Assembly (NCBI GenBank): GCA_017469925.1
Contig: JAFUFK010000017.1
Location: 26,183-90,182 of the forward strand
Direction: 5' to 3'
DNA from: Bacteroidaceae bacterium
Lineage (GTDB): Bacteria > Bacteroidota > Bacteroidia > Bacteroidales > Bacteroidaceae
Length of the DNA stretch: 64,000 bases
How positions within the stretch are numbered: position 1 is the first letter of the stretch; every line of letters starts with the position of its first letter. The notes under the pieces are model-generated. The model did no database searches and was not told the DNA's origin. It saw nothing but the letters and a program-made list of their open reading frames with translations. The position numbers and the translations under genes were made by a program. Positions 1 to 64,000 of the stretch are shown here, in pieces.

Positions 1-1472
1 GTGCCCTTGATGTGGTCGATGTCTTCGGGGAAGAAGAGTTGCTCCTGGGCATCGTCGCGCAGTTTGGTCATCTTGCTGGGCACGGAACCGGTGAAGCTGG
101 GGAACATGACCACGTTGAGCAGGCTACCCAGCGTACCCAATGGGATTTGGTCGATCTGGTAGTAGAGTTCGTCGAGGTTGGTGGGGGCGGTGTAGGGGAT
201 TTCGTCCTCCAGTCCCTCACGCAGGTAGTAGGTCTTGATGAGCTGCCAGCCGCCACCGCCTTCCGAGAAGTACTGCCACAGGGCCTCGTCGTCGGGGACG
301 AACATGGCCGTCATGTCGTACTGGGGAGCGGTTGCGCTGGTGGTGCGCCAGCGGTCGTCGTCCATGGCGATGGCGTTCCATCCCGGGTCGAACTTCAGCA
401 GGCCGACGTCTCTACCGGCTACGGGCTGGCCGTCGGGGTCGGAGCTCAGTTCGCGGTGTCCGTAACTCATCTTCGAGAAGTAGCGCTTGGTGAAGATGGA
501 GTCGGTCCACTGGATGCCGCGGGCAGCCATGACGTTCTTGTAGGCCTCGGTCACGCTGTAGTTGAAGAAGGGTGCACTCCAGCGGTCGAGCATGTGGCTG
601 AAGATGTTGGTCCGGCCACTGGTGCGGATGGCCTCTGCCATGTTGGGCAGGGGGACGATGACCTTTGAGGTCTTGTTGATGTAACCGTTTTCGGCTACGC
701 TGTCCTTGGCAATCAGCTTGGCGTCGTAGATGTGCACGTCGGCCGTGTTACGGGGCTCTCCCATGAAGATGGCGAAGTCCTCGTCGGTGACGTTGTTCTT
801 CGTCATGTGCTCGCTGGTGAAGTGGAGCATCATCGACAGGGAGGAGTCGGTGACCATGTAGAGTCCCTTACCGCCGTTCTCCTCGCGGAAACGCCACCAA
901 TAGTCGTTCTCGCCATTGCGCTCGTTGTAGTTGACGGGCAGCGAGTTGCCATCGAGGTAGGTGATGGTGTCGGTGGCCTCGACGTCGGTGTAGCGGCGCA
1001 TGAAGTCGCCTCGCGAGTCGATGTTGCTGCTACTGCTGGAGAGGTTCTCCATGACAATGGCATTGTTCAGCATGCTCGTGTGGATGAGCAACTTCTTCTG
1101 GCTTACCGACAGGTTCTCGTAGCTGGTAGCAGTGTGCCAGGGATTGCTCTCGGGCAGCAAGGCGTTGCGCTGGTAGAATTCGTTCCAGGCATCGTCGTTG
1201 GCTACGAACACTGTCTTCGAACCAGTTCGAGAAAGCACCTCGGTGAGGGGGCGTGCATCAGTGGGGTTGACATCGGGGTCGGCCAGCAGACGGAGGTAGT
1301 TCTTGTAGTGTCCGTCTTCGTCCAAACCCTCGTAAATGCTCGTACTGAGCCACGTTGGCTTTTCATCGTCCAACACGTACTCGTCCTTACATGATGTCGA
1401 AACACCGCTGACCGCCAGCAGGAGCAACATGAAGTACGCGGCCCTGCTCAGTTTGCTTAAACGGTTTTTCAT
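1..1472 (-). CDS. Fasciclin-domain-like lipoprotein, 3' end cut off by window edge
   Basis: The reading frame is open from an ATG at 1472 to the window edge (490 codons) with no stop, so the C-terminus lies outside. The protein begins with a lipoprotein signal: basic start, hydrophobic core MLLLLAVSGVS and a lipobox-like TSC with the acylated Cys at residue 28. The part just after it (ILYEGLDEDGHY-like text, LADP.., TEVLSRTGSKTVFVANDD) is typical of the Bacteroidales surface lipoproteins that carry fasciclin domains, where 'GSKTVF.AxDDAF' opens the domain. These are usually found with SusC/SusD-type glycan or adhesion loci; no SusC/D is visible here, but the locus continues beyond the edge. 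Ligand and role are not deducible. The family call rests on the N-terminal resemblance only. Confidence 0.7.
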   Translation of the reverse strand, partial: MKNRLSKLSRAAYFMLLLLAVSGVSTSCKDEYVLDDEKPTWLSTSIYEGLDEDGHYKNYLRLLADPDVNPTDARPLTEVLSRTGSKTVFVANDDAWNEFYQRNALLPESNPWHTATSYENLSVSQKKLLIHTSMLNNAIVMENLSSSSSNIDSRGDFMRRYTDVEATDTITYLDGNSLPVNYNERNGENDYWWRFREENGGKGLYMVTDSSLSMMLHFTSEHMTKNNVTDEDFAIFMGEPRNTADVHIYDAKLIAKDSVAENGYINKTSKVIVPLPNMAEAIRTSGRTNIFSHMLDRWSAPFFNYSVTEAYKNVMAARGIQWTDSIFTKRYFSKMSYGHRELSSDPDGQPVAGRDVGLLKFDPGWNAIAMDDDRWRTTSATAPQYDMTAMFVPDDEALWQYFSEGGGGWQLIKTYYLREGLEDEIPYTAPTNLDELYYQIDQIPLGTLGSLLNVVMFPSFTGSVPSKMTKLRDDAQEQLFFPEDIDHIKG

Positions 1473-1535
1473 ACAAATTAAGAGTTTAGGTTTAATTATT
1501 GTTTTGTTTTTGTCATTTCATGGTTTTTCAAGTTA

Positions 1536-1543
1536 CAAATATA
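1536..1543 (-). promoter_or_regulatory. Probable -7 box for the fasciclin-like lipoprotein
   Basis: The minus strand reads TATATTTG, a match to the Bacteroidota -7 consensus TAnnTTTG, 63 bases before the ATG at 1472. No TTG is seen 19-21 bases further upstream, so only half the promoter is supported. Confidence 0.45.
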
Positions 1544-1703
1544 ACCTTATTTTAAGACCTGTTAAGGTTTTTTAGCCTACATTTTTGCTTTTGTTAACTT
1601 CTTTTAACAATTCGGGGCGACATTTCCTCCTATTCTTCCCTACTTAGGGCGTCGCATACCATATTATATATATTACGCGCGCGAAAAATCAGCCTCCCGG
1701 AGA

Positions 1704-1818
1704 AGGTTAACTTAACCTGCCGCCTTATGTTAACATAACTTGCGCCCCCAAGTTAACATTACCTATGGCCCTATGTTAACATAACCTGTGCGCACAGGTT
1801 AACTTAACTTGCAAGCAC
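1704..1818 (-). repeat. Five-unit GTTAAC array with exact 23-bp period (copy 1)
   Basis: GTTAAC starts at 1706, 1729, 1752, 1775 and 1798, so the period is exactly 23 bp for five units. Each unit has a conserved AT-rich core of about 15 bp (A[AGT]GTTAAC[AT]TAAC[CT]T on the plus strand) followed by about 8 bp of variable, mostly GC-rich sequence. Read on the minus strand the array starts about 95 bp after the stop of the GH128-like gene and just past its terminator, with AAGTTAAGTTAACCT as the first core. A second array of the same design is at 46940-47054. Confidence 0.9.
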
Positions 1819-1840
1819 GGCACCGTCGGGGTATAAACAA

Positions 1841-1873
1841 AACGCCCCGTTTCTCATTGAGAAACAGGGCGTT
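1841..1873 (-). terminator. Intrinsic terminator of the GH128-like gene
   Basis: A near-perfect 15-bp stem (AACGCCCTGTTTCTC with one wobble) with a 3-base loop, followed on the minus strand by TTTTG. It starts 31 bases after the stop codon at 1905. The stem sequence is almost the same as that of the terminator at 46879-46910, which also precedes a 23-bp-period array. Confidence 0.85.
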
Positions 1874-1904
1874 ATGTAGTGCGTCGGGGGCGGTGGCTAT
1901 GGGC

Positions 1905-4667
1905 CTACTTCACCTGCACCTTGATGCTGCGCTTGCCGTTCGTGACGATGTAAACGCCCTTCGGCAGGCGCTGACCCAGTGCCACGCGGGCACCGCTGGG
2001 CGCATAGGCGGTCAGTCCCTCGCCATCGGCGTGGATGATGCCGTCGGCCACGCTGACGCTGAAGCCGTCGTGGGCAGCCACCGCCGCGATGGCTGTGGGC
2101 ACGATGATGGGCTCTTCGTCGCCCGTGCCGTTCGGGTCGTCGCTGATGACGAACCAACCGATGTAGTCGCCATTGTTCTTGGCGTTGTTGGTAGCCGTCT
2201 CGCTGGTGTTGGTGCCATCTACCTGTCGGCGGATGCTGGCGCTATAGACACCCTCGTCGGTGCTCGACGTGCTGTGCATGCGGAAGATGCTGGCCTTGCC
2301 GTAGTTGTTGGTCTGCGGCGCGGCGATGATGTAGGGATTCAGGAAGTGCAGGGTATCGCCCTCCGTGTTCCTGAAGACAACATTCTGGCGAGCCGTTCCG
2401 CCCACGGGGGTCTCCGTGTCGCGGCCTACGGTCAGCAACTTACCCTGGCCGATGGCAATCTGGCCGGGATTGGCGGCAAAGTAGTTGACGTTCTGGTTGT
2501 TGAAGTTGCTGGTAACACCCTCCTGGCGAACCAACTTCACCTTGAAGCCCGTGTTCGTGACGTCATAGACCTTGACCGTGACGGGGGCATAGGTGGCCAC
2601 GCTCGTGTTCTGCTGGGCAACCACTACGGGTACGACACCCTCGGGGAAGGCCTCGGGGAAGCTGACTTCCACCTCGTCGCCCTTGACGTTGCCAATCTTC
2701 TTCGAGATGAGCATCATGTCGTCGGAGAGGTGGTAAACGGTGTCGGGCGGCAATACGAGATAGTCGGCCGTCTCAGCCGCAGAGAAGGTAACGGGCGTGG
2801 TGAGCTGCCAGGGGTAGAAACGGAACTTGAAGCTGCTCTTGGCCAGGCTCTGTACCTGGTTGGTGATGCCGTTGGCGGTGTTCTTGTTCGATATCATGCC
2901 CACTACGACATAGGGCACGGCGTCGCCGGCCGTCAGGTCGATGGTCGTACTCTCGTCGTTGGCAATCTTTATCTGTCCGTATTGCAGCGAGCCCACGGCG
3001 TCGGCGGCCGTGATGCTTACGCTGGCTTCCGAGGTGATGTACTTGCGGGCGTTGTTGTAGTACTCTGCCACGTGATAGTAGTAGATGCCGGGGTCGGAGA
3101 TGGTGTCGGTGTAGGTGTAGCTGACGTCGCTGGCACTCGTCTTGTCCTTCGGCGTCACGTTGCCGCGCTTGGTCCAGCGGGAAGAGCCGGGCAACTTGCA
3201 CTCTACGACGATGCTGTCCAGCATGTCGCCGTTGGGGTCGGTCCAGCTGAGGGCAAAGGTCTTGCGAGCCTTGGTGTAGGTACCCGAAAGGGCACCGGGT
3301 GCCTTATAGACAATCTTGGGCACGTATTCGTTGGCCTTGTTGTAGGCCATGCCGCTCTCCATCGAGGCATAGTACTCGCCCAACTTGGTCAGTTTGCCGT
3401 TCTCGTAGATATGGGCCTTCGACTCGCTGTTCCAGTAGGCGTAGCGCTCGACGCGCGAATTGCTGTTGAGGGTGTTCAGGATGTTCTTGGTCTCGTTGAG
3501 AATCGTCGTCTCGTTGTCGGTACCGAAGGCGCCGTTTCGGTTCCACGATGCACCCCAGATCCACTCCGAAATCCAGATGGGACGGCCCTTGCCGTAGTTG
3601 TCGCTGTACCAGGTCAGGTTGTTGAACCCCGATGCCCAGTAGCAGTGGAGGTCCAGTATGTCGCAGCGCCAGCCGCGGGCATCGATACTGTCGATGAAGG
3701 CCTTGAGGTGGTTCATGCTGCCGTCGTGCGACGACTCGGAGCACAGGCGCATACCGGTGCGCATCAGGTTCTGCCAGTTGGCAAGCACCTCGGCCACCGT
3801 CTGCGGATGGTCGTCGGCCGAGTTGCCGGGCTCGTTGTTGGTCTTCATGTGGCACGAACCCGTCACACCGCCGCAGGTGGCCGACGAAGGCCAGTCCTCA
3901 TAGATGTGGTTGGGTACCCACTCTTGGTCGGGCAGCAGCGAGGCATTGCCTTGTGCCCAGTCGTAGCACCACGACGTGTTCAGGGCAGCATTGGCTGCCT
4001 TGTCACCGTTGCTGGCCAAGCCCTTCTTCTGGGCGTTGTACCACTGGAAGATGCGATACGACGAAATCTTGCCATTCAGCGGGGCGGGCACATTGCTGAC
4101 CTCGAGGTCCTCCATGTCGGCGATGAAGCAACGACTGTAGCCCCATCCGCCAGTGCCGACGGCGAAGGTGACCATGTAGCCACGCTTCAGTTTGAAGGAA
4201 CGGACCATGTTGTTGAGCGTCGTCTTGTTCATCGTGTTCATGTAGCCACCGCTGTTGCCCAGGCTGTAGTTGCTGTAGCTGTCGCCCTCGAAGTTGAGGC
4301 CGGTGTAGCAGGTCAGCGGCTTTATGGTGCTGGCATAGGGGAATACGATGGCACCTTGGGCGTACATCCGGACTTGGCAATTAGTGTTGTTTACAGCCTT
4401 TGCTCCGTTGATAAGTATGTTACCGAGGTGTTTGCTGATGACAACGCTTGGCTTGATGTTCTTGAAGATGACTACTGCGTGCTCGGTGTTGACAATGTCG
4501 ATGCTGCCGGCAGTGGTGAACGGCTCGGTACTGGTAATCGTGTAATCGACGTCGTCGGTCAGTGTCACTCCGCTTGTCACCTGTGTTACGGTGGTCACGG
4601 TGTTGCCTGCAAAAGCAGTTGCGGACAGCAGCAGGGCAACGAGTAGAAAGAGTGATTTGGCTTTCAT
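1905..4667 (-). CDS. Secreted GH128/Asl1-like glycoside hydrolase with C-terminal sorting tail
   Basis: A 920-residue secreted protein with a clear signal peptide (MKAKSLFLLVALLLSATAFA). Its middle part looks like a glycosyl hydrolase of the Asl1-like/GH128 type, a TIM barrel acting on beta-1,3-glucans: WCYDWAQG, then TNNEPGN (candidate acid/base Glu near residue 276), DLHCYWASG and WISEWIWGA (candidate nucleophile Glu near residue 365). Behind it are beta-rich parts, including a fibronectin-like stretch around residues 465-555. The end (GLTAYAPSGARV...KGVYIVTNGKRSI) looks like a type IX secretion sorting domain. The stop lies 31 bp from a strong terminator; the GH43 gene ends 6 bp before its ATG, so the two form an operon and probably act on the same polysaccharide. 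Substrate is inferred from family only. Confidence 0.75.
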   Translation of the reverse strand: MKAKSLFLLVALLLSATAFAGNTVTTVTQVTSGVTLTDDVDYTITSTEPFTTAGSIDIVNTEHAVVIFKNIKPSVVISKHLGNILINGAKAVNNTNCQVRMYAQGAIVFPYASTIKPLTCYTGLNFEGDSYSNYSLGNSGGYMNTMNKTTLNNMVRSFKLKRGYMVTFAVGTGGWGYSRCFIADMEDLEVSNVPAPLNGKISSYRIFQWYNAQKKGLASNGDKAANAALNTSWCYDWAQGNASLLPDQEWVPNHIYEDWPSSATCGGVTGSCHMKTNNEPGNSADDHPQTVAEVLANWQNLMRTGMRLCSESSHDGSMNHLKAFIDSIDARGWRCDILDLHCYWASGFNNLTWYSDNYGKGRPIWISEWIWGASWNRNGAFGTDNETTILNETKNILNTLNSNSRVERYAYWNSESKAHIYENGKLTKLGEYYASMESGMAYNKANEYVPKIVYKAPGALSGTYTKARKTFALSWTDPNGDMLDSIVVECKLPGSSRWTKRGNVTPKDKTSASDVSYTYTDTISDPGIYYYHVAEYYNNARKYITSEASVSITAADAVGSLQYGQIKIANDESTTIDLTAGDAVPYVVVGMISNKNTANGITNQVQSLAKSSFKFRFYPWQLTTPVTFSAAETADYLVLPPDTVYHLSDDMMLISKKIGNVKGDEVEVSFPEAFPEGVVPVVVAQQNTSVATYAPVTVKVYDVTNTGFKVKLVRQEGVTSNFNNQNVNYFAANPGQIAIGQGKLLTVGRDTETPVGGTARQNVVFRNTEGDTLHFLNPYIIAAPQTNNYGKASIFRMHSTSSTDEGVYSASIRRQVDGTNTSETATNNAKNNGDYIGWFVISDDPNGTGDEEPIIVPTAIAAVAAHDGFSVSVADGIIHADGEGLTAYAPSGARVALGQRLPKGVYIVTNGKRSIKVQVK

Positions 4668-4673
4668 AGTTGG

Positions 4674-5822
4674 TTATTTTAAGAATTTCTGAATTTTCTT
4701 GGCTTGGGCCTTATACGCCTTGGCCGAGGTGGGGCCGTCGAGCACCTTTTGTGCGGCCTCGAGCATGGCCTTGCGACCGTCCAGTTGCTGGAGCGTAAGC
4801 GTGGGGGTGGGGCGTGTCTTAAGTTCCGTCGTGGCCTCCAGCAGGTCGGACCATGCCGTGAGCAGGTTGTATTCGGACTGGGTGATGGCAATAACGGTTC
4901 CGTGGCGGGGGGTGAAGACGCCGTGGGTCTTGGTGTCCTGTACCTGCTTGAAGGTGCGCAGGTCGGTCGATTTGCAGAACTGATAGTGGTAGCTGGTGTA
5001 GCAGTCGTACATCAGTACCCATGTGCCGTCGTGGAGGCGGAATACGCCGCTGCCTTCAACGGCCTTGTTCGTGTCCTGACAGAAACCGGGTTGCAGTTCC
5101 CACTTCGACAGGTCGTGCAGGTCGGGGGTGATGAACTGCTTGATGCCCTTCTGCCTCTGGCCTTCGGTCTTGAAGAATACGTGGTACAGTCCCTCGTCGT
5201 CACGGACGATGTCGGTATCGATGCTGGCATTTTTCACGTCGAAGAGCACCTTGGGCTCGCCCTCGAAATCGCTGAAGTCGCTGTTGGCATAGGCATAATA
5301 TACGCGGTCGTAGGGGCAACTTTCGTCGTCGGTAAGTATGGAGAAATAGACCATGTACTTGCCAGCCGACTCGTCGTAGATGGTCTGTGGGGCCCAGACG
5401 CGAACTACCCTGGCAAACATGGTGCCCTGATAGCGGTCGGGGAAGTGGATGGTGTGGTGCTCCCAGTGGATGAGGTCGCGACTGCGCATCAGTACCATAC
5501 CACGATTGCTGCTCCAGCCGAGGCTCGACTTCATGTCAGTCACTACCTGATAGAAGTAGCCGTCCTCGCCACGCAGGATGTGTGGGTCGCGCACGCACCC
5601 CGTCAGGGCGATGGAGTCGCTGCCGATGACGGGCATGCCCTGGTTCAGGGGGGTATAGTTCCAGCCGTCGTGGCTAAGGGCGTAACAGATTTGCTCCTTC
5701 TCGGGCGCGTTACCGGTAAAGTAGGTGAAAAGATAAGCTACGTAGTTGTCCTTGGCCGATGCCATCAGTGCCGTAGCACCTAAAACAGCCATGCAGGCTA
5801 CTCGCTTGAATACGTTTTTCAT
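4674..5822 (-). CDS. Secreted GH43-family glycoside hydrolase
   Basis: A 382-residue protein with a signal peptide ending near ALMASA. The rest fits the five-bladed beta-propeller of family GH43 (arabinofuranosidases, xylosidases, galactanases): RDPHILRGEDGYFY near residue 77, VWAPQ (the usual blade-2 motif), SIDTDIVRDDEG near 200 with the pKa-modulating Asp, and VEGSGVFRLHDG near 253 with the likely general-acid Glu. A lysine-rich helical tail follows from about residue 340. The GH128-like gene starts 6 bp after this stop, so the two are co-transcribed. The substrate cannot be told from sequence alone. Confidence 0.8.
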   Translation of the reverse strand: MKNVFKRVACMAVLGATALMASAKDNYVAYLFTYFTGNAPEKEQICYALSHDGWNYTPLNQGMPVIGSDSIALTGCVRDPHILRGEDGYFYQVVTDMKSSLGWSSNRGMVLMRSRDLIHWEHHTIHFPDRYQGTMFARVVRVWAPQTIYDESAGKYMVYFSILTDDESCPYDRVYYAYANSDFSDFEGEPKVLFDVKNASIDTDIVRDDEGLYHVFFKTEGQRQKGIKQFITPDLHDLSKWELQPGFCQDTNKAVEGSGVFRLHDGTWVLMYDCYTSYHYQFCKSTDLRTFKQVQDTKTHGVFTPRHGTVIAITQSEYNLLTAWSDLLEATTELKTRPTPTLTLQQLDGRKAMLEAAQKVLDGPTSAKAYKAQAKKIQKFLK

Positions 5823-5860
5823 AGCATTATGTATTTATTAGTTAGTAGCTTATGAACAGG

Positions 5861-5868
5861 CAAATATA
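5861..5868 (-). promoter_or_regulatory. Probable -7 box for the GH43-GH128 operon
   Basis: The minus strand reads TATATTTG (consensus TAnnTTTG), giving a leader of about 35 bases before the ATG at 5822. No properly spaced TTG was found upstream. Confidence 0.45.
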
Positions 5869-5921
5869 TAAATATTTGACCAATTAGTCGTCATTCGGTT
5901 AAAAGTGTTAAATAAATTTAA

Positions 5922-8363
5922 CTATTCGTCCCCGCCGGGAGTCTCTGTCGGTTCCACCTCGACCTCGGTCTCCGTCACGAATGTGCCCGAACTGGGTGCT
6001 TCCTCGCCCGGGGTGAAGTCGATGCTGTCGCCCGAGAGCGATTCCGCAGGATAGTAGTAGCCTGAACACGTCCAGCATTGCGGGTCAATGTCCTCCTTCG
6101 GTTCCTCGAACTTACGGTAGTAGCGGGAGAAGCGTGAGTCCTTCAGTACCGACTGGATGAAGTAGCCAAAGATGGGGAGCGAGGTACGGCTGCCCTGTCC
6201 GAGTGCGCCCGTGCGGAAGTGGATGCTTCGGTATTCGCCACCCACCCATGCACCTGCCACGAGGCCGGGCGTGACTCCGACGAACCAGGCATCGGAGTGG
6301 TTGTTGCTGGTGCCGGTCTTGCCGCCGAACTCTGTCTTGTCGAGCACGGGATGGATGTATTGCCAAAGGGCTGCTGTCGTGCCACTGGGTTCGGTCAGGC
6401 CGCCGCGCAGCATCTGCTGCATCAGGTAGGCAGAGCGATAGGGTATGGCCTGCTCCTGTTTCAGTTTGGCTTCGTAGATGACCTTTCTGTTGCGGTCTTC
6501 GATGCGGGTAACCAGCATGGGCATGTTGTATATACCGTCATCGACAATGGTGCAATAGGAATTGACGAGTTCCAAGAGACTGACGTCGCATGCACCGAGG
6601 CTGAGGGCGGGGATGTTCTCGAGTTCCGACTTGATGCCCATGGCGTGGGCGGTCTTGATGATGTTGGGGATGCCACATTCGTAGCCCAACTTGACGGCGA
6701 TGCTGTTGATGCTTTGGGCAAAGGCTCGCTTCAGCGTCATGTTGGCATAGGAGAAGTGGCCGTTGGCGTTGTGGGGCGTCCATGTCTTGTCCTTACCGCT
6801 CTTGGCATCGGAGTAGGACTTCCACTCATCGACGCGCCGGTCGCATGGCGTCAGGCCCTGGTTCATGGCTTCGGTATAGACAAAGAGCTTGAAGGTGGAG
6901 CCTGGTTGGCGCTTGGCCATCACCTTGTCGTACTCCCACGAATTGTAATCGACGTCGCCCACCCAGGCCTTGACCTGACGCGTGTCGGGTTCGATGGCTA
7001 CGAAACCGCAGTGGAGGAAACTGACCATGTAGCGAATGGAGTCCATCGTGCTCATTTCGCGTGTCTCGGTGCCATTGTAGGTGAAGACTTCAGCAGGGTG
7101 GGGCAGATTGAGGTAGTGGTTGATGGAATCAGGATTGCCGTTGAACTTCTTCTGCAAATAGGCATACTCGGGCGTCTTCTTGGCAATGTCCTCGACAAAG
7201 TTCGGAATCTCCTTGCCATGGGCGTCGCGCCAGGGAGACGTGGAGCCCCAATGTTCCTTGAAGCGCTTCTGCAAGACGCTCATCTGCTTTCGTGCTGCGG
7301 CCTCGGCATATTCCTGGATGCGGGTGTCGAGTGTCGTGTATATCTTCAGACCTGCTACATCCAGGTCGAGCGGACGGTTGGCATCGTAACCTGCTATCAG
7401 GCCTTCCTTGCATAAGATTTCGACGTAGTCCTTCAACGCCTCCCGGAAATAGGGTACAGGTCCCAAGTGGCTCTTGCCCGAAGGTCGGTCGGCCGTTGCC
7501 ATGGGGATTTGTTGCAGGCTGTCCAACTGAGCCTCTGTGGCGGGCTGCCCGTCGATAATCATCATCCCGTTGTTGAAGAGATTGGCCAGTACGACGTTGC
7601 GCCGTTCGGTACTGTTCTTCGGATTACGCTTCGGGTTATACGTACTGGTGGCCTTCAAGAGTCCTACGAGCGTAGCGGCCTGTTCGTAAGTCAGATTGTC
7701 GGGCGAGGTGGCAAAGTAGGTCTCGCAGGCCGTCTTGATGCCATAGGCATTGCTGCCGAAATCTACCGTATTGAAGTACATCGTGAGGATGTCTTCCTTT
7801 GAGAAGAGCATCTCTAACTTGCTGGCTACAATCCATTCCTTGGCCTTAATCGTTAGCATGCGGGTAGCAGGGAACTTTCCGAGGAGGCCGGTGGAATACT
7901 CTTTCTTAGTGCGTACGCGGAAGAGGTTTTTGGCCAGTTGTTGCGAAATCGTGCTGGCACCACGGGCATGGCCTCCGAACATGTCTTTCACGGCGGCAAA
8001 GATGCCTTTGAAGTCTATGCCGTGGTGGTGATAGAAACGTTCGTCTTCGGTTGCTATCAGGGTGCGCACCAATATGGGACTTATCTCCTGATAGCTGACG
8101 GGGGTGCGGTTCTCGTTATAGTACTTGCCAATGGGGAGGCTGTCGGCACTGATGATGATGCTGGCCTCGCTGGTAATGGGGTTCTTGATGTCATTGAAAC
8201 CCGGTGAGCGACCAAATAGCCACAGGAAGTTGGTATCGACCGCACCCAGGAAGAGCAAGAGGAGGACAATCAGCGTGATTATCCAGACGATGATGCGCTT
8301 CCACCAGGGGCCACTATAGATAGCGTGTATCGTGTGCTTAATCTTCTGCCATAATGTTTTCAT
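5922..8363 (-). CDS. mrcA: Penicillin-binding protein 1A, bifunctional transglycosylase/transpeptidase
   Basis: An 813-residue class A PBP that polymerises and cross-links peptidoglycan at the outer face of the inner membrane. There is one N-terminal membrane anchor (residues about 22-45). The GT51 transglycosylase part has [10 protein letters not shown] near residue 104 (catalytic Glu) and [13 protein letters not shown]. The transpeptidase part has the nucleophile motif GSTFK near 486, SQSIN (SxN) and [12 protein letters not shown] near 678. A short acidic, Thr/Pro-rich tail follows. The ATG lies inside the end of miaA (26-bp overlap), so it is the last gene of a lpxD-lpxC/fabZ-lpxA-ORF-miaA-mrcA run: all but miaA and the small ORF are envelope genes. 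Confidence 0.95.
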
Positions 8364-9258
8364 GTAACTTCAGGTTTAGGTATTCTTTAATTGCCTCGGC
8401 CTCATCGGGATGAAACCAGCGGATGGACTCGTCGCGACGAAACCAAGTGAGTTGCTTCTTGGCATAAACTCGTGTGTTCTTTTTTATGCGTTCTACGGCC
8501 ATGTCGAGCGGCCATTCGCCATCGAGCACGTGCAGCAGTTCCTTGTATCCGACCGTATTCAGAGCATTACTATCGCGATGGGAGGCGTGTGCGCGCACTT
8601 CGTCCAACAGGCCTTCTTGCATCATCTGATCTACACGATGGTTGATACGGGTGAAAAGTTCCTCGCGCGGACGGTTGAGGCCCACCTTGATGATGCGGAA
8701 GGGGCGCTGCTTCGAACGGCGTATGCGGAAGGACGTATATGTCTGGCCACTCATGTAGCAGACTTCTACCGCATGGACGATGCGGCGGGTGTTCTTCTTA
8801 TCGACGATGGCATAGTATTCGGGGTCGAGCGACCTTAGGCGTTCGGCCAGGGCGGGGAGCCCTTCGTCGTGGAGCATGGCCTTGACCTGCGTGCGTACTT
8901 CGTCGCTGATGGTCGGGATGTCGTCGATGCCTTGGCACACGGCGTCGATATACATCATGCTGCCGCCTGAGAGCAATAAGGTGTCGTGGGTTTGGAACAA
9001 TTGTTCGGTCAACTGCAGCACGTCGGCCTCGTATTGGGCAGCGCTATAGTAGTCGTCGAGGTTCAGTATGCCCACAAAGTAATGCCGCACACGCTGCTGT
9101 TGTTCAGCAGTAGGTGCGGCAGTACCAATCTTCAGGTCGGCAAAGAGTTGTCGGCTATCGCAGTTCAGGATGGGACAACCCAACATCTCGGCCAGGCTGA
9201 GGCTGAGTTCGGTCTTCCCGACTCCTGTGGGACCTAGTAGCACGACGAGTGTCTTCAT
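8338..9258 (-). CDS. miaA: tRNA dimethylallyltransferase
   Basis: A 306-residue enzyme that transfers a dimethylallyl group to N6 of adenosine 37 in tRNAs reading codons that begin with U. Seen in the sequence: the P-loop [18 protein letters not shown] (residues 7-24), [19 protein letters not shown] with the conserved DS(R)Q of the family, and [15 protein letters not shown]. Length is standard. It overlaps the upstream small gene by 4 bp and the downstream mrcA by 26 bp, so translation is probably coupled. Confidence 0.95.
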
Positions 9259-9791
9259 TCCAGTATGTCGAAACCTTCCAAGTCGAGGTCTTCCTCTTCG
9301 AATCCGTCTTCGCCATAGAACTCTTCTTCCAGTTCTTCGGAGACGACGGTCTGAATGCCAGTCACAGGCTCCTCCTCCGCGATGAACTGCGCAGGTGGAT
9401 TGCCATGTCGGCGGGTGAGTACTCCAGCCTCAGGAACCGGGTCGCCAAAGGTGGTCTCGGTAAGTTCGAGGAGGAACATGCGACGATTCTCCGGGTCGAA
9501 GCGGTAGGTTAGGCGTTGGCCCTCGTCCTCGATGAATTCTCCCAGGTCGGTGTCGTCCATGAGGAAAACGTCTTCGTCGATGTCAACCTTTTCTTCGTCG
9601 CCGAGCAAGATACGCTGGATGGGTTTCCAGCTATCGTCACAAACGAAGAATCGCTGTCCTGGCACTTCCTCGAATCCACAATGCTTGAGGATGAGCCGGT
9701 GGAGGTCGGCGAACGAAGCATCGGCATCAATCTTCAGCTCGAGGATGAAGTCCTCAACCTCGGGACTTATCAGGGTTAGTCTTAGTGTCAT
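9255..9791 (-). CDS. pRiA4b ORF-3-like acidic protein
   Basis: A 178-residue very acidic protein. The first 120 residues resemble the 'plasmid pRiA4b ORF-3' (IS1096 passenger TnpR) fold seen in many Bacteroidota: [42 protein letters not shown] and LTYRFDP. The last 35 residues are almost all Glu and Asp with bulky residues ([20 protein letters not shown]). Function is unknown; despite the family name there is no transposon here. It sits in the lpxA-miaA run, overlapping miaA by 4 bp (ATGA), 20 bp after lpxA. Confidence 0.65.
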
Positions 9792-9811
9792 GGTATGATG
9801 TTCAATGATTG

Positions 9812-10579
9812 TTATCTTATGAACCCACGCTTTTCGGTGTCTTTGATAAAGTCGAGGATGTACTCGGTCTCGGGCGTGATTCCGATTTCACTCTTCACGC
9901 GTTCCACCTTGTCAGCCAGCAGGCCTTCGCCCATGATAATCATAAAGGTGCGGTGGAGTAGGTCGATGGTCTCGCGAGAGAATCCCCTGCGCCGCAACCC
10001 CACGAGGTTGAGACCGCAATAGCTTGCCGGTTCGCGTGCCGTCATGGTGTAGGGCAGAATGTTCTGATTGACTTTCGAACCGCCACCCACCATGGTGTAG
10101 CCACCGATGCGACAGAACTGGTGCACCAAGACGTGAGCACTCAGGATGGCATTGTCGTCGATGACAACCTCGCCTGCCAACTTTGTGCCGTTGCCGATGA
10201 TACAACCGTTGCCCACGATAGTGTCGTGAGCCACGTGCATGCCTTCCATCAGGAGGTTATTGGAGCCGACCACCGTTTTGCCCTTGGCTTTTGTACCTCG
10301 GTTGATGGTCACGTTCTCGCGAATCTTATTGTTGTCACCAATCTCGGCAGTGGTTTCTTCGCCCACGAACTTCAGGTCCTGCGGAATGGCACTAATGACG
10401 GCTCCAGGGAAAATGATATTGCCATTGCCGATACGTGCACCATAGAGCACGGTGACACTATTCATCAGGGTGTTGTTGTCGCCAATGACCACGTTCTTGT
10501 CGATGTAACAGAATGGGCCTATCTCGCAGTTCTCGCCAATCTTGGCTTCGGGATGTATGTATGCTAAAGGACTAATCAT
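9812..10579 (-). CDS. lpxA: Acyl-ACP--UDP-N-acetylglucosamine O-acyltransferase
   Basis: A 255-residue left-handed beta-helix acyltransferase doing the first step of lipid A synthesis, adding a hydroxyacyl chain to UDP-GlcNAc. Hexapeptide repeats run from residue 1 to about 190 (IHPEAKIGENCEIGPFCYID...). VAHDTIVGNGCIIGNG holds the catalytic His region and GLNLVGLRRRGFS is the family's C-terminal signature. It follows lpxC/fabZ by 25 bp in the conserved Bacteroidota order lpxD-lpxC/fabZ-lpxA. Confidence 0.95.
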   Translation of the reverse strand: MISPLAYIHPEAKIGENCEIGPFCYIDKNVVIGDNNTLMNSVTVLYGARIGNGNIIFPGAVISAIPQDLKFVGEETTAEIGDNNKIRENVTINRGTKAKGKTVVGSNNLLMEGMHVAHDTIVGNGCIIGNGTKLAGEVVIDDNAILSAHVLVHQFCRIGGYTMVGGGSKVNQNILPYTMTAREPASYCGLNLVGLRRRGFSRETIDLLHRTFMIIMGEGLLADKVERVKSEIGITPETEYILDFIKDTEKRGFIR

Positions 10580-10604
10580 ATCAATTTTACTATTTGACGA
10601 TTTA

Positions 10605-11993
10605 CTATTTATTTTTTATCACTTGTGCGGTCAGGGTGGCTTCTGCCACGCAGCTCTCGCCCACGAAGGCATAGCCTTGCATCGAGACAATGCTGTGGGA
10701 CAGGGGCGTAATGATTTCCGCCCTGAAGATAAGGGTGTCGCCAGGAACCACCTTTTGGCGGAACTTCACGTTGTCGATGCGCAGGAAGTAGGTGCTGTAG
10801 CGTTCGGGCTCGTCGAGTCCGCTCAACACCAAAATACCACCCGTCTGAGCCAAAGCTTCGACGATGAGCACGCCGGGCATGACTGGCTCCTGCGGGAAGT
10901 GGCCTTGGAAGAAGGGTTCGTTGGCTGTGATATTTTTAATGCCGACCACTACTTTCTTATCGAGGGCAATAATTTTATCAACCAATTGCATTGGGTAGCG
11001 GTGGGGCAATATTTCCCGAATTCGAATGTTGTCTATAACGGGCTTCTTGTTGGGGTCGTAGATAGGGGCCTGCACCTCGTTCTTACGGATTTCCTTACGC
11101 ATCAGTCGGGCAAACTTGTTATTGACGGTGTGCCCGGGTCGGGTGGCAATTATGCGTCCCTTGATGGGTTTCCCTATCAGGGCCATGTCGCCAATGATGT
11201 CAAGCAGTTTGTGGCGGGCAGGTTCGTTCTCCCATACCAAGGGCTTGTGTTGGATGTATCCCAACACGTTGGCATCGTGGTGCTCGGCCCCTGTCTTGTC
11301 GCAAAGTTCGTCCAGGGCTTCCTGAGTGGTCTGGCGCTCATAGATGACAATGGCGTTGTCCAGGTCGCCACCCTTCACGAGACCTGCCTTTAGCAGGGGC
11401 TCAATCTCGCGCACAAAGACGAAGGTGCGTGCGGCGGCAATCTCCGTCTCGAAGTTCTCCATGTTGTCGAGCGTGGCAAACTGGCTGCTGATAAACTTCG
11501 ACTGGAAGTCTATCATCGTTGTAATGGAGAATTCCTCGTCGGGCAACAGGGTGATACACGAACCTGACGTTTCGTCCTTGATTTCTATCTTGCGTGTGAT
11601 GATGTAGTAATCCTTGTCGGCCTCCTGCTCCTTTATGCCCACGCGGCGGATTTCTTTTACGTAGAGTTCTGCGCTACCGTCGAGGATGGGGAATTCGGGA
11701 CCATCAACCTGTATGAGCACATTATCTACCCCCAGGGCATAGAGTGCTGCAAGTCCGTGTTCGATAGTGCTCACGCGAACGTCCTTTTTGCCCAATACCG
11801 TGCCTCGGGTAGTCTCGATGACATTCTCGGCTATGGCATCCAGCGTGGGTTGGTCGGGTAGGTCGGTGCGCTGTATCTTATAGCCATGATTCTCAGGGGC
11901 GGGGTTGAAGGTGACGGTGAGTTGCAATCCCGTGTGCAATCCCTTTCCGCTTAGGGAAAAGCTGCTGTTTAGTGTATTTTGCTTGTTTGTCAT
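10605..11993 (-). CDS. lpxC/fabZ: Bifunctional UDP-3-O-acyl-GlcNAc deacetylase / 3-hydroxyacyl-ACP dehydratase
   Basis: A 462-residue fusion usual in Bacteroidota. Residues 1 to about 305 are LpxC, the zinc deacetylase that commits the pathway to lipid A ([30 protein letters not shown] with a zinc-binding His, [12 protein letters not shown], and [15 protein letters not shown] with the second metal site). Residues from about 320 on are the hot-dog-fold FabZ dehydratase of fatty acid synthesis ([14 protein letters not shown] and [13 protein letters not shown] with the active His and Glu). The fusion links the two pathways that compete for hydroxyacyl-ACP. It overlaps lpxD by 4 bp. Confidence 0.97.
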
Positions 11994-13051
11994 TTCTCTG
12001 CAATTAGTTTTTTCAATTCGGCGATTTCCTTCTCCATCTGATACACTTGCTTGCTCAGTTCAGGCAGGTTCTTGAAGACGGCACTCGACTTCCAGAAGTT
12101 GCGGAACTCAATGGCGGGAGTACCCTGTAGGGCGGTTCCTTCCTTCTTTACGCTGTTGGGAATGCCTGCCTGTGCACCAGCCTGTGTGCGGTCGGCTATG
12201 GTAGCGTGTCCGGCAATGCCTACTTGTCCGCCAAACATGCACCACTGGCCCACCTTCGTGCTTCCTGCTACGCCCACCTGAGCACTCATGACCGTGTGCG
12301 CTCCGATGTCGTCGTTATGGGCAATCTGCACCAGGTTGTCGAGTTTCACGCCCTTGCGAACGTAGGTGGAACCCATAGTGGAACGGTCCACACACGTGTT
12401 GGCTCCGATTTCCACATTATCCTCGATGGTGACAATGCCTATCTGCGGAATCTTCTCATAACCCTCCTCCGAAGGTGCAAAGCCGAATCCGTCGGCTCCA
12501 ATCACGCATCCGGCATGCAAGATGCAATTGCTGCCCACCTTGCAGTCGTGATAGACTACGGCGTTGCTGTATATCTCGGTGTTGTCCCCAACGCTTGCCT
12601 TTGCTCCGATGGTCACGTGGGGATGCAAGATGCACCCTTTGCCTACGACAGCCCCCTCGCCGATGGCTACAAAGGGACCAATGTAGCAATCCTCGCCAAC
12701 GCTTGCAGTCGGGTCGATGAAGGCGAGCGAACTGATGCCCTTTTTCTTGGGCTTCATGCTTTCCACGAGGGTGAGCAGCTTGGCTACCGTCTCGTAGGCG
12801 TTGTCCACGCGGATTAGGGTTGCCTTGGTTTCGCCCTCCAGTTGGAAGTCTTTATTCACGAGCACGATGCTGCTTTCTGTCTCATACAGATAGTGCTCAT
12901 ACTTAGCGTTGGCCAGAAACGAGATACAACCCGGTCGGCCTTCCTCAATCTTTGCGAAGTCGTTAACCTTGACTCCGGCATCTCCCTCAATTGTGCCTCC
13001 CACGAGGCCTGCTATTTGCTTTGCTGAAAATTCCATCTTATTATAATTCAT
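11990..13051 (-). CDS. lpxD: UDP-3-O-(3-hydroxyacyl)glucosamine N-acyltransferase
   Basis: A 353-residue enzyme adding the N-linked acyl chain in lipid A synthesis. An N-terminal uridine-binding domain (residues 1-100, [18 protein letters not shown]) is followed by a long hexapeptide beta-helix (residues about 105-310) with ADGFGFAP and [11 protein letters not shown], which carries the catalytic His, and a coiled C-terminal helix ([18 protein letters not shown]). It is the first gene of the lipid A run. The upstream gap is only an AT-rich ATAATTCACAATTC repeat, with no clear promoter box. Confidence 0.95.
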
Positions 13052-13076
13052 AATTCACAATTCATAATGCATAATT
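13037..13076. repeat. ATAATTCACAATTCATAAT repeat, left of pyrF
   Basis: The gap between pyrF and lpxD is filled by the words ATAATTC, CACAATTC and ATAATGC. A copy in the same orientation lies on the other side of pyrF (13933-13966), and a looser version is at 49740-49775. It has no coding capacity. Confidence 0.7.
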
Positions 13077-13079
13077 GGG

Positions 13080-13931
13080 CTACGCCTTCATTCTTGCAAT
13101 CTCCTGTGCCATCTGTTGCTGCACTTCCTTAGCCTTCTCTGCGGCCACTTCGGCGAAGTCCTCGCCATTGGAGGCATAGATGATGGCGCGACTGGAGTTT
13201 ACAATAAGTCCGCAATCCGGGGTCATGCCGTAGCGGCAGACTTCCTCCAGGCTTCCGCCCTGTGCGCCGACGCCGGGCACGAGCAGGAAGTGACGGGGAG
13301 CCACCCGACGGATGTCCGTGAACATCTCACCGCGTGTGGCACCCACGACGTACATCATATTCCCGTCGTTACCCCATTCCTGACTTTTCAAGATGACTTT
13401 CTCAAATAATCTTTCCCCCTTTGTTTCCTCCCCCTCGGGGGAGGTCAGGAGAGGGGTCAGTTGGAAGTCGAACGAACCCTTGTTGCTGGTCAGTGCCAAC
13501 AGAATCACCCATTTGCCTTCGTGGCCAAGGAATGGTGTCACGCTGTCCTCGCCCATATAGGGAGCCACGGTCAGGGCATCGACGTCGTACTCGCCGAAGA
13601 ACGTCTGTGCATACATCTTCGAGGTGTTGCCGATGTCGCCACGCTTGGCGTCGGCTATGATGAACTGGTCGGGATACTGCTCGCGGATGTACCTGACGGT
13701 CTTTTCAAAAGCCATAAGTCCCTTCACGCCGTGTGCCTCGTAGAAGGCCAGGTTCGGCTTGTAGGCGATGCAATAGGGTGCTGTGGCGTCCACGATGGCT
13801 TTGTTGAACGCAAAGATGGGGTCTTCCTCCGAGAGCAAGTGTTGGGGTATCTTCTTGATGTCGGTGTCCAGTCCTACGCAGAGGAAACTCTGCTTGCGCC
13901 GGATGTTGTCTATCAGTTCTTGTCTGGTCAT
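13080..13931 (-). CDS. pyrF: Orotidine 5'-phosphate decarboxylase (UMP synthesis)
   Basis: A 283-residue enzyme for the last step of UMP synthesis. It shows [14 protein letters not shown] at the start, [15 protein letters not shown] near residue 92 with the catalytic Asp-Lys pair, and [11 protein letters not shown] in the phosphate-binding loop. This is the longer PyrF type usual in Bacteroidota. Residues about 159-169 ([11 protein letters not shown]) sit between FQLT and GERLFEKV, which normally nearly adjoin. They are encoded by a copy of the REP-like palindrome found elsewhere in this window, so this looks like an accepted in-frame insertion. The gene is flanked on both sides by ATAATTCACAATTC repeats. 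Confidence 0.95.
13425..13455 (-). repeat. REP-like palindrome inside pyrF
   Basis: The minus strand reads GACCCCTCTCCTGACC then CTCCCCCGAGGGGGAGG, nearly identical (one difference over about 32 bases) to the plus-strand copy at 18427-18459 in the toprim gene. The core CCTCCCC/GGGGAGG forms a hairpin at 13427-13444. It is in frame within pyrF. Confidence 0.8.
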
Positions 13932-13932
13932 A

Positions 13933-13990
13933 TTTTATAATTCACAATTCATAATTCATAATTATCTCCTCGCCCGTTAAGGGAGAGGGG
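13933..13990. repeat. ATAATTCACAATTC repeat plus partial REP-like sequence between prfA and pyrF
   Basis: 13933-13966 repeats the words seen at 13037-13076. 13966-13990 (CTCCTCGCCCGTTAAGGGAG then AGGGG) resembles one arm of the REP-like family and ends against the prfA stop codon. Confidence 0.55.
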
Positions 13991-13993
13991 CTT

Positions 13994-15103
13994 TTACAAT
14001 GCTGCCTCCTTCATGCGTTCGGCATTCTCGGCCACGATGAGGTGGTCGATGCAGTCCTGTATCTGTCCGTCCATGAAGGCGGAGAGGTTGTAGATGGTGT
14101 AGCCGATGCGGTGGTCGGTGATGCGCCCTTGCGGATAGTTGTAGGTGCGTATCTTGGCCGAACGGTCGCCGGTGGAGACCATCGTCTTTCGGCGGCTGGC
14201 AATGTCGTCGATGTACTTCTGGTGCTCCTTGTCGTAGATGAAGGTGCGCAGGCGGGCCAAGGCGCGCTCCTTGTTCTTCGGCTGGTCGCGCGTCTCGGTA
14301 CATTCCACCAGGATTTCTTCCGTCTCGCCCGTGTTGGGGTTCGTCCACATGTAGCGGGCCCGGACGCCCGATTCCACTTTGTTCACATTCTGCCCACCGG
14401 CACCACTGGAGCGGAAGGTGTCCCACTTGATGGCCCCTTCGTTAATCTCCACGTCGAACTCCTCGGCTTCGGGCAGCACGGCCACGGTGGCGGCCGAGGT
14501 GTGCACGCGGCCCTGCGTCTCGGTGGCCGGCACGCGCTGTACGCGATGCACGCCCGACTCGTACTTCAGTATGCCGTAGGCCCCTTCGCCCGTCACGGAG
14601 AACACGATTTCCTTGTAACCTCCCGATGCCCCCTCGCTGAAGCTCGAGACGGAGGTCTTCCAACCCTTCGACTCGCAGTATTTCGAGTACATGCGGAACA
14701 GGTCGCCGGCGAACAGGGCCGCCTCGTCGCCTCCCGTGCCGCCCCGGATTTCCATGATGACGTTCTTGTCGTCCTCGGGGTCGGCAGGGATGAGCAGCAG
14801 TTTTATCTCTTCCTCCAGTTCGGGCAGTCGCCGTTCGCTCTGTGCCATTTCCTCGCGCAGCATCTCGCGGGTCTCGGGGTCGTCCTCCAGGGCCAGCATC
14901 TCCTTGGCGTCCTGCACGTTCTGCAGGTGTCCCATGTATTCCTTCCTGGCCTCCACGATGCGGCCCAGGTCCTTGTACTCCTTGGTCAGCTTCACGTAGC
15001 GCCGTTGGTCGCTTATGACGTTGGGGTCGGTAATGAGGGTCGATACCTCCTCGTATCGGGCCACCAGGCCTTCCAGCTTCTGTAACAATGAATTATTCTC
15101 CAT
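13994..15103 (-). CDS. prfA: Peptide chain release factor 1
   Basis: A 369-residue release factor that reads UAA and UAG and triggers peptide release. Seen: GGTGGDEAALFAGDLFRMY, the codon-recognition PAT tripeptide in VPATETQGRVHTSAA (RF1 type, as opposed to the SPF of RF2), and the GGQ motif in SSGAGGQNVNKVESGVR near residue 235. Length and motif order are normal. Confidence 0.97.
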   Translation of the reverse strand: MENNSLLQKLEGLVARYEEVSTLITDPNVISDQRRYVKLTKEYKDLGRIVEARKEYMGHLQNVQDAKEMLALEDDPETREMLREEMAQSERRLPELEEEIKLLLIPADPEDDKNVIMEIRGGTGGDEAALFAGDLFRMYSKYCESKGWKTSVSSFSEGASGGYKEIVFSVTGEGAYGILKYESGVHRVQRVPATETQGRVHTSAATVAVLPEAEEFDVEINEGAIKWDTFRSSGAGGQNVNKVESGVRARYMWTNPNTGETEEILVECTETRDQPKNKERALARLRTFIYDKEHQKYIDDIASRRKTMVSTGDRSAKIRTYNYPQGRITDHRIGYTIYNLSAFMDGQIQDCIDHLIVAENAERMKEAAL

Positions 15104-15129
15104 TTATGTTATTTCGCTCTATGTCGTTG

Positions 15130-15441
15130 TTATTTCAGTCCCTTTTTCAGTTGTTGGGGTTCCCGTCGGGTGTCCCATAAGTCGTCTATCTTTATGTGTT
15201 CCTTTTCTATGGTATATATCAATTTGTTTTGTTTGCTTATAACGATGCTGCGGTACTCCTTCTTCATTCCTTTCAGCAAGGGTTCAACTATTCCGGATTG
15301 AGGCATGGATTCAAGAACCGTCTCCCATTGGTGTGTGTTGTCCTGGAATTTTTTCAGTGCCCCCTGACCAAATTCCTGTCTGATGTATTTGGCCGCATCA
15401 AGCCATGACTGGTATGCTCGTTTCGTCCAGATTATTTTCAT
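15130..15441 (-). CDS. ParE/RelE-family toxin
   Basis: A 103-residue basic protein with the ParE/RelE fold pattern: IIWTKRAYQSWLDAAKYI at the start, a helical pair, then MKKEYRSIVISKQNKLIYTI and IKIDDLWDTRREPQ, the usual end of ParE-type toxins. It overlaps the upstream 85-residue gene by 4 bp (ATGA), the classic antitoxin-first arrangement. The target (gyrase or ribosome-bound mRNA) cannot be told. The pair sits between prfA and purM, both housekeeping genes. Confidence 0.75.
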   Translation of the reverse strand: MKIIWTKRAYQSWLDAAKYIRQEFGQGALKKFQDNTHQWETVLESMPQSGIVEPLLKGMKKEYRSIVISKQNKLIYTIEKEHIKIDDLWDTRREPQQLKKGLK

Positions 15442-15695
15442 AATGCACCTTGTTGCCGTACAAACTCATCCATCATGCTATGTACCTCTTCTTGGGTGAA
15501 GTATTCTCCAGCAGCATATTGTGCTTCGGATTCGGCCACGCGCTCGTGTAGTTCTTCGATGGTATAGGGTACTGCTCGTTCCTTTTTAGCGGAAAGCGCT
15601 AATAGTTGCTTGGCATACTCCGTGAGTTGCTCTTTCAGCAAGTCCGTGTTGTAGTAGCGAGGAATGTCAAGGGATAGGTTAATCGTTGCTGTCAT
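15438..15695 (-). CDS. Probable antitoxin of the ParE/RelE pair
   Basis: An 85-residue acidic, helical protein starting MTATINLSLDIPRYYNTDLL. The first 15 residues could be a short beta strand and the rest (KEQLTEYAKQLLALSAK..., EELHERVAESEAQYAAGEYF, EEVHSMMDEFVRQ) is a charged helix, including the EYFTQEEVHSMM text common in antitoxins that wrap around RelE-like toxins. The call rests mainly on its 4-bp overlap with the toxin gene. Confidence 0.65.
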   Translation of the reverse strand: MTATINLSLDIPRYYNTDLLKEQLTEYAKQLLALSAKKERAVPYTIEELHERVAESEAQYAAGEYFTQEEVHSMMDEFVRQQGAL

Positions 15696-15713
15696 ATGTT
15701 CCTTCTTTAATCT

Positions 15714-16925
15714 TTAATACTCAAAGGTTCCGAATTCGCTCTGGATGCAGAGGCTCTTCTTGCCTTCCTCGATGCGGCCTACGACCTGGGCGTCGATGTC
15801 GAAGCTCCGGGAGATGTCGATGACGCGCTGGGCATCTTCGGGGCTGACATAGACCTCCATGCGATGTCCCATGTTGAAGACCTTGTACATCTCCTGCCAG
15901 TCCGTCTGGCTCTCCTCCTGGATGATGCGGAACAGCGGCGGGATGGGGAACATGTTGTCCTTGACGACACGGCAATTCTCGCCTACGAAGTGCAACACCT
16001 TCGTCTGGGCGCCGCCCGTGCAGTGGACCATGCCGTGAATCCTGGGTCGCATCTCGTCCAGCATCTTCTTGATGACCGGAGCGTAGGTGCGGGTAGGGGA
16101 AAGGACGAGCTTGCCCACAGACCCCCCAACCCCCTTTAGGGGGAGAGAGGAGTCTGCCAAAGGGTTCCCCCTGAAGGGGGGTAGGGGGTCTGTTAGGCGG
16201 TACCGCCCGCTATACACCAGTTCTTCGGGCACGGCCTTGTCGTAACTTTCGGGATACTTCTCGGCCAGGTATTTCGAGAATACATCGTGCCGGGCCGAGG
16301 TCAGTCCGTTCGACCCCATGCCGCCGTTGTACTCCGTCTCGTAGGTAGCCTGTCCGAAACTGGCCAGACCCACGATTGCGTCGCCCGGACGGATGTTCCG
16401 GTTGTCGATGACGTCGCTGCGGCGCATGCGGCAGGTGACGGTCGAATCGACGATGATGGTGCGGACCAGGTCGCCCACGTCGGCCGTCTCGCCACCGGTG
16501 GCATAGATGCCGATGCCCATCTGGCGCATCTGCCCGAGCAGTTCGTCCGTGCCGTTGATGATGGCCGAGATGACCTCGCCCGGGATGAGCATCTTGTTCC
16601 GGCCGATGGTCGAGCTGACCAGTATGTTGTCCGTAGCACCCACGCAGAGCAGGTCGTCGGTGTTCATGATGAGGGCGTCCTGCGCGATGCCTTTCCAGAC
16701 GCTGAGGTCGCCCGTCTCGCGCCAGTACATGTAGGCCAGGCTCGACTTCGTCCCGGCCCCGTCGGCATGCATGATGTTGCAATACTCCGGGTCGCCGCCC
16801 AGGATGTCGGGGATAATCTTGCAGAAAGCCTGCGGATAGAGGCCTTTGTCGATGTTCCGGATGGCGTTGTGGACATCCTCCTTGGCGGCCGACACCCCGC
16901 GCAGCATATAGCGTTGTTTGTCCAT
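15714..16925 (-). CDS. purM: Phosphoribosylformylglycinamidine cyclo-ligase (AIR synthase)
   Basis: A 403-residue enzyme of de novo purine synthesis that closes the imidazole ring. Seen: DGAGTKSSLAYMYW, NTDDLLCVGA, GGETADVGDLVRTI and MVHCTGGAQTKVLHFV, with the Bacteroidota-type long N-terminus and the end SEFGTFEY. Residues about 244-269 (PLPPFRGNPLADSS...) lie between ELVYSGRYRLTD and GKLVLSPTRTYAPV, and are encoded by an inverted pair of REP-like sequences (16117-16193). The enzyme is about 15 residues longer than I expect for this family, consistent with an accepted in-frame insertion in a surface loop. Confidence 0.93.
   Translation of the reverse strand: MDKQRYMLRGVSAAKEDVHNAIRNIDKGLYPQAFCKIIPDILGGDPEYCNIMHADGAGTKSSLAYMYWRETGDLSVWKGIAQDALIMNTDDLLCVGATDNILVSSTIGRNKMLIPGEVISAIINGTDELLGQMRQMGIGIYATGGETADVGDLVRTIIVDSTVTCRMRRSDVIDNRNIRPGDAIVGLASFGQATYETEYNGGMGSNGLTSARHDVFSKYLAEKYPESYDKAVPEELVYSGRYRLTDPLPPFRGNPLADSSLPLKGVGGSVGKLVLSPTRTYAPVIKKMLDEMRPRIHGMVHCTGGAQTKVLHFVGENCRVVKDNMFPIPPLFRIIQEESQTDWQEMYKVFNMGHRMEVYVSPEDAQRVIDISRSFDIDAQVVGRIEEGKKSLCIQSEFGTFEY
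16117..16193. repeat. Inverted pair of REP-like sequences inside purM
   Basis: Arms of 28 bp at 16117-16144 and 16166-16193 (ACAGACCCCC...TTAGGGGGA against its complement with about three differences), separated by 21 bp. Each arm also has its own small hairpin (CCCCCTTTAGGGGG). The reading frame of purM passes through without a stop. Confidence 0.8.
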
Positions 16926-16993
16926 ACTTCTTATATAGCAGTTTAATTTGGGCGCTAAGATACGTAAAAAAAATGAATTGGGGAAATAATAAG

Positions 16994-17056
16994 GTTTAAA
17001 AGTTTAACCGTTTAAAAGTTTAACCGTTTAACCGTTTAAAAGTTTAACGGATTAAA
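16994..17056. repeat. AGTTTAACCGTTTAAA tandem repeat
   Basis: About three to four imperfect copies of a 16-bp word between the HU-like gene and purM. It is the reverse complement of the word repeated upstream of hsp20 (50445-50540). Nothing else is seen in this gap except the REP-like sequence next to it. Confidence 0.75.
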
Positions 17057-17101
17057 AAGCCCCTCCCCATTATGGGGGAGGGGTTGGGGAGAGGGTCCCT
17101 C
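17057..17101 (-). terminator. REP-like hairpin, possible terminator of the HU-like gene
   Basis: CCCCTCCCC-ATTAT-GGGGGAGGGG forms a 9-bp hairpin (17062-17085) beside a GGACCCTCTCCCC end that matches the REP-like family. It lies right at the stop of the HU-like gene. On the minus strand the hairpin is followed by GCTTTTTAATCC, so it could also work as a terminator. Confidence 0.55.
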
Positions 17102-17103
17102 TC

Positions 17104-17649
17104 TTAGGGCGTTACGTCGCCGGGGTCGCCGCTGCCGGAGCCGCCCTGCGACTCGCTGCCCGAGCCGCTGCCCGAGCCCGAGGCCTCGATGTCGGAGTTC
17201 AGGTCCTGCTTGGCCTTCTTGCGGGCCTCGGCAGCCTCCTTCAGGCTGACTACGTGCTCGAACTCGGCGTCGCCGAGGAGGTTCTTCATCTTGTCGGCGG
17301 GCGCGAAGCGCACGTTGACCTTCTTGATGAGGGCCGTGGTGAACTTCTCGGCGTCGGGGGCGCCCTCGCTGGAGAGGGTGACGCGGACGGTGGCCAGGTC
17401 GGCCAGCTGGACGCGCTTGCCGGCCAGGAGGAACTCGCGGACGCAGGCGGCCATGTCCTTCAGCAGGCCGAAGATGGTGCCGGGGGAGAATACCGAGTTG
17501 TGCTCTGCGATGTGCTCGGCCAGCATCTCGGTCGTCACCAGTTCGTCGCTCTGGGCGACGGCTACAATCATCTTCTCCGCGCCCTCTTCCCCGGGGTTCG
17601 AACTGCGAGCCGCCAGGCTGTACTTGATGCTACCAATTGTCTTGTTCAT
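17104..17649 (-). CDS. HU-like (HU-HIG) DNA-binding protein with Gly/Ser-rich tail
   Basis: A 181-residue protein counted from the ATG at 17649. The frame is open 58 codons further upstream, but that part is low-complexity Arg/Thr text and crosses the promoter, so the shorter start is preferred. It matches the Bacteroidales HU-like family: IKYSLAARSSNPGEEGAEK, VTTEMLAEHIAEHNSVFSPG, KRVQLADLATVRVTLSSEGA and KKVNVRFAPADKMKNLL. The last 25 residues are a Gly/Ser run (SGSGSGSESQGGSGSG) typical of flexible tails. Such proteins bind DNA, and in this order are often found with primase/DUF3987 genes of mobile or relic elements, as here. A promoter is seen at 17770-17800. Confidence 0.75.
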   Translation of the reverse strand: MNKTIGSIKYSLAARSSNPGEEGAEKMIVAVAQSDELVTTEMLAEHIAEHNSVFSPGTIFGLLKDMAACVREFLLAGKRVQLADLATVRVTLSSEGAPDAEKFTTALIKKVNVRFAPADKMKNLLGDAEFEHVVSLKEAAEARKKAKQDLNSDIEASGSGSGSGSESQGGSGSGDPGDVTP

Positions 17650-17769
17650 GGTGAATAGTTGTTTTTTAGTTGTTAGTAATAGTTGTTGTTGTTCGCCGTG
17701 GCGTGGGGTGGGGCTTGCCGTGGCGTTTCGCGACGTTCGCCGGGGCGTTTCCCCCCTTCTTCCACAATG

Positions 17770-17800
17770 TAAAGTTACTAAATAATCGGCAAATACGCAA
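17770..17800 (-). promoter_or_regulatory. Promoter of the HU-like gene
   Basis: The minus strand has TTG (17798-17800), 20 bases, then TAACTTTA (17777-17770), one base off TAnnTTTG. This predicts a 5' leader of about 115 bases that holds GC-rich CGCCxxGGCG hairpin words. Confidence 0.5.
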
Positions 17801-17841
17801 GCATTTCCGCCACTTTTTTTCAAGTAAAGGTTTAATTATTT

Positions 17842-18762
17842 TCAGGGCGGCCGGAGGTGGCGCAGATAGTAGTCGCTGAAGTCCTTGCAGTCGGGGGGAA
17901 GTTGGTGGCGCCGGAGCGTGGGCAGCACCTCCCGGAGCCGCAGGAAGAGTTGTTCGCCGGGCAGGTCGCGGTCGGGCGACATGCGGAACGTCAACGATAA
18001 CGAAGGCGATAACGATAGCAGCAGTTCCCGGTCCTCGCGTGTGAGCAGGGTGGCCGACGGGATGGCGATGGCCTTGCGGCCGGCGGAGAGCATGGCCCAG
18101 CAGTCGCTGGCGCCCTCGGTAATCCATAGGTCGTCGCCCGGGCGCAGGCGGGCGAGTACGGGCAGGTTGTAGATGCCGCACCGCGCGCCCTGGGGGAAGC
18201 GGAATCGGGGCAGGGCGCCGGGGACGAGATTGCGGTTCTGCAGGCCCACGAGCCGTCCCTCGCGGTCGTAGTAGGGTATCTGTAGCCAGGGCACGCCTCG
18301 GCGGTCGCGCCACGACGTGAGGCGGCACCAGCGGACCACCCGCGGGTCGAGCCTGCGCTCGTCGTAGAGGAAGCGGCGGGCCTCCTCGGAGAGGAAGGGA
18401 TGCTCGAAGAAACGGGCGTAGAAGGCGACCCCTCTCCCGACCTCCCCCGAGGGGGAGGAGTGTTCAGTAGTGCCTATATACGCTCTCTCCTCGGGGAGAG
18501 ATGGAGAGGGGGTCGCTCCCAGCCACTCACATGCTTCCCGAAACCCTTTGCCCAGGCGGTTCATCACCAGGTCTATCACGCCCCCGTGGGCTCCGCAGGC
18601 GAAGCATCGGTAGGTGTTCCGGCTCGGGGAGAAGGAGAGCGAGGCATGATGGTCGTCGTGGAAGGGGCAGAGCGCCTTGTGCCGCGCGACCTCCAGCCCC
18701 AGCCGCTCCGCGACCCCCTCGATGGGGAGGTCGCGAAGCTTTTGCAGTTCGTGGCGTTCCAT
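17842..18762 (-). CDS. CHC2 zinc-finger / toprim primase-like protein
   Basis: 306 residues from the ATG at 18762; an open frame extends further upstream but lies inside the next gene. The N-terminal DnaG-type zinc finger reads CPFHDDHHASLSF then RCFACGAHGGVIDLV (C-x2-H and C-x2-C, residues about 31-65). A toprim domain follows from about residue 205 (LWITEGASDCWAML, then PDRDLPGEQ for the acidic metal site). No full RNA-polymerase domain of DnaG length is present, so it is primase-like rather than a housekeeping primase. Residues about 82-112 (PSLPEERAYIG...) are encoded by a REP-like inverted pair. The start overlaps the stop of the DUF3987-like gene (TAATG), so they are translationally coupled. 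Confidence 0.8.
   Translation of the reverse strand: MERHELQKLRDLPIEGVAERLGLEVARHKALCPFHDDHHASLSFSPSRNTYRCFACGAHGGVIDLVMNRLGKGFREACEWLGATPSPSLPEERAYIGTTEHSSPSGEVGRGVAFYARFFEHPFLSEEARRFLYDERRLDPRVVRWCRLTSWRDRRGVPWLQIPYYDREGRLVGLQNRNLVPGALPRFRFPQGARCGIYNLPVLARLRPGDDLWITEGASDCWAMLSAGRKAIAIPSATLLTREDRELLLSLSPSLSLTFRMSPDRDLPGEQLFLRLREVLPTLRRHQLPPDCKDFSDYYLRHLRPP
18425..18516. repeat. Inverted pair of REP-like sequences inside the toprim gene
   Basis: Arms at 18425-18460 and 18483-18516 both begin GCGACCCC and contain CTCCCCCGAGG-type palindromes; they are imperfect inverted copies around a 22-bp spacer. The left arm is nearly identical to the single copy in pyrF. The frame remains open through both arms. 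Confidence 0.75.
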
Positions 18763-20069
18763 TAGCGTGTACGGTTTAGGTACTCTTCCGTCTTTGTGTA
18801 GAGCCCCGTCTCGTCGCTGTAGGTGATGAAGCCGCGGTCTTTCCATACGCTTAGCTGGTGACGTGTGCCCTCCGCGCTCTTGCCCAGGCTTAGGCGAAGC
18901 GCCTCCAACTGCTGTTCCGTGAATGGGCTTCCAAGGCCGTTGAGCATATTTCTGGGACCAATCTTCCCGGTTTTGTCCGAAGCAACGTCGCCCGACTTGA
19001 GCATGTCGCCGAACACGCGGACCTTCGACCACAGGTCGTAGTAGCAGAACCAGACCACGAAGTCGCCAATCGAGCGCGTCCATGCCTGGTCGTTCAGAAT
19101 CCATAGCGTGGCACCCTTCTTCCAGGCAGAGAAGATGCTCCGGTGCGAAAGTTCGAAGAGCACGTCGTCGTCGGCCAGGTCGGCCAGCGAGGCCATCTCC
19201 TCGGCCAGTTGGTCGGCAATCTTGTTCAACGGTTTCACCACGAACCTTCCCTTGCAGTTGGCAAGTCGCAAGATGTATTCATCGAGTCTTGCCAGAAAAT
19301 CCTCGTCGAAACTGCCCTGTCGGGGAATCTTCCCTCGCCGCTCGCCACGCGCCTTATAGACAAATGGGATGCGGCCGAAGAAACCATTCGTCAGGTCCCT
19401 CCTGTAGAAGGCGCGAGCGGCCTCCGGCGTAGAACTGAAAGTGAGGTTCACGCGCAGCAGGGGGTTGCCCGTCACGCCGTCGGCTGTAGCCCTGAGGGCC
19501 CCCGCACGCTGGCAATCGAAGATGTTGCGGACGGTCTGGCTCACCTGTCGGTGTCCGCCACACATGCGGTCGGCCATCTCCACCTCGGGAAGGTTGAGGT
19601 ACTGCGTGCGGCCCCCCTGCTTCTCCAGCGCCATCGCATTCTGGATGAAGGCGGGATTCGTCAGGTCGGCAGGCGGGAACCAGAAAGCGACGTCGGGCCT
19701 CTCGGGCTTCTCCTTGTTCGCCCCACGGGTCTTCACCTGACGCTGCCAATCGACCAGTTTCCTGTACTCCGTCTCGTCGTGGTCTCGAAACGGGCGCATA
19801 ATGGCCTCGATGAGATGGGTCAACTGGGCCTTTCCGACACCCGAAGGGCCTATCAGATGGCCCATCTGGCCGCAAAGTTCGTAATATTTGTTGTCGCTGT
19901 ACTTGAACTCCACTCCGCTCAAGTGGGCTGCAAGAGCCGGTATTGCCATAGGGACAAGCGGTTCGCGCATGTCTCGGGAGGCTTGAGAGAGGAGGATTTT
20001 ACATATTTCCGTACCTTTCGTAGGTTGGGGCATCGCCGGAGCGGTGCTCTTAAAAATGTCGTAAGTCAT
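18762..20069 (-). CDS. DUF3987-like ATPase/helicase-like protein
   Basis: A 435-residue protein with a P-loop-like motif GHLIGPSGVGKAQLTHLIEA near residue 71; the residue after Lys is Ala, where Ser or Thr is normal. Later text (FSSTPEAARAFYRRDLTNGFFGRIPFV, LFELSHRSIFSAWKKGATLWIL) and a winged-helix-like end (TEQQLEALRLSLGKSAEGTR..., WKDRGFITYSDETGLY) fit the DUF3987/VirE-associated proteins of Bacteroidales, thought to work with primase-like partners in mobile-element replication. It is coupled to the toprim gene by a 1-bp overlap. Family assignment is by recall, not by search. Confidence 0.65.
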   Translation of the reverse strand: MTYDIFKSTAPAMPQPTKGTEICKILLSQASRDMREPLVPMAIPALAAHLSGVEFKYSDNKYYELCGQMGHLIGPSGVGKAQLTHLIEAIMRPFRDHDETEYRKLVDWQRQVKTRGANKEKPERPDVAFWFPPADLTNPAFIQNAMALEKQGGRTQYLNLPEVEMADRMCGGHRQVSQTVRNIFDCQRAGALRATADGVTGNPLLRVNLTFSSTPEAARAFYRRDLTNGFFGRIPFVYKARGERRGKIPRQGSFDEDFLARLDEYILRLANCKGRFVVKPLNKIADQLAEEMASLADLADDDVLFELSHRSIFSAWKKGATLWILNDQAWTRSIGDFVVWFCYYDLWSKVRVFGDMLKSGDVASDKTGKIGPRNMLNGLGSPFTEQQLEALRLSLGKSAEGTRHQLSVWKDRGFITYSDETGLYTKTEEYLNRTR

Positions 20070-20122
20070 TGCTTTTTAGAATGTTAAATGGTTAATTGTT
20101 ACTACCGGAATCTTAAATCGCT

Positions 20123-20278
20123 ATCTCAATCTCAAATCTCAAACACTTTAAATGGCACTCACCATCTCCTCTTATTATATTATATATAATTGATTATTAA
20201 TTAGTTATAATGGTCACGAAAGAGGGTGTCGATGTAGGTTGTGACATTTTTCGAGATTGAGATTTGAGATTTGAGACA
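20123..20278. repeat. Inverted TCTCAAA repeats flanking an AT-rich core
   Basis: Left arm 20123-20144 is a run of TCTCAA[A] units; the right arm 20252-20278 is the same run inverted. Between them are about 107 bp, very AT-rich at 20165-20207 (TATATATAATTGATTATTAA). The arms could pair over about 20 bp. It lies between the 132-residue gene and the DUF3987-like gene. Confidence 0.65.
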
Positions 20279-20286
20279 GACATGGC

Positions 20287-20685
20287 TCACACTTCTCCTA
20301 CCAGGCCTCCGAGCGCCTGGCGCAGTTCGTTACACACCGCGATGGCATAGGCATCGGCCGACAGCCCCCGGGGCATCCGCTTGAAGTTGGGGTGGAGCGA
20401 GCCGTCGCCCCACTGCGTCAGGGTGACCAGGCGCCCGTCGAAGAGGCGCGGATTGCGCGCGTTTGGTGCCGACGGCGCCATCTCCGTGAAGGTCAGGTGC
20501 GCGTCGCGGTAGCGGAACTCGCCCACCTCGGCCTCCGAGTCGCGTCGGAGCACCCCCAGGTACTCCTTGCCCGTCAGTATGCGGCGGTCGGTGCGCAACA
20601 GCGTTTTTACGTCCACGGAGAGTTCCGTGCAGGGGTGCCAACCCTCGTGGTCGGCTCTTCTTGGATAAATGTTCTTTTCTTCCAT
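20287..20685 (-). CDS. Hypothetical protein of the primase/DUF3987 block
   Basis: 132 residues from the ATG at 20685; the 48 upstream codons in the same frame cross the promoter and are left out. Not recognised. Visible text: MEEKNIYPRRADHEGWHP, DVKTLLRTDRRILTGKEYLG, FRYRDAHLTFTEMAPSA and FKRMPRGLSADAYAIAVCNE. It is mixed alpha/beta, basic, with no membrane segment or signal. A good promoter at 20800-20829 and a cluster of TTTACG sites just upstream suggest it is a controlled gene. It probably belongs with the DUF3987-like, toprim and HU-like genes that follow on the same strand. Confidence 0.6.
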   Translation of the reverse strand: MEEKNIYPRRADHEGWHPCTELSVDVKTLLRTDRRILTGKEYLGVLRRDSEAEVGEFRYRDAHLTFTEMAPSAPNARNPRLFDGRLVTLTQWGDGSLHPNFKRMPRGLSADAYAIAVCNELRQALGGLVGEV

Positions 20686-20799
20686 TTTCTTATTATTTTT
20701 ACAGGAAGTGAACATCTGTAGCGTTTCCAGTCCTATGGCCAGATGCTTACCGAGACTGGCGGGAGCCACGCTGGGGCTTTCCTCCCTTGGATTCCACTG

Positions 20800-20829
20800 C
20801 AAAGTTACGAAGATATGGAGAGGGGGCAA
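20800..20829 (-). promoter_or_regulatory. Promoter of the 132-residue gene
   Basis: The minus strand has TTG (20829-20827), 19 bases, then TAACTTTG (20807-20800), a full match to the Bacteroidota promoter. It predicts a leader of about 110 bases before the ATG at 20685. Confidence 0.7.
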
Positions 20830-20849
20830 AGGAAAAACGGGGATATGGG

Positions 20850-21016
20850 TTTACGGCCAAAGGCGCTCACTTACAAGCGTTTGCGGTCGCTCGTAAAGCA
20901 GTTTTTACGGGGCGAAAGGTCGGGGCGCCGATTATGGCGAAAAGTTTTTACGGGACCTGATACCCTTGTAAAAAGTTGGCCGAAATATGTTTACGTCAGA
21001 GACAAAAAAGCGTAAA
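20850..21016. promoter_or_regulatory. Cluster of six TTTACG/CGTAAA sites in a non-coding stretch
   Basis: The 393-bp gap 20686-21078 holds no credible gene. TTTACG occurs at 20850, 20904, 20947 and 20990 and CGTAAA at 20892 and 21011. 20892-20909 forms an inverted pair (CGTAAAGCAGTTTTTACG). All lie just upstream of the promoter at 20800-20829, where a DNA-binding regulator would act. The binding role is inference. Confidence 0.5.
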
Positions 21017-21078
21017 AAAAGACAGACTACTTTTTTGTAACCTGTCAAAACGCTTGTGATAAACCTTAGTCGGATGGC

Positions 21079-22254
21079 TTACTCCTGGGGGATTCGTTCT
21101 TCAAACTGCTGTGCCATCCACCGCATAGTCACCTTTCTGTCATAAAAAAACTTCCTCTCACGGCAAACCGCCTGCCAGGAGGGGAACATGTAGTCGCCAC
21201 GGTACTGCTCCTGCATGTAGAGGTAGAACTGCCTCTCGTTAGGCTCGTCCACGACCGACTTTCCGTCAGCGCCCGGCCTGCTCACTCCGCTCCACTTGAC
21301 GAGATAGACCATTTCGCGGACATCGAACGTACCCTTCTTGCCCTGGGCCTCAGCCTTCCTGCTGTGTTTATACGGGATGTTCAGCGTATCGAGCTTCGCA
21401 ATCACGTCGCAAACCCTCCTGCCCCAGTCGGGATTATTCTTCCATAAGACAGACGCCTTCTCGTCGAGACCATACTGGCGGCCCGAGGCAGCCTGATAGA
21501 TATAGGCCTCGCGCTTCATCCATTGCTTGTCGTGGGCATTGTAGTCGCTGGCCAGCCTTTCCCTCAGGGGACGCGCATTCCGTCGGCGTTCGGCCAATTC
21601 CTCGTCGGAAATCAGCTTCACCTGCCCAAAGGTGTCGAACACGTCGCGGACGGACCGGAGCACCTCGTCACAACTCTTTTCATAGATACACTTCAGCTGC
21701 TTGAAGTCGCCCCTGACCTCATCCTCCCTGTGAATCATGTCCTTGCAGACCTTCAGCGTCGCGACAAGATGATAGAAGAAGGCCGTCAGCTCGTGGAGCA
21801 ACGTCTGCACCGTCTCGGCATAGACCTCAACGCCAAAGAACTGGCCATGGAACCTCCGAAAGGTAAGTCGTGAATAGTCAAGCACAGGCACGATATTGCC
21901 CATGCTGTCCAGTTTCCGATGCACCCTTGGACAGAACTTGCGGAAAATCTTCATGCTGCCCGTAATGGTAGTCCCAATACGGCGGACAAGCTTTTCGGCA
22001 ACCCGAAAGCACTCGTTGTGGTCGGTGGCATACTGCTCGATGAAGTTCTCGGAGAACTCCACCAAGTCCATCGACTCGATGTTGAGCCTGTTCTGGTATA
22101 TGCGGACAAGATTAAGCGTCTGCTCAACCTTCTTCATGTCAAATTTGCAGGTCAGCAGTGCCTCCAGCACGTTTTCTTCCTCAAAATCGCGTGCCGCATC
22201 ATATATCTGGTTGAAACCGGTCTCGTCCCTCTGGACTATTGTGGAATATAACAT
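21079..22254 (-). CDS. Hypothetical protein, 391 residues, not recognised
   Basis: A long, mostly helical, charged, apparently cytoplasmic protein (no signal peptide or membrane segment). Visible text: MLYSTIVQRDETGFNQIYDA, MDLVEFSENFIEQYATDHNE, KIFRKFCPRVHRKLD, ELTAFFYHLVATLKVCKDMI, KLKTL-like spacer, REMVYLVKWSGVSRP and MQEQYRGDYMFPSW. Two halves can be guessed: a helical N-terminal part (1-230) and a smaller mixed C-terminal part (270-391). It starts 53 bp after manA on the same strand, but with its own codon style and with the accessory block on its other side, it looks like the outer gene of that block. No function is proposed. Confidence 0.6.
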   Translation of the reverse strand: MLYSTIVQRDETGFNQIYDAARDFEEENVLEALLTCKFDMKKVEQTLNLVRIYQNRLNIESMDLVEFSENFIEQYATDHNECFRVAEKLVRRIGTTITGSMKIFRKFCPRVHRKLDSMGNIVPVLDYSRLTFRRFHGQFFGVEVYAETVQTLLHELTAFFYHLVATLKVCKDMIHREDEVRGDFKQLKCIYEKSCDEVLRSVRDVFDTFGQVKLISDEELAERRRNARPLRERLASDYNAHDKQWMKREAYIYQAASGRQYGLDEKASVLWKNNPDWGRRVCDVIAKLDTLNIPYKHSRKAEAQGKKGTFDVREMVYLVKWSGVSRPGADGKSVVDEPNERQFYLYMQEQYRGDYMFPSWQAVCRERKFFYDRKVTMRWMAQQFEERIPQE

Positions 22255-22307
22255 ACAGATTCATGTTTTCCAGTGTCCTGCCATCTGCAACTTTGCCTTG
22301 TTGTCCC

Positions 22308-23282
22308 CTATGCAGTTGCAGTCAGCAGCGTGCATTTGCCTTGGATGTGCATGGCGCGGCACTCGGCGGGTATCAGTAGGGTCTGTCCGCGGCGAACCCT
22401 TATGTCGTTGATGGTGGCTTCTCCTTCGAGGCAGATGGCCACGACGAACGAGTCGCACCCGTAATCGATGGTCTGCTCGCCCTCGACCCGTTCGCGACGG
22501 ACGGTAAAGTAGGGGCACGAGACCAGTTCGGCAGAGGGCTGGGACTTGTCGTACGGCGTACGGTACTCCGGGTGTATGGTGTAGTCGATGGCGTCCTTGG
22601 CTTGCTTGATATGGAGTTCGCGGGGGTGCCCGTCGGCGTCCTTCCGCCCGTAGTCATAGACGCGGTAGGTGATGTCGCTCGTCTGCTGGATTTCGGCCAG
22701 GAGATTGCCCGCCCCGATGGCGTGCAGGCGGCCGGCAGGCAGGAAGAAGACGTCGCCCGGACGGCTTTCGTAACTGGCCATGATGTCGGCAAAGGGGTTG
22801 TGGCCTTCCTCGGCCTCGGACAGGGCCATTCGCTCGTACTCCTCAGGGGTGATTCGCTTTTTTAGTCCCACATGTATTCTTGAGCCTTCTTCGGCCTGAA
22901 TGATATACCACATCTCGGTCTTGCCTGCGCAGTTGTGGCGCTGGCGGGCCAGTTGGTCGTTGGGATGCACCTGTATGCTCAGGTCCTGGCGCGAGTCGAT
23001 GAGCTTTATGAGCAACGGGAAGGTAGAGCCAAACCGTTCGTAAACGTGCTTGCCGAGCAGACGTTCCTTGTACTTGCCGATGAGTTGGAACAGGGTCAGT
23101 CCCAGGTCTTCGTCGTTAGCCAGACCGCGGTCTGTGCATACGCTTTCGTGGCCAGGTACGCCACTGATTTCCCAACTCTCGCCAATGTTTTCTTTGTCGG
23201 TCTTTATGCCCTTGAACGGTGCAATCTTGTCGCCTCCCCAGATGACGGTCTTTAGGTATGGCTTGAACCTGTAGGGTTTCAT
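22308..23282 (-). CDS. manA: Mannose-6-phosphate isomerase, class I
   Basis: 324 residues from the ATG at 23282 (MKPYRFKPYLK); 16 more upstream codons are open but not needed. A cupin-fold zinc enzyme interconverting mannose-6-phosphate and fructose-6-phosphate. Seen: WEISGVPGHESV, PLLIKLIDSRQDLSIQVHPND with the metal-binding Gln and His, KTEMWYII with the metal Glu, FFLPAGRLHAIGAG with another metal His, and EIQQTSDITYRVYDYGR. The length is that of the short bacterial type. It follows aroE by 20 bp on the same strand. Confidence 0.93.
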   Translation of the reverse strand: MKPYRFKPYLKTVIWGGDKIAPFKGIKTDKENIGESWEISGVPGHESVCTDRGLANDEDLGLTLFQLIGKYKERLLGKHVYERFGSTFPLLIKLIDSRQDLSIQVHPNDQLARQRHNCAGKTEMWYIIQAEEGSRIHVGLKKRITPEEYERMALSEAEEGHNPFADIMASYESRPGDVFFLPAGRLHAIGAGNLLAEIQQTSDITYRVYDYGRKDADGHPRELHIKQAKDAIDYTIHPEYRTPYDKSQPSAELVSCPYFTVRRERVEGEQTIDYGCDSFVVAICLEGEATINDIRVRRGQTLLIPAECRAMHIQGKCTLLTATA

Positions 23283-23302
23283 ACGATTCCGGATGTTAAA
23301 TG

Positions 23303-24061
23303 TCAATATTTTTGATTCCAAATGTCCCAACTGGAAAGGGCCTGGAGATGGAGCATCTCAAGCCCGTTCTTTACGGTGGCTCCATGCTGGGCTCCAAGCC
23401 GCATAAACAGGGTTTCGACGGGGTTATAGACGAGGTCGAAGAGTATATGCTGCCCGCTTAATGCCTCGTAGGGCAGGAGGGGGGCTTCGCCGATGTGGGG
23501 AAACATACCTACGGGCGAACAGTTTACTATCACCTGGAAGTCTCGCATGAGCCGGGGGGTGAGGTCGTCGTAGGTCAGCATCCCCTCGCGTCGGGAGCGA
23601 CTCACGTACTGCCAATCGAGTCCCAGTTTCGTAAGGCCTAAGCCGACGGCTTTCGATGCACCTCCCGTCCCGAGAACCAGCGCGTTACGATGCTTGCGTG
23701 AAAGTAATGGTTTAATACTTTCCGTAAAGCCGATGATGTCGGAATTGAAGCCTCGCAGGATGGGGCTTCCATCTTCCTTTCGTTCAATCCGTATGACATT
23801 GACGGCCCCGATTTCGCGTGCTTCATCCGAAAGCGTGTCAAGGAGGGGGATGACGGCCTGCTTGTAGGGAATAGTCACATTCAGGCCACGGAGTCGGGGG
23901 TGATTGGCAATGATTCCCGGTAACTCGTCGGCCGACGGGATGTCGAAGTTGAGATATTCGGCATCAATGGCTTCGTGTAAAAACTTTTCAGTAAAGAACC
24001 TGCGCGAGAATGAGTGCCCGAGCGGGTGGCCGATGAGTCCGTATTCTTGCCTGTCGTCCAT
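23303..24061 (-). CDS. aroE: Shikimate dehydrogenase
   Basis: 252 residues from the ATG at 24061 (MDDRQEYGLIG). It reduces dehydroshikimate with NADPH in the chorismate pathway. Seen: GLIGHPLGHSFSRRFF for substrate binding, LNVTIPYKQAVIPLLD with the catalytic Lys, GTGGASKAVG for the dinucleotide site, and YNPVETLFMRLGAQHGA near the end. It is 14 bp from menG. Other aromatic genes of this window (aroF/CM, tyrA, pheA) are 27 kb away. Confidence 0.95.
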   Translation of the reverse strand: MDDRQEYGLIGHPLGHSFSRRFFTEKFLHEAIDAEYLNFDIPSADELPGIIANHPRLRGLNVTIPYKQAVIPLLDTLSDEAREIGAVNVIRIERKEDGSPILRGFNSDIIGFTESIKPLLSRKHRNALVLGTGGASKAVGLGLTKLGLDWQYVSRSRREGMLTYDDLTPRLMRDFQVIVNCSPVGMFPHIGEAPLLPYEALSGQHILFDLVYNPVETLFMRLGAQHGATVKNGLEMLHLQALSSWDIWNQKY

Positions 24062-24075
24062 AGTCTTTCCCTTTA

Positions 24076-24813
24076 TTATTTTGTGGCCAGATACATGGTC
24101 GAGATGCCAAAGGTGAAGCGTCGCCACCTAACCTGGCGGAAGCCGGCACGGCGGATGATGCCCTCCATCTGCTCGCCTTGCGGGAATGCCTGTACGCTGT
24201 CGGTCAGGTACTTGTAGGCCTTCACGTCGCGACTGAAAATCAAACCCAGAAGTGGGATGACACAATGCGAATAGAGCCAGAAGAGTTGCTTCATCGGGAA
24301 GGAGGCGGGCGAGGACAATTCCACGAGCAACAGGTGCCCCTCTGGCTTGAGCACACGACAGATTTCGCGTAGTCCCTTGTCGAGGTCTTCGAAGTTGCGT
24401 ACGCCATACGACACGGTGACGGCATCGAACCGGTCAGCCTCGAAACTCAGCTGCATGCAGTCCTCGTGGCGGAACGAGATGACGCGCTCCAGCTGCTGTT
24501 GGTTCACCTTTAGGCGGGCCACCTCCATCATCTTCTCACTGATGTCGGCTCCGATGATGCTCCGAGGCTTCAGCCGTTTGGCGGCAAGGATGGCAAAGTC
24601 GCCCGTGCCCGTGGCAATGTCGAGGATGTGCTGTGGGGAGTAGGGCTTCAGCGAGTCGATGGCCCGGTTGCGCCAAAGGCGGTCGATGCCCAGCGCCAGG
24701 GTGTGGTTCATGCGGTCGTAGGTGGGAGCGATGTTGTTGAACATTCGCTCCACCTGCGTGCGTTTCCCCTCCTCCTTGTTGTAGGGCTTTATCAGTTCCT
24801 GTTGGTAAGCCAT
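24076..24813 (-). CDS. menG: Demethylmenaquinone methyltransferase
   Basis: A 245-residue SAM-dependent methyltransferase for the last step of menaquinone synthesis (UbiE/MenG family). Seen: [35 protein letters not shown] for SAM binding, [32 protein letters not shown] and the family ending with [15 protein letters not shown]. Bacteroidota respire with menaquinone, hence MenG rather than UbiE. It overlaps the end of purC by 22 bp. Confidence 0.93.
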
Positions 24814-25799
24814 GCAGTTACGTTGCGGGCGATGCGCTCTTCCAGGTTTCCTTCGGTGTCGGCAGGCACGAACTTCTGCCCGATGATGTGCTCATAGAGT
24901 TCGATGTAGCGTTCGCTGACGCTTTGCGCATATTCGTCGGTAATCTCGGGCATCACCTGGCCGGGTTGGTTCATGAAGTTGTGTTCGATGAGCCACTGAC
25001 GCACGAACTCCTTCGAGAGCTGGCGCTGGGGCTCGCCCTTCAGGAAACGTTCCTCATAGCCATCGGCATAGAAGTAGCGGCTCGAGTCGGGCGTGTGGAT
25101 TTCGTCGATGAGGATGACCTTGCCGTCGCGCTTGCCGAACTCATATTTCGTATCGACGAGGATGAGGCCCTTGCTTGCCGCAATCTCTGTGCCGCGCTGG
25201 AAGAGCAGGCGGGTGTAGCGTACCATCGTCTCCCAGTCTTCCTTGCTCACCAACCCCTGACGAACGATTTCCTCTGCAGAGATGTTCTCGTCGTGTCCCT
25301 CCTCAGCCTTGGTCGTCGGCGTGATGATGGGCTCGGGGAAGCGCTCGTTCTCACGCATGCCGTCAGGCAACTTCACGCCACACAGCTCTCGGCAACCATT
25401 CTTATACTCGCGCCAGGCCGAGCCTGTCAGGTAGCCGCGGATAATCATCTCCACGCGGAAGCCTTCGGCCTTCAGTCCTACGGTCACCATCGGGTCGGGT
25501 GTGGCCAGTTTCCAGTTGGGAACGATGTCGGCCGTGAGGTCGAGGAACGAGGCGGCAATCTGGTTGAGCACCTGTCCCTTGTAGGGGATTCCCTTTGGCA
25601 GGATGACGTCGAAGGCCGAGATGCGGTCGGTGGCCACCATGACCATCAGGTCGTCGTTGATGTTGTACACATCGCGTACCTTACCGTGGTACACGCTTTT
25701 CTGCCCGGGCAGATTCAGGGATGTCTTTGTCAAGGACCCTCCCCCCAGCCCCTTCCTTGTAGGGCGGGGAGTTGTTACTTCTGAAGATGGCTTACTCAT
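24792..25799 (-). CDS. purC: Phosphoribosylaminoimidazole-succinocarboxamide synthase
   Basis: A 335-residue SAICAR synthase of purine synthesis. Seen: [54 protein letters not shown] and [18 protein letters not shown]. The core starts at about residue 22 ([12 protein letters not shown]); the first 21 residues (with [14 protein letters not shown]) are extra compared with close homologues I recall, and residues 9-21 are encoded by the left arm of a 38-bp inverted repeat (25735-25891) that surrounds the start codon. A start nearer the core is possible, but the only ATG seen is at 25799. Confidence 0.93.
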
Positions 25800-25891
25800 G
25801 TATGAAAGTTTAAAAGGTTATCTTACTTGGTTGTCGATTCTTGAAAGGTATTTACTCCCCGCCCTACAAGGGAGGGGCTGGGGGGAGGGTC
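25735..25891. repeat. 38-bp inverted repeat (REP-like pair) spanning the phoH-purC junction
   Basis: Left arm 25735-25772 and right arm 25854-25891 are inverted copies with one difference in 38 bp (GACCCTCCCCCCAGCCCC... and ...TTGTAGGGCGGGGAGT). The 81-bp loop contains the purC start codon; the right arm supplies the last residues and stop of PhoH (LPPAPPL). In the mRNA the arms could form a very stable stem enclosing the purC translation start. Confidence 0.9.
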
Positions 25892-26817
25892 TGCTTCTCG
25901 TAGGCCTCCACGATGCGCGTTACAAGCCGGTGTCGGACGATGTCGCCCTTGTCCATTTCGATGAACGAGATTCCCTGGATGTCCTTGAGTACATGGATGG
26001 CGTTGACCAGTCCCGACTGGGTAGAGTGGGGCAGGTCGATTTGCGTCATGTCGCCCGTAATGACCATTTTCGTATTCATGCCCATTCGGGTCAGGAACAT
26101 CTTCAGCTGTGGGATGGTGGTGTTCTGCGCCTCGTCGAGGATGACTACGGCATCGTTCAGCGTGCGTCCGCGCATGAAGGCCAATGGGGCAATCTGGATT
26201 ATCTTCTGCTCCATCATCTCCTGCAACTTGGTTACGGGAATCATGTCCTCCAGCGCGTCGTAAAGAGGTTGCAGATAGGGGTCGATTTTCTCCTTCATGT
26301 CGCCCGGCAGGAAACCCAGTTTCTCGCCCGCTTCGACGGCAGGGCGCGAGAGTATAATCTTGCGCACTTCCTTATTCTTCAGTGCGCGCACGGCCAGGGC
26401 GATGCTGATGTAAGTCTTTCCGCTGCCTGCGGGACCGATGGCAAAGACCATGTCGTCGCGATGGAAGGCCTCGACCAGTCGCTGCTGATTGCCGCTGCGG
26501 GCACTGATGGGACGGCCTTGTGTGCTATAGACGATGACGCCCTGCACACCGTCCTTGCTGGTCTTTTCGCCCCGGAGGATGTGCAGAATGTCCTCCTCGC
26601 CCAGGCTGTTGTATTGCAGGCAATGGTGGCGCAGGCGGGCTATGCACCCTTCAAATTCCTGTATCCTCTCCTCGTCGCCCATGACGCGCATAACGTTTCC
26701 GCGTGCCACGATGCGCAATTTGGGATAGAGCGCCTTCAGCATTTGCAAGTTCACGTTGTTGACTCCGTAGAAAATGATGGGGTCAACGTCGTCCAGAATG
26801 ATATGTTTTTCTATCAT
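25864..26817 (-). CDS. PhoH-family ATPase (PhoH/PhoL type)
   Basis: A 317-residue protein. The N-terminal 100 residues resemble the small KH-like lead domain of PhoL proteins (LQMLKALYPKLRIVARGN), then the PhoH P-loop ATPase: FAIGPAGSGKTYISIALAVR near residue 128, LSRPAVEAGEKLGFLPGD and VILDEAQNTTIPQLKMFLTR (Walker B). Linked in other bacteria to RNA handling and ribosome maturation; the exact role is not settled. The C-terminus (TLPPAPPL) comes from a repeat arm. First gene of phoH-purC-menG-aroE-manA, with a complete promoter upstream. Confidence 0.9.
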   Translation of the reverse strand: MIEKHIILDDVDPIIFYGVNNVNLQMLKALYPKLRIVARGNVMRVMGDEERIQEFEGCIARLRHHCLQYNSLGEEDILHILRGEKTSKDGVQGVIVYSTQGRPISARSGNQQRLVEAFHRDDMVFAIGPAGSGKTYISIALAVRALKNKEVRKIILSRPAVEAGEKLGFLPGDMKEKIDPYLQPLYDALEDMIPVTKLQEMMEQKIIQIAPLAFMRGRTLNDAVVILDEAQNTTIPQLKMFLTRMGMNTKMVITGDMTQIDLPHSTQSGLVNAIHVLKDIQGISFIEMDKGDIVRHRLVTRIVEAYEKQTLPPAPPL

Positions 26818-26833
26818 AGCTTCATTTTCAGCG

Positions 26834-26864
26834 CAAAGATACTGATTTAATTCAAGATTTACAA
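26834..26864 (-). promoter_or_regulatory. Promoter of the phoH-purC-menG-aroE-manA run
   Basis: The minus strand has TTG (26864-26862), exactly 20 bases, then TATCTTTG (26841-26834), a full Bacteroidota promoter, 16 bases before the phoH ATG. Confidence 0.75.
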
Positions 26865-26886
26865 TTCAAATATCATAAATATTGTG

Positions 26887-26894
26887 TATATTTG
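26887..26894 (+). promoter_or_regulatory. -7 box of the DUF5715 gene
   Basis: TATATTTG matches TAnnTTTG and ends 18 bases before the ATG at 26913. It faces away from the phoH promoter, so the two genes are divergently transcribed from about 95 bp. Confidence 0.55.
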
Positions 26895-26912
26895 TGCCAG
26901 AATTGTGAATTG

Positions 26913-27677
26913 ATGCGACGTCTGAAGAAGAAAATCTACCTTGGCCTGTGCGGAACTACGCTTGCCGCATTAGCTGTGGTGCGCGCCTGCAATCCGGGAT
27001 TGATGGGGGAGCCACCGGCGAGCCAAGTGTCACAAGTGCCGAGCGCAGAGGCGCAGCCCGACTCTGTACTTTGCACGATGCCCGCGGAGCAAGCGACGAA
27101 GGTTGCCTACCATCCGATTCGTGGGGTGCACAGCTATTCGCTGTGTTTCCCCGACGTCCAGGACGTCCAGATAGTGGCTGCCCGCCGTTGGGGCGTACGT
27201 CCTGTGGCCAATCGCGAGCAGGCCGAGCGCCGCAAGTCGGAACTCGTGTTCGTGGGTTCCAATCCTTACTACGTCATCGACCGCGGCATGACGAGTAGCA
27301 TTCCCTACCTGGTGCCGCGTGCAGCCCTTCTCTTGCAGGACATCGGGCGCAACTATCTCGACTCGCTTGCCATGAAGGGAGTTCCCCTCCACCGCATCAT
27401 CGTCACCAGCGTGCTTCGCAGCGAGGAGGACGTGGCCCGACTGATGCTGAAGAACGGCAACGCCAGCGACCAGAGTTGCCACCGCTTCGGCACCACCTTC
27501 GACATTGCCTACAACCGCTACAACACCGTCTGCCCGCCCGGAGAGCATCGTCGCGAGGTGCGCAACGACACGCTGAAGTACGTCCTCTCCGAGGTCTTGC
27601 GCGACCTGCGCCAACAGGAGCGTTGCTACATTCGCTACGAGGTGAAGCAGGGTTGCTTCCACATCACAACCCGATGA
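26913..27677 (+). CDS. DUF5715 family protein, M15-peptidase-like
   Basis: 254 residues from ATG 26913 (MRRLKKKIYLGLCG); an in-frame TTG upstream lies on the -7 box and is rejected. There is an N-terminal hydrophobic segment with a Cys (VVRACNPG) that may be a lipoprotein site. The C-terminal half carries VTSVLRSEEDVARLM, SDQSCHRFGTTFDIAYNRY and YEVKQGCFHITTR, which resembles the His/Asp metal pattern (SxHxxGxxxD ... H) of M15 D-Ala-D-Ala peptidases; DUF5715 has this layout. A role in cell-wall trimming in the periplasm is inferred. Confidence 0.7.
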   Translation: MRRLKKKIYLGLCGTTLAALAVVRACNPGLMGEPPASQVSQVPSAEAQPDSVLCTMPAEQATKVAYHPIRGVHSYSLCFPDVQDVQIVAARRWGVRPVANREQAERRKSELVFVGSNPYYVIDRGMTSSIPYLVPRAALLLQDIGRNYLDSLAMKGVPLHRIIVTSVLRSEEDVARLMLKNGNASDQSCHRFGTTFDIAYNRYNTVCPPGEHRREVRNDTLKYVLSEVLRDLRQQERCYIRYEVKQGCFHITTR

Positions 27678-27783
27678 GTTAAAATGTGTTTCGTTTTAAA
27701 CCTTCGCCACCGGCGAGGGTCATAAAGTCGTGCACAATCAAAAAAACTTATTAAAAACCTTTAACCCTAAAAACCGGATAATT

Positions 27784-28347
27784 ATGAAAAAGATTATGAT
27801 GATGGCCCTCGTGGCAATGATTACCTTGAGCGCAACGGCTCAGAATCGTCCCAGTCGTGAAGAGATGCAGGCACGCCGTGCCGAGCAGATAGAGAAACAG
27901 GCCGACCGTCTGTCCAAGGACTTTGACCTGAAGGGCGATGCCAAGACCAACTTCGTGGCCACCTACAAGGCCTATCAGGACGAACTGGCGAGCACCATGA
28001 TGCAAGGCCGCCAGCGCCAGACAGGCCGCGAGCGTGGCGAGCAGGCCGACAGCAAGAAACTGACCAGCGAACAGGCCCAGAAGCAGCTCGAGGAGTACTT
28101 CTCGCGTCAGGAGGAACAAATCGCCCAGCAACAGAAGCGCCTGGAGATAGAGAAGAAGTATTGCACCGAACTCAGCAAAACGCTGACTCCCCAGCAACTG
28201 GTGAAAATCTTTGGCCAGCGCCAGGGCCAGCAACAGCAGCGCCAGGGCGGCATGCAGCGCCAAGGTGGCTTCGGCGGTCCTCAGGGCGGCGGTCGTGGCG
28301 GTTTCGGCGGAGGCCAGGGTGGCTTCGGCGGTGGCGCTGACTTCTAA
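27784..28347 (+). CDS. Periplasmic Spy/DUF4890-like protein with Gly/Gln-rich tail
   Basis: 187 residues from ATG 27784, which follows an AT-rich leader. Signal peptide MKKIMMMALVAMITLSATAQ. The mature part is helical, rich in Arg, Gln and Glu (EEMQARRAEQIEKQADRLSK, YCTELSKTLTPQQLVKIFGQR), like the Spy/CpxP chaperone-type proteins common in Bacteroidota. The last 45 residues are Gln/Gly/Phe-rich low complexity (GGFGGPQGGGRGGFGGG). Likely periplasmic; any chaperone role is inference. A terminator follows at 28390-28426. Confidence 0.7.
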   Translation: MKKIMMMALVAMITLSATAQNRPSREEMQARRAEQIEKQADRLSKDFDLKGDAKTNFVATYKAYQDELASTMMQGRQRQTGRERGEQADSKKLTSEQAQKQLEEYFSRQEEQIAQQQKRLEIEKKYCTELSKTLTPQQLVKIFGQRQGQQQQRQGGMQRQGGFGGPQGGGRGGFGGGQGGFGGGADF

Positions 28348-28389
28348 AGTTCCTCTTGCATAGGTTAATAAAAAGTTAAGGTAAGGAAA

Positions 28390-28426
28390 GGGTCGCAGTT
28401 CCCCATGTGGGCTGCGGCCCTTTTTT
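28390..28426 (+). terminator. Intrinsic terminator after the Spy-like gene
   Basis: GGGTCGCAG and CTGCGGCCC pair over 9 bp around a 13-base loop and are followed by TTTTTT. Confidence 0.9.
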
Positions 28427-28450
28427 GTGTAAAAAAGTAGGTAAAAGGTT

Positions 28451-28480
28451 TTGCCGTTTCCCCATTTCTCACTAACTTTG
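28451..28480 (+). promoter_or_regulatory. Promoter of the DUF6621-dehydrogenase genes
   Basis: TTG (28451-28453), 19 bases, TAACTTTG (28473-28480). The box ends only 8 bases before the ATG at 28489, so the mRNA should have almost no leader. Confidence 0.75.
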
Positions 28481-28488
28481 CCTACATC

Positions 28489-29082
28489 ATGGAAAAGAAC
28501 GCTTTCCTGCCGACGGTAATCCTCGTCGATGCCGAATACGCCGATGGCGTAGCCTTCGACCTCACGGTCAACTTCGAGCGCATGCTCATGCGCCGAATTC
28601 CGCAGGCCAATATGGCCCAGTGGCTCGTCTGTGTGGCACTCGACGGCGGGGTGGGGCAGGGCGAAGCCTCGCCCCGGCAACTTCAGGTCATCTTCCTGCG
28701 CGGCCAGAAAACAAAAACAGGGCTGGTAAACTTCGCCCCAGGGAACTATGCCGACCTCGACGGCCAGGCCTTCCGGGATACCCGACTGGGTGAGTTCCTG
28801 ATGAGCGTGGTCGGCCACGAGGGGCTGGCCTCTGACGACTTTTTCGTCGAATGCGTCCAGACGCTCCTGAGCGCCGAGGCTGTGAGCACCCTCATCCTCG
28901 TGCCCGACATGGAGCACTACGGAGCAGCCCTGAAGTCGCTCCTTGCCCGCGAGGGGCGTCGCAAGCAGGTTACCCTCCTGGCCATGCAGCCCGAGGTTGG
29001 ACGCGGTTTCCAGTCCGAAATCCTGGGCTACAGCCTCATGCACGCCATGGGCATACGAGGAGAGGAGCTTGGGCAAGAGTAA
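28489..29082 (+). CDS. DUF6621 family protein
   Basis: A 197-residue cytoplasmic protein without signal. Text such as FLPTVILVDAEYADGVAFDL, TVNFERMLMRRIPQ, VCVALDGG, VQTLLSAEAVSTLILVPDME and EILGYSLMHAMGIRGEEL matches the Bacteroidales family DUF6621 as I remember it. Function unknown; the alternating strand and helix pattern suggests a Rossmann-like fold. It is co-directional with the dehydrogenase 32 bp downstream. Confidence 0.7.
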   Translation: MEKNAFLPTVILVDAEYADGVAFDLTVNFERMLMRRIPQANMAQWLVCVALDGGVGQGEASPRQLQVIFLRGQKTKTGLVNFAPGNYADLDGQAFRDTRLGEFLMSVVGHEGLASDDFFVECVQTLLSAEAVSTLILVPDMEHYGAALKSLLAREGRRKQVTLLAMQPEVGRGFQSEILGYSLMHAMGIRGEELGQE

Positions 29083-29114
29083 CGAGTTACAAATCAAGAA
29101 ATAGAGAAACAACT

Positions 29115-30350
29115 ATGGGAAAAGTTTTGATTATCGGAGCAGGCGGCGTGGCCACGGTGGCTGCTCACAAGGTGGCTCAGAAGCCAGAAGTGTTCACGGA
29201 AGTAATGATTGCCAGCCGCACCCTGCGTAAGTGCGACGCCCTGGCCGAGGTTCTCGAGAAACGCTACGGCCGCAAGGTCCGGACCGCTCAGGTCGATGCC
29301 GACAGCGTAGAGCAGCTGGTACAGCTGTTCAGCAGTTTCAGGCCCGACATCGTCATGAACCTGGCCCTGCCCTATCAGGACCTCACCATCATGGAAGCCT
29401 GCCTCCAAACAGGCTGCAACTACCTCGATACCGCCAACTACGAACCTAAGGACGAAGCTCACTTCGAGTACTCCTGGCAATGGGCCTATCGCGAACGCTT
29501 CGAGAAGGCAGGGCTGACCGCCATCCTCGGCTGCGGCTTCGACCCTGGCGTGACGAGCATCTTCACTGCCTACGCCGCCAAGCACTACTTCGACGAGATT
29601 CAGTACCTCGACATCGTCGATTGCAACGCCGGCAACCATCACAAGGCCTTCGCCACCAACTTCAACCCTGAAATCAACATCCGTGAGATTACCCAGAAAG
29701 GCCTCTACTGGGAGGACGGACGTTGGGTGGAGACCGAACCCATGGAGATACACCAGACACTCTACTACCCCAACATCGGACCGAAGGAGAGTTACCTCCT
29801 CCACCACGAAGAACTGGAGTCCCTCGTCCTTAACTATCCCACCATCCGCCGCGCACGCTTCTGGATGACCTTCGGCCAGCAGTATCTCAACTACCTCGAC
29901 GTCATTCAGAACATCGGCATGGCCCGCATCGACGAAATCGAGTACAAAGCCCCCAAGGCTGACGGCTCGGGCGACACTGTCGTCAAGATTGTCCCTCTGC
30001 AGTTCCTCAAGGCCGTACTGCCCAACCCCCAGGACCTCGGCGAGAATTACGACGGCGAGACCTCCATCGGCTGCCGCATCCGCGGCCTCAAGGGTGGCCA
30101 GGAGCGTACCTACTACGTCTATAACAACTGCTCCCACCAAGCCGCCTACGAAGAGACGGGCATGCAGGGTGTCTCCTACACAACCGGCGTACCGGCCATG
30201 ATAGGCGCGATGATGTTCCTCGAAGGTAAGTGGGCAAAGCCTGGCGTCCACAACGTCGAAGAGTTCGACCCCGACCCCTTCATGGACCGTCTCCGCCAGG
30301 ACGGCCTCCCTTGGCACGAAATGCACAACGTAGACCTGGAATTCGATTGA
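29115..30350 (+). CDS. Saccharopine-dehydrogenase-like protein, probable carboxynorspermidine synthase
   Basis: 411 residues from ATG 29115. The N-terminal NADP-binding Rossmann motif VLIIGAGGVATVAAHKVAQK is followed by SRTLRKCDALAEVLEK, NLALPYQDLTIMEACLQTG, YLDTANYEPKDEAHF and ILGCGFDPGVTSIFTAYAAK. This set fits the carboxynorspermidine (carboxyspermidine) synthase branch of the saccharopine dehydrogenase family, used in Bacteroidota to make spermidine by reducing the Schiff base of aspartate semialdehyde and putrescine. The partner decarboxylase (nspC) is not in this window, so the assignment stays probable. Confidence 0.85.
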   Translation: MGKVLIIGAGGVATVAAHKVAQKPEVFTEVMIASRTLRKCDALAEVLEKRYGRKVRTAQVDADSVEQLVQLFSSFRPDIVMNLALPYQDLTIMEACLQTGCNYLDTANYEPKDEAHFEYSWQWAYRERFEKAGLTAILGCGFDPGVTSIFTAYAAKHYFDEIQYLDIVDCNAGNHHKAFATNFNPEINIREITQKGLYWEDGRWVETEPMEIHQTLYYPNIGPKESYLLHHEELESLVLNYPTIRRARFWMTFGQQYLNYLDVIQNIGMARIDEIEYKAPKADGSGDTVVKIVPLQFLKAVLPNPQDLGENYDGETSIGCRIRGLKGGQERTYYVYNNCSHQAAYEETGMQGVSYTTGVPAMIGAMMFLEGKWAKPGVHNVEEFDPDPFMDRLRQDGLPWHEMHNVDLEFD

Positions 30351-30383
30351 ACCTCCTCACTTTTCACTAAAAAAGAGTAAACT

Positions 30384-31460
30384 ATGGCAAAAAAACTTGA
30401 AGAAACAGTCGCTGCCTCCAACCTCAGCGACAAACTGAAGGCACTGCAGGCAGCCATGCAGAAGATAGAAAAAGACTTCGGCAAAGGCAGCATCATGAAA
30501 CTCGGCGACGAACGCATCGAAGACGTCGAAGTCATCCCCACCGGCTCCATCGCACTCGACGCCGCACTCGGCGTCGGCGGCTATCCCAAGGGACGCATCA
30601 TTGAAATTTACGGCCCCGAGTCCTCGGGTAAGACCACCCTGGCCATCCACGCCATCGCCGAAGCCCAGAAGCAGGGCGGCATCGCAGCCTTCATCGACGC
30701 CGAGCACGCCTTCGACCGCTTCTACGCCCAAAGCCTTGGCGTAGACGTCGATAACCTCTGGATCAGTCAACCCGACAACGGCGAGCAAGCCCTCGAGATA
30801 GCCGACCAGCTCATCCGCTCGTCCGCCATCGACATCATCGTCATCGACTCCGTAGCCGCCCTCACCCCCAAGGCCGAAATCGAAGGTGATATGGGCGACA
30901 ATAAGGTTGGCCTCCAGGCCCGCCTCATGAGCCAGGCCCTGCGCAAGCTCACCGCCTCCGTCTCGAAGACCAAGACTACCTGTATCTTCATCAACCAACT
31001 GCGCGAGAAGATTGGCGTAATGTTCGGCAACCCCGAGACCACCACAGGCGGCAACGCCCTTAAGTTCTACGCTTCCGTGCGCCTCGACATTCGCAAATCG
31101 ACCCCTATCAAGGACGGCGACCGCGTCGTCGGCAACCTCACCAAGGTCAAGATAGTCAAGAACAAGGTTGCCCCCCCATTCCGCCGCGCCGAGTTCGAAA
31201 TCATGTTCGGCGAGGGCATCAGCCGCGTAGGCGAGATTCTGGACCTCGGTGTCCAGTACGGCATTCTTAAGAAGGCAGGCTCGTGGTTCAGTTACGAAGG
31301 CACCCGCATCGCCCAGGGCCGCGACGCCGTGAAGCGCCTGCTGCGCGACAACGCAGAACTCTGCGACGAGATTGCCAGCCGGCTCCGCCAGGCCATGGCT
31401 GACAACCCCGCCCCCGCTCTCGACTCACAACAAGAGACCGAACAGGACGGGCAGGAATAA
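30384..31460 (+). CDS. recA: Recombinase RecA
   Basis: A 358-residue DNA strand-exchange ATPase for homologous recombination and repair. Seen: [14 protein letters not shown], the P-loop [20 protein letters not shown] near residue 74, [49 protein letters not shown] (loop L2 region) and [16 protein letters not shown]. Standard length with the usual acidic tail. It follows the dehydrogenase by 33 bp and ends in a strong terminator. Confidence 0.98.
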
Positions 31461-31500
31461 AGTCTATAAAATCCGAGTGCAACAAATGCAATAAGCTAAG

Positions 31501-31536
31501 AATCGGGAGGCTAAAAGGCCTCCCGATTCTTTTTTG
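31501..31536 (+). terminator. Intrinsic terminator of recA
   Basis: AATCGGGAGGC and GCCTCCCGATT form a perfect 11-bp stem with a 6-base loop, followed by CTTTTTTG. A 10-bp inverted repeat TGCAACAAAT / ATTTGTTGCA (31478-31487 and 31573-31582) flanks it. Confidence 0.95.
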
Positions 31537-31615
31537 TCAGCCGAAAACGGCAAAAGAGAAATCGACGAATCAATTTGTTGCATTCGTTTTTTAGTCCCGT
31601 TTCTGCCTCCATGCA

Positions 31616-34441
31616 TCAGCGGACGAGGATTTTCTTGTTTCCTATAATATACAGGCCATTTTTGAAGTGAGAGGTCACTCGTCGGCCGGAGAGGTCGTAG
31701 ATGGCGGGTGCGGGGTCGGCCTGGGCTGGTATGTCGGTTAGGGCGTCGGCCATGGCGTCGTAGTAGCGGGGATGGGCCTGTGCTTCGGCCTGGGTGTAGG
31801 GCTGGTCGGTGCTGTGGCAGCTGGTGACGCTGAGGTCGGTGATGATGGTGCGCCCGCTGGCGTCGCTACCCGAGGTGTAGGCTTCAGTCTCGAGGGTGAA
31901 GCGGTCGCCCTGACGAAGGTTGATGTAGAAGTCGAGGGTTTGGGGCGTGCGGCCGTCACTGCCATCGACGGCGGGGGTTCCGTAGGCCTGTTCGAAGAGG
32001 TATTGCGACTTGGGGGCCTGCATCTGGCCCTGGCCGAGGTAGCGGCTGCGCAGGTAGAGGGTGTTCTGTTGGTTGGCTACGTTGCGGCGCACGGTCAGGG
32101 TGGCGTAGTAGATGCCGTCGGCGGGTGCCGTGAAGACGATGGCGGGGGAGGAGACGGTGACGGAGACGCCCGTGGTGCAGGGGTGGAAGTGGCCCGTGGA
32201 GGAGACGAAGCAGTACTCGTTGGCGCGATACCAGGCGAGGCCGCGCTCGGTGGCAGAGCCGCACTTGCCCCGATTGTCGTAGGTGGTAAAGCGTTGGTAG
32301 GTGCCGGCTTCGACGTTGTAAGCGTAGTAGCCCCAGGGCTGGTCGTCGTTCTGGCTGAAGGTTGGGTCGGACGCGGTGAGGCTGGATTCTGCAGGTGTCC
32401 AGAAGAGGCGGTAGTTGCCGGTGGCGGAGTAGTCGGTGGTGATGCGGCTCTGTTCGACGGCTTGCCAAGCGCGCTGGAGGTAGTAGATGTAAGTGTGGGC
32501 GAGATTGATGTTGAGCTGGCCGCTGTCGATGGTGGCCTGTGCGTCGGCGATGAGCTGGGCGACGGCGTCGAGGGCAGTGGGGCTGACTTGGCCGAGGTCA
32601 GTGCCAGGGGTCTCGGCGGCCATGCGTGCTTGGTAGGCAGCCAGTGTGTCGGCGAGCATGAGCTGGATGTCGCCGGTGAGGACGATGCTGTCGGAGTTTA
32701 TCTCGTCGGGTTCGATGAACCACTGGCGGTTGACGCTGGTCTGGTTCTTCTCGTTGCTCTCCCAGGCGATGAGGGGGGTGCCGTTGTCGGCCAGTCCGTC
32801 GGAGACGTTGGCGGTGCGTTGGTGGGCCTTGTTGATGATGTTGAAGTAGTCGTTGTCCTCGTCGGCTAGGGTTATCTGCCAGAGTTGGCTGTCGCTCGAT
32901 TCGTTGGGGCTGACCAGGTCGAGCTGGGTCTTCAGCGTGGCGCTCGATTCGTTGAGGGCCAGCCCGCTGGCTCGGTTGATAAACTGGTAGTAGTCGCCCA
33001 CGCGGCGGATGCTCCACTGCTGGGTACGGCGCCCTTCGTCGTGCGACCAGAGGCAGGCCTTGTCGCCCTGCTTGATGCCCTCGCCAACGACGTCGAAGTT
33101 GGTGCCTACGCCTGCTGAGCGGATGCGGTAGTAGTAGTTGGAGATGAGCTGGAAGTCTGTGGCGTCACCCGTGTCGGCGGTAGCTTTCTTCTGGAACTCT
33201 TGGTCGAGATAGGCCACGTGGGTGGTGATGAAGTCCTTGAGGTCCTGGACGTACTCCAAGTAGCTGTTGTGGAGGACGCGTTCGTTATAGACGCGGGTCG
33301 CGATGCCGTACTTCTGGAAGTTGAGGGTCTGGGATTGGCTAAGTTCGGCGGCCATGCTATCGACCGAGGCGAGCAGATGGGCCTCGATGCCCTGGGTCTT
33401 CAGCTCGGCCCAGCGGCGCAGGATGAGTTGGCGGAACCAGGGGTCGCGCCACATGCGGACGAACCACACGCGGGCAGCTCCATAGCCGTCGTTGACCATG
33501 AGCAGCCGAGAGGTGTCGCCCTTGCGCTGGTCGTTGCCGTAGGCGATGTCGTAGTCCCAGAGCGGACCGAAGTAGAGGTGCTGGTCGTTGGCTTTCTTGT
33601 AGAGGTAGGTGGAGAAGAATCCGTCGATGTTGGCACAGAGTTCGGTGCAGATATAAAGGTTGGCCAGTGACGTGGAGTCGACGAGCGGGCGGTAGCCCTT
33701 CTCGGCATCGCGGAAGTCGCTGCTGTAGAGGGCCGTCTCGAAGCGGTCTATCCACGTCCGGACGTAGGTTTCCTGGGCGGCGGTAACCTGGCCATCCTTG
33801 GGTTTGTGGATGCGGATGGGGACGGACTTGCGGGTGGTCTTCACGATTTTATGGTCTTCCCAACCATCGGCCTCAAGGAAGAAGCCTTCGCTGGCTTCCT
33901 CGCCTTCCTTGAGTTGGGCGGGGGTATCGACGTCGAGCCGCCCTTCGGTGGCTTCGGGATGGTCGGTAATCTGGTAGGTGCCTTGGTAGGTGCCGTTGAG
34001 GACGAGGTCGACGAAGCGCGCGCCCGGACAGAACTCCATGCCCACGAAACGAGCCATGATACTGGATGTCAGGGCGTTGCGCATGAGGGTCTTGTCGAAG
34101 TGGTTGGCCATCAGTACCCAGCTTTGTGCCTGGGCTCCGTCGGGACCTAACAGGGCCTCCTTGGTCAGGAACTTCAGACGATAGGCTTTCTTCGTGGCGC
34201 CTGCCGAGTTGAAGGTGGAGTTGCCGCGACAGCGAATCTTCAGTCCGGCGATGCTCTCTGTCTTGTCCCCATCGACCAGCGTCCAAGTGGCGCTGACGAA
34301 GGTTTTCTTGTCGGTGACGGCGGCATTATTGGCCGTCTGGATATAGACAGTCGGCAGGTTGCTATACTGCTTGCGTGTCTGTGCGTGTGTGCCAAGGCAC
34401 GTCAGCAACAGGCAAAGGAGGTAAAGGAGTCTTATCTTCAT
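31616..34441 (-). CDS. Secreted CotH-kinase-like protein with ricin-type lectin region and sorting tail
   Basis: A 941-residue protein with signal peptide (MKIRLLYLLCLLLTCLGTHA). Residues about 25-400 resemble the CotH family of secreted protein kinases: LPTVYIQTANNAAV, GLKIRCRGNSTFNSAGATKK, SWVLMANHFDKTLMRNAL, YLYKKANDQHLYFGPLWDYD. Residues about 435-580 resemble ricin-type beta-trefoil lectin repeats (YRIRSAG..., QQWSIRRVGDYYQFINRASG, QLWQITLADEDNDYFNIINK). A beta-sandwich region follows and the end (AIYDLSGRRV...NGLYIIGNKK) is a type IX-type sorting tail. Probably a cell-surface carbohydrate-binding protein; the kinase activity is family knowledge, not shown here. Confidence 0.75.
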   Translation of the reverse strand: MKIRLLYLLCLLLTCLGTHAQTRKQYSNLPTVYIQTANNAAVTDKKTFVSATWTLVDGDKTESIAGLKIRCRGNSTFNSAGATKKAYRLKFLTKEALLGPDGAQAQSWVLMANHFDKTLMRNALTSSIMARFVGMEFCPGARFVDLVLNGTYQGTYQITDHPEATEGRLDVDTPAQLKEGEEASEGFFLEADGWEDHKIVKTTRKSVPIRIHKPKDGQVTAAQETYVRTWIDRFETALYSSDFRDAEKGYRPLVDSTSLANLYICTELCANIDGFFSTYLYKKANDQHLYFGPLWDYDIAYGNDQRKGDTSRLLMVNDGYGAARVWFVRMWRDPWFRQLILRRWAELKTQGIEAHLLASVDSMAAELSQSQTLNFQKYGIATRVYNERVLHNSYLEYVQDLKDFITTHVAYLDQEFQKKATADTGDATDFQLISNYYYRIRSAGVGTNFDVVGEGIKQGDKACLWSHDEGRRTQQWSIRRVGDYYQFINRASGLALNESSATLKTQLDLVSPNESSDSQLWQITLADEDNDYFNIINKAHQRTANVSDGLADNGTPLIAWESNEKNQTSVNRQWFIEPDEINSDSIVLTGDIQLMLADTLAAYQARMAAETPGTDLGQVSPTALDAVAQLIADAQATIDSGQLNINLAHTYIYYLQRAWQAVEQSRITTDYSATGNYRLFWTPAESSLTASDPTFSQNDDQPWGYYAYNVEAGTYQRFTTYDNRGKCGSATERGLAWYRANEYCFVSSTGHFHPCTTGVSVTVSSPAIVFTAPADGIYYATLTVRRNVANQQNTLYLRSRYLGQGQMQAPKSQYLFEQAYGTPAVDGSDGRTPQTLDFYINLRQGDRFTLETEAYTSGSDASGRTIITDLSVTSCHSTDQPYTQAEAQAHPRYYDAMADALTDIPAQADPAPAIYDLSGRRVTSHFKNGLYIIGNKKILVR

Positions 34442-34474
34442 GGCGTTCGGGGATTTTTATGGGGGGGATAGAAA

Positions 34475-35170
34475 TTAGTCGAGTGCATACTCGACGGTGG
34501 TGACCACGCGGATGCGCTTGACGTAGGGAATGTTTGCGTCGCGGTCGTCGATGCTGAACTGGCCTTGGCTGGCCGTCACGATGCCGCCGAGGCGGGTGTT
34601 GGCGTCCTTGGCAAATTGCTCAGCCGTGGCTCGGGCGTTTTGCATGGCCTCCTGCACCATCTCGGGCTTTATGTCGGTCAGGCTCGTGTATTCGTAGGAG
34701 ACGTTGTTCGAGCCGTACTCCTCACTGACGATGGCGATGCCCTGGCGCATCAGTTCACTTTGACGGCGCATGAGGGCGCGCACCTTATCGACGTTCGTGG
34801 AGGTGACGGTGATGACGCAGGCGGCCTTGTAGCGGTAGTTCATGATTTCGTTGCCGTAGGTGTCGGCCTGACGGTCGCTGATGGTGGGTGGGTTGACGCT
34901 AATCTCGGAGTCTTGTATGCCTCCCGACTTCAGGAAGGCGACTACCTTCTCGTTCTTCTCGCCGATGAGTTGATACATCTGCGAGGGGTCGTTGCCCAGT
35001 TCCTTATACATGAGGGGCCAGGTGACCTTATTGGCGGACACTTCGCGTTCGGAGAGTCCCTTGACGGTTACTTTGCGGTCGAGCCGCTTGAAGTTCTCGA
35101 TGCCTGACTTCGTGCACCATCCCATGATGCAGAGGCCGGCGGCCAGGATGAGGGCGGATGTGGGTTTCAT
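34475..35170 (-). CDS. SIMPL domain (DUF541) protein
   Basis: A 231-residue protein with an N-terminal membrane anchor or signal (SALILAAGLCIMGWC). The SIMPL/DUF541 pattern is visible: RKVTVKGLSEREVSANKVTW, YKAACVITVTSTNVDKVRAL and a final NIPYVKRIRVVTTVEYALD. SIMPL proteins are periplasmic or outer-membrane-associated with poorly defined roles. It is co-directional with CotH downstream (33 bp) and the patatin upstream (33 bp). Confidence 0.85.
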   Translation of the reverse strand: MKPTSALILAAGLCIMGWCTKSGIENFKRLDRKVTVKGLSEREVSANKVTWPLMYKELGNDPSQMYQLIGEKNEKVVAFLKSGGIQDSEISVNPPTISDRQADTYGNEIMNYRYKAACVITVTSTNVDKVRALMRRQSELMRQGIAIVSEEYGSNNVSYEYTSLTDIKPEMVQEAMQNARATAEQFAKDANTRLGGIVTASQGQFSIDDRDANIPYVKRIRVVTTVEYALD

Positions 35171-35175
35171 ATTGG

Positions 35176-35220
35176 TTAAAGGTTATTGGTTAAAGGTTAT
35201 AGGTTATAGGTTATAGGTTA
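35176..35220. repeat. GGTTATA/GGTTAAA tandem repeat between SIMPL and patatin genes
   Basis: About six imperfect copies of a 7-8 bp word (TTGGTTAAAGG, TTATAGG). It reaches into the patatin gene and encodes its last residues (TYNL) and stop codon. Confidence 0.8.
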
Positions 35221-36751
35221 GCCAAAGGGGATTCTCGCGGAAGCGTTGCCAGTCGGCCTCGAGGGTCTCCTGGAGTTCGGTGATGATGTGGGCCTCGGGA
35301 CTGAGGTTGGTGCTGTCGCGGCGCAGGCGGTAGATGAACTCGAGCAGGTTCCAGCACATGTTGTGCTGACCCGCGGCCATTAGGGCCTGAGGCTTGCCGA
35401 GACGGCGGTCTTCGTCGCTCCACCAGAGGGTGGTACCCATGCTGGTGGCGAGGTCGGAGTTGGCAAGGATGGCCTCGCTGGGTTCCATGAGCACCCGTTC
35501 CTCCTTGGTCAGGTGCTTGTCCCAGCGTTGGCCTGTGCCCAGTTCGTAGAGGGCATTCATGATGCGGCGGTTGCGCCACTTCTCGTCGAGGTAGATGGTG
35601 TTGTAGTTGAGCGTGCGTATGTGTTTCATGAAGACCTTGTCGCTCAGGGTGTACATCGATGTGGCGCGCGAGCGGATGAGGTCGATGTACTTCGAGAAGG
35701 AGATGGTGAGCAGCCCTTTCCAGCGGAAACTGAAGGGAACGTCCTTCGAGCGGCGCTTGATATATACGCGCGAGGCGATGGCCGATACCAGGCGGATGAG
35801 CACGAACAGGATGGTGAGGCCGAGGAAGAAGCCGAACCAGAAGCCACGAGGTACCCAAAGCAGGAATTGGGCCACGAAGAGCACCATGAGGTTGAGCAAG
35901 AGGTTGCACCGGCGGACGGTGAACCACGAGAGGGCGTCGGTCTCCTCGAAGGTGTAGGGCTGGTCCTGACCACGACCGGCATCGGAGATGATGAAGAGGT
36001 CGATATCGCGACGCTTGCGCAGGAGGTTGATGGGTTCGATACCTTGGTTATCCACGACGCCGCCGTCCATCAGGGCAATGGGCTTGGCTTGGGACATGTA
36101 GTCGGCATTCTCGGCAAGCTTGCTGAACTGGAAGTCGCGCGGGAAGAACAGCGCCTCGAACCCGCCGGGGAAGCACGACGAGGCGGCAAACACCTCGGCC
36201 AGGCGAATCTGGCGGGCTATGGCGTGGGGTATCTTATAGAAGGCATTGCCAATGATGCCTTGCGACGAGCCGCCCCGTTCGGTCTTCTGCTCCTTGCCCA
36301 CCTGGAAACGGAACTCAGTGGCGTTGCTGAACTCGGTGGCGTTGGCTGAGAAATCGTCGATGTCGATACGTTCGATATTGTCCATAAGGTCGCCCATCGT
36401 GGCTCCCTTGAAGATGTCTTCGTCGTATATGCGCACCATTTCGCGAATGAGCGAGTGGTTGGTGCTCTTGCCGCAAAGGAACTCGAGGCTTGCCCGCCCG
36501 ATGACGTCGCCCTCGAGCAGGAGGTGGTAGAGCTGGCGCAGGTTCTCGTCGTTGGAGAGTCCGCGGCATTGGCCGAGGATGAACCACAGGCCGGTGAGCG
36601 TGCCGCCCGAGATGGTGGAGACGGCGCGAACGTGGTTGAGCAGCGTCTTGCCGTCGGACGTGCGCAGGTGGTTGAGGTAGGAGAGGGCTCCTAAGTGGAA
36701 GGTGGCGGCGCGGAATCCTCCGCCTGAGAGACTGATAGCTATACGGGCCAT
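35204..36751 (-). CDS. Patatin-like phospholipase with central membrane segments
   Basis: A 515-residue protein. The patatin lipase signature is complete: glycine-rich oxyanion loop ISLSGGGFRAATFHLGALSY (residues 5-24), nucleophile elbow STISGGTLTG (Ser near residue 48) and the catalytic Asp in MDGGVVDNQGIEPINLL near 228. Unlike most patatins it has two hydrophobic stretches at about residues 275-325 (LLLNLMVLFVAQFLLWV and GFFLGLTILFVLIRLVSAIA), so it should be anchored in the inner membrane. The C-terminal 180 residues are not recognised. No signal peptide. Substrate unknown. Confidence 0.85.
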   Translation of the reverse strand: MARIAISLSGGGFRAATFHLGALSYLNHLRTSDGKTLLNHVRAVSTISGGTLTGLWFILGQCRGLSNDENLRQLYHLLLEGDVIGRASLEFLCGKSTNHSLIREMVRIYDEDIFKGATMGDLMDNIERIDIDDFSANATEFSNATEFRFQVGKEQKTERGGSSQGIIGNAFYKIPHAIARQIRLAEVFAASSCFPGGFEALFFPRDFQFSKLAENADYMSQAKPIALMDGGVVDNQGIEPINLLRKRRDIDLFIISDAGRGQDQPYTFEETDALSWFTVRRCNLLLNLMVLFVAQFLLWVPRGFWFGFFLGLTILFVLIRLVSAIASRVYIKRRSKDVPFSFRWKGLLTISFSKYIDLIRSRATSMYTLSDKVFMKHIRTLNYNTIYLDEKWRNRRIMNALYELGTGQRWDKHLTKEERVLMEPSEAILANSDLATSMGTTLWWSDEDRRLGKPQALMAAGQHNMCWNLLEFIYRLRRDSTNLSPEAHIITELQETLEADWQRFRENPLWLTYNL

Positions 36752-36767
36752 GGCTTTAGAGGTGAGA

Positions 36768-36816
36768 GGTTAGAGGTGAGAGGTTAGGGGTGAGGGGTTA
36801 GAGGTGAGAGGTTAGA
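36768..36816. repeat. TTAGAGGTGAGAGG repeat at the end of the GH2 gene
   Basis: About seven alternating copies of GAGGTTA and GAGGTGA. It fills the gap before the patatin start and encodes the last residues (PLTSHL) and stop of the GH2 protein. Confidence 0.85.
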
Positions 36817-39233
36817 GGGGGAAGGCCTTCGGCGGTCAGGGTGAGGGTGATGGGCCCAGGGCCTGTGCGACGGACGTAGGCAACGAGGCGACCTCGATAG
36901 GCGGGCTGGTGGTTGTCGCGATAGTCGCTCATGTCAGCGTTATTGCAGCCTTCGAGACCGAGCAGTTGGGCAGGGCCAGTGAGGTTGCAGGCGATATCGG
37001 GTTGAGCCGAATGGACGCGGTGCCCCTCTTGGTCAACCACCTCAATCAGCAGTTGGTGGAGTTCGGAGCAATCGTCGGGGAGCAGTTCGCTGACGCGCAG
37101 GGCCGCGGGGTGTCCCTGAGTATGAATCTCGTAGTGGGAGACGACGCGCCCCTCCCCGTCACACCCTTCGGCACGGAGGGTTCCGGCCTCGAAGGGGATG
37201 TCCCAGTAGATAATGGCCGTGGTGTCGTTCTGTGGCTTCATTTCGCCCACCTCCTTGCCATTGAGCAGGAGACGGGCCTGCGGGGCATTGGTGTAGCAGA
37301 CGACACGGACGTTTGTGCCCTCGTTCCAGTTCCAGTCGTCCTGAGCCTCGGGAGAGACGAAGTTGCCCCGCCGGCGTCCGTTGCGGTTGCCTTGGCGCAT
37401 GGGCATCAAGGGATAGGTACCGATGTAGCAGACGGGTTCCTCGCTCCAAAGGGCGGCACGGAACCATCCGCGCGGCTTGCGGAACGAGGCGAAGTCGAGC
37501 AGGCCCGTGTTGAGCCCGCGCGAGGGCCATCGGCCCGACTCGCCCAGGTAGTCGGTGCCCGTCCAGACGAACTGGCCGAAGATGTGCTGGCGGTCGCGTA
37601 CGGCCTTCCAGGCGTCGTAGCCCACGCCAGTCTCACTGCCGTAGATGATGCGCTGGGGATAGAGCCGATGGTCGGTATCGTAGCGATTCTCGGTGTAGTT
37701 ATAGCCGACGACGTCGATGGCTTCGGGGTACTCGGTTTGGTTCGACATGACCACGCCGGCCAGTGCTCCGGTGACGGGTCGCGAAGTGTCGATGTTGCGA
37801 ATGACGGCCGCAATGCGCTTGGCAATCTTTCCTATGCGCTCGGCGTTGGGCGCATCCTTCTTGTAACCGCCGAACATGGGTTGGTTGATGGTGGCATTAC
37901 CGCCGTCGAGCACGGGATGGGAATAGGGGTCGTTGGGATAATCGACCTCGTTGCCCACGCTCCAAAGGAAGACGGAGGGATGGTTGCGGTCGCGGCGGAC
38001 CATATCGGCCACATCGCGGTCAATCCACTCCTCGAAAAAGTCGTACGAGCCGTCGTAGGCCGGAGTGCCTTGGTTCCAGCCTTCCACCCACTTGCGCTTA
38101 GGGAATTCCCACTCGTCGCTCCCCTCGTCGATGACGAGCATGCCCAGTTGGTCGCAGATGTCGTAGAGCATGGGGGCCTGCGGATTGTGACTCATGCGGA
38201 TGGCGTTGGCGCCCATGTACTTCAGTTCGCTGACCTTACGCACCCAGACCTCGCGAGGCACGGCGGCTCCGAGTACGCCCGCATCGTGGTGGAGGCAGAC
38301 GCCCTTGACCTTCACGTTCTGCCCGTTGAGGTAGAAGCCGTAGTCGGGGTCGAAGCGGAGCGTGCGCAGGCCTGCGGGGATGGTCGCCTTGTCGATGGCC
38401 TGCCCATCCTCGATGAGCTCCACCTCCAGCCGATAGAGGTATGGATTCCCGAGGTCCCAAAGCCTTGCGTGTGGGACGGATAAGACCAAGGTGTTATTGT
38501 CGGAAGGCCTAAGGCTTTCGGCACAAACCCTTAGGCCTTCGGCATCAAATACCGAGGCGTTAAGTGTAAGACTGCCTCGCGCCTCCTTCAGGTTGTCTAT
38601 GGCCACGTCCACTTCCACCAGGGCATTCCCCTCCTCGGACAATTCCTTGAGCCGGTAGGTGGTGCCCCATTGTGCCAAGTGGACCTTGGGCGAACGGATG
38701 AGCCATACGTCGCGATAGATGCCGGAACCCGTGTACCAACGCGAGTCGGCATATCGGCTATGGTCAACACGAACGGCCAAGACGTTGTCGCCCCGTCGGA
38801 GGTAGGGTGTCAGGTCGTAGAGGAACGAGACGTAGCCATTGGGACGCTTACCCAGCAGATGGCCGTTGAGATAGACCTCGCTCCGGTTGTATATTCCTTC
38901 GAAGTAGATGAAGGTTAGGGGTGAGAGGTTAGAGGTGAGAGGTGAGGGGTTAGAGGGTATCTCGAAGTGTTTCCTGTACCAGGCGATGCCTGCAGGCAGA
39001 TAGCCCGTGCAGCTGGCCCATTGGCGCGAGTATTGGCCTTCGATGCTCCAGTCGTGGGGGAGGGAGAGCCGCCGCCACGCAGAGTCGTCGTACTTGGTTT
39101 GGCGGGCGCGGGCATCATCAGACAGGCTGAACAGCCAACCGTCGTTGAACTGTTCAGCCTGACCAAAGGATACCTGAGCTCGCGCTCCAGCACATGCGAG
39201 TGCAAGGAACAGGGAACACAGAATTCGTCTCAT
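36798..39233 (-). CDS. Secreted GH2-family glycoside hydrolase (beta-galactosidase-like)
   Basis: An 811-residue protein with signal peptide (MRRILCSLFLALACAGARA). GH2 layout: sugar-binding domain with FNDGWLFSL and LPHDWSIEGQ, ADSRWYTGSGIYRDVWL, the immunoglobulin-like domain, then the TIM barrel with GVCLHHDAGVLGAAVP, RMSHNPQAPMLYDICDQLGM, acid/base Glu in SVGNEVDYPND near residue 423 and nucleophile Glu in YGSETGVGYDAW near 528. C-terminal beta domains follow (residues 640-811). Residues about 92-106 (SNPSPLTSNLSPLTF) are encoded by a TTAGAGGTGAG repeat and split the sugar-binding domain in frame. Secreted or periplasmic; exact sugar unknown. Confidence 0.88.
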   Translation of the reverse strand: MRRILCSLFLALACAGARAQVSFGQAEQFNDGWLFSLSDDARARQTKYDDSAWRRLSLPHDWSIEGQYSRQWASCTGYLPAGIAWYRKHFEIPSNPSPLTSNLSPLTFIYFEGIYNRSEVYLNGHLLGKRPNGYVSFLYDLTPYLRRGDNVLAVRVDHSRYADSRWYTGSGIYRDVWLIRSPKVHLAQWGTTYRLKELSEEGNALVEVDVAIDNLKEARGSLTLNASVFDAEGLRVCAESLRPSDNNTLVLSVPHARLWDLGNPYLYRLEVELIEDGQAIDKATIPAGLRTLRFDPDYGFYLNGQNVKVKGVCLHHDAGVLGAAVPREVWVRKVSELKYMGANAIRMSHNPQAPMLYDICDQLGMLVIDEGSDEWEFPKRKWVEGWNQGTPAYDGSYDFFEEWIDRDVADMVRRDRNHPSVFLWSVGNEVDYPNDPYSHPVLDGGNATINQPMFGGYKKDAPNAERIGKIAKRIAAVIRNIDTSRPVTGALAGVVMSNQTEYPEAIDVVGYNYTENRYDTDHRLYPQRIIYGSETGVGYDAWKAVRDRQHIFGQFVWTGTDYLGESGRWPSRGLNTGLLDFASFRKPRGWFRAALWSEEPVCYIGTYPLMPMRQGNRNGRRRGNFVSPEAQDDWNWNEGTNVRVVCYTNAPQARLLLNGKEVGEMKPQNDTTAIIYWDIPFEAGTLRAEGCDGEGRVVSHYEIHTQGHPAALRVSELLPDDCSELHQLLIEVVDQEGHRVHSAQPDIACNLTGPAQLLGLEGCNNADMSDYRDNHQPAYRGRLVAYVRRTGPGPITLTLTAEGLPPLTSHL
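38914..38958. repeat. TTAGAGGTGAG repeat inside the GH2 gene
   Basis: Words GTTAGGGGTGAGAGG, TTAGAGGTGAGAGG and TGAGGGGTTAGAGGG in tandem, in frame and stop-free on the minus strand, encoding SNPSPLTSNLSPLTF. Same family as 48448-48513 and 49053-49113. Confidence 0.85.
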
Positions 39234-39261
39234 CCTATCATCTTTTTATAGGTTCAGTTAT

Positions 39262-42200
39262 TTATTTTACAACCTTGCGGCCATTGACGATATAGACGCC
39301 ACGCTTGGCCTTCTCGACACGTCGGCCCGAGAGGTCGTAGATGCGTTCCGCCTGGTCGTCGGCATCCACGCCACGAACGCCCACGGGGTCAATCACGGTC
39401 AGCGTGCCATTGACGTAGGTAATCTCGTAGTTAGCCGTCTCGGCTCCGTAGATGCGAATCTCGTAGATGCCGGCCGGGCTCTCGGGCGTTGCGTCGCACT
39501 CGAGGGTGGGCTGTACGAGCAGCACGTCGGCAATCTTCTCGCGGTTCTTCAGGCTGGTGTTGGCAAAGTCGAAGGTCGGGTTCTCCTCACCGATGTTGCG
39601 GCTATAGGAACGAGCCGTAAGGGTGAGCGGAGCACGCTCGACGGTGAGCACACCATTGACGAACTGCACGTTGGGCGTCGTGATGGTTCCTGCCTCGATG
39701 ATGATGGGGTAGTCGCCGATGGGCGAAGTGGTCTCGGCCTCGCTGGCCAGGGTGGGCACACCATTGATGGGGGCTCCCGTGACGACGTAGGTCATGGACG
39801 AGTTGGAACGACCATAGATACGGCTGGCGGGTTCGGCAGCGACTACGGGCGTGCCCGTAAACTCCTTAATCTCGCCCTTGCCCCAGGTCTCGTCGGCCGA
39901 GTAGGTATCGACGAGTGCCTTCGGTACGAATACGGTGGGTTTGCTGGTTAGCCCCGACTCACTGGCATCGAGCATGTTGGCGGGATTGAGCACGGCCATG
40001 TACTTCAGCGCCGTATTGCTGGCGAAGGCGTTCTTGCCAATCGAAGTGACGCCGGCGGGCAAGTATATGGACACGAGTCCCGTGCAACTGCGGAACGCCT
40101 CGTCGGGTATGGTGGTCAGCGACGTGAAGTATTGCAGTTCGTCGAAGCTCTTCATGGCCGAAGCCGTGCGGAATACCGTACCGAGGTCGGTGACGGCACG
40201 AGCCTCCTCCAGGCTGATTTCGCCATCCTCGTTGTCGTCCCAGCGGTTGACGCTCAGCGTCTTGGCGCGGGCATCGAGGAATTCGATGTAGTGGAGCTTG
40301 CCGCGAAGCGACTGGATGGCCGAGGCGATTTGCTCCTCGCTGCTGTCGAAGTTGTCATAGACGGCGTGTTCGGCCGCATCGTCGATTGACTGGGCGTCGG
40401 CAATGACGAGCAACTCCTTCAGCTGTTCCGTCAGGTCGAAGAAGGCCTGTGCCTGCTTAACCTCATCGACGCTGATGAAGCCCCACTGGGTGTTCTGTGG
40501 GTCAGTGGCATTGCTGATATCCCAATAGAGGCCGCGCGTGCCATAGGCGTAGTCGGTCGAGTGGTAGTAGTCGGTACCCAGGAACTCGCCTTCCACGTAG
40601 TCGGCGTCGGTAGTGGGGAGGGAGAGGGTATAGACGTTCTCCAGCCCTTCCACCTCCTGCAGGTTCCAATAGGCCTTGGCCGAGAGGGTTCCATCGACGA
40701 AGCAAGTCTTCACACCCTCGCCCACCTTCGAGTCGGTAGAGGTGCGGAAGAGCACGTGGTTGGTCGTGCCCGAACCCTCGGCATAGAGGTAGTAGAGGCC
40801 CTCGGCCATGTTGTTGTTGCGACGAAGCTGGTAGGCAAATCCGTTCAGGTCAACGACGGCCTGCGTGCCGTAGGCTTCGCCCTTGGTGATGCTCTTCTGC
40901 ATGCCGAGGTTATAGACGTAGTAGTCGGTATTGACCTCAGGCTTGGCGAACTTCGGCGTGGCGATGGCGCGCATCTCCTTGATGGCACCAAACTCCTTCC
41001 ACACGTCGTCGGCGGCATAGAGTTCCTTCGAACCACGGGGCACGTAGAGTACGGCATTCGCGAGGTTGACGCCCGAGAACAGGTTGTCGCCCAGGTCGAT
41101 GTTGGCGGGATTGGCCACAGAGATGCGAACCTCCTTCAGCGACTTACAGCCGTTGAAGGCATCGTCGCCAATGCTGCTCAGATACTGGGGCAGTTCGACG
41201 GTCTCGAGTTTCGTGTCGTTCATGAAGGCACGATAGTAGATGTCCGTCACGCTCTTGGGCACGATTATGGTGCGCAGTTTGGTGCAGTCCTTAAAGCTAT
41301 TGCCGCTCAGGTACTTGGCACCCGTGAAGTAGCGCAGGTCGGTCAGGTCAACAATCGATGTGTTGCCGTAGAACTCGGTGTCGATGCTGCTTGCGGCAGC
41401 AGCCTCGGTGTAGGAGAGTTCCCCGTTGCCGTCGGTGTCGTTAGCCGAGATGAAGACAGGACGTGCGGCGGCATCGACAAAGTTGATGAAGTTCAGCTTG
41501 CGGCGCAGCGACCTCATGGCCTTCTCCAGTTCGTCGATGCTGCTGTCGAAGTTGTCATAGACGGCTTGTTCGTTGACCTCATCGATGCGCTTGCTCTTAC
41601 CGATGTCCAGGAGGTTCTTCAGTTGCAGGGCCACCTTGTAGGTCTCTGTGGCCGACTCGTCGTAGGTGACGAGCATCCACTGGCAGTTGCGCGTATAGTC
41701 GTCATAGACGATGTCGCTGTAGATACCATACGTAGGTGCAGCAGCATTGCTGGCATGGTCGAGCTGGACGCCCAGATACTGCTTGGCGTTGTAACCCGTG
41801 GCCGTGCTCGGAGTCTGGATGGTATAGACGTTGGTTTGGCCCTCTACGGGGAGAATCCTCCAGTAGCAGGTGGATGCCGTGAGGCTCGCTCCATCGACGA
41901 AGCATGCCTTCACGCCGTTGCCCACCTTGCCGTCGGTATTGGTGCGGAAGAGGTAGTGGCGGTCGGCATTGCCCGCATCGTCGGTGTAGAGGTAATATGT
42001 GCCGTCGGGCATGGCTGCAGTCTTGCGCAGTTCGTAGCGCATGGGCTCGTCGGTGTCGGCCACAATGGCCTGCGTGCCCCAGGCCTCGCCCCTTGTCAGG
42101 AAGTAGCCCGTGCCTACGTTATAGAGGTAGAACTTCTTGTTGGTTTCGAGTGTGGCAAAATTGCCCTGCGAGAGATTGCGCTCTTCGTAGAGGTTGCCGA

Positions 42201-43992
42201 ACTCCTTCCACTGGTCGGCCGTACGGAAGTATTCGCGCGTGCCCTGCGTCGTGTTCAGGGTAGCAGCCGACAAGTCGATGCCGGCAAAGACGTCGGCTCC
42301 GAGGGTAATCTCCTGTGGGGAGACGCTCTTCACGGTGACGGTGGTCAGCTTCGTACAATTTGCAAAGGCCTGTTCGCCAAGGTGCTGGATGCCCAGGGGC
42401 AGTTCGACGGAGGTAAAGGCCAGACAGCCGTCGAAGGTATGGTCCTCGATGCGAGCCAGTCCCATGGGCAAGACCAGATTGGGCAGCACGCGGCAACCCG
42501 TGAATGCTCCTTCGCCGATGGAGGTCAGTCCTTCGGGCAGGGTGAGCGTCTTCAGTGTACGGCAGTTCTCGAAGGCACGGGCGCCGATGTGCTTCAGTCG
42601 TTTCGGCAACTTGACGGTAGTCAGGCGCGTGCAACCGCTGAAGGCATCGTCGTCAATCGAGGTCAGGCCTGTGAAGTTGTATAGTTCCTCGAAGGCTGTG
42701 ATGCCCTGGCCTTTGAAGACCGTGCCCAAGGAGGTCAGGGCAGCGGCCTCGCCAAAGGTGAACACGCCGTCCTCGTTGGCATCGAACGATTCGAGACACA
42801 ACTTCTTGACGGTGGCGTTGCTGATGGGCATGGCCTTCTCGGCGTAGTTCTCGGGTTCGATGCCGATGACGGCCTCGGGCCAGTCGCTATAGCCTCCGCT
42901 GCTGCCACCCAGGCCTTGCGAACCCGGGTTCAGCTTGGTCAAGAGGTAATAGCCGTCGGACGAACCACCCCAGCCCCAGTTGATGTGGAAACAGCCATTG
43001 CCGTCGTATCCGTCGCCCACGAAGGCATGTCCGCCGTCGGAGTTCGAGCCGCTGAGGTAGAAGGGTCGTCCCTCCTCCAGTTCCTTGTAGAGCAGGGCGT
43101 CCCAGGTGTCGTCGTTATAGCCGTTGCTCTTGGTGACGTATCTCACCGACGAGCCATAGCCGAAGTACTTCGGCAGGGCGTCGGCCACGTTCGAGGAGTA
43201 TGCGCCGGAGGAACTGCTCGTGTACATCATCTTCACGGCCACGCCGCAGTAGTGCATCAGTTGAGCCACGGCCAGTTTCTGCTTCGCCGTGGCACCGCTG
43301 CCGTAGGTGTTGAGCATGTTGTCCCAGTCGATGGGCGACCCGGCGGGAATGCCATCGACGTGGAAGTTGTCGCCCCCCCCCGAGGTGTAGGCGGGTATGT
43401 CGGCCTGGATTTCCGTTACCGACTTAGCCCTCTGGTAGTAGAGCACCTGTGCCATGGCCGTGGCCACGCAGCCGGTGATGCAGCGCTTCTTGTCGGTATA
43501 TATCGGGCACTCCTGGTTGTAGGGGTCGCCTTGGTTCCACTTGGTGGTGACCATGGGTTCAATCTTGTCGTGCGTAGGTGCATACATGGGCTTCTCGGTC
43601 AAGGGATTCTCGCTCAGGAAGGCCAGTTCCTCTTCGTAGCCCTGGAGCCAGAAGCGCATGTTTTCGGGCAGTTGGTTGTAGTCGAACTCGCCCTCCTCGG
43701 TATAGCCCAGTACGGCGCGCGTCTGGTCGTCGCCGGAGACGATGACGAAGCCCTCGTTCTGGCCACGGTTGAAGACGTAGTAGAGTTCCGTCTGGCTCTG
43801 TGCGCTTGCCTTACGGCGGGGCGAGAGCTTGGCAAGGTTCTTCACAGGGGAGAGTTGGCGACTGCCGGGCGCCTTCTTCAGGAATTCGATGGCACGCAGA
43901 CGCGCCTGTTCGCGCGTGATGGGTGCTGCGCTCAGGCCTATGGTCATGCACAGGAGCAGGAACGCGAGTAGGTGTTTGGTGACTTTTTGCAT
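39262..43992 (-). CDS. Very large secreted C10 (streptopain-like) cysteine protease with EF-hand and BspA-type repeats
   Basis: A 1576-residue protein with signal peptide (LLAFLLLCMTIGLSAA). Residues about 22-130 are a Spi-like propeptide. Residues about 150-390 are a C10 peptidase: TKWNQGDPYN, CITGCVATAMAQVLYY with catalytic Cys 175, GGHAFVGDGY with His 322, and FHINWGWGGSSDGYY. Then a unit repeats: an EF-hand-like loop (DANEDGVFTFGEA near 400, DTDGNGELSYTEA near 848, DDNEDGEISLEEA near 1247), BspA-type leucine-rich repeats (LTSIGEGAFTGC), and after the first two a beta-rich part (KFYLYNVGTGYFLTRGEA and DYYVYNLGMQKSITKGEA). Near the end are two MBG-like repeats and a sorting tail (IYDLSGRRVEKAKRGVYIVN). 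Most likely a cell-surface protease/adhesin. Confidence 0.88.
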   Translation of the reverse strand: MQKVTKHLLAFLLLCMTIGLSAAPITREQARLRAIEFLKKAPGSRQLSPVKNLAKLSPRRKASAQSQTELYYVFNRGQNEGFVIVSGDDQTRAVLGYTEEGEFDYNQLPENMRFWLQGYEEELAFLSENPLTEKPMYAPTHDKIEPMVTTKWNQGDPYNQECPIYTDKKRCITGCVATAMAQVLYYQRAKSVTEIQADIPAYTSGGGDNFHVDGIPAGSPIDWDNMLNTYGSGATAKQKLAVAQLMHYCGVAVKMMYTSSSSGAYSSNVADALPKYFGYGSSVRYVTKSNGYNDDTWDALLYKELEEGRPFYLSGSNSDGGHAFVGDGYDGNGCFHINWGWGGSSDGYYLLTKLNPGSQGLGGSSGGYSDWPEAVIGIEPENYAEKAMPISNATVKKLCLESFDANEDGVFTFGEAAALTSLGTVFKGQGITAFEELYNFTGLTSIDDDAFSGCTRLTTVKLPKRLKHIGARAFENCRTLKTLTLPEGLTSIGEGAFTGCRVLPNLVLPMGLARIEDHTFDGCLAFTSVELPLGIQHLGEQAFANCTKLTTVTVKSVSPQEITLGADVFAGIDLSAATLNTTQGTREYFRTADQWKEFGNLYEERNLSQGNFATLETNKKFYLYNVGTGYFLTRGEAWGTQAIVADTDEPMRYELRKTAAMPDGTYYLYTDDAGNADRHYLFRTNTDGKVGNGVKACFVDGASLTASTCYWRILPVEGQTNVYTIQTPSTATGYNAKQYLGVQLDHASNAAAPTYGIYSDIVYDDYTRNCQWMLVTYDESATETYKVALQLKNLLDIGKSKRIDEVNEQAVYDNFDSSIDELEKAMRSLRRKLNFINFVDAAARPVFISANDTDGNGELSYTEAAAASSIDTEFYGNTSIVDLTDLRYFTGAKYLSGNSFKDCTKLRTIIVPKSVTDIYYRAFMNDTKLETVELPQYLSSIGDDAFNGCKSLKEVRISVANPANIDLGDNLFSGVNLANAVLYVPRGSKELYAADDVWKEFGAIKEMRAIATPKFAKPEVNTDYYVYNLGMQKSITKGEAYGTQAVVDLNGFAYQLRRNNNMAEGLYYLYAEGSGTTNHVLFRTSTDSKVGEGVKTCFVDGTLSAKAYWNLQEVEGLENVYTLSLPTTDADYVEGEFLGTDYYHSTDYAYGTRGLYWDISNATDPQNTQWGFISVDEVKQAQAFFDLTEQLKELLVIADAQSIDDAAEHAVYDNFDSSEEQIASAIQSLRGKLHYIEFLDARAKTLSVNRWDDNEDGEISLEEARAVTDLGTVFRTASAMKSFDELQYFTSLTTIPDEAFRSCTGLVSIYLPAGVTSIGKNAFASNTALKYMAVLNPANMLDASESGLTSKPTVFVPKALVDTYSADETWGKGEIKEFTGTPVVAAEPASRIYGRSNSSMTYVVTGAPINGVPTLASEAETTSPIGDYPIIIEAGTITTPNVQFVNGVLTVERAPLTLTARSYSRNIGEENPTFDFANTSLKNREKIADVLLVQPTLECDATPESPAGIYEIRIYGAETANYEITYVNGTLTVIDPVGVRGVDADDQAERIYDLSGRRVEKAKRGVYIVNGRKVVK

Positions 43993-44028
43993 GTCTTTAT
44001 GATATTAGTGTTAGTAGTCAATCCGTTG

Positions 44029-44036
44029 CAAATATA
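44029..44036 (-). promoter_or_regulatory. -7 box of the C10 protease gene
   Basis: The minus strand reads TATATTTG, 36 bases before the ATG at 43992. No well-spaced TTG upstream. Confidence 0.5.
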
Positions 44037-44056
44037 CGAATAATATTTGGTTCGAC

Positions 44057-44707
44057 CTACAATAATTCGGGAAATAGTTTAGGCAAGGCCCATTCCAGCG
44101 TGTTACTTTCTATTTTGTGGGCACGCAGACCCGCGCGAGCGCCCGCCTCGATGTTGTCGGGCAGGTCGTCGATGTAGAGCGTTTCCCCTGGTACGATACC
44201 CGTCGTCTGTATCAGGTGCTGGAAGATGCGCGGGTCGGGCTTCGCCATGCGCAGGCGGTAGGAGAGGAACACCTCGTCGAAGCACTCCTCGACGGGGATG
44301 CCCAGTGCCAGGGCCTGCCGGCGCGTCTCCTGCCAATGCAGGTCGCTCAGGTTGCTGAGCAGGAAGACGCGATAGCGCTTGCGCAGGGCGCAGAGCCACT
44401 CGAGCCGAATCTTCCGCAGCAGGATGACGCGGTTGAAGGCCTGTGCCAACCGCTCGTCGCTGGCCTCGATGCCGTGTTCCCTTCGCAGGATGGCGAAGAA
44501 CGTCGGCGTGTCTATCTCGCCACAATCCATGCGGTGAATCAGCCGAGCCAGTGGCCACTCACGCGGGAATCCCTGCCTCGAAATCTGTTCCAGGCTCACG
44601 CCCGCGGGCAGGAGTCCCAGGCCTGCAAACTCCTTGAGCGCAGGCGCTACTTCGAGGTCCACGATGACCCCTCCCAGGTCAAATACCAGATTCTTTATAT
44701 CGTTCAT
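44057..44707 (-). CDS. HAD-superfamily phosphatase
   Basis: A 216-residue HAD hydrolase, subfamily IA. The motif I sequence is NLVFDLGGVIVDLEV, where the second Asp of DxD is replaced by Gly, as in several HAD phosphatases of this branch. Motif II is FLLSNLSDLH, the Lys of motif III lies in RMAKPDPRIFQHL, and motif IV is LYIDDLPDNIEAGARAGL. A small helical cap lies at about residues 15-85. Substrate unknown. It overlaps trmO by 4 bp (ATGA). Confidence 0.85.
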   Translation of the reverse strand: MNDIKNLVFDLGGVIVDLEVAPALKEFAGLGLLPAGVSLEQISRQGFPREWPLARLIHRMDCGEIDTPTFFAILRREHGIEASDERLAQAFNRVILLRKIRLEWLCALRKRYRVFLLSNLSDLHWQETRRQALALGIPVEECFDEVFLSYRLRMAKPDPRIFQHLIQTTGIVPGETLYIDDLPDNIEAGARAGLRAHKIESNTLEWALPKLFPELL

Positions 44708-45369
44708 TCTATGATGGTTATCTTATTCTTGTTGACCCGAAACTTTATGTCCATGCCCGCATACGCCATGCCATAGACGCGGTCGGGGTCGGTGTGGTAG
44801 TGAGGCCTCGGGTCGGCCGACAGGATTTGGCACAAGGCCTCCGCCTGCTTGTCCGAGAGTCGGCTGGCGAGCGAGTCGGGTAGGGGGGCTACCTCCAAGG
44901 GGGGCAGATTGTATGTTTCATCCGTAAAGCCACCGGTTGCTTCGGGGTGTGAATCCGCGTAGGGCAGGTAGGGCTTGATGTCCCAGATGGGCGTGCCATT
45001 CATCAGGTCGGCCCCTTCGACGTAGATGACAGGCCCGTCCGGCCCGTCGAGTTCGATGCGCTCAATCCTCACGGCCGACAGCCCGATGGGATTCGGACGG
45101 AAGGGCGAACGCGTGGCAAACACCCCCAATCGGCGATTACCGCCCAGACGAGGTGGCCGCACCGTGGGCGACCACCCCTCGCGATGGGCCTCCGAGAAGT
45201 CCCACAGGAGCCACAGGTGCGAGAAGCCCTCCAGCCCGCGCAGGGCCTCGGGGTTGCGATATTCGGGTTCGAAGACGATGCGCCCCTTCAGCGCCGTGGC
45301 GAGTCCGCTCTGTCGGGGTACGCCAAACTTCGTCGTCAGGTCGTTTTCGATGTGTGCAATACGTTTCAT
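44704..45369 (-). CDS. trmO: tRNA (adenine37-N6)-methyltransferase TrmO
   Basis: A 221-residue protein of the TsaA/TrmO family, which methylates N6 of threonylcarbamoyladenosine at position 37 of tRNAThr. Seen: RIAHIENDLTTKFGVPRQSG, LWLLWDFSEAHREGW, GVFATRSPFRPNPIGLSAVR (the family signature) and YVEGADLMNGTPIWDIKPYL. The window thus has two enzymes acting on tRNA position 37 (MiaA and TrmO). The -7 box ends only 5 bases before the start codon, so the mRNA is probably leaderless. Confidence 0.9.
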   Translation of the reverse strand: MKRIAHIENDLTTKFGVPRQSGLATALKGRIVFEPEYRNPEALRGLEGFSHLWLLWDFSEAHREGWSPTVRPPRLGGNRRLGVFATRSPFRPNPIGLSAVRIERIELDGPDGPVIYVEGADLMNGTPIWDIKPYLPYADSHPEATGGFTDETYNLPPLEVAPLPDSLASRLSDKQAEALCQILSADPRPHYHTDPDRVYGMAYAGMDIKFRVNKNKITIIE

Positions 45370-45374
45370 CTTCG

Positions 45375-45382
45375 CAAATTTA
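45375..45382 (-). promoter_or_regulatory. -7 box of trmO, directly against the start codon
   Basis: The minus strand reads TAAATTTG, then CGAAG, then the ATG. With transcription starting 4-7 bases after the box, little or no leader remains. Confidence 0.6.
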
Positions 45383-45426
45383 TAATTAAATTGCGAATTA
45401 TGGATGCAGATTCCTGATAAATTTTG

Positions 45427-45434
45427 TATTTTTG
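45427..45434 (+). promoter_or_regulatory. -7 box of the tannase-like gene
   Basis: TATTTTTG matches TAnnTTTG, 34 bases before the chosen ATG at 45469. The earlier in-frame ATG at 45424 overlaps the box and is unlikely to be used. Confidence 0.55.
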
Positions 45435-45468
45435 CCGAGAAGAAAACTATAAAACGCGTAAAAGTAAG

Positions 45469-46839
45469 ATGAAAAAGCTATTGGTAATGACAGCAATCCT
45501 CGCCACATCAGCATGCACGGTGGCAAAAAACGACCCCCTGGCCTTCAAGGCCGAAGGCCAAACTCAGGAACTCACCCTCCTCGACGGGCGCGTGGTGCGA
45601 TACACGGCCTACCTGAACATCCCCTACGTAAGCAACCCCGAGGACCCCAACTTCCAGGTACTCAACTACTTCGTGCCCGAGGGTGCCACCAGTCGCTCGG
45701 CCATCCTCCTGCGCACCTACGTGGGCGGTTACATGGCCGCCTCTGCCAAGACCCCGTCGGCCACCGACGCCACCGGCCGTGCCCTCGTCGAGGGCCTATG
45801 CGTCTGCATCCCCGCGAGCCGGGGCAATAACTCGGAAGTCGATGGCCGCTTCACGGGCAAGGCCCCACGGGGACTCCTCGACCTGAAGGCCGCCATTCGC
45901 TACCTCCGCCACAACGACAAGCGCATGCCTGGTTCGGCCGAACGCATCATCACCGACGGCACCAGCGCGGGCGGAGCCATGAGTGCCCTGCTGGGCGCTA
46001 CGGCCAACCACCCCGACTACGAACCCCTCCTGAAGGCCATGGGCGCCGCACGGGCTCGCGACGACGTCTTTGCCTCCGTCTGCTACTGCCCCATCACCGA
46101 CCTCGACCATGCCGACATGGCCTACGAGTGGCTCTACCTCCACCAGCGCCCCGACACCGAGGCCTCGCGACCGATGGCCCGCCAGTTCGACGAGTACATC
46201 AACTCCCTCCACCTCCGCAATCCCAAGACGGGCGAGTCTCTCACCGCCGACAACTATATGGACTACCTGAAGTCGTGGCTCCTGGCCTCTGCCCAGCGCT
46301 TCACCGACGAGGGCGGCGTGATAGACGACTCGCTGGGCTTCCAGCGCTACCTCTACTTCCCCCAGACGCCCGGTCACCGCCCCGGCGGCCCTCGCCTGAT
46401 ACGTGCCAAGGCCCGTGAGTCGGAGACCCTCTCCGACGTCGATATGGACAACTACCTCCACTATGTGGCAAGCCGTCAGGCCTTGAAGGAGCGTCCCGCC
46501 TTCGACCGTCTCGACTCGCCCGAGTGCAGCCTCTTTGGCGACGCAGAGGGCAATCCCGCCCACTTCACAGGCGACGGCCTCAGTGACGAACTGCGGCAGC
46601 GCGTGCGCATGATGAATCCCATGCCTTACATCTCCGACCCCCGTGCCACAACGGCTCCCCACTGGTACATCCGCCACGGGGCCATCGACCGCGACACCTC
46701 GTTCCCCATCCCCGTCAACCTGGCCACGAAACTCATGAACGAGGGCCGCGACGTCAACTTCGCCCTGCCCTGGAACCGCCGCCACGAGGGCGACTACAAT
46801 CTCGACGACCTCTTCCGCTGGCTCCACTCCATCCTGTAG
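45469..46839 (+). CDS. Exported alpha/beta hydrolase, subtype B tannase-like
   Basis: 456 residues from ATG 45469. The signal region ends in a lipobox-like TSACT (Cys 18), so it is probably a lipoprotein. Alpha/beta-hydrolase features: CVCIPASRGNNSEVDGRF, the nucleophile elbow DGTSAGGAMSALLGATA (Ser 166), CYCPITDLDHADMAYEW and HWYIRHGAIDRDTSFPIPVN. The pattern matches the bacterial subtype B tannase/feruloyl-esterase-like group, which cleaves galloyl or similar esters of plant phenolics. Activity on tannins is inference. A terminator and a 23-bp-period GTTAAC array follow. Confidence 0.75.
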   Translation: MKKLLVMTAILATSACTVAKNDPLAFKAEGQTQELTLLDGRVVRYTAYLNIPYVSNPEDPNFQVLNYFVPEGATSRSAILLRTYVGGYMAASAKTPSATDATGRALVEGLCVCIPASRGNNSEVDGRFTGKAPRGLLDLKAAIRYLRHNDKRMPGSAERIITDGTSAGGAMSALLGATANHPDYEPLLKAMGAARARDDVFASVCYCPITDLDHADMAYEWLYLHQRPDTEASRPMARQFDEYINSLHLRNPKTGESLTADNYMDYLKSWLLASAQRFTDEGGVIDDSLGFQRYLYFPQTPGHRPGGPRLIRAKARESETLSDVDMDNYLHYVASRQALKERPAFDRLDSPECSLFGDAEGNPAHFTGDGLSDELRQRVRMMNPMPYISDPRATTAPHWYIRHGAIDRDTSFPIPVNLATKLMNEGRDVNFALPWNRRHEGDYNLDDLFRWLHSIL

Positions 46840-46878
46840 CGGGTGGGGGAAGAATATCGCTGAAGTAATCCCAAACGT

Positions 46879-46910
46879 AACGCCCTGTTTCTCGTAAGAA
46901 GCAGGGCGTT
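46879..46910 (+). terminator. Terminator of the tannase-like gene
   Basis: AACGCCCTG and CAGGGCGTT pair over 9 bp with further TTCT/AGAA pairing inside, followed by TTCG. It shares its stem sequence with 1841-1873. Confidence 0.8.
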
Positions 46911-46939
46911 TTCGTTATAGACTGAATAGTCGTGTTCGC

Positions 46940-47054
46940 AAGTTAAGTTAACCTACAGGCCCAAGTTATGTTAACCTGCAACCCTAACTTAAGTTAACCT
47001 ATCGCGGTAAGTTAAGTTAACATGCGGACCTAAGTTAACTTAACCATCAGCGAC
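46940..47054 (+). repeat. Five-unit GTTAAC array with exact 23-bp period (copy 2)
   Basis: The core AAGTTAAGTTAACCT recurs with its GTTAAC (CTTAAC in the last unit) at 46947, 46970, 46993, 47016 and 47039, an exact 23-bp period. Between cores are 8 variable bases. It lies about 100 bp after the tannase stop, past its terminator, in the same orientation relative to the gene as copy 1 at 1704-1818. The 46840-47157 gap holds no gene; beyond this array it has only terminators. Confidence 0.9.
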
Positions 47055-47077
47055 TTTTGTCCCAAAGACTCAATAAC

Positions 47078-47109
47078 AAAGACGGGACTGCAAAGGTAGT
47101 CCCGTCTTT
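47078..47109. terminator. Bidirectional-looking hairpin between the array and DUF554
   Basis: AAAGACGGGACT and AGTCCCGTCTTT form a perfect 12-bp stem with an 8-base loop. The T run is inside the stem on both strands. It probably ends the DUF554 transcript coming from the right. Confidence 0.7.
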
Positions 47110-47157
47110 ATATAACCGATGATGCCCTATCGCCTTCGGATTTAGTGTCCTTCCCCC

Positions 47158-47886
47158 TTACAGCACCGCGAGGATTAGGAAGTAGATGACGGGCACGAAG
47201 AGGCTGGGCAGGAGGTTGAGCGCCTTCAGGTCGCGGATGTTGAGGATGGCGAGGCCGGAGGCCACGATGAGCACGCCGCCGACAATCTGCATCTCGCACA
47301 GCAGGGCAGGGGGGATGACGTCGCCACACAGGCGGGCCAGCAGCCAGATGCCGCCCTGCCAGCAGAATAGGACGGGGGCGGCCAGGACCATGCCCAGGCC
47401 ATAGGTGGCGGCCAGGACGGCGGAGGTGACGAGGTCGAGCGTGGCGTTGGTGAAGAGGTAGGTGTTGTCGCCCAGCAGGGCGCTGTTGATGGGGCCCACG
47501 ATGGAGAGCGTGCCGATGCAGTAGAGCAGGATGCCCGTGGAGAGGCCTTGGGCAAGGTTGGCCCTGGGAGCCACTTTATCCGGGTTTTCCGGAGATTCCG
47601 GACTTTCCGGCTTCTTTGAGAACCTGTCCACCAGTCGGCGGAAACGCCCGTCGAGGTCGAGTATGGTGCCCAGCAGGCCGCCAATGCTCAGGCTGAGGAT
47701 GAAGAGGACGGGGTACTGGCTGTGGGGCATGTTCTGGCAGACGGCATTGAAGCCGAGGGCCAGGGAGGCAAGGCCCATGGCGTTGAAGAGCACGCTTTGC
47801 CACTCGGGGCGGATGCCTCGCTTCAGCAGGGCTCCGGCGACGGAACCGATGATGATGGTGCAGGTGTTGGTGATGGTGCCGAGCAT
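47158..47886 (-). CDS. DUF554 family membrane protein
   Basis: A 242-residue protein with about six to seven hydrophobic segments (for example FILSLSIGGLLGTIL and LVTSAVLAATYGLGMVLAAPV). It starts MLGTITNTCTIIIGSVAGAL, and LFNAMGLASLALGF and GLAILNIRDLKALNLLPSLF fit the DUF554 family, of which some members are thought to be transporters. Its ATG is 3 bp past the cobS stop, so it seems to belong to the cobU-cobT-cobS unit, in the place where other genomes often have cobC. A transport role for a cobamide or precursor is speculation. Confidence 0.8.
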   Translation of the reverse strand: MLGTITNTCTIIIGSVAGALLKRGIRPEWQSVLFNAMGLASLALGFNAVCQNMPHSQYPVLFILSLSIGGLLGTILDLDGRFRRLVDRFSKKPESPESPENPDKVAPRANLAQGLSTGILLYCIGTLSIVGPINSALLGDNTYLFTNATLDLVTSAVLAATYGLGMVLAAPVLFCWQGGIWLLARLCGDVIPPALLCEMQIVGGVLIVASGLAILNIRDLKALNLLPSLFVPVIYFLILAVL

Positions 47887-47889
47887 GGG

Positions 47890-48693
47890 TTAAACGATTA
47901 GGTAGGTGAGTAGCATGGAGGCTTCGCACAGCAGGAAGGTGGCGCCGCAGCAGTCGCCCGTGTAGCCGCCCAGACGGCGGTGCATCCATAGGGCGAGGAG
48001 CAGGGCAACGACGAGCGGGACGACCAGAAGCAGGGGATGGGGCACGATGCCCACGTACCACCAGAGCAGGCCGACGGGTAGCATGGCCACAAGGATGCGC
48101 ACCAACTGGCCCAACCAGCGGTAGCGGACATAGACGGTGCGATTCTTGGCCTCCGCCTCCGTGCGGGCGTAGGGCAGCAGGAGGATGAGCAGCGAGGCCA
48201 CGCTCTTGCCCCAGACGTCGGCCGTCAGCAACAGGAGTGGCGACAGGTGGGGCAGGGCCGAGTAGAGGAAAAGGAAATACAGCACGAGGCCGATGACGCC
48301 GTAGGTGCCGATGTGGGAGTCCTTCATGATGGCGAGTGTGCGCTCGCGCCCCTGGCCGCCACCCATGCCGTCGAGGAAGTCGGCCAACCCGTCCTCGTGG
48401 AGGGCGCCCGTGAGCAGTACCCTGACGACGATGATGAGGAGGAGGAAAGGAGTGAGGGGTGAGGGGTGAGAGGTGAGAGGTGAGAGGTGAGGGGTTAGAG
48501 GTGAGAGGTGAGAGAGTAGCAGGCCGTAGAGGAGCATCGACACTCCACCCGTGAGCCACCCGACGAAGGGCCAGAACTCTACGACGTGGCGGAAGTGCTC
48601 GGCACGGGGTTGGTGGATGCGCCACCAGGGCAGGCGTGTGAAGAACATCAGGGCCGCCCAGAGGCGTTCAGAAGTATTTCGTAATCTTTGCAT
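47890..48693 (-). CDS. cobS: Adenosylcobinamide-GDP ribazoletransferase (cobalamin synthase)
   Basis: A 267-residue polytopic membrane enzyme that joins adenosylcobinamide-GDP and alpha-ribazole at the end of cobamide synthesis. Seen: MFFTRLPWWRI, FWPFVGWLTGG, the active region LTGALHEDGLADFLDGMGGG and RTLAIMKDSHIGTYGVIGL, and YTGDCCGATFLLCE. Residues about 60-82 (LSPLTPHLSPLTSHPSPLTP) are encoded by a TTAGAGGTGAG-type repeat and sit in the loop between the first membrane segments. It overlaps cobT by 26 bp. Confidence 0.92.
   Translation of the reverse strand: MQRLRNTSERLWAALMFFTRLPWWRIHQPRAEHFRHVVEFWPFVGWLTGGVSMLLYGLLLSHLSPLTPHLSPLTSHPSPLTPFLLLIIVVRVLLTGALHEDGLADFLDGMGGGQGRERTLAIMKDSHIGTYGVIGLVLYFLFLYSALPHLSPLLLLTADVWGKSVASLLILLLPYARTEAEAKNRTVYVRYRWLGQLVRILVAMLPVGLLWWYVGIVPHPLLLVVPLVVALLLALWMHRRLGGYTGDCCGATFLLCEASMLLTYLIV
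48448..48513. repeat. GAGAGGTGAGAGGTGAG repeat inside cobS
   Basis: About nine 7-bp words (GAGGTGA, GGGGTGA, GGGGTTA) in tandem, open in the cobS frame. Encodes SHLSPLTPHLSPLTSHPSPL. Confidence 0.85.
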
Positions 48694-49738
48694 CTTGGAA
48701 GTTGTTCATTTCGTTTATCATTCGTACGGCACTCTCTACGATGGGGTAGGCGCAGAGGGCTCCCGTGCCTTCGCCCAGGCGCAGGCCTAAAGAAAGGAGG
48801 GGTTTGACTCCCATGGCCTGGAGCATGAGGCGATGGCCGCTCTCGTCGCCCTCGTGGCAGAAGATGGCGCACTCCCTGACCTCGGGACGCAGGCGGATGG
48901 CCATCAGGGCGCAGGCCGACATGATGAACCCATCGACCAGCAGTACCATCCTCAGTTCCTGAGCACGGAGCATGGCGCCTACGGCGGTGACCATCTCCAA
49001 GCCGCCCAGTTCGCGCATGATAGACCCCTCGGCCCCCTTTAGGGGGAGAGGGTTAGAGGTTAGAGGTGAGGGGTTAGAGGTTAGAGGTGAGGGGTTAGAG
49101 GTTAGAGGTGAGAAGCGTTGGAGGCATTGCTGGAGGACGCTTAACTTATGCTTGATGCCCTCTTGGTTGAGGCCGGCGCCGGCTCCGACGCACTGCTCGA
49201 GGGGGATGCCGAGCAGAAGGTGCATCCAGAGGCTCGAAGGACTGGTGTTGCCGATGCCCATCTCGCCGATGCTGAGGATGTTGCAACCCTCGCGGTGGCA
49301 CTCATCTACGAGTTCGCGCCCGATGGCGAGGCAGCGCTCCATCTCGGCCTCGGTCATCGAGGGTTCGTGGAGGAAGTTGGCTGTCCCGTGCGCGCGTACT
49401 TTCTTATTTATAATGGTGGGGAAGTCGGAGAGGTCGTAATCGACACCGACATCGACGATGCGCAGGTGGAACCCGTGCTGGCGGCAGAACATGTTGACGC
49501 CCCCGCCGCCTCGGGTGAAGTTCTGCATCTGTTGCCACGTGACCTCGCGGGGCGATACGCTTACGCCCTCGCGCTCGATGCCGTGGTCGGCACCCAGCAA
49601 GAGGTGGCACGGATGGCGTAGGGTGGGCGAGAGCGTGCCCAGAACGAGTCCTATCTGCAGGGCCAACTCCTCCAGCCGCCCGAGCGAGCCCTTGGGCTTG
49701 TTCAGGTTGTCAATCTTCGTCTGTAACGACGCTTTCAT
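48668..49738 (-). CDS. cobT: Nicotinate-nucleotide--dimethylbenzimidazole phosphoribosyltransferase
   Basis: 356 residues from ATG 49738 (MKASLQTKIDNLNKPKGSLG). It makes alpha-ribazole phosphate for the lower ligand of cobamides. Seen: HLLLGADHGIEREGVSVSP, FTRGGGGVNMFCRQHG, CNILSIGEMGIGNTSPSS and LRLGEGTGALCAYPIVESAV with the catalytic Glu region. Residues about 208-238 (SPLTSNPSPLTSNPSPLTSN followed by PLPLKGAEGS) are encoded by two repeat types side by side, a TTAGAGGTGAG tandem and a REP-like palindrome, both in frame. Lies between cobU (40 bp upstream) and cobS (overlapping). Confidence 0.93.
   Translation of the reverse strand: MKASLQTKIDNLNKPKGSLGRLEELALQIGLVLGTLSPTLRHPCHLLLGADHGIEREGVSVSPREVTWQQMQNFTRGGGGVNMFCRQHGFHLRIVDVGVDYDLSDFPTIINKKVRAHGTANFLHEPSMTEAEMERCLAIGRELVDECHREGCNILSIGEMGIGNTSPSSLWMHLLLGIPLEQCVGAGAGLNQEGIKHKLSVLQQCLQRFSPLTSNPSPLTSNPSPLTSNPLPLKGAEGSIMRELGGLEMVTAVGAMLRAQELRMVLLVDGFIMSACALMAIRLRPEVRECAIFCHEGDESGHRLMLQAMGVKPLLSLGLRLGEGTGALCAYPIVESAVRMINEMNNFQDAKITKYF
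49023..49113. repeat. REP-like palindrome plus TTAGAGGTGAG tandem inside cobT
   Basis: 49023-49052 (GACCCCTCGGCCCCCTTTAG then GGGGAGAGGG) belongs to the REP-like family. 49053-49113 is three copies of a 24-bp unit TTAGAGGTTAGAGGTGAGGGG. The cobT frame is open through both. Confidence 0.85.
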
Positions 49739-49777
49739 TTGACAATTTGACAAATTCACAATTGGACAATTTTTGAT

Positions 49778-50323
49778 TCAATTCTCGCCCCCACGGGGGG
49801 AGTTAGAGGGGGTCTTTACTTTCATCGGGATTCCGCTCACCATCAGTGTGACCTCGTCGGCTTGGCTGGCTACAAACTGGTTGAACCACCCCATGAGGTC
49901 GGTAAAGCGGCGTTGCACCGCGTTGGGCGATACGCCTCCCATGCCGATTTCGTTCGTCACGAAGATGAAGGTGGCCTCCTGACGGGTCAGGCGTTCGAAC
50001 TCTGCTTTCAGCTCGTCCAGCACCTGCTCCACTTTCTCGCCCTCGCGGTCGAAGAAAAAGTTGGTGGCCCACAGGGTCAGGCAATCTACCAGAACCACAC
50101 GCCCCCGGACGTCGTGGCACGAAAGGTGGCGCTCCTCCTCGATGTTGGTCCACTGCGGCCCGCGCCGTTCCTGATGACGGCGTATGCGCTCGCGGAACTC
50201 CTCGTCCCACGGATGGGCCGTGGCCATATAGACAGGGTTGGGACTCAGACGGAGGGCCAGTTGTTCGGCGTAGGCCGATTTCCCGCTACGCTCGCCGCCC
50301 GTGATGAGGATAATACGTTTCAT
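49778..50323 (-). CDS. cobU: Adenosylcobinamide kinase / adenosylcobinamide-phosphate guanylyltransferase
   Basis: A 181-residue bifunctional enzyme that phosphorylates adenosylcobinamide and then attaches GMP. Seen: P-loop ILITGGERSGKSAYAEQLA at residues 4-22, YMATAHPWDEEFRERIRRH with the guanylylated His region, VLVDCLTLWATNFF and FIFVTNEIGMGGVSPN. The C-terminal 12 residues (KTPSNSPRGGEN) are encoded by a REP-like repeat (49784-49814). With cobT and cobS it forms the lower-ligand assembly unit. No cobalamin riboswitch is visible upstream; the promoter is directly against the ATG. Confidence 0.93.
   Translation of the reverse strand: MKRIILITGGERSGKSAYAEQLALRLSPNPVYMATAHPWDEEFRERIRRHQERRGPQWTNIEEERHLSCHDVRGRVVLVDCLTLWATNFFFDREGEKVEQVLDELKAEFERLTRQEATFIFVTNEIGMGGVSPNAVQRRFTDLMGWFNQFVASQADEVTLMVSGIPMKVKTPSNSPRGGEN
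49784..49814 (-). repeat. REP-like palindrome at the 3' end of cobU
   Basis: The minus strand reads GACCCCCTCTAACTCCCCCC then GTGGGGGCGAG, a family member whose reading in frame gives the last residues of CobU; the stop follows just beyond. Confidence 0.75.
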
Positions 50324-50331
50324 ATCAGGTG

Positions 50332-50339
50332 CAAAGATA
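50332..50339 (-). promoter_or_regulatory. -7 box of cobU, 8 bases before the start codon
   Basis: The minus strand reads TATCTTTG and the ATG at 50323 follows after 8 bases, so the leader is close to zero. Confidence 0.6.
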
Positions 50340-50444
50340 CAACATTATTTCCACTTTCCTGCCCTTTTGTCCCGGTTTTGTGCCAAAATGTCCCCTCGTC
50401 GCCCTTGGCACGCTCGTTGTAACCTATAGGGCGAAACCTTTAAA

Positions 50445-50540
50445 CGGTTAAACCATTAAACGATTAAACTATTAAACGATTAAACTATTAAACGATTAAA
50501 CTATTAAACGGTTAAACCATTAAACGATTAAACTATTAAA
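50445..50540. repeat. Six tandem copies of a 16-bp word upstream of hsp20
   Basis: CGATTAAACTATTAAA occurs four times and the variant CGGTTAAACCATTAAA twice, at exact 16-bp steps, ending 19 bases before the hsp20 ATG. The variants change two positions together (GG/CC against GA/CT). The same word, inverted, is at 16994-17056. Confidence 0.92.
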
Positions 50541-50559
50541 CCTTTAAAAACTTACAGCT

Positions 50560-50985
50560 ATGTTACCAGTAATGCTTAGAAACAGTTGGTTCCCAACAGT
50601 GTTCGACGATTTCCTGAACAGCGACATCATGCCGCACAACCATGTGACTGCTCCGGCAGTAAACGTCAAAGAGAGCGACGAGGCCTACACCATGGAGGTG
50701 GCCGCTCCGGGCATCAAGAAGGAGTTCTGCCGCGTCCACATCAACGACGAGGGCAACCTCTCCATTGCCATCGAGAACAAGATGGAGCACAAGGAGGAAG
50801 ACAAGAAGCAGCACTACCTGCGCCGCGAATTCTCCTTCACTAACTACCAGCAGAGCTACACGTTGCCCGACGACGTCGATCGCGACAAGATTGCTGCTCA
50901 GGTTGAGCACGGCATCCTCACCGTCACCCTGCCTAAGGTGAAGAAGGAGGAAGTGAAGGTCAGCCGCCAGATTGAAATCAAGTAA
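50560..50985 (+). CDS. Hsp20/alpha-crystallin family small heat-shock protein
   Basis: A 141-residue cytoplasmic holdase chaperone. After the N-terminal arm (VMLRNSWFPTVFDDFLNSDI) comes the alpha-crystallin domain (PAVNVKESDEAYTMEVAAPG, YLRREFSFTNYQQSYTLP, VEHGILTVTLPKVKKEEVK) with the conserved A-x-x-x-n-G-v-L-type motif GILTVTLPK, and a short IEIK tail. It is preceded by six 16-bp repeats. It converges on tyrA with only 2 bp between stop codons. Confidence 0.95.
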   Translation: MLPVMLRNSWFPTVFDDFLNSDIMPHNHVTAPAVNVKESDEAYTMEVAAPGIKKEFCRVHINDEGNLSIAIENKMEHKEEDKKQHYLRREFSFTNYQQSYTLPDDVDRDKIAAQVEHGILTVTLPKVKKEEVKVSRQIEIK

Positions 50986-50987
50986 GG

Positions 50988-51761
50988 CTACTTAATATTC
51001 TTACGAATTCGGGTGAGGAAGCGCATAAACGCTTCCTCATCTTTTTTGTCGATAATCTGGATGAGGTCCTTTAGTTCGCTTCGTATGCCCTCGACGTGCG
51101 ACTTCGTGCGCGGGTTGAAGAGGATTTCGCGCAGCAGGGTGTCGTCCTCCGACAATACGCCACGGGCAATGGCCAAGTGGCGCTTGAAGGTAGTGCCCGG
51201 GGCATCCTGATGCCTCATGACGGCCGAGAAGACGAAGGTCGAGACAAACGGTACGCTGAGCGAGTAGGCCATCGCCTCGTCGTGCTCCTCGAAGGTGTAT
51301 TCGTGGACATTAAGCCCCAGCCGTCGATAGAGGTCGAGGAAGAAGACGCGCCCCAGGTAGTCGCCTTCGGAGATGACGATGGCATTCTCCGACGAGAGTG
51401 CGCCCAGATTGGCAAACGTAGGGCCGAACATGGGGTGGGTGCTGACGTAGTGCATGCCCGACTCCTCGTAAAACTCGTGGAGGCCCGTCTTCACGCTGGC
51501 GATGTCGCTGATGATGCAGTCCCCGTCGAGGAAGGGAATGACCTGGCGGAAGACGTCGATGGTGTACTTCAGCGTTACGCAGTTGATGACCAGGTCGGGA
51601 TGGAACTCGCGTATCTCGTCCATCGTGGTAAAGCGTAGCGTGTTGTAGAGGAATCGCATGCGCTTGGCATCGGTCTCATATACGGCCGTCTCGTGGTCGA
51701 AGGAGAGCACGTCGGCAAAGAAACTCCCCATCTTTCCGGCACCGAGGATTAAAATTTTCAT
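50988..51761 (-). CDS. tyrA: Prephenate dehydrogenase
   Basis: A 257-residue NAD(P)-dependent enzyme turning prephenate into 4-hydroxyphenylpyruvate on the way to tyrosine. Seen: Rossmann start MKILILGAGKMGSFFADVLS, VINCVTLKYTIDVFRQVI, ISDIASVKTGLHEFYEESG and HYVSTHPMFGPTFANL with the catalytic His region. It is short, with no ACT domain. Last gene of pheA-aminotransferase-aroF/CM-tyrA, overlapping the preceding gene by 4 bp; its control is expected from the Phe/Tyr leader upstream of pheA. Confidence 0.9.
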   Translation of the reverse strand: MKILILGAGKMGSFFADVLSFDHETAVYETDAKRMRFLYNTLRFTTMDEIREFHPDLVINCVTLKYTIDVFRQVIPFLDGDCIISDIASVKTGLHEFYEESGMHYVSTHPMFGPTFANLGALSSENAIVISEGDYLGRVFFLDLYRRLGLNVHEYTFEEHDEAMAYSLSVPFVSTFVFSAVMRHQDAPGTTFKRHLAIARGVLSEDDTLLREILFNPRTKSHVEGIRSELKDLIQIIDKKDEEAFMRFLTRIRKNIK

Positions 51762-52822
51762 TTGTTAATGATTTCCATTTGTTGTCGTACGCTTTCTTCA
51801 TGGATGGACTCATAAATGCGGCGCACGAAGTCGGAACTCATGCCACAGAGCGAACCCTGCGCCCCGCGCTTGTCGAGAATCTCGTTGTAGCGGGTGGCCT
51901 GGACGACGGCCATGTTGTGCTCCTTCTTGTAAGTGGCGATTTCGCGTGAAACGCGCATGCGCTTCGTCAGGAGGTCCATGAGTTGGTTGTCCATGTCGTC
52001 GATTTGCTTGCGCATGCTGGCCAGCGACTCGGTCATTTCGGCGTTGTCGCGGATAACCAGACGGTCGATGATGAAGTCGAGCACATCGGGCAGCACCTGC
52101 TGAGGAGCATCGCTCCAGGCCTGGTCGGGATTGCAGTGGCTCTCGACCAAGAGTCCGTCGAAGCCCATGTCCATGGCCTGCTGGCAGAGCGGGGCCACGA
52201 GGTCGCGACGGCCTCCCATGTGGCTCGGGTCGCACACGATGGGCAGTTGGGGATAGCGGCGATGCAGTTCGATGGGGATGTGCCACATGGGTGTGTTGCG
52301 GTAAATCTTCTGGTCGATGCTCGTGAATCCGCGGTGGATGGCTCCCAGTCGGCGGATGCCGGCACGGTTGAAGCGCAGCAGGGCACCAATCCACAACTCC
52401 AGGTCAGGACTGACGGGATTCTTCACCAGCACGGGCACGTCCACACCCTTCAGGCTATCGGCCAGTGCCTGTACGGCAAAGGGGTTGACCGTCGTGCGCG
52501 CACCAATCCACAGGATGTCGATGCCGTAGCGCAAGGCCAGTTCCACGTGTTCGGGCTTGGCCACCTCGATGGCCGTGAGCATGCCCGTCTCCCTTTTTAC
52601 CTGTTGGAGCCAGGGCAGGGCGGGTTCGCCGTGGCCTTCGAAGCCTCCGGGTTTGGTGCGGGGCTTCCAGACACCGGCACGGAACATGTGGCATCCCTTG
52701 TCGGCCAACTGGCGGGCAGTGGTCATTACTTGTTCTTCGGTCTCGGCCGAGCATGGACCTGCGATGACGAAAGGTCGTGGCCGGTCGCTGGGCAGATTAA
52801 GTGGTAATAGTTCGAGTTCCAT
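51758..52822 (-). CDS. Bifunctional DAHP synthase / chorismate mutase
   Basis: A 354-residue fusion. Residues 1 to about 250 are a DAHP synthase of the short type (PFVIAGPCSAETEEQVMTTA, FRAGVWKPRTKPGGFEG, WIGARTTVNPFAVQALAD, LPIVCDPSHMGGRRDLVAPL). Residues about 265-354 are an AroQ-type chorismate mutase (SLASMRKQIDDMDNQLMDLL, MRVSREIATYKKEHNMAVVQ, RYNEILDKR). It catalyses the first step of the shikimate pathway and the branch step to prephenate. The mutase fused at the C-terminus is usual in Bacteroidota and probably also serves feedback control. It is 4 bp past the aminotransferase stop and overlaps tyrA by 4 bp. Confidence 0.95.
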   Translation of the reverse strand: MELELLPLNLPSDRPRPFVIAGPCSAETEEQVMTTARQLADKGCHMFRAGVWKPRTKPGGFEGHGEPALPWLQQVKRETGMLTAIEVAKPEHVELALRYGIDILWIGARTTVNPFAVQALADSLKGVDVPVLVKNPVSPDLELWIGALLRFNRAGIRRLGAIHRGFTSIDQKIYRNTPMWHIPIELHRRYPQLPIVCDPSHMGGRRDLVAPLCQQAMDMGFDGLLVESHCNPDQAWSDAPQQVLPDVLDFIIDRLVIRDNAEMTESLASMRKQIDDMDNQLMDLLTKRMRVSREIATYKKEHNMAVVQATRYNEILDKRGAQGSLCGMSSDFVRRIYESIHEESVRQQMEIINK

Positions 52823-52826
52823 ATCT

Positions 52827-54011
52827 TCAATCTTTCAATTTTTTAATTCTCTCCAGTGCTTCCCGGAACTTATCTTCTTTGGCACAAAGCGAGATGCGGA
52901 CGTAGCGTCGGCCGTTCGAGCCGAAGATGAAGCCAGGCGTCAGGAACACACGCGCCTCGTGGAGCACTCGTTCGGTAATCGTCTCGGCATCGTCCACGCC
53001 GTCGGGGATGCGCCCCCAGAGGAACATGCCCACCTGACGAGGGTCGAAGGTGCACCCCAGCGTGTGCAGGATTTCCTCGGCCAGTTGCCGGCGTCGGGCG
53101 TAGGTCTCGACGTTGGCTTGCAGGTGCCATTCGTCGCTGTTCTGATAGGCCTGAGCCGCGGCCAGTTGCATGGGGCGAAAGGTGCCTGAGTCGATGTTCG
53201 ACTTCACCTTCAGAATCCACCGTATGAACTCGGCATTCGTGGCCAGCATGCCCACGCGCCAGCCGGGCATGTTGTGCGACTTCGACATCGAATTGAATTC
53301 GATGCAGCACTCCTTGGCACCAGGCACCTGAAGGAGGCTCAGCCTTTCCTCGCGGTTGAGGATAAATGAGTAGGGATTGTCGTTGACGACGACGATGCCG
53401 TGCTGGCGTGCAAACTCCACCAGCCGTTCGTACGTCTTGCGTTGGGCATTAGCCCCTGTGGGCATGTTGGGGTAGTTTGTCCACATCAGTTTGACGTCCG
53501 TGAGGTCCATCCCCTCCAACTGGTCGAAGTCGGGTTGCCACCCGCCAGCCTCCCGGAGGTCGTAGTTCACGATCTGTGCACCCAGCAGTCGGCTCAAGGC
53601 CGTGTAGGTGGGATAGCCAGGGTTGGGCACGAGCACCTTGTCGCCGGGGTTGACGAAGGCCAGGGTGACGTGCAGTATGCCCTCCTTCGAGCCGATGAGG
53701 GGCTGTATCTCGCAGGCAGGGTCGAGTGTTACGCCATACCAGCGCTTATAGAATCCCGCCATGGCCTGACGGAGTTCGGGCGTGCCCACGGTGGGCTGAT
53801 AGCCGTGTGTGTCGGCCTTTCGGGCTTCGCGACACAGCACGTCGATGGTCTCCTCCGAAGGAGGCATATCGGGGCTTCCGATGGCCAGTGAGATGACGTT
53901 CAGTCCCTCCTGATTCATGCGGGCCACCTCCTTCAGTTTTTGGCTGAAGTAGTACTCCTGGACATTCTCGAGCCGACGTGCGGGTTGTATGCTATATGCT
54001 TTGTTTCCCAT
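52827..54011 (-). CDS. Class I/II aminotransferase, probably aromatic
   Basis: A 394-residue PLP enzyme of fold type I. Seen: VISLAIGSPDMPPSEETID, YQPTVGTPELRQAMAGFY, PNPGYPTYTALSRLLGA, NYPNMPTGANAQ and the PLP-lysine region EFNSMSKSHNMPGWRVG near residue 243, then RISLCAKEDKFREALERI. It resembles the DapL/AlaC-like branch. Its place between pheA (20-bp overlap) and the DAHP synthase strongly suggests transamination of phenylpyruvate, hydroxyphenylpyruvate or prephenate, but that is inference from context. Confidence 0.85.
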   Translation of the reverse strand: MGNKAYSIQPARRLENVQEYYFSQKLKEVARMNQEGLNVISLAIGSPDMPPSEETIDVLCREARKADTHGYQPTVGTPELRQAMAGFYKRWYGVTLDPACEIQPLIGSKEGILHVTLAFVNPGDKVLVPNPGYPTYTALSRLLGAQIVNYDLREAGGWQPDFDQLEGMDLTDVKLMWTNYPNMPTGANAQRKTYERLVEFARQHGIVVVNDNPYSFILNREERLSLLQVPGAKECCIEFNSMSKSHNMPGWRVGMLATNAEFIRWILKVKSNIDSGTFRPMQLAAAQAYQNSDEWHLQANVETYARRRQLAEEILHTLGCTFDPRQVGMFLWGRIPDGVDDAETITERVLHEARVFLTPGFIFGSNGRRYVRISLCAKEDKFREALERIKKLKD

Positions 54012-54837
54012 CCTTATATTCTCCTAAAAGTTTGAGGTTGCGGGTCAGTGGTGTGATGGCATTGATGGCCTGGCGATAGCGGGTATAGTCCGAGAAGGAG
54101 AGGTCGATGTAGAACATGTATTGCCACTCCTTGCCGATAATGGGCAACGATTGTATCTTCGTCAGGTTCAACTTATAGAAACTGAGCACGCTCAATATGG
54201 CCGACAGGCTGCCCTCCTCGTGGGGTAGGGTGAAGACGAGGCTCGACTTGTCCACCCGTCGCAGGTCGCGCTGGCGTGGCGCCTCCTCCGGCGTGGCCAG
54301 GACGAGGAAGCGTGTGAAGTTGTGCTTGTTCGTCTCTATGCCTTCCTGCAAGACCTTCATGCCATAGATTTCGGCCGCATCCTTGTGGCAGATGGCGGCG
54401 TGTCCGTGCAGATGTCCGCGGCTAATGTCGGCGGCGGCACCTGCCGTATCGGCCACTTCCACCACCTTCAGGCCGCGATGCTCCGAGAGGAATTCGCGAC
54501 ACTGCATCAGAGCCACGGGGTGGGAGTTGATTTCCTGAAGGTCGCCCCAGTCGTCGTCGGGCAGACACATGAGGCTGTGGCTGATACGCAGTTTGTGTTC
54601 CCCTACGATGGTCAGGCCCGAGTCGCGCATGAGTTCATAGTTGTGTAGCAGACTGCCTGCGATGGTGTTCTCTATGGCCACCATAGCCACGGCGTGAGGG
54701 TCGTGGCGTACGGCCTCGAACACCTCCTCGAACGTGTCGCAACAGATAAGCTCCACCTCCCCATCCTCGTAGTATCGGTGGGCAGCAATGTCGTGGAAAC
54801 TGCCCTCTATGCCCTGTATCGCTACTCTTTGTCTCAT
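53992..54837 (-). CDS. pheA: Prephenate dehydratase
   Basis: A 281-residue enzyme converting prephenate to phenylpyruvate. Dehydratase domain, residues 1-185: VAIQGIEGSFHDIAAHRYY, MVAIENTIAGSLLHNYELM, SHPVALMQCREFL and NKHNFTRFLVLA. An ACT domain follows (KSSLVFTLPHEEGSLSAILS). The ACT motif usually written ESRP is here QSLP (LTKIQSLPIIGKEW), so classic Phe feedback binding may be altered. It is the first structural gene behind a Phe/Tyr leader peptide and attenuator, and overlaps the aminotransferase by 20 bp. Confidence 0.95.
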   Translation of the reverse strand: MRQRVAIQGIEGSFHDIAAHRYYEDGEVELICCDTFEEVFEAVRHDPHAVAMVAIENTIAGSLLHNYELMRDSGLTIVGEHKLRISHSLMCLPDDDWGDLQEINSHPVALMQCREFLSEHRGLKVVEVADTAGAAADISRGHLHGHAAICHKDAAEIYGMKVLQEGIETNKHNFTRFLVLATPEEAPRQRDLRRVDKSSLVFTLPHEEGSLSAILSVLSFYKLNLTKIQSLPIIGKEWQYMFYIDLSFSDYTRYRQAINAITPLTRNLKLLGEYKDGKQSI

Positions 54838-54855
54838 ATCGCGTCCTTTTTAACA

Positions 54856-54885
54856 AAAATCCCGCTCCTTTTCATGGAAGCGGGA
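54856..54885 (-). terminator. Attenuator terminator in the pheA leader
   Basis: The minus strand reads TCCCGCTTCC, a short loop, GGAGCGGGA and TTTTTG: a GC-rich stem of 9 bp with a bulged T, ending 18 bases before the pheA ATG. Its left half can alternatively pair, perfectly over 9 bp, with the end of the leader ORF (54936-54944). Confidence 0.9.
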
Positions 54886-54925
54886 CTTGTATTTCATTTT
54901 CTCATTTTCTCTATTTTTCAATTTC

Positions 54926-55000
54926 TTACACGCCTTCCCGCTTCACTCTATTGCTAAAGTAAAAGTAATAGGTATAGGCGTAAAAGTAAGAACCCTTCAT
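54926..55000 (-). CDS. Aromatic (Phe/Tyr) leader peptide of the pheA-tyrA operon
   Basis: A 24-codon ORF from ATG 55000 to a TAA at 54926. It encodes MKGSYFYAYTYYFYFSNR and then VKREGV. Residues 5-15 contain six Tyr and three Phe, nine aromatic residues out of eleven. It starts about 27 bases after the predicted transcription start. Codons 19-22 (GTG AAG CGG GAA) contain GAAGCGGGA, which pairs with TCCCGCTTC of the terminator stem. A ribosome stalled on early Tyr/Phe codons leaves this segment free to block the terminator; one reaching the stop codon covers it. This is the standard design of ribosome-mediated attenuation. Confidence 0.88.
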   Translation of the reverse strand: MKGSYFYAYTYYFYFSNRVKREGV

Positions 55001-55033
55001 CTTTCTCTTGACGTTTTGTTACGTTTCTGGATG

Positions 55034-55064
55034 CAAAAGTAATAACTTTTTGTGAAACAGCCAA
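55034..55064 (-). promoter_or_regulatory. Promoter of the pheA leader and operon
   Basis: The minus strand has TTG (55064-55062), exactly 20 bases, then TACTTTTG (55041-55034), a full match to the Bacteroidota consensus. It starts 8 bp past the stop of the permease gene. Confidence 0.8.
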
Positions 55065-55071
55065 GCTTTGC

Positions 55072-56307
55072 TTAAATTATTTCATACCCAATGCCTTGTA
55101 CGGCCTGTTTTACTGCCTCCGAGTCGAAGTTTCCCGACACGGTTGCAGAGCCGTTCGATAGGCTTACGCTCACGTCTTCCACGCCCTCCACCGAGCGGAT
55201 GGCCCGCTCTACGTTTGTGGCGCAGTGGCTACAGCTCATGCCCTTGACACAGAACTCCGTCGTTTCCGCATCAGTGCCGTCCAGTGCCTCATGGTCGTGA
55301 TCGTCATGGTGATGCAACAGGGCGTTTAGCAAGAAGAATATGAGCAGGGATGCACACACGATATTGAACTTGCTAAAGCTATCCTCGGTGCAGCAACTGC
55401 CCTGCATGATGAGGCTCGACGTAAACCATTCGCGAGGCAACAGGTAGTCGATGCCCAGCCCGAAGCATACGGCACCGCTCACAATGGCGAATAGGTAGAG
55501 TAGGAGAGTGCGACGACCAAGAACCTTGTTGATGACCAGCATGCTGGCTACGTTACAGGCCGGACCTGCCATCAGCAACACCAGCGCGGCACCCGGCGTC
55601 AGGCCCTTCATCATCAGGGCTACGGCGATGGGGATACTGCCCGTGGCGCAGACGTACATCGGTACGCTGATGCAGAGCACCAGGAGAATGCTGAGCAACG
55701 AGTTGTCCTTGAACACCGCGAACCACCCGTCGGGCACCAGTGCCGTAATCATGCCAGCCACGATAAGTCCGATGACAAGCCACTTCCCAATGTCGCCCAT
55801 CATCTCAACAAACCCATACATAATACTGTCTTTCAGCTTCTGTATGATGGACTTGTGCTCGCCCGGTTCCTTGGAGCGCCGTGCCACGACGATTTCGTCG
55901 TCCGACTGGAATACGTTTACCAGCGTACCACCAAAGAGTGCCGTCACGAAGGCCACTATCGGGCGCAGGATGGCAAAGGGCAACCCCATCAGCGAGTAAG
56001 TGGCGATAATACTATCCACACCCGTCTGCGGCGTGGCAATCAGAAAGGAGATGGTGGCTCCGCGACTACCTCCCTCGCGACGCAGTCCCATAGCCGTAGG
56101 CAGTACACCACACGAACACAAGGGCAGGGGCACGCCAAACAGCGCGGCAAGTAGCACGCTCCGGAAGTTTGGGCGACTGAGGTAGTCGGCGTACACACGA
56201 TGGGGGATGAACTCGTGCATCAGGCCAGCCAACAGGAAGCCGAGCAACAGATACGGCGCCATTTCTGCCGTCATACCCCAAATGTCTAAAAGAAGATTCA
56301 GTACCAT
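55072..56307 (-). CDS. SO_0444-type Cu/Zn efflux permease with C-terminal HMA domain
   Basis: A 411-residue membrane protein. Permease part, residues 1 to about 325, with at least eight hydrophobic segments: PYLLLGFLLAGLMHEFIP, LFGVPLPLCSCGVLPTAMGL (the Cys pair of this family), ISFLIATPQTGVDSI, and LVLLMAGPACNVASMLVINK. A His/Asp stretch (HHHDDHDHEALDG, residues about 326-338) and an HMA metal-binding domain with CVKGMSCSHCATNVERAI complete it. Predicted to export or buffer Cu/Zn-type metals at the inner membrane. A palindrome lies next to its -7 box. Confidence 0.88.
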   Translation of the reverse strand: MVLNLLLDIWGMTAEMAPYLLLGFLLAGLMHEFIPHRVYADYLSRPNFRSVLLAALFGVPLPLCSCGVLPTAMGLRREGGSRGATISFLIATPQTGVDSIIATYSLMGLPFAILRPIVAFVTALFGGTLVNVFQSDDEIVVARRSKEPGEHKSIIQKLKDSIMYGFVEMMGDIGKWLVIGLIVAGMITALVPDGWFAVFKDNSLLSILLVLCISVPMYVCATGSIPIAVALMMKGLTPGAALVLLMAGPACNVASMLVINKVLGRRTLLLYLFAIVSGAVCFGLGIDYLLPREWFTSSLIMQGSCCTEDSFSKFNIVCASLLIFFLLNALLHHHDDHDHEALDGTDAETTEFCVKGMSCSHCATNVERAIRSVEGVEDVSVSLSNGSATVSGNFDSEAVKQAVQGIGYEII

Positions 56308-56338
56308 AGTAGCATTACGTTTTATTCGTTTTCTGCTG

Positions 56339-56373
56339 CAAAGGTACTGAATCTTTCGTGCAACTCGGTTGCA
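56339..56373 (-). promoter_or_regulatory. -7 box and nearby palindrome upstream of the Cu/Zn permease
   Basis: The minus strand reads TACCTTTG at 56346-56339. Twelve bases further upstream is the perfect palindrome TGCAAC-TCG-GTTGCA (56359-56373), where a metal-sensing repressor or MerR-like regulator could sit. No regulator gene is adjacent, so this is a candidate only. Confidence 0.4.
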
Positions 56374-56376
56374 AAG

Positions 56377-58152
56377 TTACTTTTCGCTCCGTTCTATCCA
56401 CGCCAGCGTGTCGCCGCGGTGGACGAAGGATGCCCGCTTGGCCGCCACTTCAACCAGTCGGCCACCAATGCCTGCGGGCACGGGCACGAACTCGCCCCAT
56501 GGAGCCTGGATGTAGCAGAGCACGTCGCCATCCTTGTACTGCTGGCCGATGAAGGGCTCAAGACAGGCAACAGCCTCTGAGCCGCCCTGGAACTCGTAGA
56601 ACACCTGACCATTGACCGGAGCAACAACGGGGTCGGCCTTGGCGTGCTTGAACGCAGCAAGTTCGGCGGGAGATAATTTGCTTCCCAACTTAGCGTCCTT
56701 GGCCTTCTGCAGGTCGGCAAGGAAGTTCTTCTTGGCCTGGCCAGAGCGGTAGTTACGATACTGTTCGGGATGCATGGCCAGTTCGAAGAGTTCTTCGTCG
56801 TCCTGTCCGTAGTCCCATCCGTTCTCGTCCATTTCCTTGCGGAACTCGTCGAGTTTGTTGGGGTAGAGCGTATGGGGGTCGGTGTCGGTGAACTCGCGAC
56901 CTTGCTGCTTGGCAATCTCCACCAGCTCGGGGGCAATCTGGCCAGGCACCTTGCCCGACTTGCCCAGAATCATGCCCCACATCGAGTCGTCCATCATGAC
57001 GAACCGACCCTTTCCCTGTGCCATCGTGAGCAGGTTCATGAGGGCAATGTTCTTCACGTACTGGCTGAAGGGGGTTACCAATGGGGGGTAGCCCACCATC
57101 GGCCAGACGTACTCTACCTCATTGAATAAGGCCACGAGCATGTCGTCGGTTGTAAGTTCCGGTTCACCGTTCTTCTTGCGTAGCATGTTGATGGCGCTCT
57201 GGATGCCGCCTAGGTCGGCCATCATGGAGCCCATCATACCACCGGGCAGGCCACAACCGAGCAGAAGGCTGGTCATGTGCTTGTTGGCGGGATTGATGAA
57301 GTAGCCGAGCCATTCGTCGATGAACTCCTGTGTGAGCGAACGGGCTTTCATGTAGGCTGACATGTTGATTTCGGGCACGTCGAAACCCTCGTTCTTCAGC
57401 ATCGACTGCACGCTGATGATATCCGGATGAACCTTACCCCAACTGAGTGGCTCAATGGCCGTGTCGATAATGTCGGCACCGTTGTTGCAGACCTCCAGTA
57501 TGCTGGCCATTGATAGACCGGGGCCCGAGTGGCCGTGGTACTGGATGATGACGTCCGGGTGGTTCTGCTTGATCATGCCCGTCAGTTTGCCCAGCATGGC
57601 GGGCTGGCCGATGCCGGCCATGTCCTTCAGACAGATTTCTGGTGCACCGGCTTCGATGAGTTGGTCGGCAATGGCCGAGTAGTATTCGGCCGTGTGGATG
57701 GGCGAGTTGGTGATACACAGTGTGGCCTGCGGAATCATGCCGCCCTCCTTGGCATACTTGATGCTTGGAATGATGTTGCGGACATCGTTCAGGCCGCAGA
57801 AGATGCGGGTGATGTCCGTTCCTTGCTTCTTCTTCACCTTATACATCAGCTGGCGCACGTCGTCGGGCACGGGATACATGCGCAGGGCATTCAGGCCGCG
57901 ATCCAGCATGTGGGTCTTGATGCCCACTTCGTTGAAAGGCTTACAGAAGGCGCGGACGGCCTCGTTGGGATTCTCGCCAGCCAACAGGTTGACCTGCTCG
58001 AAGGCTCCTCCGTTTGTTTCAACTCGGTCGAAGCATCCCATCTCGATGATGACCGGGGCAATGCGTGCCAACTGGTCTTTACGGGGTTGGAACTTGCCCG
58101 AACTCTGCCACATGTCTCGATAGACGAGGCTAAATCTTACTTTCTTTTTCAT
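56377..58152 (-). CDS. OadA/PycB-like carboxyltransferase lacking the biotin lysine
   Basis: A 591-residue protein. The carboxyltransferase barrel (residues about 1-300: FSLVYRDMWQSSGKFQPRKD, ICLKDMAGIGQPAMLGKL with the metal-site Lys, IQYHGHSGPG) and the PYC_OADA helical domain (about 300-490) match oxaloacetate decarboxylase alpha / pyruvate carboxylase B proteins. The C-terminal 85 residues have the biotinyl-domain fold pattern (PVNGQVF..., YKDGDVLCYIQAPWGEF, GGRLVEVA, VHRGDTLAWIE), but the EAMKM loop reads QAPWG: the acceptor Lys is Trp 552. It therefore cannot be biotinylated there and may use a separate carrier or have another role. Monocistronic in appearance. Confidence 0.85.
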   Translation of the reverse strand: MKKKVRFSLVYRDMWQSSGKFQPRKDQLARIAPVIIEMGCFDRVETNGGAFEQVNLLAGENPNEAVRAFCKPFNEVGIKTHMLDRGLNALRMYPVPDDVRQLMYKVKKKQGTDITRIFCGLNDVRNIIPSIKYAKEGGMIPQATLCITNSPIHTAEYYSAIADQLIEAGAPEICLKDMAGIGQPAMLGKLTGMIKQNHPDVIIQYHGHSGPGLSMASILEVCNNGADIIDTAIEPLSWGKVHPDIISVQSMLKNEGFDVPEINMSAYMKARSLTQEFIDEWLGYFINPANKHMTSLLLGCGLPGGMMGSMMADLGGIQSAINMLRKKNGEPELTTDDMLVALFNEVEYVWPMVGYPPLVTPFSQYVKNIALMNLLTMAQGKGRFVMMDDSMWGMILGKSGKVPGQIAPELVEIAKQQGREFTDTDPHTLYPNKLDEFRKEMDENGWDYGQDDEELFELAMHPEQYRNYRSGQAKKNFLADLQKAKDAKLGSKLSPAELAAFKHAKADPVVAPVNGQVFYEFQGGSEAVACLEPFIGQQYKDGDVLCYIQAPWGEFVPVPAGIGGRLVEVAAKRASFVHRGDTLAWIERSEK

Positions 58153-58179
58153 AGTATATAGTATAATATTGTTTAATGT

Positions 58180-58533
58180 TTACCGCTTAATGGTGATTTC
58201 CACGCCTGCGCCATTGCAGTTCAGACCCATGGGAGGATTCTCCTTGGTCAGGCGCACGGTGGCATTGAGCAGGGTGGGGTAGTCGTGCAGTATGCGGCGG
58301 GCGATACGTCCGGCCACGTGCTCCAGGAGTTGGCTCGCAGTCTTCATCTCCTCACAGACCACCCGGGCCAGGTCGGCATAACTCACGGTGTCGGTCAGGT
58401 CGTCCGTCTCCGAGGACTTCTCCGAGTCCGCTTCGGCCTCCACGCTCACCCGAAACCAGCCACCCACGACGCGCTCTTGTTCCATCACGCCGTGATAGGC
58501 ATACACCCTAATATCGTTGACAAATATCTTCAA
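58180..58533 (-). CDS. folB: Dihydroneopterin aldolase
   Basis: A 117-residue enzyme of folate synthesis, cleaving dihydroneopterin. Seen: IFVNDIRVYAYHGVMEQERVV with the substrate-contact Tyr/His-Gly-V, DTVSYADLARVVCEEM, QLLEHVAGRIARRIL with the conserved Glu, and VRLTKENPPM with the catalytic Lys. It overlaps the upstream gene by 4 bp. Confidence 0.93.
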   Translation of the reverse strand: MKIFVNDIRVYAYHGVMEQERVVGGWFRVSVEAEADSEKSSETDDLTDTVSYADLARVVCEEMKTASQLLEHVAGRIARRILHDYPTLLNATVRLTKENPPMGLNCNGAGVEITIKR

Positions 58534-59030
58534 TTCTCACTTTCCTCCTCATTTCCTCCGGGCAGGTAGCGTTTCAGCGCACGTACCACACCAGCCTTCC
58601 ATGTGTCGATGGTTTCGTCGTCGAGCGAGAGCGAACCCACCAGTTTCACTACGTTTTCGATAGGCATCCGGTAGCGCAACATGCCCGAGATGAGTTTGGC
58701 GTAGTTCCAGTATTCCTTGTTAAACTTCTCGTTCAGTCCCTCGACCGTAATCTTATAGCCGCGCTTGTTTTCGAACTGGAAGTCGTAACGCTTTCCCGTT
58801 GCCGTGATGGCCTTGATGATGCGGCCCTTGCTGACACTCTTGGGCAGCATGATGCCCTCGTCGTCGTCCATCAGACCGGTGAAGATTTCGTAGGGTTGGT
58901 CGTTCAGCAGACCGACGAAAGCCACCCACTTTTCCTTATTGTTCTGGAAGCGCACGACGTCGCATTCCAATACCTCAGGACGCTTCTCGATGACCTCGGG
59001 TTGCACGTTTTCGATACTCTGTTGTTCCAT
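58530..59030 (-). CDS. Free-standing homologue of the C-terminal part of a Bacteroidales B12-type ribonucleotide reductase
   Basis: 166 residues from ATG 59030; 63 upstream codons are open but cross the divergent promoter. The text RPEVLECDVVRFQNNKEKWV, AFVGLLNDQPYEIFTG, DDDEGIMLPKSVSKGRII and EYWNYAKLISGMLRYRMPIE is what I recall from the C-terminal region of adenosylcobalamin-dependent ribonucleoside-diphosphate reductases in this order (part of the TSCPD region). Here it stands alone without the catalytic barrel. Could be a regulatory or assembly partner, or a remnant. It is coupled to folB by ATGA. Confidence 0.55.
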   Translation of the reverse strand: MEQQSIENVQPEVIEKRPEVLECDVVRFQNNKEKWVAFVGLLNDQPYEIFTGLMDDDEGIMLPKSVSKGRIIKAITATGKRYDFQFENKRGYKITVEGLNEKFNKEYWNYAKLISGMLRYRMPIENVVKLVGSLSLDDETIDTWKAGVVRALKRYLPGGNEEESEN

Positions 59031-59045
59031 AATGAAGGGTATTGA

Positions 59046-59078
59046 TTGTGCAAAATTAAAAATAATTTTGTAAATTTG
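59046..59078 (+). promoter_or_regulatory. Promoter of the nitroreductase gene
   Basis: TTG (59046-59048) then, after 22 bases, TAAATTTG (59071-59078), 25 bases before the ATG at 59104. The spacer is slightly longer than the usual 19-21. Confidence 0.55.
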
Positions 59079-59103
59079 CAACAGATAATGAACTTTGTGT
59101 GTT

Positions 59104-59847
59104 ATGATAGACCTATTAAAGACCCGCCGAACCATTCGTAAGTACACCTCAGCCCCCGTTGACGACGCGCTATTGAACCGTCTTCTGGACGCTTCAGCAC
59201 GCACCCAGACGATGGGCAATCTCCAACTCTACAGCGTAGTGGTCACGCGCGACGAGGAGATGAAACGCCGCCTCTCGCCAGCCCATTTCGGTCAGCCGAT
59301 GGTCATGCAGGCTCCTGTTGTGCTGACCATCTGTGCCGACTTCAATCGCACCTCGGAGTGGTGTCGCAATCGCAAGGCCGTCCCCGGCTATGACAATCTG
59401 CTCAGTTTCATCAATGCCGCAAGCGATGCCCTGCTCTATACGCAGACCTTCTCCTGCCTGGCCGAGGAGGCCGGATTGGGCGTGTGTTATCTGGGCACCA
59501 CGGTCTATCAGCCCCAGCAGATTATCGACATACTCGGCCTTCCGCGCCTGGTGATGCCCATTGCCACGCTTACCGTGGGGTGGCCCGACGAGGTGCCTGC
59601 CCTGAGCGACCGCCTCCCCATGGCTGCGTTTGTCCACGACGAACGCTACCACGATTATTCGCCAGCCGACATCGACCGCTATTACACGCCCAAGGAGGCC
59701 TTGCCCGAGAACCGTCATTTCGTAGCTGTCAACAACAAGGAGACGCTTGCCCAGGTCTTTGCCGAGATACGTTATACAAAAAAGGACAACGAATCGTTGT
59801 CCCAGCTCTTTCTCGACACCCTCCGCAAGCAAGGGTTCCTTGAATAG
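59104..59847 (+). CDS. Nitroreductase-family flavoprotein
   Basis: 247 residues from ATG 59104 (MIDLLKTRRTIRKYT). FMN-binding nitroreductase fold: RRTIRKYTSAPVDDALLNRL at the FMN phosphate end, DASARTQTMGNLQLYSVVVT, FINAASDALLYTQTFSCLAE, and GLGVCYLGTTVYQPQQIIDI with the glycine-rich FMN loop, then LPRLVMPIATLTVGWP. Its natural substrate is unknown (quinones, nitro compounds or flavin are typical). Divergent from the folB pair. Confidence 0.88.
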   Translation: MIDLLKTRRTIRKYTSAPVDDALLNRLLDASARTQTMGNLQLYSVVVTRDEEMKRRLSPAHFGQPMVMQAPVVLTICADFNRTSEWCRNRKAVPGYDNLLSFINAASDALLYTQTFSCLAEEAGLGVCYLGTTVYQPQQIIDILGLPRLVMPIATLTVGWPDEVPALSDRLPMAAFVHDERYHDYSPADIDRYYTPKEALPENRHFVAVNNKETLAQVFAEIRYTKKDNESLSQLFLDTLRKQGFLE

Positions 59848-59874
59848 CAATGTGCTTGACTTAATGGACTTAAT

Positions 59875-59943
59875 GAAGTTATAGAAGTTAAGAAGTTAAG
59901 AAGTTATAGAAGTTAAGAAGTTATAGAAGTTAAGAAGTTATAG
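59875..59943. repeat. GAAGTTA(TA)A tandem repeat between nitroreductase and four-helix gene
   Basis: Eight imperfect copies of GAAGTTAA or GAAGTTATA. An inverted relative (TAACTTC words) is at 60361-60404, on the other side of the four-helix gene. The 59848-59962 gap holds nothing else. Confidence 0.85.
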
Positions 59944-59962
59944 ACGACACGCTTTCTATAGA

Positions 59963-60346
59963 TTAAAACTCGTCTCCAATGCCTTTGTCTTCTTTTATTG
60001 CTTGGCAATACGCATTAAGTATCGAACTTGTAGTTTCAATCTTCTCCCACATGTTGTTGGCTGTCGTCTCGTCATAATATCCGACATCATGTGCTAAAAT
60101 TATGTAATATCTACATTCTTCAAGTGACCCTTGTGCAATGTTGAAAAACCGAAGTTTGTCTGCCTTAGATAGTTTTTTATATCCTTCGGCAATATTTGCG
60201 GCAATGGAAACAGCCGCTCGTTGAAACTGAGGTACCAACGCAAATTTTTCATCCTCAGGGAACATCTGCTTTGTGGCATAAAAAGCAAGTACGAAATCAT
60301 GAGCCTTTTGCCATGCTCGTACTTCTCTAAATGTCTTACTCGCCAT
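59963..60346 (-). CDS. Four-helix-bundle protein (23S rRNA intervening-sequence family)
   Basis: 127 residues. FREVRAWQKAHDFVLAFY at the start, FPEDEKFALVPQFQRAAVSI, AANIAEGYKKLSKADKLRFF and GSLEECRYYIILAHDVGY are the hallmarks of the S23/four-helix-bundle family first seen in 23S rRNA intervening sequences. Function unknown, though such genes are widely scattered. The base composition is clearly more AT-rich than its neighbours, and the gene is bracketed by inverted GAAGTTA repeats, which suggests recent arrival. Confidence 0.9.
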   Translation of the reverse strand: MASKTFREVRAWQKAHDFVLAFYATKQMFPEDEKFALVPQFQRAAVSIAANIAEGYKKLSKADKLRFFNIAQGSLEECRYYIILAHDVGYYDETTANNMWEKIETTSSILNAYCQAIKEDKGIGDEF

Positions 60347-60360
60347 AATATGTGTCGTCT

Positions 60361-60404
60361 TTAACTTCGCTAACTTCCCTAACTTCGTTAATTCCGTTAA
60401 CTTT
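60361..60404. repeat. TAACTTC repeat at the 3' end of dnaA
   Basis: TTAACTTCGCTAACTTCCC and then TAACTTCGTTAATTCCGTTA: five TAACTTC-like words, inverted relative to 59875-59943. It touches the dnaA stop codon. Confidence 0.75.
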
Positions 60405-61800
60405 CCTTCATTCTTTTCTCCACTTCCCCAATCGCCTTGGCGAAGTCCTTGTCCGTGAGCATGCGGTCCTTCACCTGATTGATGCTGTGGAGCACTGTCG
60501 CATGGTTGCGGTTGCCGATGTGCAGACCAATCTTGCTCGTCGTCATCTTCGTGTGCTTCTGAGCCAGATACATGACGACCTGACGCACCAGGACGATGTT
60601 AGCCTTGCGACTCTTCGAGAAAACATCCTCCTGACTGATGCTCCATTGCTCGCAAGCCTGTTCGATAATCTTCTCCAGCGTGGCGGGCTTTGCCTGATAC
60701 TTGATGGTACGGCGGACGATTTGCTCGGCCAGCGCCAGGTCGATGTCGCGGTTATAGACCACCGAGAAGGCCATCAGGGAGTTGACGATACCCTCCAGGT
60801 CACGCACGCTCTCGTTGACGTTAGCCGCAATGTAGTCGATGACATCCTCGGGAATACTCAGGCCGTCGCGGCGCATCTTGTTTACAAGAATCTTTCGGCA
60901 GAGGTCCTGGTTGGGTTTCTCGAGTTCCGTCATCAGTCCCCACTTGAAGCGTGTCAGCAATCTCTCCTCCATGCCCTGCATGCTGGCCGGCTCGCGGTCG
61001 CTCGTCAGGACTATCTGCTTGCCGTTCATCTTCAGGTGGTTGAAGATGTGGAAGAAGGCCTCCTGCGTGGCTTTTGCTCCGGAGAGTTCCTGTATGTCGT
61101 CGATGATGAGCAGGTCGATGGTCTGGTAGAAGTGGATGAAACTGTTGAAGTTATTGTCGCGCCGGCTGTCGGTAAATTGCACCATAAACTGGTGGGCCGT
61201 GACGTAGAGCACGCGCTTCTCGGGGTGCAACTCCTTTGCCAGCAGTCCGATGGCATTCACGAGATGCGTCTTTCCTACGCCCGAACTGCCGTAGATGAAT
61301 AGTGGGTTGAAGGTCGATTGCTTCGGGTTCTCGGCAATGCTCTTTCCCACACTTCGGGGCAGTTTGTTGCTTTCGCCCTCGATGAAGTTCTCGAAGCGAT
61401 AGTCGGGATTCAGTTGCGAGTCGAGGTCGTCTTCGGCGGGCCGGCGCACCGGTTGCTTGAAGACCTTGTCCTTCGACATGCGTTGTTGTCTGACGCCGTC
61501 CGACGGCCCTTCCAATTCGATGTCGATGTCGCTGTTGCTGTCGGTCTGTATGCGGTAGATGATGCTGACGCCCTTGCTAAAGACACGCCACACGACGTTA
61601 TACATCAGTGGCTTGAACTGTCCGTCGAGCATCTCGAAGAAGAAGTTCGTAGGCACGCGCAACGTCAGTTCCTTAGCCTCCGTGTCGAAGGCCACGAACT
61701 CCACAGGCTGGAACCAGGTCTGGTACTCCTGTTCCTTCACGTTGCACTTGATAATCTCAAGGCACCTCTCCCACTTCTTATCCGCGTTCGCTGTTGCCAT
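60397..61800 (-). CDS. dnaA: Chromosomal replication initiator DnaA
   Basis: 467 residues from ATG 61800 (MATANADKKWERCLEIIK). Domain I (residues 1-90), linker, AAA+ domain with NPLFIYGSSGVGKTHLVNAI near residue 170, LLIIDDIQELSGAKATQEAF (Walker B) and the DNA-binding domain IV with MTTSKIGLHIGNRNHATVLH (the DnaA signature helix). No cluster of DnaA boxes is seen in the neighbouring gaps, so the origin is probably elsewhere. It follows the MlaD-like gene by 31 bp on the same strand. Confidence 0.97.
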   Translation of the reverse strand: MATANADKKWERCLEIIKCNVKEQEYQTWFQPVEFVAFDTEAKELTLRVPTNFFFEMLDGQFKPLMYNVVWRVFSKGVSIIYRIQTDSNSDIDIELEGPSDGVRQQRMSKDKVFKQPVRRPAEDDLDSQLNPDYRFENFIEGESNKLPRSVGKSIAENPKQSTFNPLFIYGSSGVGKTHLVNAIGLLAKELHPEKRVLYVTAHQFMVQFTDSRRDNNFNSFIHFYQTIDLLIIDDIQELSGAKATQEAFFHIFNHLKMNGKQIVLTSDREPASMQGMEERLLTRFKWGLMTELEKPNQDLCRKILVNKMRRDGLSIPEDVIDYIAANVNESVRDLEGIVNSLMAFSVVYNRDIDLALAEQIVRRTIKYQAKPATLEKIIEQACEQWSISQEDVFSKSRKANIVLVRQVVMYLAQKHTKMTTSKIGLHIGNRNHATVLHSINQVKDRMLTDKDFAKAIGEVEKRMKES

Positions 61801-61831
61801 ACTTCTCACCTTCTCATTTTCTCCCCTTCTT

Positions 61832-62716
61832 CTACTTCGCCTTCCTCCCAATCAGTGAGATGTGGACGTAGCGTTGCGGGTTCTGCTTCAGGTCCTCAAG
61901 CAGGTTCGTAGCACTGTTCACCGTCGAGTTCAGGTTGCCATAGAGCGCCGTATCGTTCAGGAGCATCCCCAGGCTGCCGTCCTTGCGGTTAAGTTTCTCG
62001 GTCGTAGCCTGCAAGTTGTCCATCGTCGTATTCACGCGTCCCAGGGTCGATTGCAGGTCCAGTTGTGTCAGGTTGTCCGTCAGGGTAGCCACGTTCTCAC
62101 CCGCCTTGTTGAAGGTCGTAGTCATCTGCGGGATATCCTTACCCAACAGGGTGTTCAGTCGCTTCGAACTCTCGTTCAGGCTTGCCGTCAGTGTTTCGGC
62201 GTTCTGGAGCGTCTGTGCCAGGTTGGGATTCTGGGCCAGCGTGTTCAGTGTCTGGATGAGCGAATCCACGTGGGCCAGCACCAGTTCCACCTGAGGCATT
62301 GCCCCCGTAATGGCCCCCATCAGCCCGTTAGCCGCCGTGCCCACGATGGTGTCGCCCGGCATGTATCGGTCGGCAGGGTTGGGACCCATTGTCATGTTCA
62401 GCGTACATCCGCCCAGCATGGCCTCGTCCAGTGCTGCGATGGTCCCGTGCGGAATCTTCACGTTCCGGTTCACACTGATGGCCACGATGACGTTGCCGGG
62501 ATGGTTATAGTCGTAGCTTACGTTGCTCACGATGCCGATGTTGAAGCCGTCGGCATACACCGTGCTCGACTTCGACAGCGCCTTCGCGTCCTTAAACTGT
62601 ATGTAATAGGTATCGTTGGTGTTGAACAACTTCATGCCTTTCAGGAACTTCATCCCAAAGAACAGCAGCACCAAGGCCACAATACCCGTCAGTCCTATCT
62701 TTACTTCACGTCTCAT
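61832..62716 (-). CDS. MCE/MlaD-family lipid-transport protein
   Basis: 294 residues from ATG 62716 (MRREVKIGLTGIVAL). An N-terminal membrane anchor (IGLTGIVALVLLFFGMKFL), then one MCE domain (residues about 36-115: YYIQFKDAKALSKSSTVYADGFNIGIV, NVIVAISVNRNVKIPHGT) and a long helical stretch (VLAHVDSLIQTLNTLAQNPN..., ETLTASLNESSKRLNTLLGK) like the helical barrel of MlaD/PqiB-type proteins. Likely carries phospholipids across the periplasm; the ATPase and permease partners are not in the window. Confidence 0.85.
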   Translation of the reverse strand: MRREVKIGLTGIVALVLLFFGMKFLKGMKLFNTNDTYYIQFKDAKALSKSSTVYADGFNIGIVSNVSYDYNHPGNVIVAISVNRNVKIPHGTIAALDEAMLGGCTLNMTMGPNPADRYMPGDTIVGTAANGLMGAITGAMPQVELVLAHVDSLIQTLNTLAQNPNLAQTLQNAETLTASLNESSKRLNTLLGKDIPQMTTTFNKAGENVATLTDNLTQLDLQSTLGRVNTTMDNLQATTEKLNRKDGSLGMLLNDTALYGNLNSTVNSATNLLEDLKQNPQRYVHISLIGRKAK

Positions 62717-62722
62717 ACACAT

Positions 62723-63481
62723 TCAATCTTTATAGTAGTTCTTAAAGGCGTTGAATATCGCACGGCTCATCTTGGCCACGCCATCCTTTGAGTTCAGGAA
62801 AGCCTCCTCCGCCTTATTGTTAATGTATCCCAATTCGATGAGCGCACTCGGCATCGACGTGTTCCTCAGCACCAGGAACCCCGCCTGATACACGCCCTTG
62901 TTGACGCGCCCAGCATGCGTGGCAAACTGCTGTTGCACCATTCCTGCGAACTTCACGCTCTGCTTCATGTGCGTGTCCTGCATCAGTTCGAAGATGATGT
63001 ACGACTCGCTCGACTTCGGGTCGAACCCCTCGTACCTCTCTTCGTAGTTCGCCTCCAGGGTGATGACCGAGTTCTCGCGCTTGGCCACCGCCAGGTTGTC
63101 GGCGGCTCGGTGCATACCCAGCGTGTACGTCTCCGTGCCTCGGGCCGTCGTACCTGCCTTGCCGGCTGCCGTCGAGTTCGTGTGTATGCTCACGAACAGG
63201 TCGGCCTTGTTCCGGTTTGCTATGCGAGCCCGCTCGTCCAGTTCTATGAAGGTGTCCGTCTTGCGGGTATATACCACCTTCACGTCGGGGCAGTTCTGCT
63301 CCACCAATCGGCCAAACTCAAGTGCGATAGCCAGGTTGATGTCCTTCTCCTTCGAGGTGAAGCCCAGTGCTCCGGCGTCCTTGCCTCCATGGCCTGCGTC
63401 GATTACCAACGTATAGGCCCCTGCCGTGCCCGGCATCAGCAGGCTCAACGCCAGTATCGCTAAAAAACAAACTTGTTTCAT
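62723..63481 (-). CDS. N-acetylmuramoyl-L-alanine amidase (Amidase_3)
   Basis: A 252-residue exported zinc amidase with signal peptide (MKQVCFLAILALSLLMPGTAGA). Amidase_3 motifs: YTLVIDAGHGGKDAGALG with the first zinc His, NLAIALEFGRLVEQ with the zinc Glu further on, LFVSIHTNSTA with the second His, and LVLRNTSMPSALIELGYIN with the catalytic Glu. It cuts the peptide stem from peptidoglycan in daughter-cell separation. There is no LysM or AMIN domain. First gene of amidase-mlaD-dnaA, with a full promoter upstream. Confidence 0.95.
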   Translation of the reverse strand: MKQVCFLAILALSLLMPGTAGAYTLVIDAGHGGKDAGALGFTSKEKDINLAIALEFGRLVEQNCPDVKVVYTRKTDTFIELDERARIANRNKADLFVSIHTNSTAAGKAGTTARGTETYTLGMHRAADNLAVAKRENSVITLEANYEERYEGFDPKSSESYIIFELMQDTHMKQSVKFAGMVQQQFATHAGRVNKGVYQAGFLVLRNTSMPSALIELGYINNKAEEAFLNSKDGVAKMSRAIFNAFKNYYKD

Positions 63482-63500
63482 TGGCGCAAATTTTGCGTTG

Positions 63501-63530
63501 CAAAGTTAATGAAAGTCAGGGGAAATACAA
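63501..63530 (-). promoter_or_regulatory. Promoter of the amidase-mlaD-dnaA run
   Basis: The minus strand has TTG (63530-63528), 19 bases, then TAACTTTG (63508-63501), 19 bases before the amidase ATG. Confidence 0.75.
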
Positions 63531-63585
63531 AATGATTTATAATATTTATTTTAGAAACCTTCGACCCTCTCATCGTTCAATGCGC

Positions 63586-63651
63586 ATCGAACGAACGTTC
63601 CATCACGATTGAACGAACGTTCCATCACGATCGAACGATGGTAGGTTCGAG
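63586..63651. repeat. 22-bp tandem repeat containing GAACGTTC
   Basis: ATCGAACGAACGTTCCATCA followed by CG starts at 63586, again at 63608 with one change, and in degraded form at 63630. Each of the first two units has the palindrome GAACGTTC. It lies about 60 bp upstream of the amidase promoter. Confidence 0.8.
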
Positions 63652-63719
63652 AAGTCCCCTCTCACCAGTGCACGGCATTTATCTCACAAAAACCGGAAAA
63701 ACCCTTTGCCAATGGTCTC

Positions 63720-63999
63720 GCGTCTGTGACGCTGCCCCTCGCGACCGTAGTCGCCTTGCTGAGCAAGCTCACCCAGCGCCTCCGTCCCCGAATGGCGCAC
63801 TTCGTGCCGAGCCCAAACTCGTTTGAGACTCGGCACGCAATTGCCCAATCGAAGAGCCACAGGCTTGGCAGGAAAGAAAAGGGGTTTTTTTCGGTTTTTT
63901 TGTTATGAAACCCTCTCACCTCTCCCCAGCACGAAGTGCTTATGCCAGCATGAAGTGCTAACACCAGGCCCGACGGGCCTTTCCCAGCGCCCTGGCGCT
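63720..63999. repeat. Run of short hairpins filling the right end of the window
   Basis: No gene is seen from 63482 to the end. Hairpins, mostly with 3-4 base loops: GCGTC/GACGC (63720-63732), GCGAC/GTCGC (63741-63754), CTTGC/GCAAG (63755-63767), GCAC/GTGC (63797-63807), CGTGCCGAG/CTCGGCACG (63803-63837, longer loop), then four at 19-20 bp steps, each after CC: AGCAC/GTGCT (63928), AGCAT/GTGCT (63947), AGGCCC/GGGCCT (63966) and AGCGC/GCGCT (63986). Stem sequences differ while pairing is kept. It probably continues beyond the window. Confidence 0.7.
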
Positions 64000-64000
64000 A

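Follow-up and report, generated by a model that had tools for sequence, protein, structure and literature searches.

Introduction

The pheA gene of enterobacteria is controlled by an attenuator (pheL-pheA) in which three alternative pairings of the leader RNA, 1:2, 2:3 and 3:4, compete. In trpL of Escherichia coli and in the multivalent ilv and thr leaders the regulatory codons lie in region 1 of this structure, and a single leader can carry codons for several amino acids. Attenuation of the trpL/pheL type is itself an already known mechanism.

In the Bacteroidetes, related forms of control have been approached from several directions. In Flavobacterium psychrophilum, 'strong clues' for leader-peptide attenuation before amino-acid operons were described in the searchable text of a 2021 report, together with a structured 5' element before pheA that is present in other Flavobacteriaceae and had no Rfam hits (PMC9723704). 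The Bacteroid-trp motif (RF01692) has been presented, in the part of the source that is searchable, as a putative cis-regulatory RNA of the phylum (PMC2864571), and short ORFs reminiscent of leader peptides were noted in Bacteroides thetaiotaomicron in a paper whose main text, as far as it is searchable, does not mention pheA (PMC7366714). The searchable main text of PMC2965389 mentions neither Bacteroid, Flavobacter, phenylalanine nor pheA. Attenuators can also be doubled, as in the Salmonella mgtCBR leader, where two leader ORFs and two attenuators respond to ATP and proline, a two-signal tandem called 'a singular example' by its authors in the searchable text (PMC3641672).

In this study, we followed up a sequence-only reading of a 64,000-nt stretch of DNA (the window), which had proposed a ribosome-mediated Phe/Tyr attenuator before a pheA operon. 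In the searchable full-text literature, outside of which most subscription papers lie, we found no description of the Bacteroidales element, its codon register, the switching of its codons or tandems of it that read the same signal.

Results

Parts of the locus

The features of the locus, and of copies of the element found elsewhere, are collected in Table 1. A promoter-like site, in which 20 nt separate a TTG from TACTTTTG, which we take to be the -7 element by the Bacteroidetes consensus TAnnTTTG, is followed by the leader ORF and by an intrinsic terminator that lies between this ORF and the first gene, pheA. The terminator stem, TCCCGCTTC/GGAGCGGGA, has eight Watson-Crick pairs and one U.G pair, and its left arm (region 3) is fully complementary over 9 bp to GAAGCGGGA (region 2), so that this antiterminator pairing and the terminator are mutually exclusive. 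The promoter-like site, the 24-codon ORF, the terminator and the perfect 9-bp pairing had all been named in the sequence-only reading, and each was confirmed.

Table 1. Coordinates of the attenuator, the operon and further loci (window positions unless a locus is named)
Feature	Position	Strand	Basis
Attenuator element (promoter-like site, leader ORF, terminator, alternative pairing)	54838-55064	-	
TTG of the -33 promoter-like element	55062-55064	-	sequence
-7 element TACTTTTG	55034-55041	-	sequence
Leader ORF MKGSYFYAYTYYFYFSNRVKREGV*, 24 codons, Phe/Tyr-rich	54926-55000	-	sequence, recurrence in relatives
1:2 hairpin, aromatic codons (region 1) with region 2 and flanks	54923-54992	-	fold, swap tests
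Region 2, antiterminator 5' half, GAAGCGGGA	54936-54944	-	9/9 pairs with region 3
Region 3, antiterminator 3' half and terminator left arm, TCCCGCTTC	54877-54885	-	pairing, co-evolution with region 2
Intrinsic terminator	54855-54885 (stem 54885-54860; T run, TTTTT, 54859-54855)	-	
pheA, prephenate dehydratase	53992-54837 (ATG at 54837)	-	Pfam PF00800, E 7e-55
Class I/II aminotransferase	52827-54011	-	Pfam PF00155
DAHP synthase-chorismate mutase fusion (DAHPS/CM)	51758-52822	-	Pfam PF00793 and PF01817
tyrA, prephenate dehydrogenase	50988-51761	-	Pfam PF02153, E 2e-11
Metal-efflux gene upstream of the element	55072-56307	-	
Gly-rich short ORF with terminator-like stem	28252-28347	+	composition scan
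Phe-rich copy, L178 with L218	251-1955 (L178); 256-1566 (L218)		
Phe-rich copy, L179 with L219 (ACT-pair protein in L219)			
Tyr-rich copy, L305, before PaaK-like ligase and ACT-pair protein gene	248-2146		
Tyr-rich copy, L306, before sodium:solute symporter	before 3144-1567	-	

The leader ORF carries nine Tyr or Phe residues, at positions 5, 6, 7, 9 and 11-15, and is thereby rich in codons for the amino acids that the operon makes; the earlier suggestion that a leader mixing Tyr and Phe suits an operon producing both is supported. Among 1106 ATG-started ORFs of 8-60 aa in the window (752 on the plus and 354 on the minus strand, nested starts counted), it is the sole one with at least 8 Phe/Tyr in any 12 residues, and only two starts of one frame, at 45398-45514, reach 7. 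A composition scan that sought a terminator behind short ORFs enriched in a single amino acid returned the Phe/Tyr leader and one unrelated Gly-rich match on the opposite strand. An Rfam scan of the window gave zero matches to any family, and a T-box was set aside on that ground; Phe_leader (RF01859) reached at best 26.9 bits in ten related loci, below its gathering score of 55 bits, and Bacteroid-trp (RF01692) was absent in the window and not among the matches at E up to 1 in the same ten loci, where no Rfam family came close to its gathering score.

Recurrence in relatives

Of 153 upstream regions, 132 have a leader with a terminator before pheA: 36 of 39 in the genus, 36 of 39 in the family, 43 of 46 in the order and 17 of 29 in the class set. 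No such leader is present in 12 of the 29 class-level and 3 of the 46 order-level regions. The genus loci are not a random sample: L001-L030 are the 30 best matches by similarity, L031 came from the family search, and eight more distant ones were picked by hand, two of them pheA copies of one genome (G022). Left out of the 153 were a 49-nt stub (L069) and two duplicates (L169, L170); two apparent misses reflect window size (L018, where the covariance model places the leader further upstream) and the terminator scan (L024). Of 117 pheA upstream regions, 103 contain an ATG-started ORF that reaches 7 or more Phe/Tyr within 12 residues; on the opposite strand, 3 do. In 113 of 131 loci the consensus TAnnTTTG occurs at most 85 nt from the start of the leader, a number that drops to 6 after shuffling, and a TTG lies 16-24 nt upstream of the -7 element in 95 of 131.

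With an E cut-off of 0.1, a covariance model of 72 genus and family sequences, many from the very genomes searched, matched 120 of 139 genus genomes (one, G048, partially) and 45 of 61 family genomes, some of these matches not being before pheA. Twelve genus genomes have pheA and no model match, and none of the nine that were checked has a leader. Among the 80 best loci of a search of titled genomes, mostly MAGs and partly the same contigs as in the other sets, 73 carry leader and terminator; of the other seven, four have a leader and no terminator by the scan, and one ends at 115 nt. Named carriers include Phocaeicola vulgatus ATCC 8482, P. massiliensis, Bacteroides fragilis S82, B. xylanisolvens XB1A and Paraprevotella xylaniphila.

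Some loci differ in layout. A methyltransferase-domain gene stands between attenuator and pheA in L195 and L196. Distant PheA homologues (31-33% identity) from genomes of the same bacterial family, G182 and G157 (L116, L117), lack an aromatic leader, and in G157 the stretch directly upstream of the homologue matches the DAHPS/CM query.

Alternative pairings

The 198-nt leader RNA folds more stably than all of 200 dinucleotide shuffles (z -4.27). In free folding, the aromatic codons pair with region 2 and its flanks at -22.9 kcal/mol, forming a 1:2 hairpin that contains the regulatory codons. The sequence-only reading had described the locus as lacking a separate 1:2 hairpin, and here it fails on the evidence of folds and swap tests, the hairpin lying inside the ORF and having been missed; with it, the logic of the attenuator is that of the ordinary trpL/pheL type.

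We examined co-evolution with an alignment-free swap test, in which the pairing of each locus's own segments is compared with their pairing to segments of other loci. In the main test (60 order- and class-level loci, one element per locus, unfiltered), own segments paired better than foreign ones for 1:2 (-17.6 vs -12.2 kcal/mol, p 1e-9) and for 2:3 (-17.4 vs -11.4 kcal/mol, p 5e-11) and not for the 1:3 control (-6.2 vs -5.8 kcal/mol, p 0.29), p values that are optimistic, since the loci are related and their independence is overstated. A second test, limited to elements with at least 6 pairs in 2:3, gave the same result in the genus, family, order and class sets. For the terminator, 9 of 11 pairs predicted in family alignment A2 show at least one two-sided change that keeps the pair, one shows one-sided changes only and one is invariant. 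The family consensus fold (72 sequences) supports the 1:2 stem weakly, with five pairs, one having a two-sided change; in our opinion the stem is short because region 1 shifts register between sequences, and since consensus folding is weak for 1:2 the swap tests were used in its place. The case for 1:2 thus rests on these tests together with single-sequence folds. A comparison of relatives' pheA upstream regions, which the sequence-only reading had put forward as a check, bore it out in that aromatic leader ORFs recur and stems co-evolve.

Spacing of codons and region 2

Counted over the 133 of 142 elements that have at least 6 pairs in 2:3 (nine with fewer being left out), the interval between the last aromatic codon and the start of region 2 is 6-17 nt in 130, with group medians of 9 to 12 nt. 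Relative to where region 2 starts, the end of the stop codon varies between 12 nt upstream and 60 nt downstream, so that the placement of region 2 within the leader ORF, emphasized in the earlier reading, holds in the window and is not conserved. What is conserved is the spacing between region 2 and the last aromatic codon, with the position of the stop codon free. The leading edge of a bacterial ribosome lies at about +15 from the first base of the P-site codon, which is about 10 nt past the A-site codon; a ribosome at the last aromatic codon would therefore just spare region 2, and the near-fixed register fits a stalled ribosome.

A simplified ribosome walk, in which pairing around the ribosome was forbidden, gave the same picture in silico, a stall at the regulatory codons freeing region 2. 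In the window, the predicted probability of 2:3 pairing is 0.98 with the last aromatic codon in the A site, falls to 0.82, 0.52 and 0.05 at one, two and three codons past it, is near 0 with the ribosome at the stop codon, and is 0.02 with no ribosome, when region 1 holds region 2. Group means in relatives behave as in the window, except that without a ribosome 1:2 hides region 2 incompletely in many of them (group means 0.47-0.65). At equilibrium the full window RNA favours the terminator even in stalled states (P(3:4) 0.57-0.93), which means that the antiterminator must win kinetically, by forming first.

These results bear on a simpler two-state attenuator, in which a ribosome would just cover or expose region 2 with no 1:2 hairpin involved. 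Such a device would suit the place of region 2 inside the ORF in the window, the loss of 2:3 pairing with the ribosome at the stop codon and the short 1:2 stem of the consensus fold; we consider it very unlikely, given the stability of the 1:2 hairpin, the co-evolution of regions 1 and 2 and the near absence of 2:3 pairing in the ribosome-free window RNA.

Leader codons and the genes they precede

In 36 genus pheA leaders the Phe fraction, F/(F+Y), ranges from 0.22 to 0.56 with a median of 0.44. In 12 genus genomes the aminotransferase-DAHPS/CM genes lie apart from pheA and have their own attenuator; tyrA is included in 10 of these stretches, and the split-side leaders are mostly Tyr-rich (median 0.29, range 0.14-0.44, p 9.5e-5 vs the 36 pheA leaders). 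The pheA leaders kept in three of the split genomes (G094, G034 and G011) are Phe-rich, at 0.83, 0.71 and 0.86; eight others have pheA without a leader (including L174), and in G023 no pheA was found. Exceptions are the mixed split-side leaders of G094 (0.44) and G020 (0.43), and of G189, from another genus of the same family, whose leader (L303) has 5 Phe and 5 Tyr, with no terminator passing the scan downstream, and whose pheA (L111) has no leader. On balance, leader codon content mostly follows gene content, with these exceptions, which argues for tRNA charging as the signal; split operons are in effect natural codon swaps, informative on what is sensed without a mutation.

In L201-L207 pheA has no attenuator and the aminotransferase-DAHPS/CM side has its own; in L201 and L202 the frame ending just before pheA looks TrpB-type by eye. 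Other arrangements were also seen. In G060 the pheA leader is mixed and another copy lies at a contig end (L208, L183). In two genomes with no PheA match (L192, L193) a mixed leader lies directly before the aminotransferase gene, possibly because Phe synthesis was lost recently or because the MAG has a gap there.

The same comparisons speak to an arrest peptide of the TnaC kind, in which the nascent aromatic chain itself would sense a ligand and halt the ribosome. Many leaders of the genus and the family share the core YYFYFS and the tail VKRE, as an arrest peptide might lead one to expect; outside the family, however, the peptides diverge widely with Phe/Tyr content and register kept, Phe and Tyr mostly exchange with gene content, and the most conserved nucleotides of the family fall in the pairing regions, so that we regard this explanation as more improbable still than the two-state device.

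Model matches away from pheA were retrieved and their genes examined. Phe-rich copies in two genomes (8 or 7 Phe, 2 Tyr) precede porin-like, PaaI-like thioesterase and phenylacetate-CoA-ligase-like genes, the last followed in G013 by an ACT-pair protein. Phenylacetate is a known phenylalanine precursor in rumen bacteria, and these copies possibly control salvage of phenylacetate to Phe. In two family genomes without a PheA match, weak covariance-model matches (E 2e-4 and 0.003) correspond to Tyr-rich copies with 7 Tyr each, one having a single Phe and the other none; one precedes the PaaK-like ligase of L305 and the other the symporter of L306. The PaaK, PaaI and porin matches are below the curated model cut-offs, and their substrates are therefore what we infer.

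Probable tandem attenuators

Among the 60 order- and class-level loci in which leader and terminator are both present, 9 have two elements in series before pheA, each with its own leader ORF and terminator (L058, L063, L067, L086, L090, L093, L101, L104 and L162). First and second leaders alike mix Phe and Tyr. The pairing score of each region 2 is higher with the region 3 of its own element than with that of the other element in all except L093, narrowly so in L162. Six tandems are graded strong (L058, L063, L067, L090, L101 and L104), including L090 with a second pairing of only 5 bp; the weaker ones are L086, outside the usual register, L162, with own pairings of 5 bp, and L093. An apparent tandem in L053 has a single shared terminator and was left out of the count.

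Discussion

The element is very probably a ribosome-mediated transcription attenuator of the trpL/pheL type that reads charged tRNA-Phe and tRNA-Tyr together. Computation established its parts, their recurrence, the co-evolution of 1:2 and 2:3, the near-fixed register and a codon content that mostly matches the genes. The sequence-only reading thus stood in its naming of a Phe/Tyr attenuator, in the parts, the recurrence and the co-evolving stems, and not in its denial of a 1:2 hairpin. The weakest alternative, that the ordinary terminator of the metal-efflux gene lying upstream on the same strand happens to follow a chance short ORF, has almost no probability left, given the promoter-like site between that gene and the leader ORF and the same arrangement, with co-evolving stems, before pheA in other genomes.

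In the attenuator that we favour, RNA polymerase would start about 27 nt before the leader ORF, as judged from the promoter-like site, and the leader ORF would be translated. If either charged tRNA were short, as in starvation, the ribosome would stall at an aromatic codon and cover region 1, leaving region 2, which starts approximately at its leading edge, free to pair with region 3; this would block the terminator, and pheA, the aminotransferase gene, the DAHPS/CM fusion and tyrA would be transcribed by read-through. With both charged tRNAs plentiful, the ribosome would run over region 2, or leave and let 1:2 re-form, in which case region 3 would pair with region 4 and transcription in the cell would terminate about 170 nt from its start.

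We lean slightly towards a wider reading, in which much of the Bacteroidia would use one modular aromatic-codon attenuator, with the ribosomal leading edge fixing the spacing of codons and region 2 and the Phe:Tyr mix adjusted to the genes downstream (mixed before the joint operon; Phe-rich before a separate pheA and the phenylacetate-CoA-ligase-like operon; Tyr-rich before the tyrA side, the other arylacetate-ligase-like operon and the symporter), and with some lineages placing two in series for a steeper response. The mixed split-side leaders of G094, G020 and G189 count against it. If it is true, leader codons could predict substrates, e.g. that the symporter imports tyrosine or a precursor. 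For relatives among Bacteroides, Phocaeicola and Prevotella, the element offers a concrete and testable control of Phe and Tyr synthesis. The phylum makes weak use of Shine-Dalgarno sites, and since attenuation requires ribosome and polymerase to move in step, the element would also be a handle on transcription-translation coupling.

Compared with known systems, the element resembles enterobacterial pheL-pheA (Phe_leader RF01859) in having an aromatic-codon leader ORF before pheA and 1:2, 2:3 and 3:4 pairings, and differs in its mixed Phe and Tyr codons, its pheA-aminotransferase-DAHPS/CM-tyrA operon, its free stop codon position and a sequence that falls below the Rfam threshold. With E. coli trpL and the ilv and thr leaders it shares regulatory codons in region 1 and one leader serving several amino acids, unlike them in phylum, promoter type and the amino acids concerned. 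Bacteroid-trp (RF01692) is also a putative Bacteroidetes cis-regulatory RNA, but in the searchable part of its source it is named for trp (PMC2864571), and the pheA element of F. psychrophilum is, in section 19 of its source, limited to Flavobacteriaceae and given without leader sequence or pairing (PMC9723704). Whereas the two attenuators of mgtCBR, as far as the searchable text of their source goes, respond to different signals (PMC3641672), those of the tandems found here would both read Phe/Tyr, each with its own terminator.
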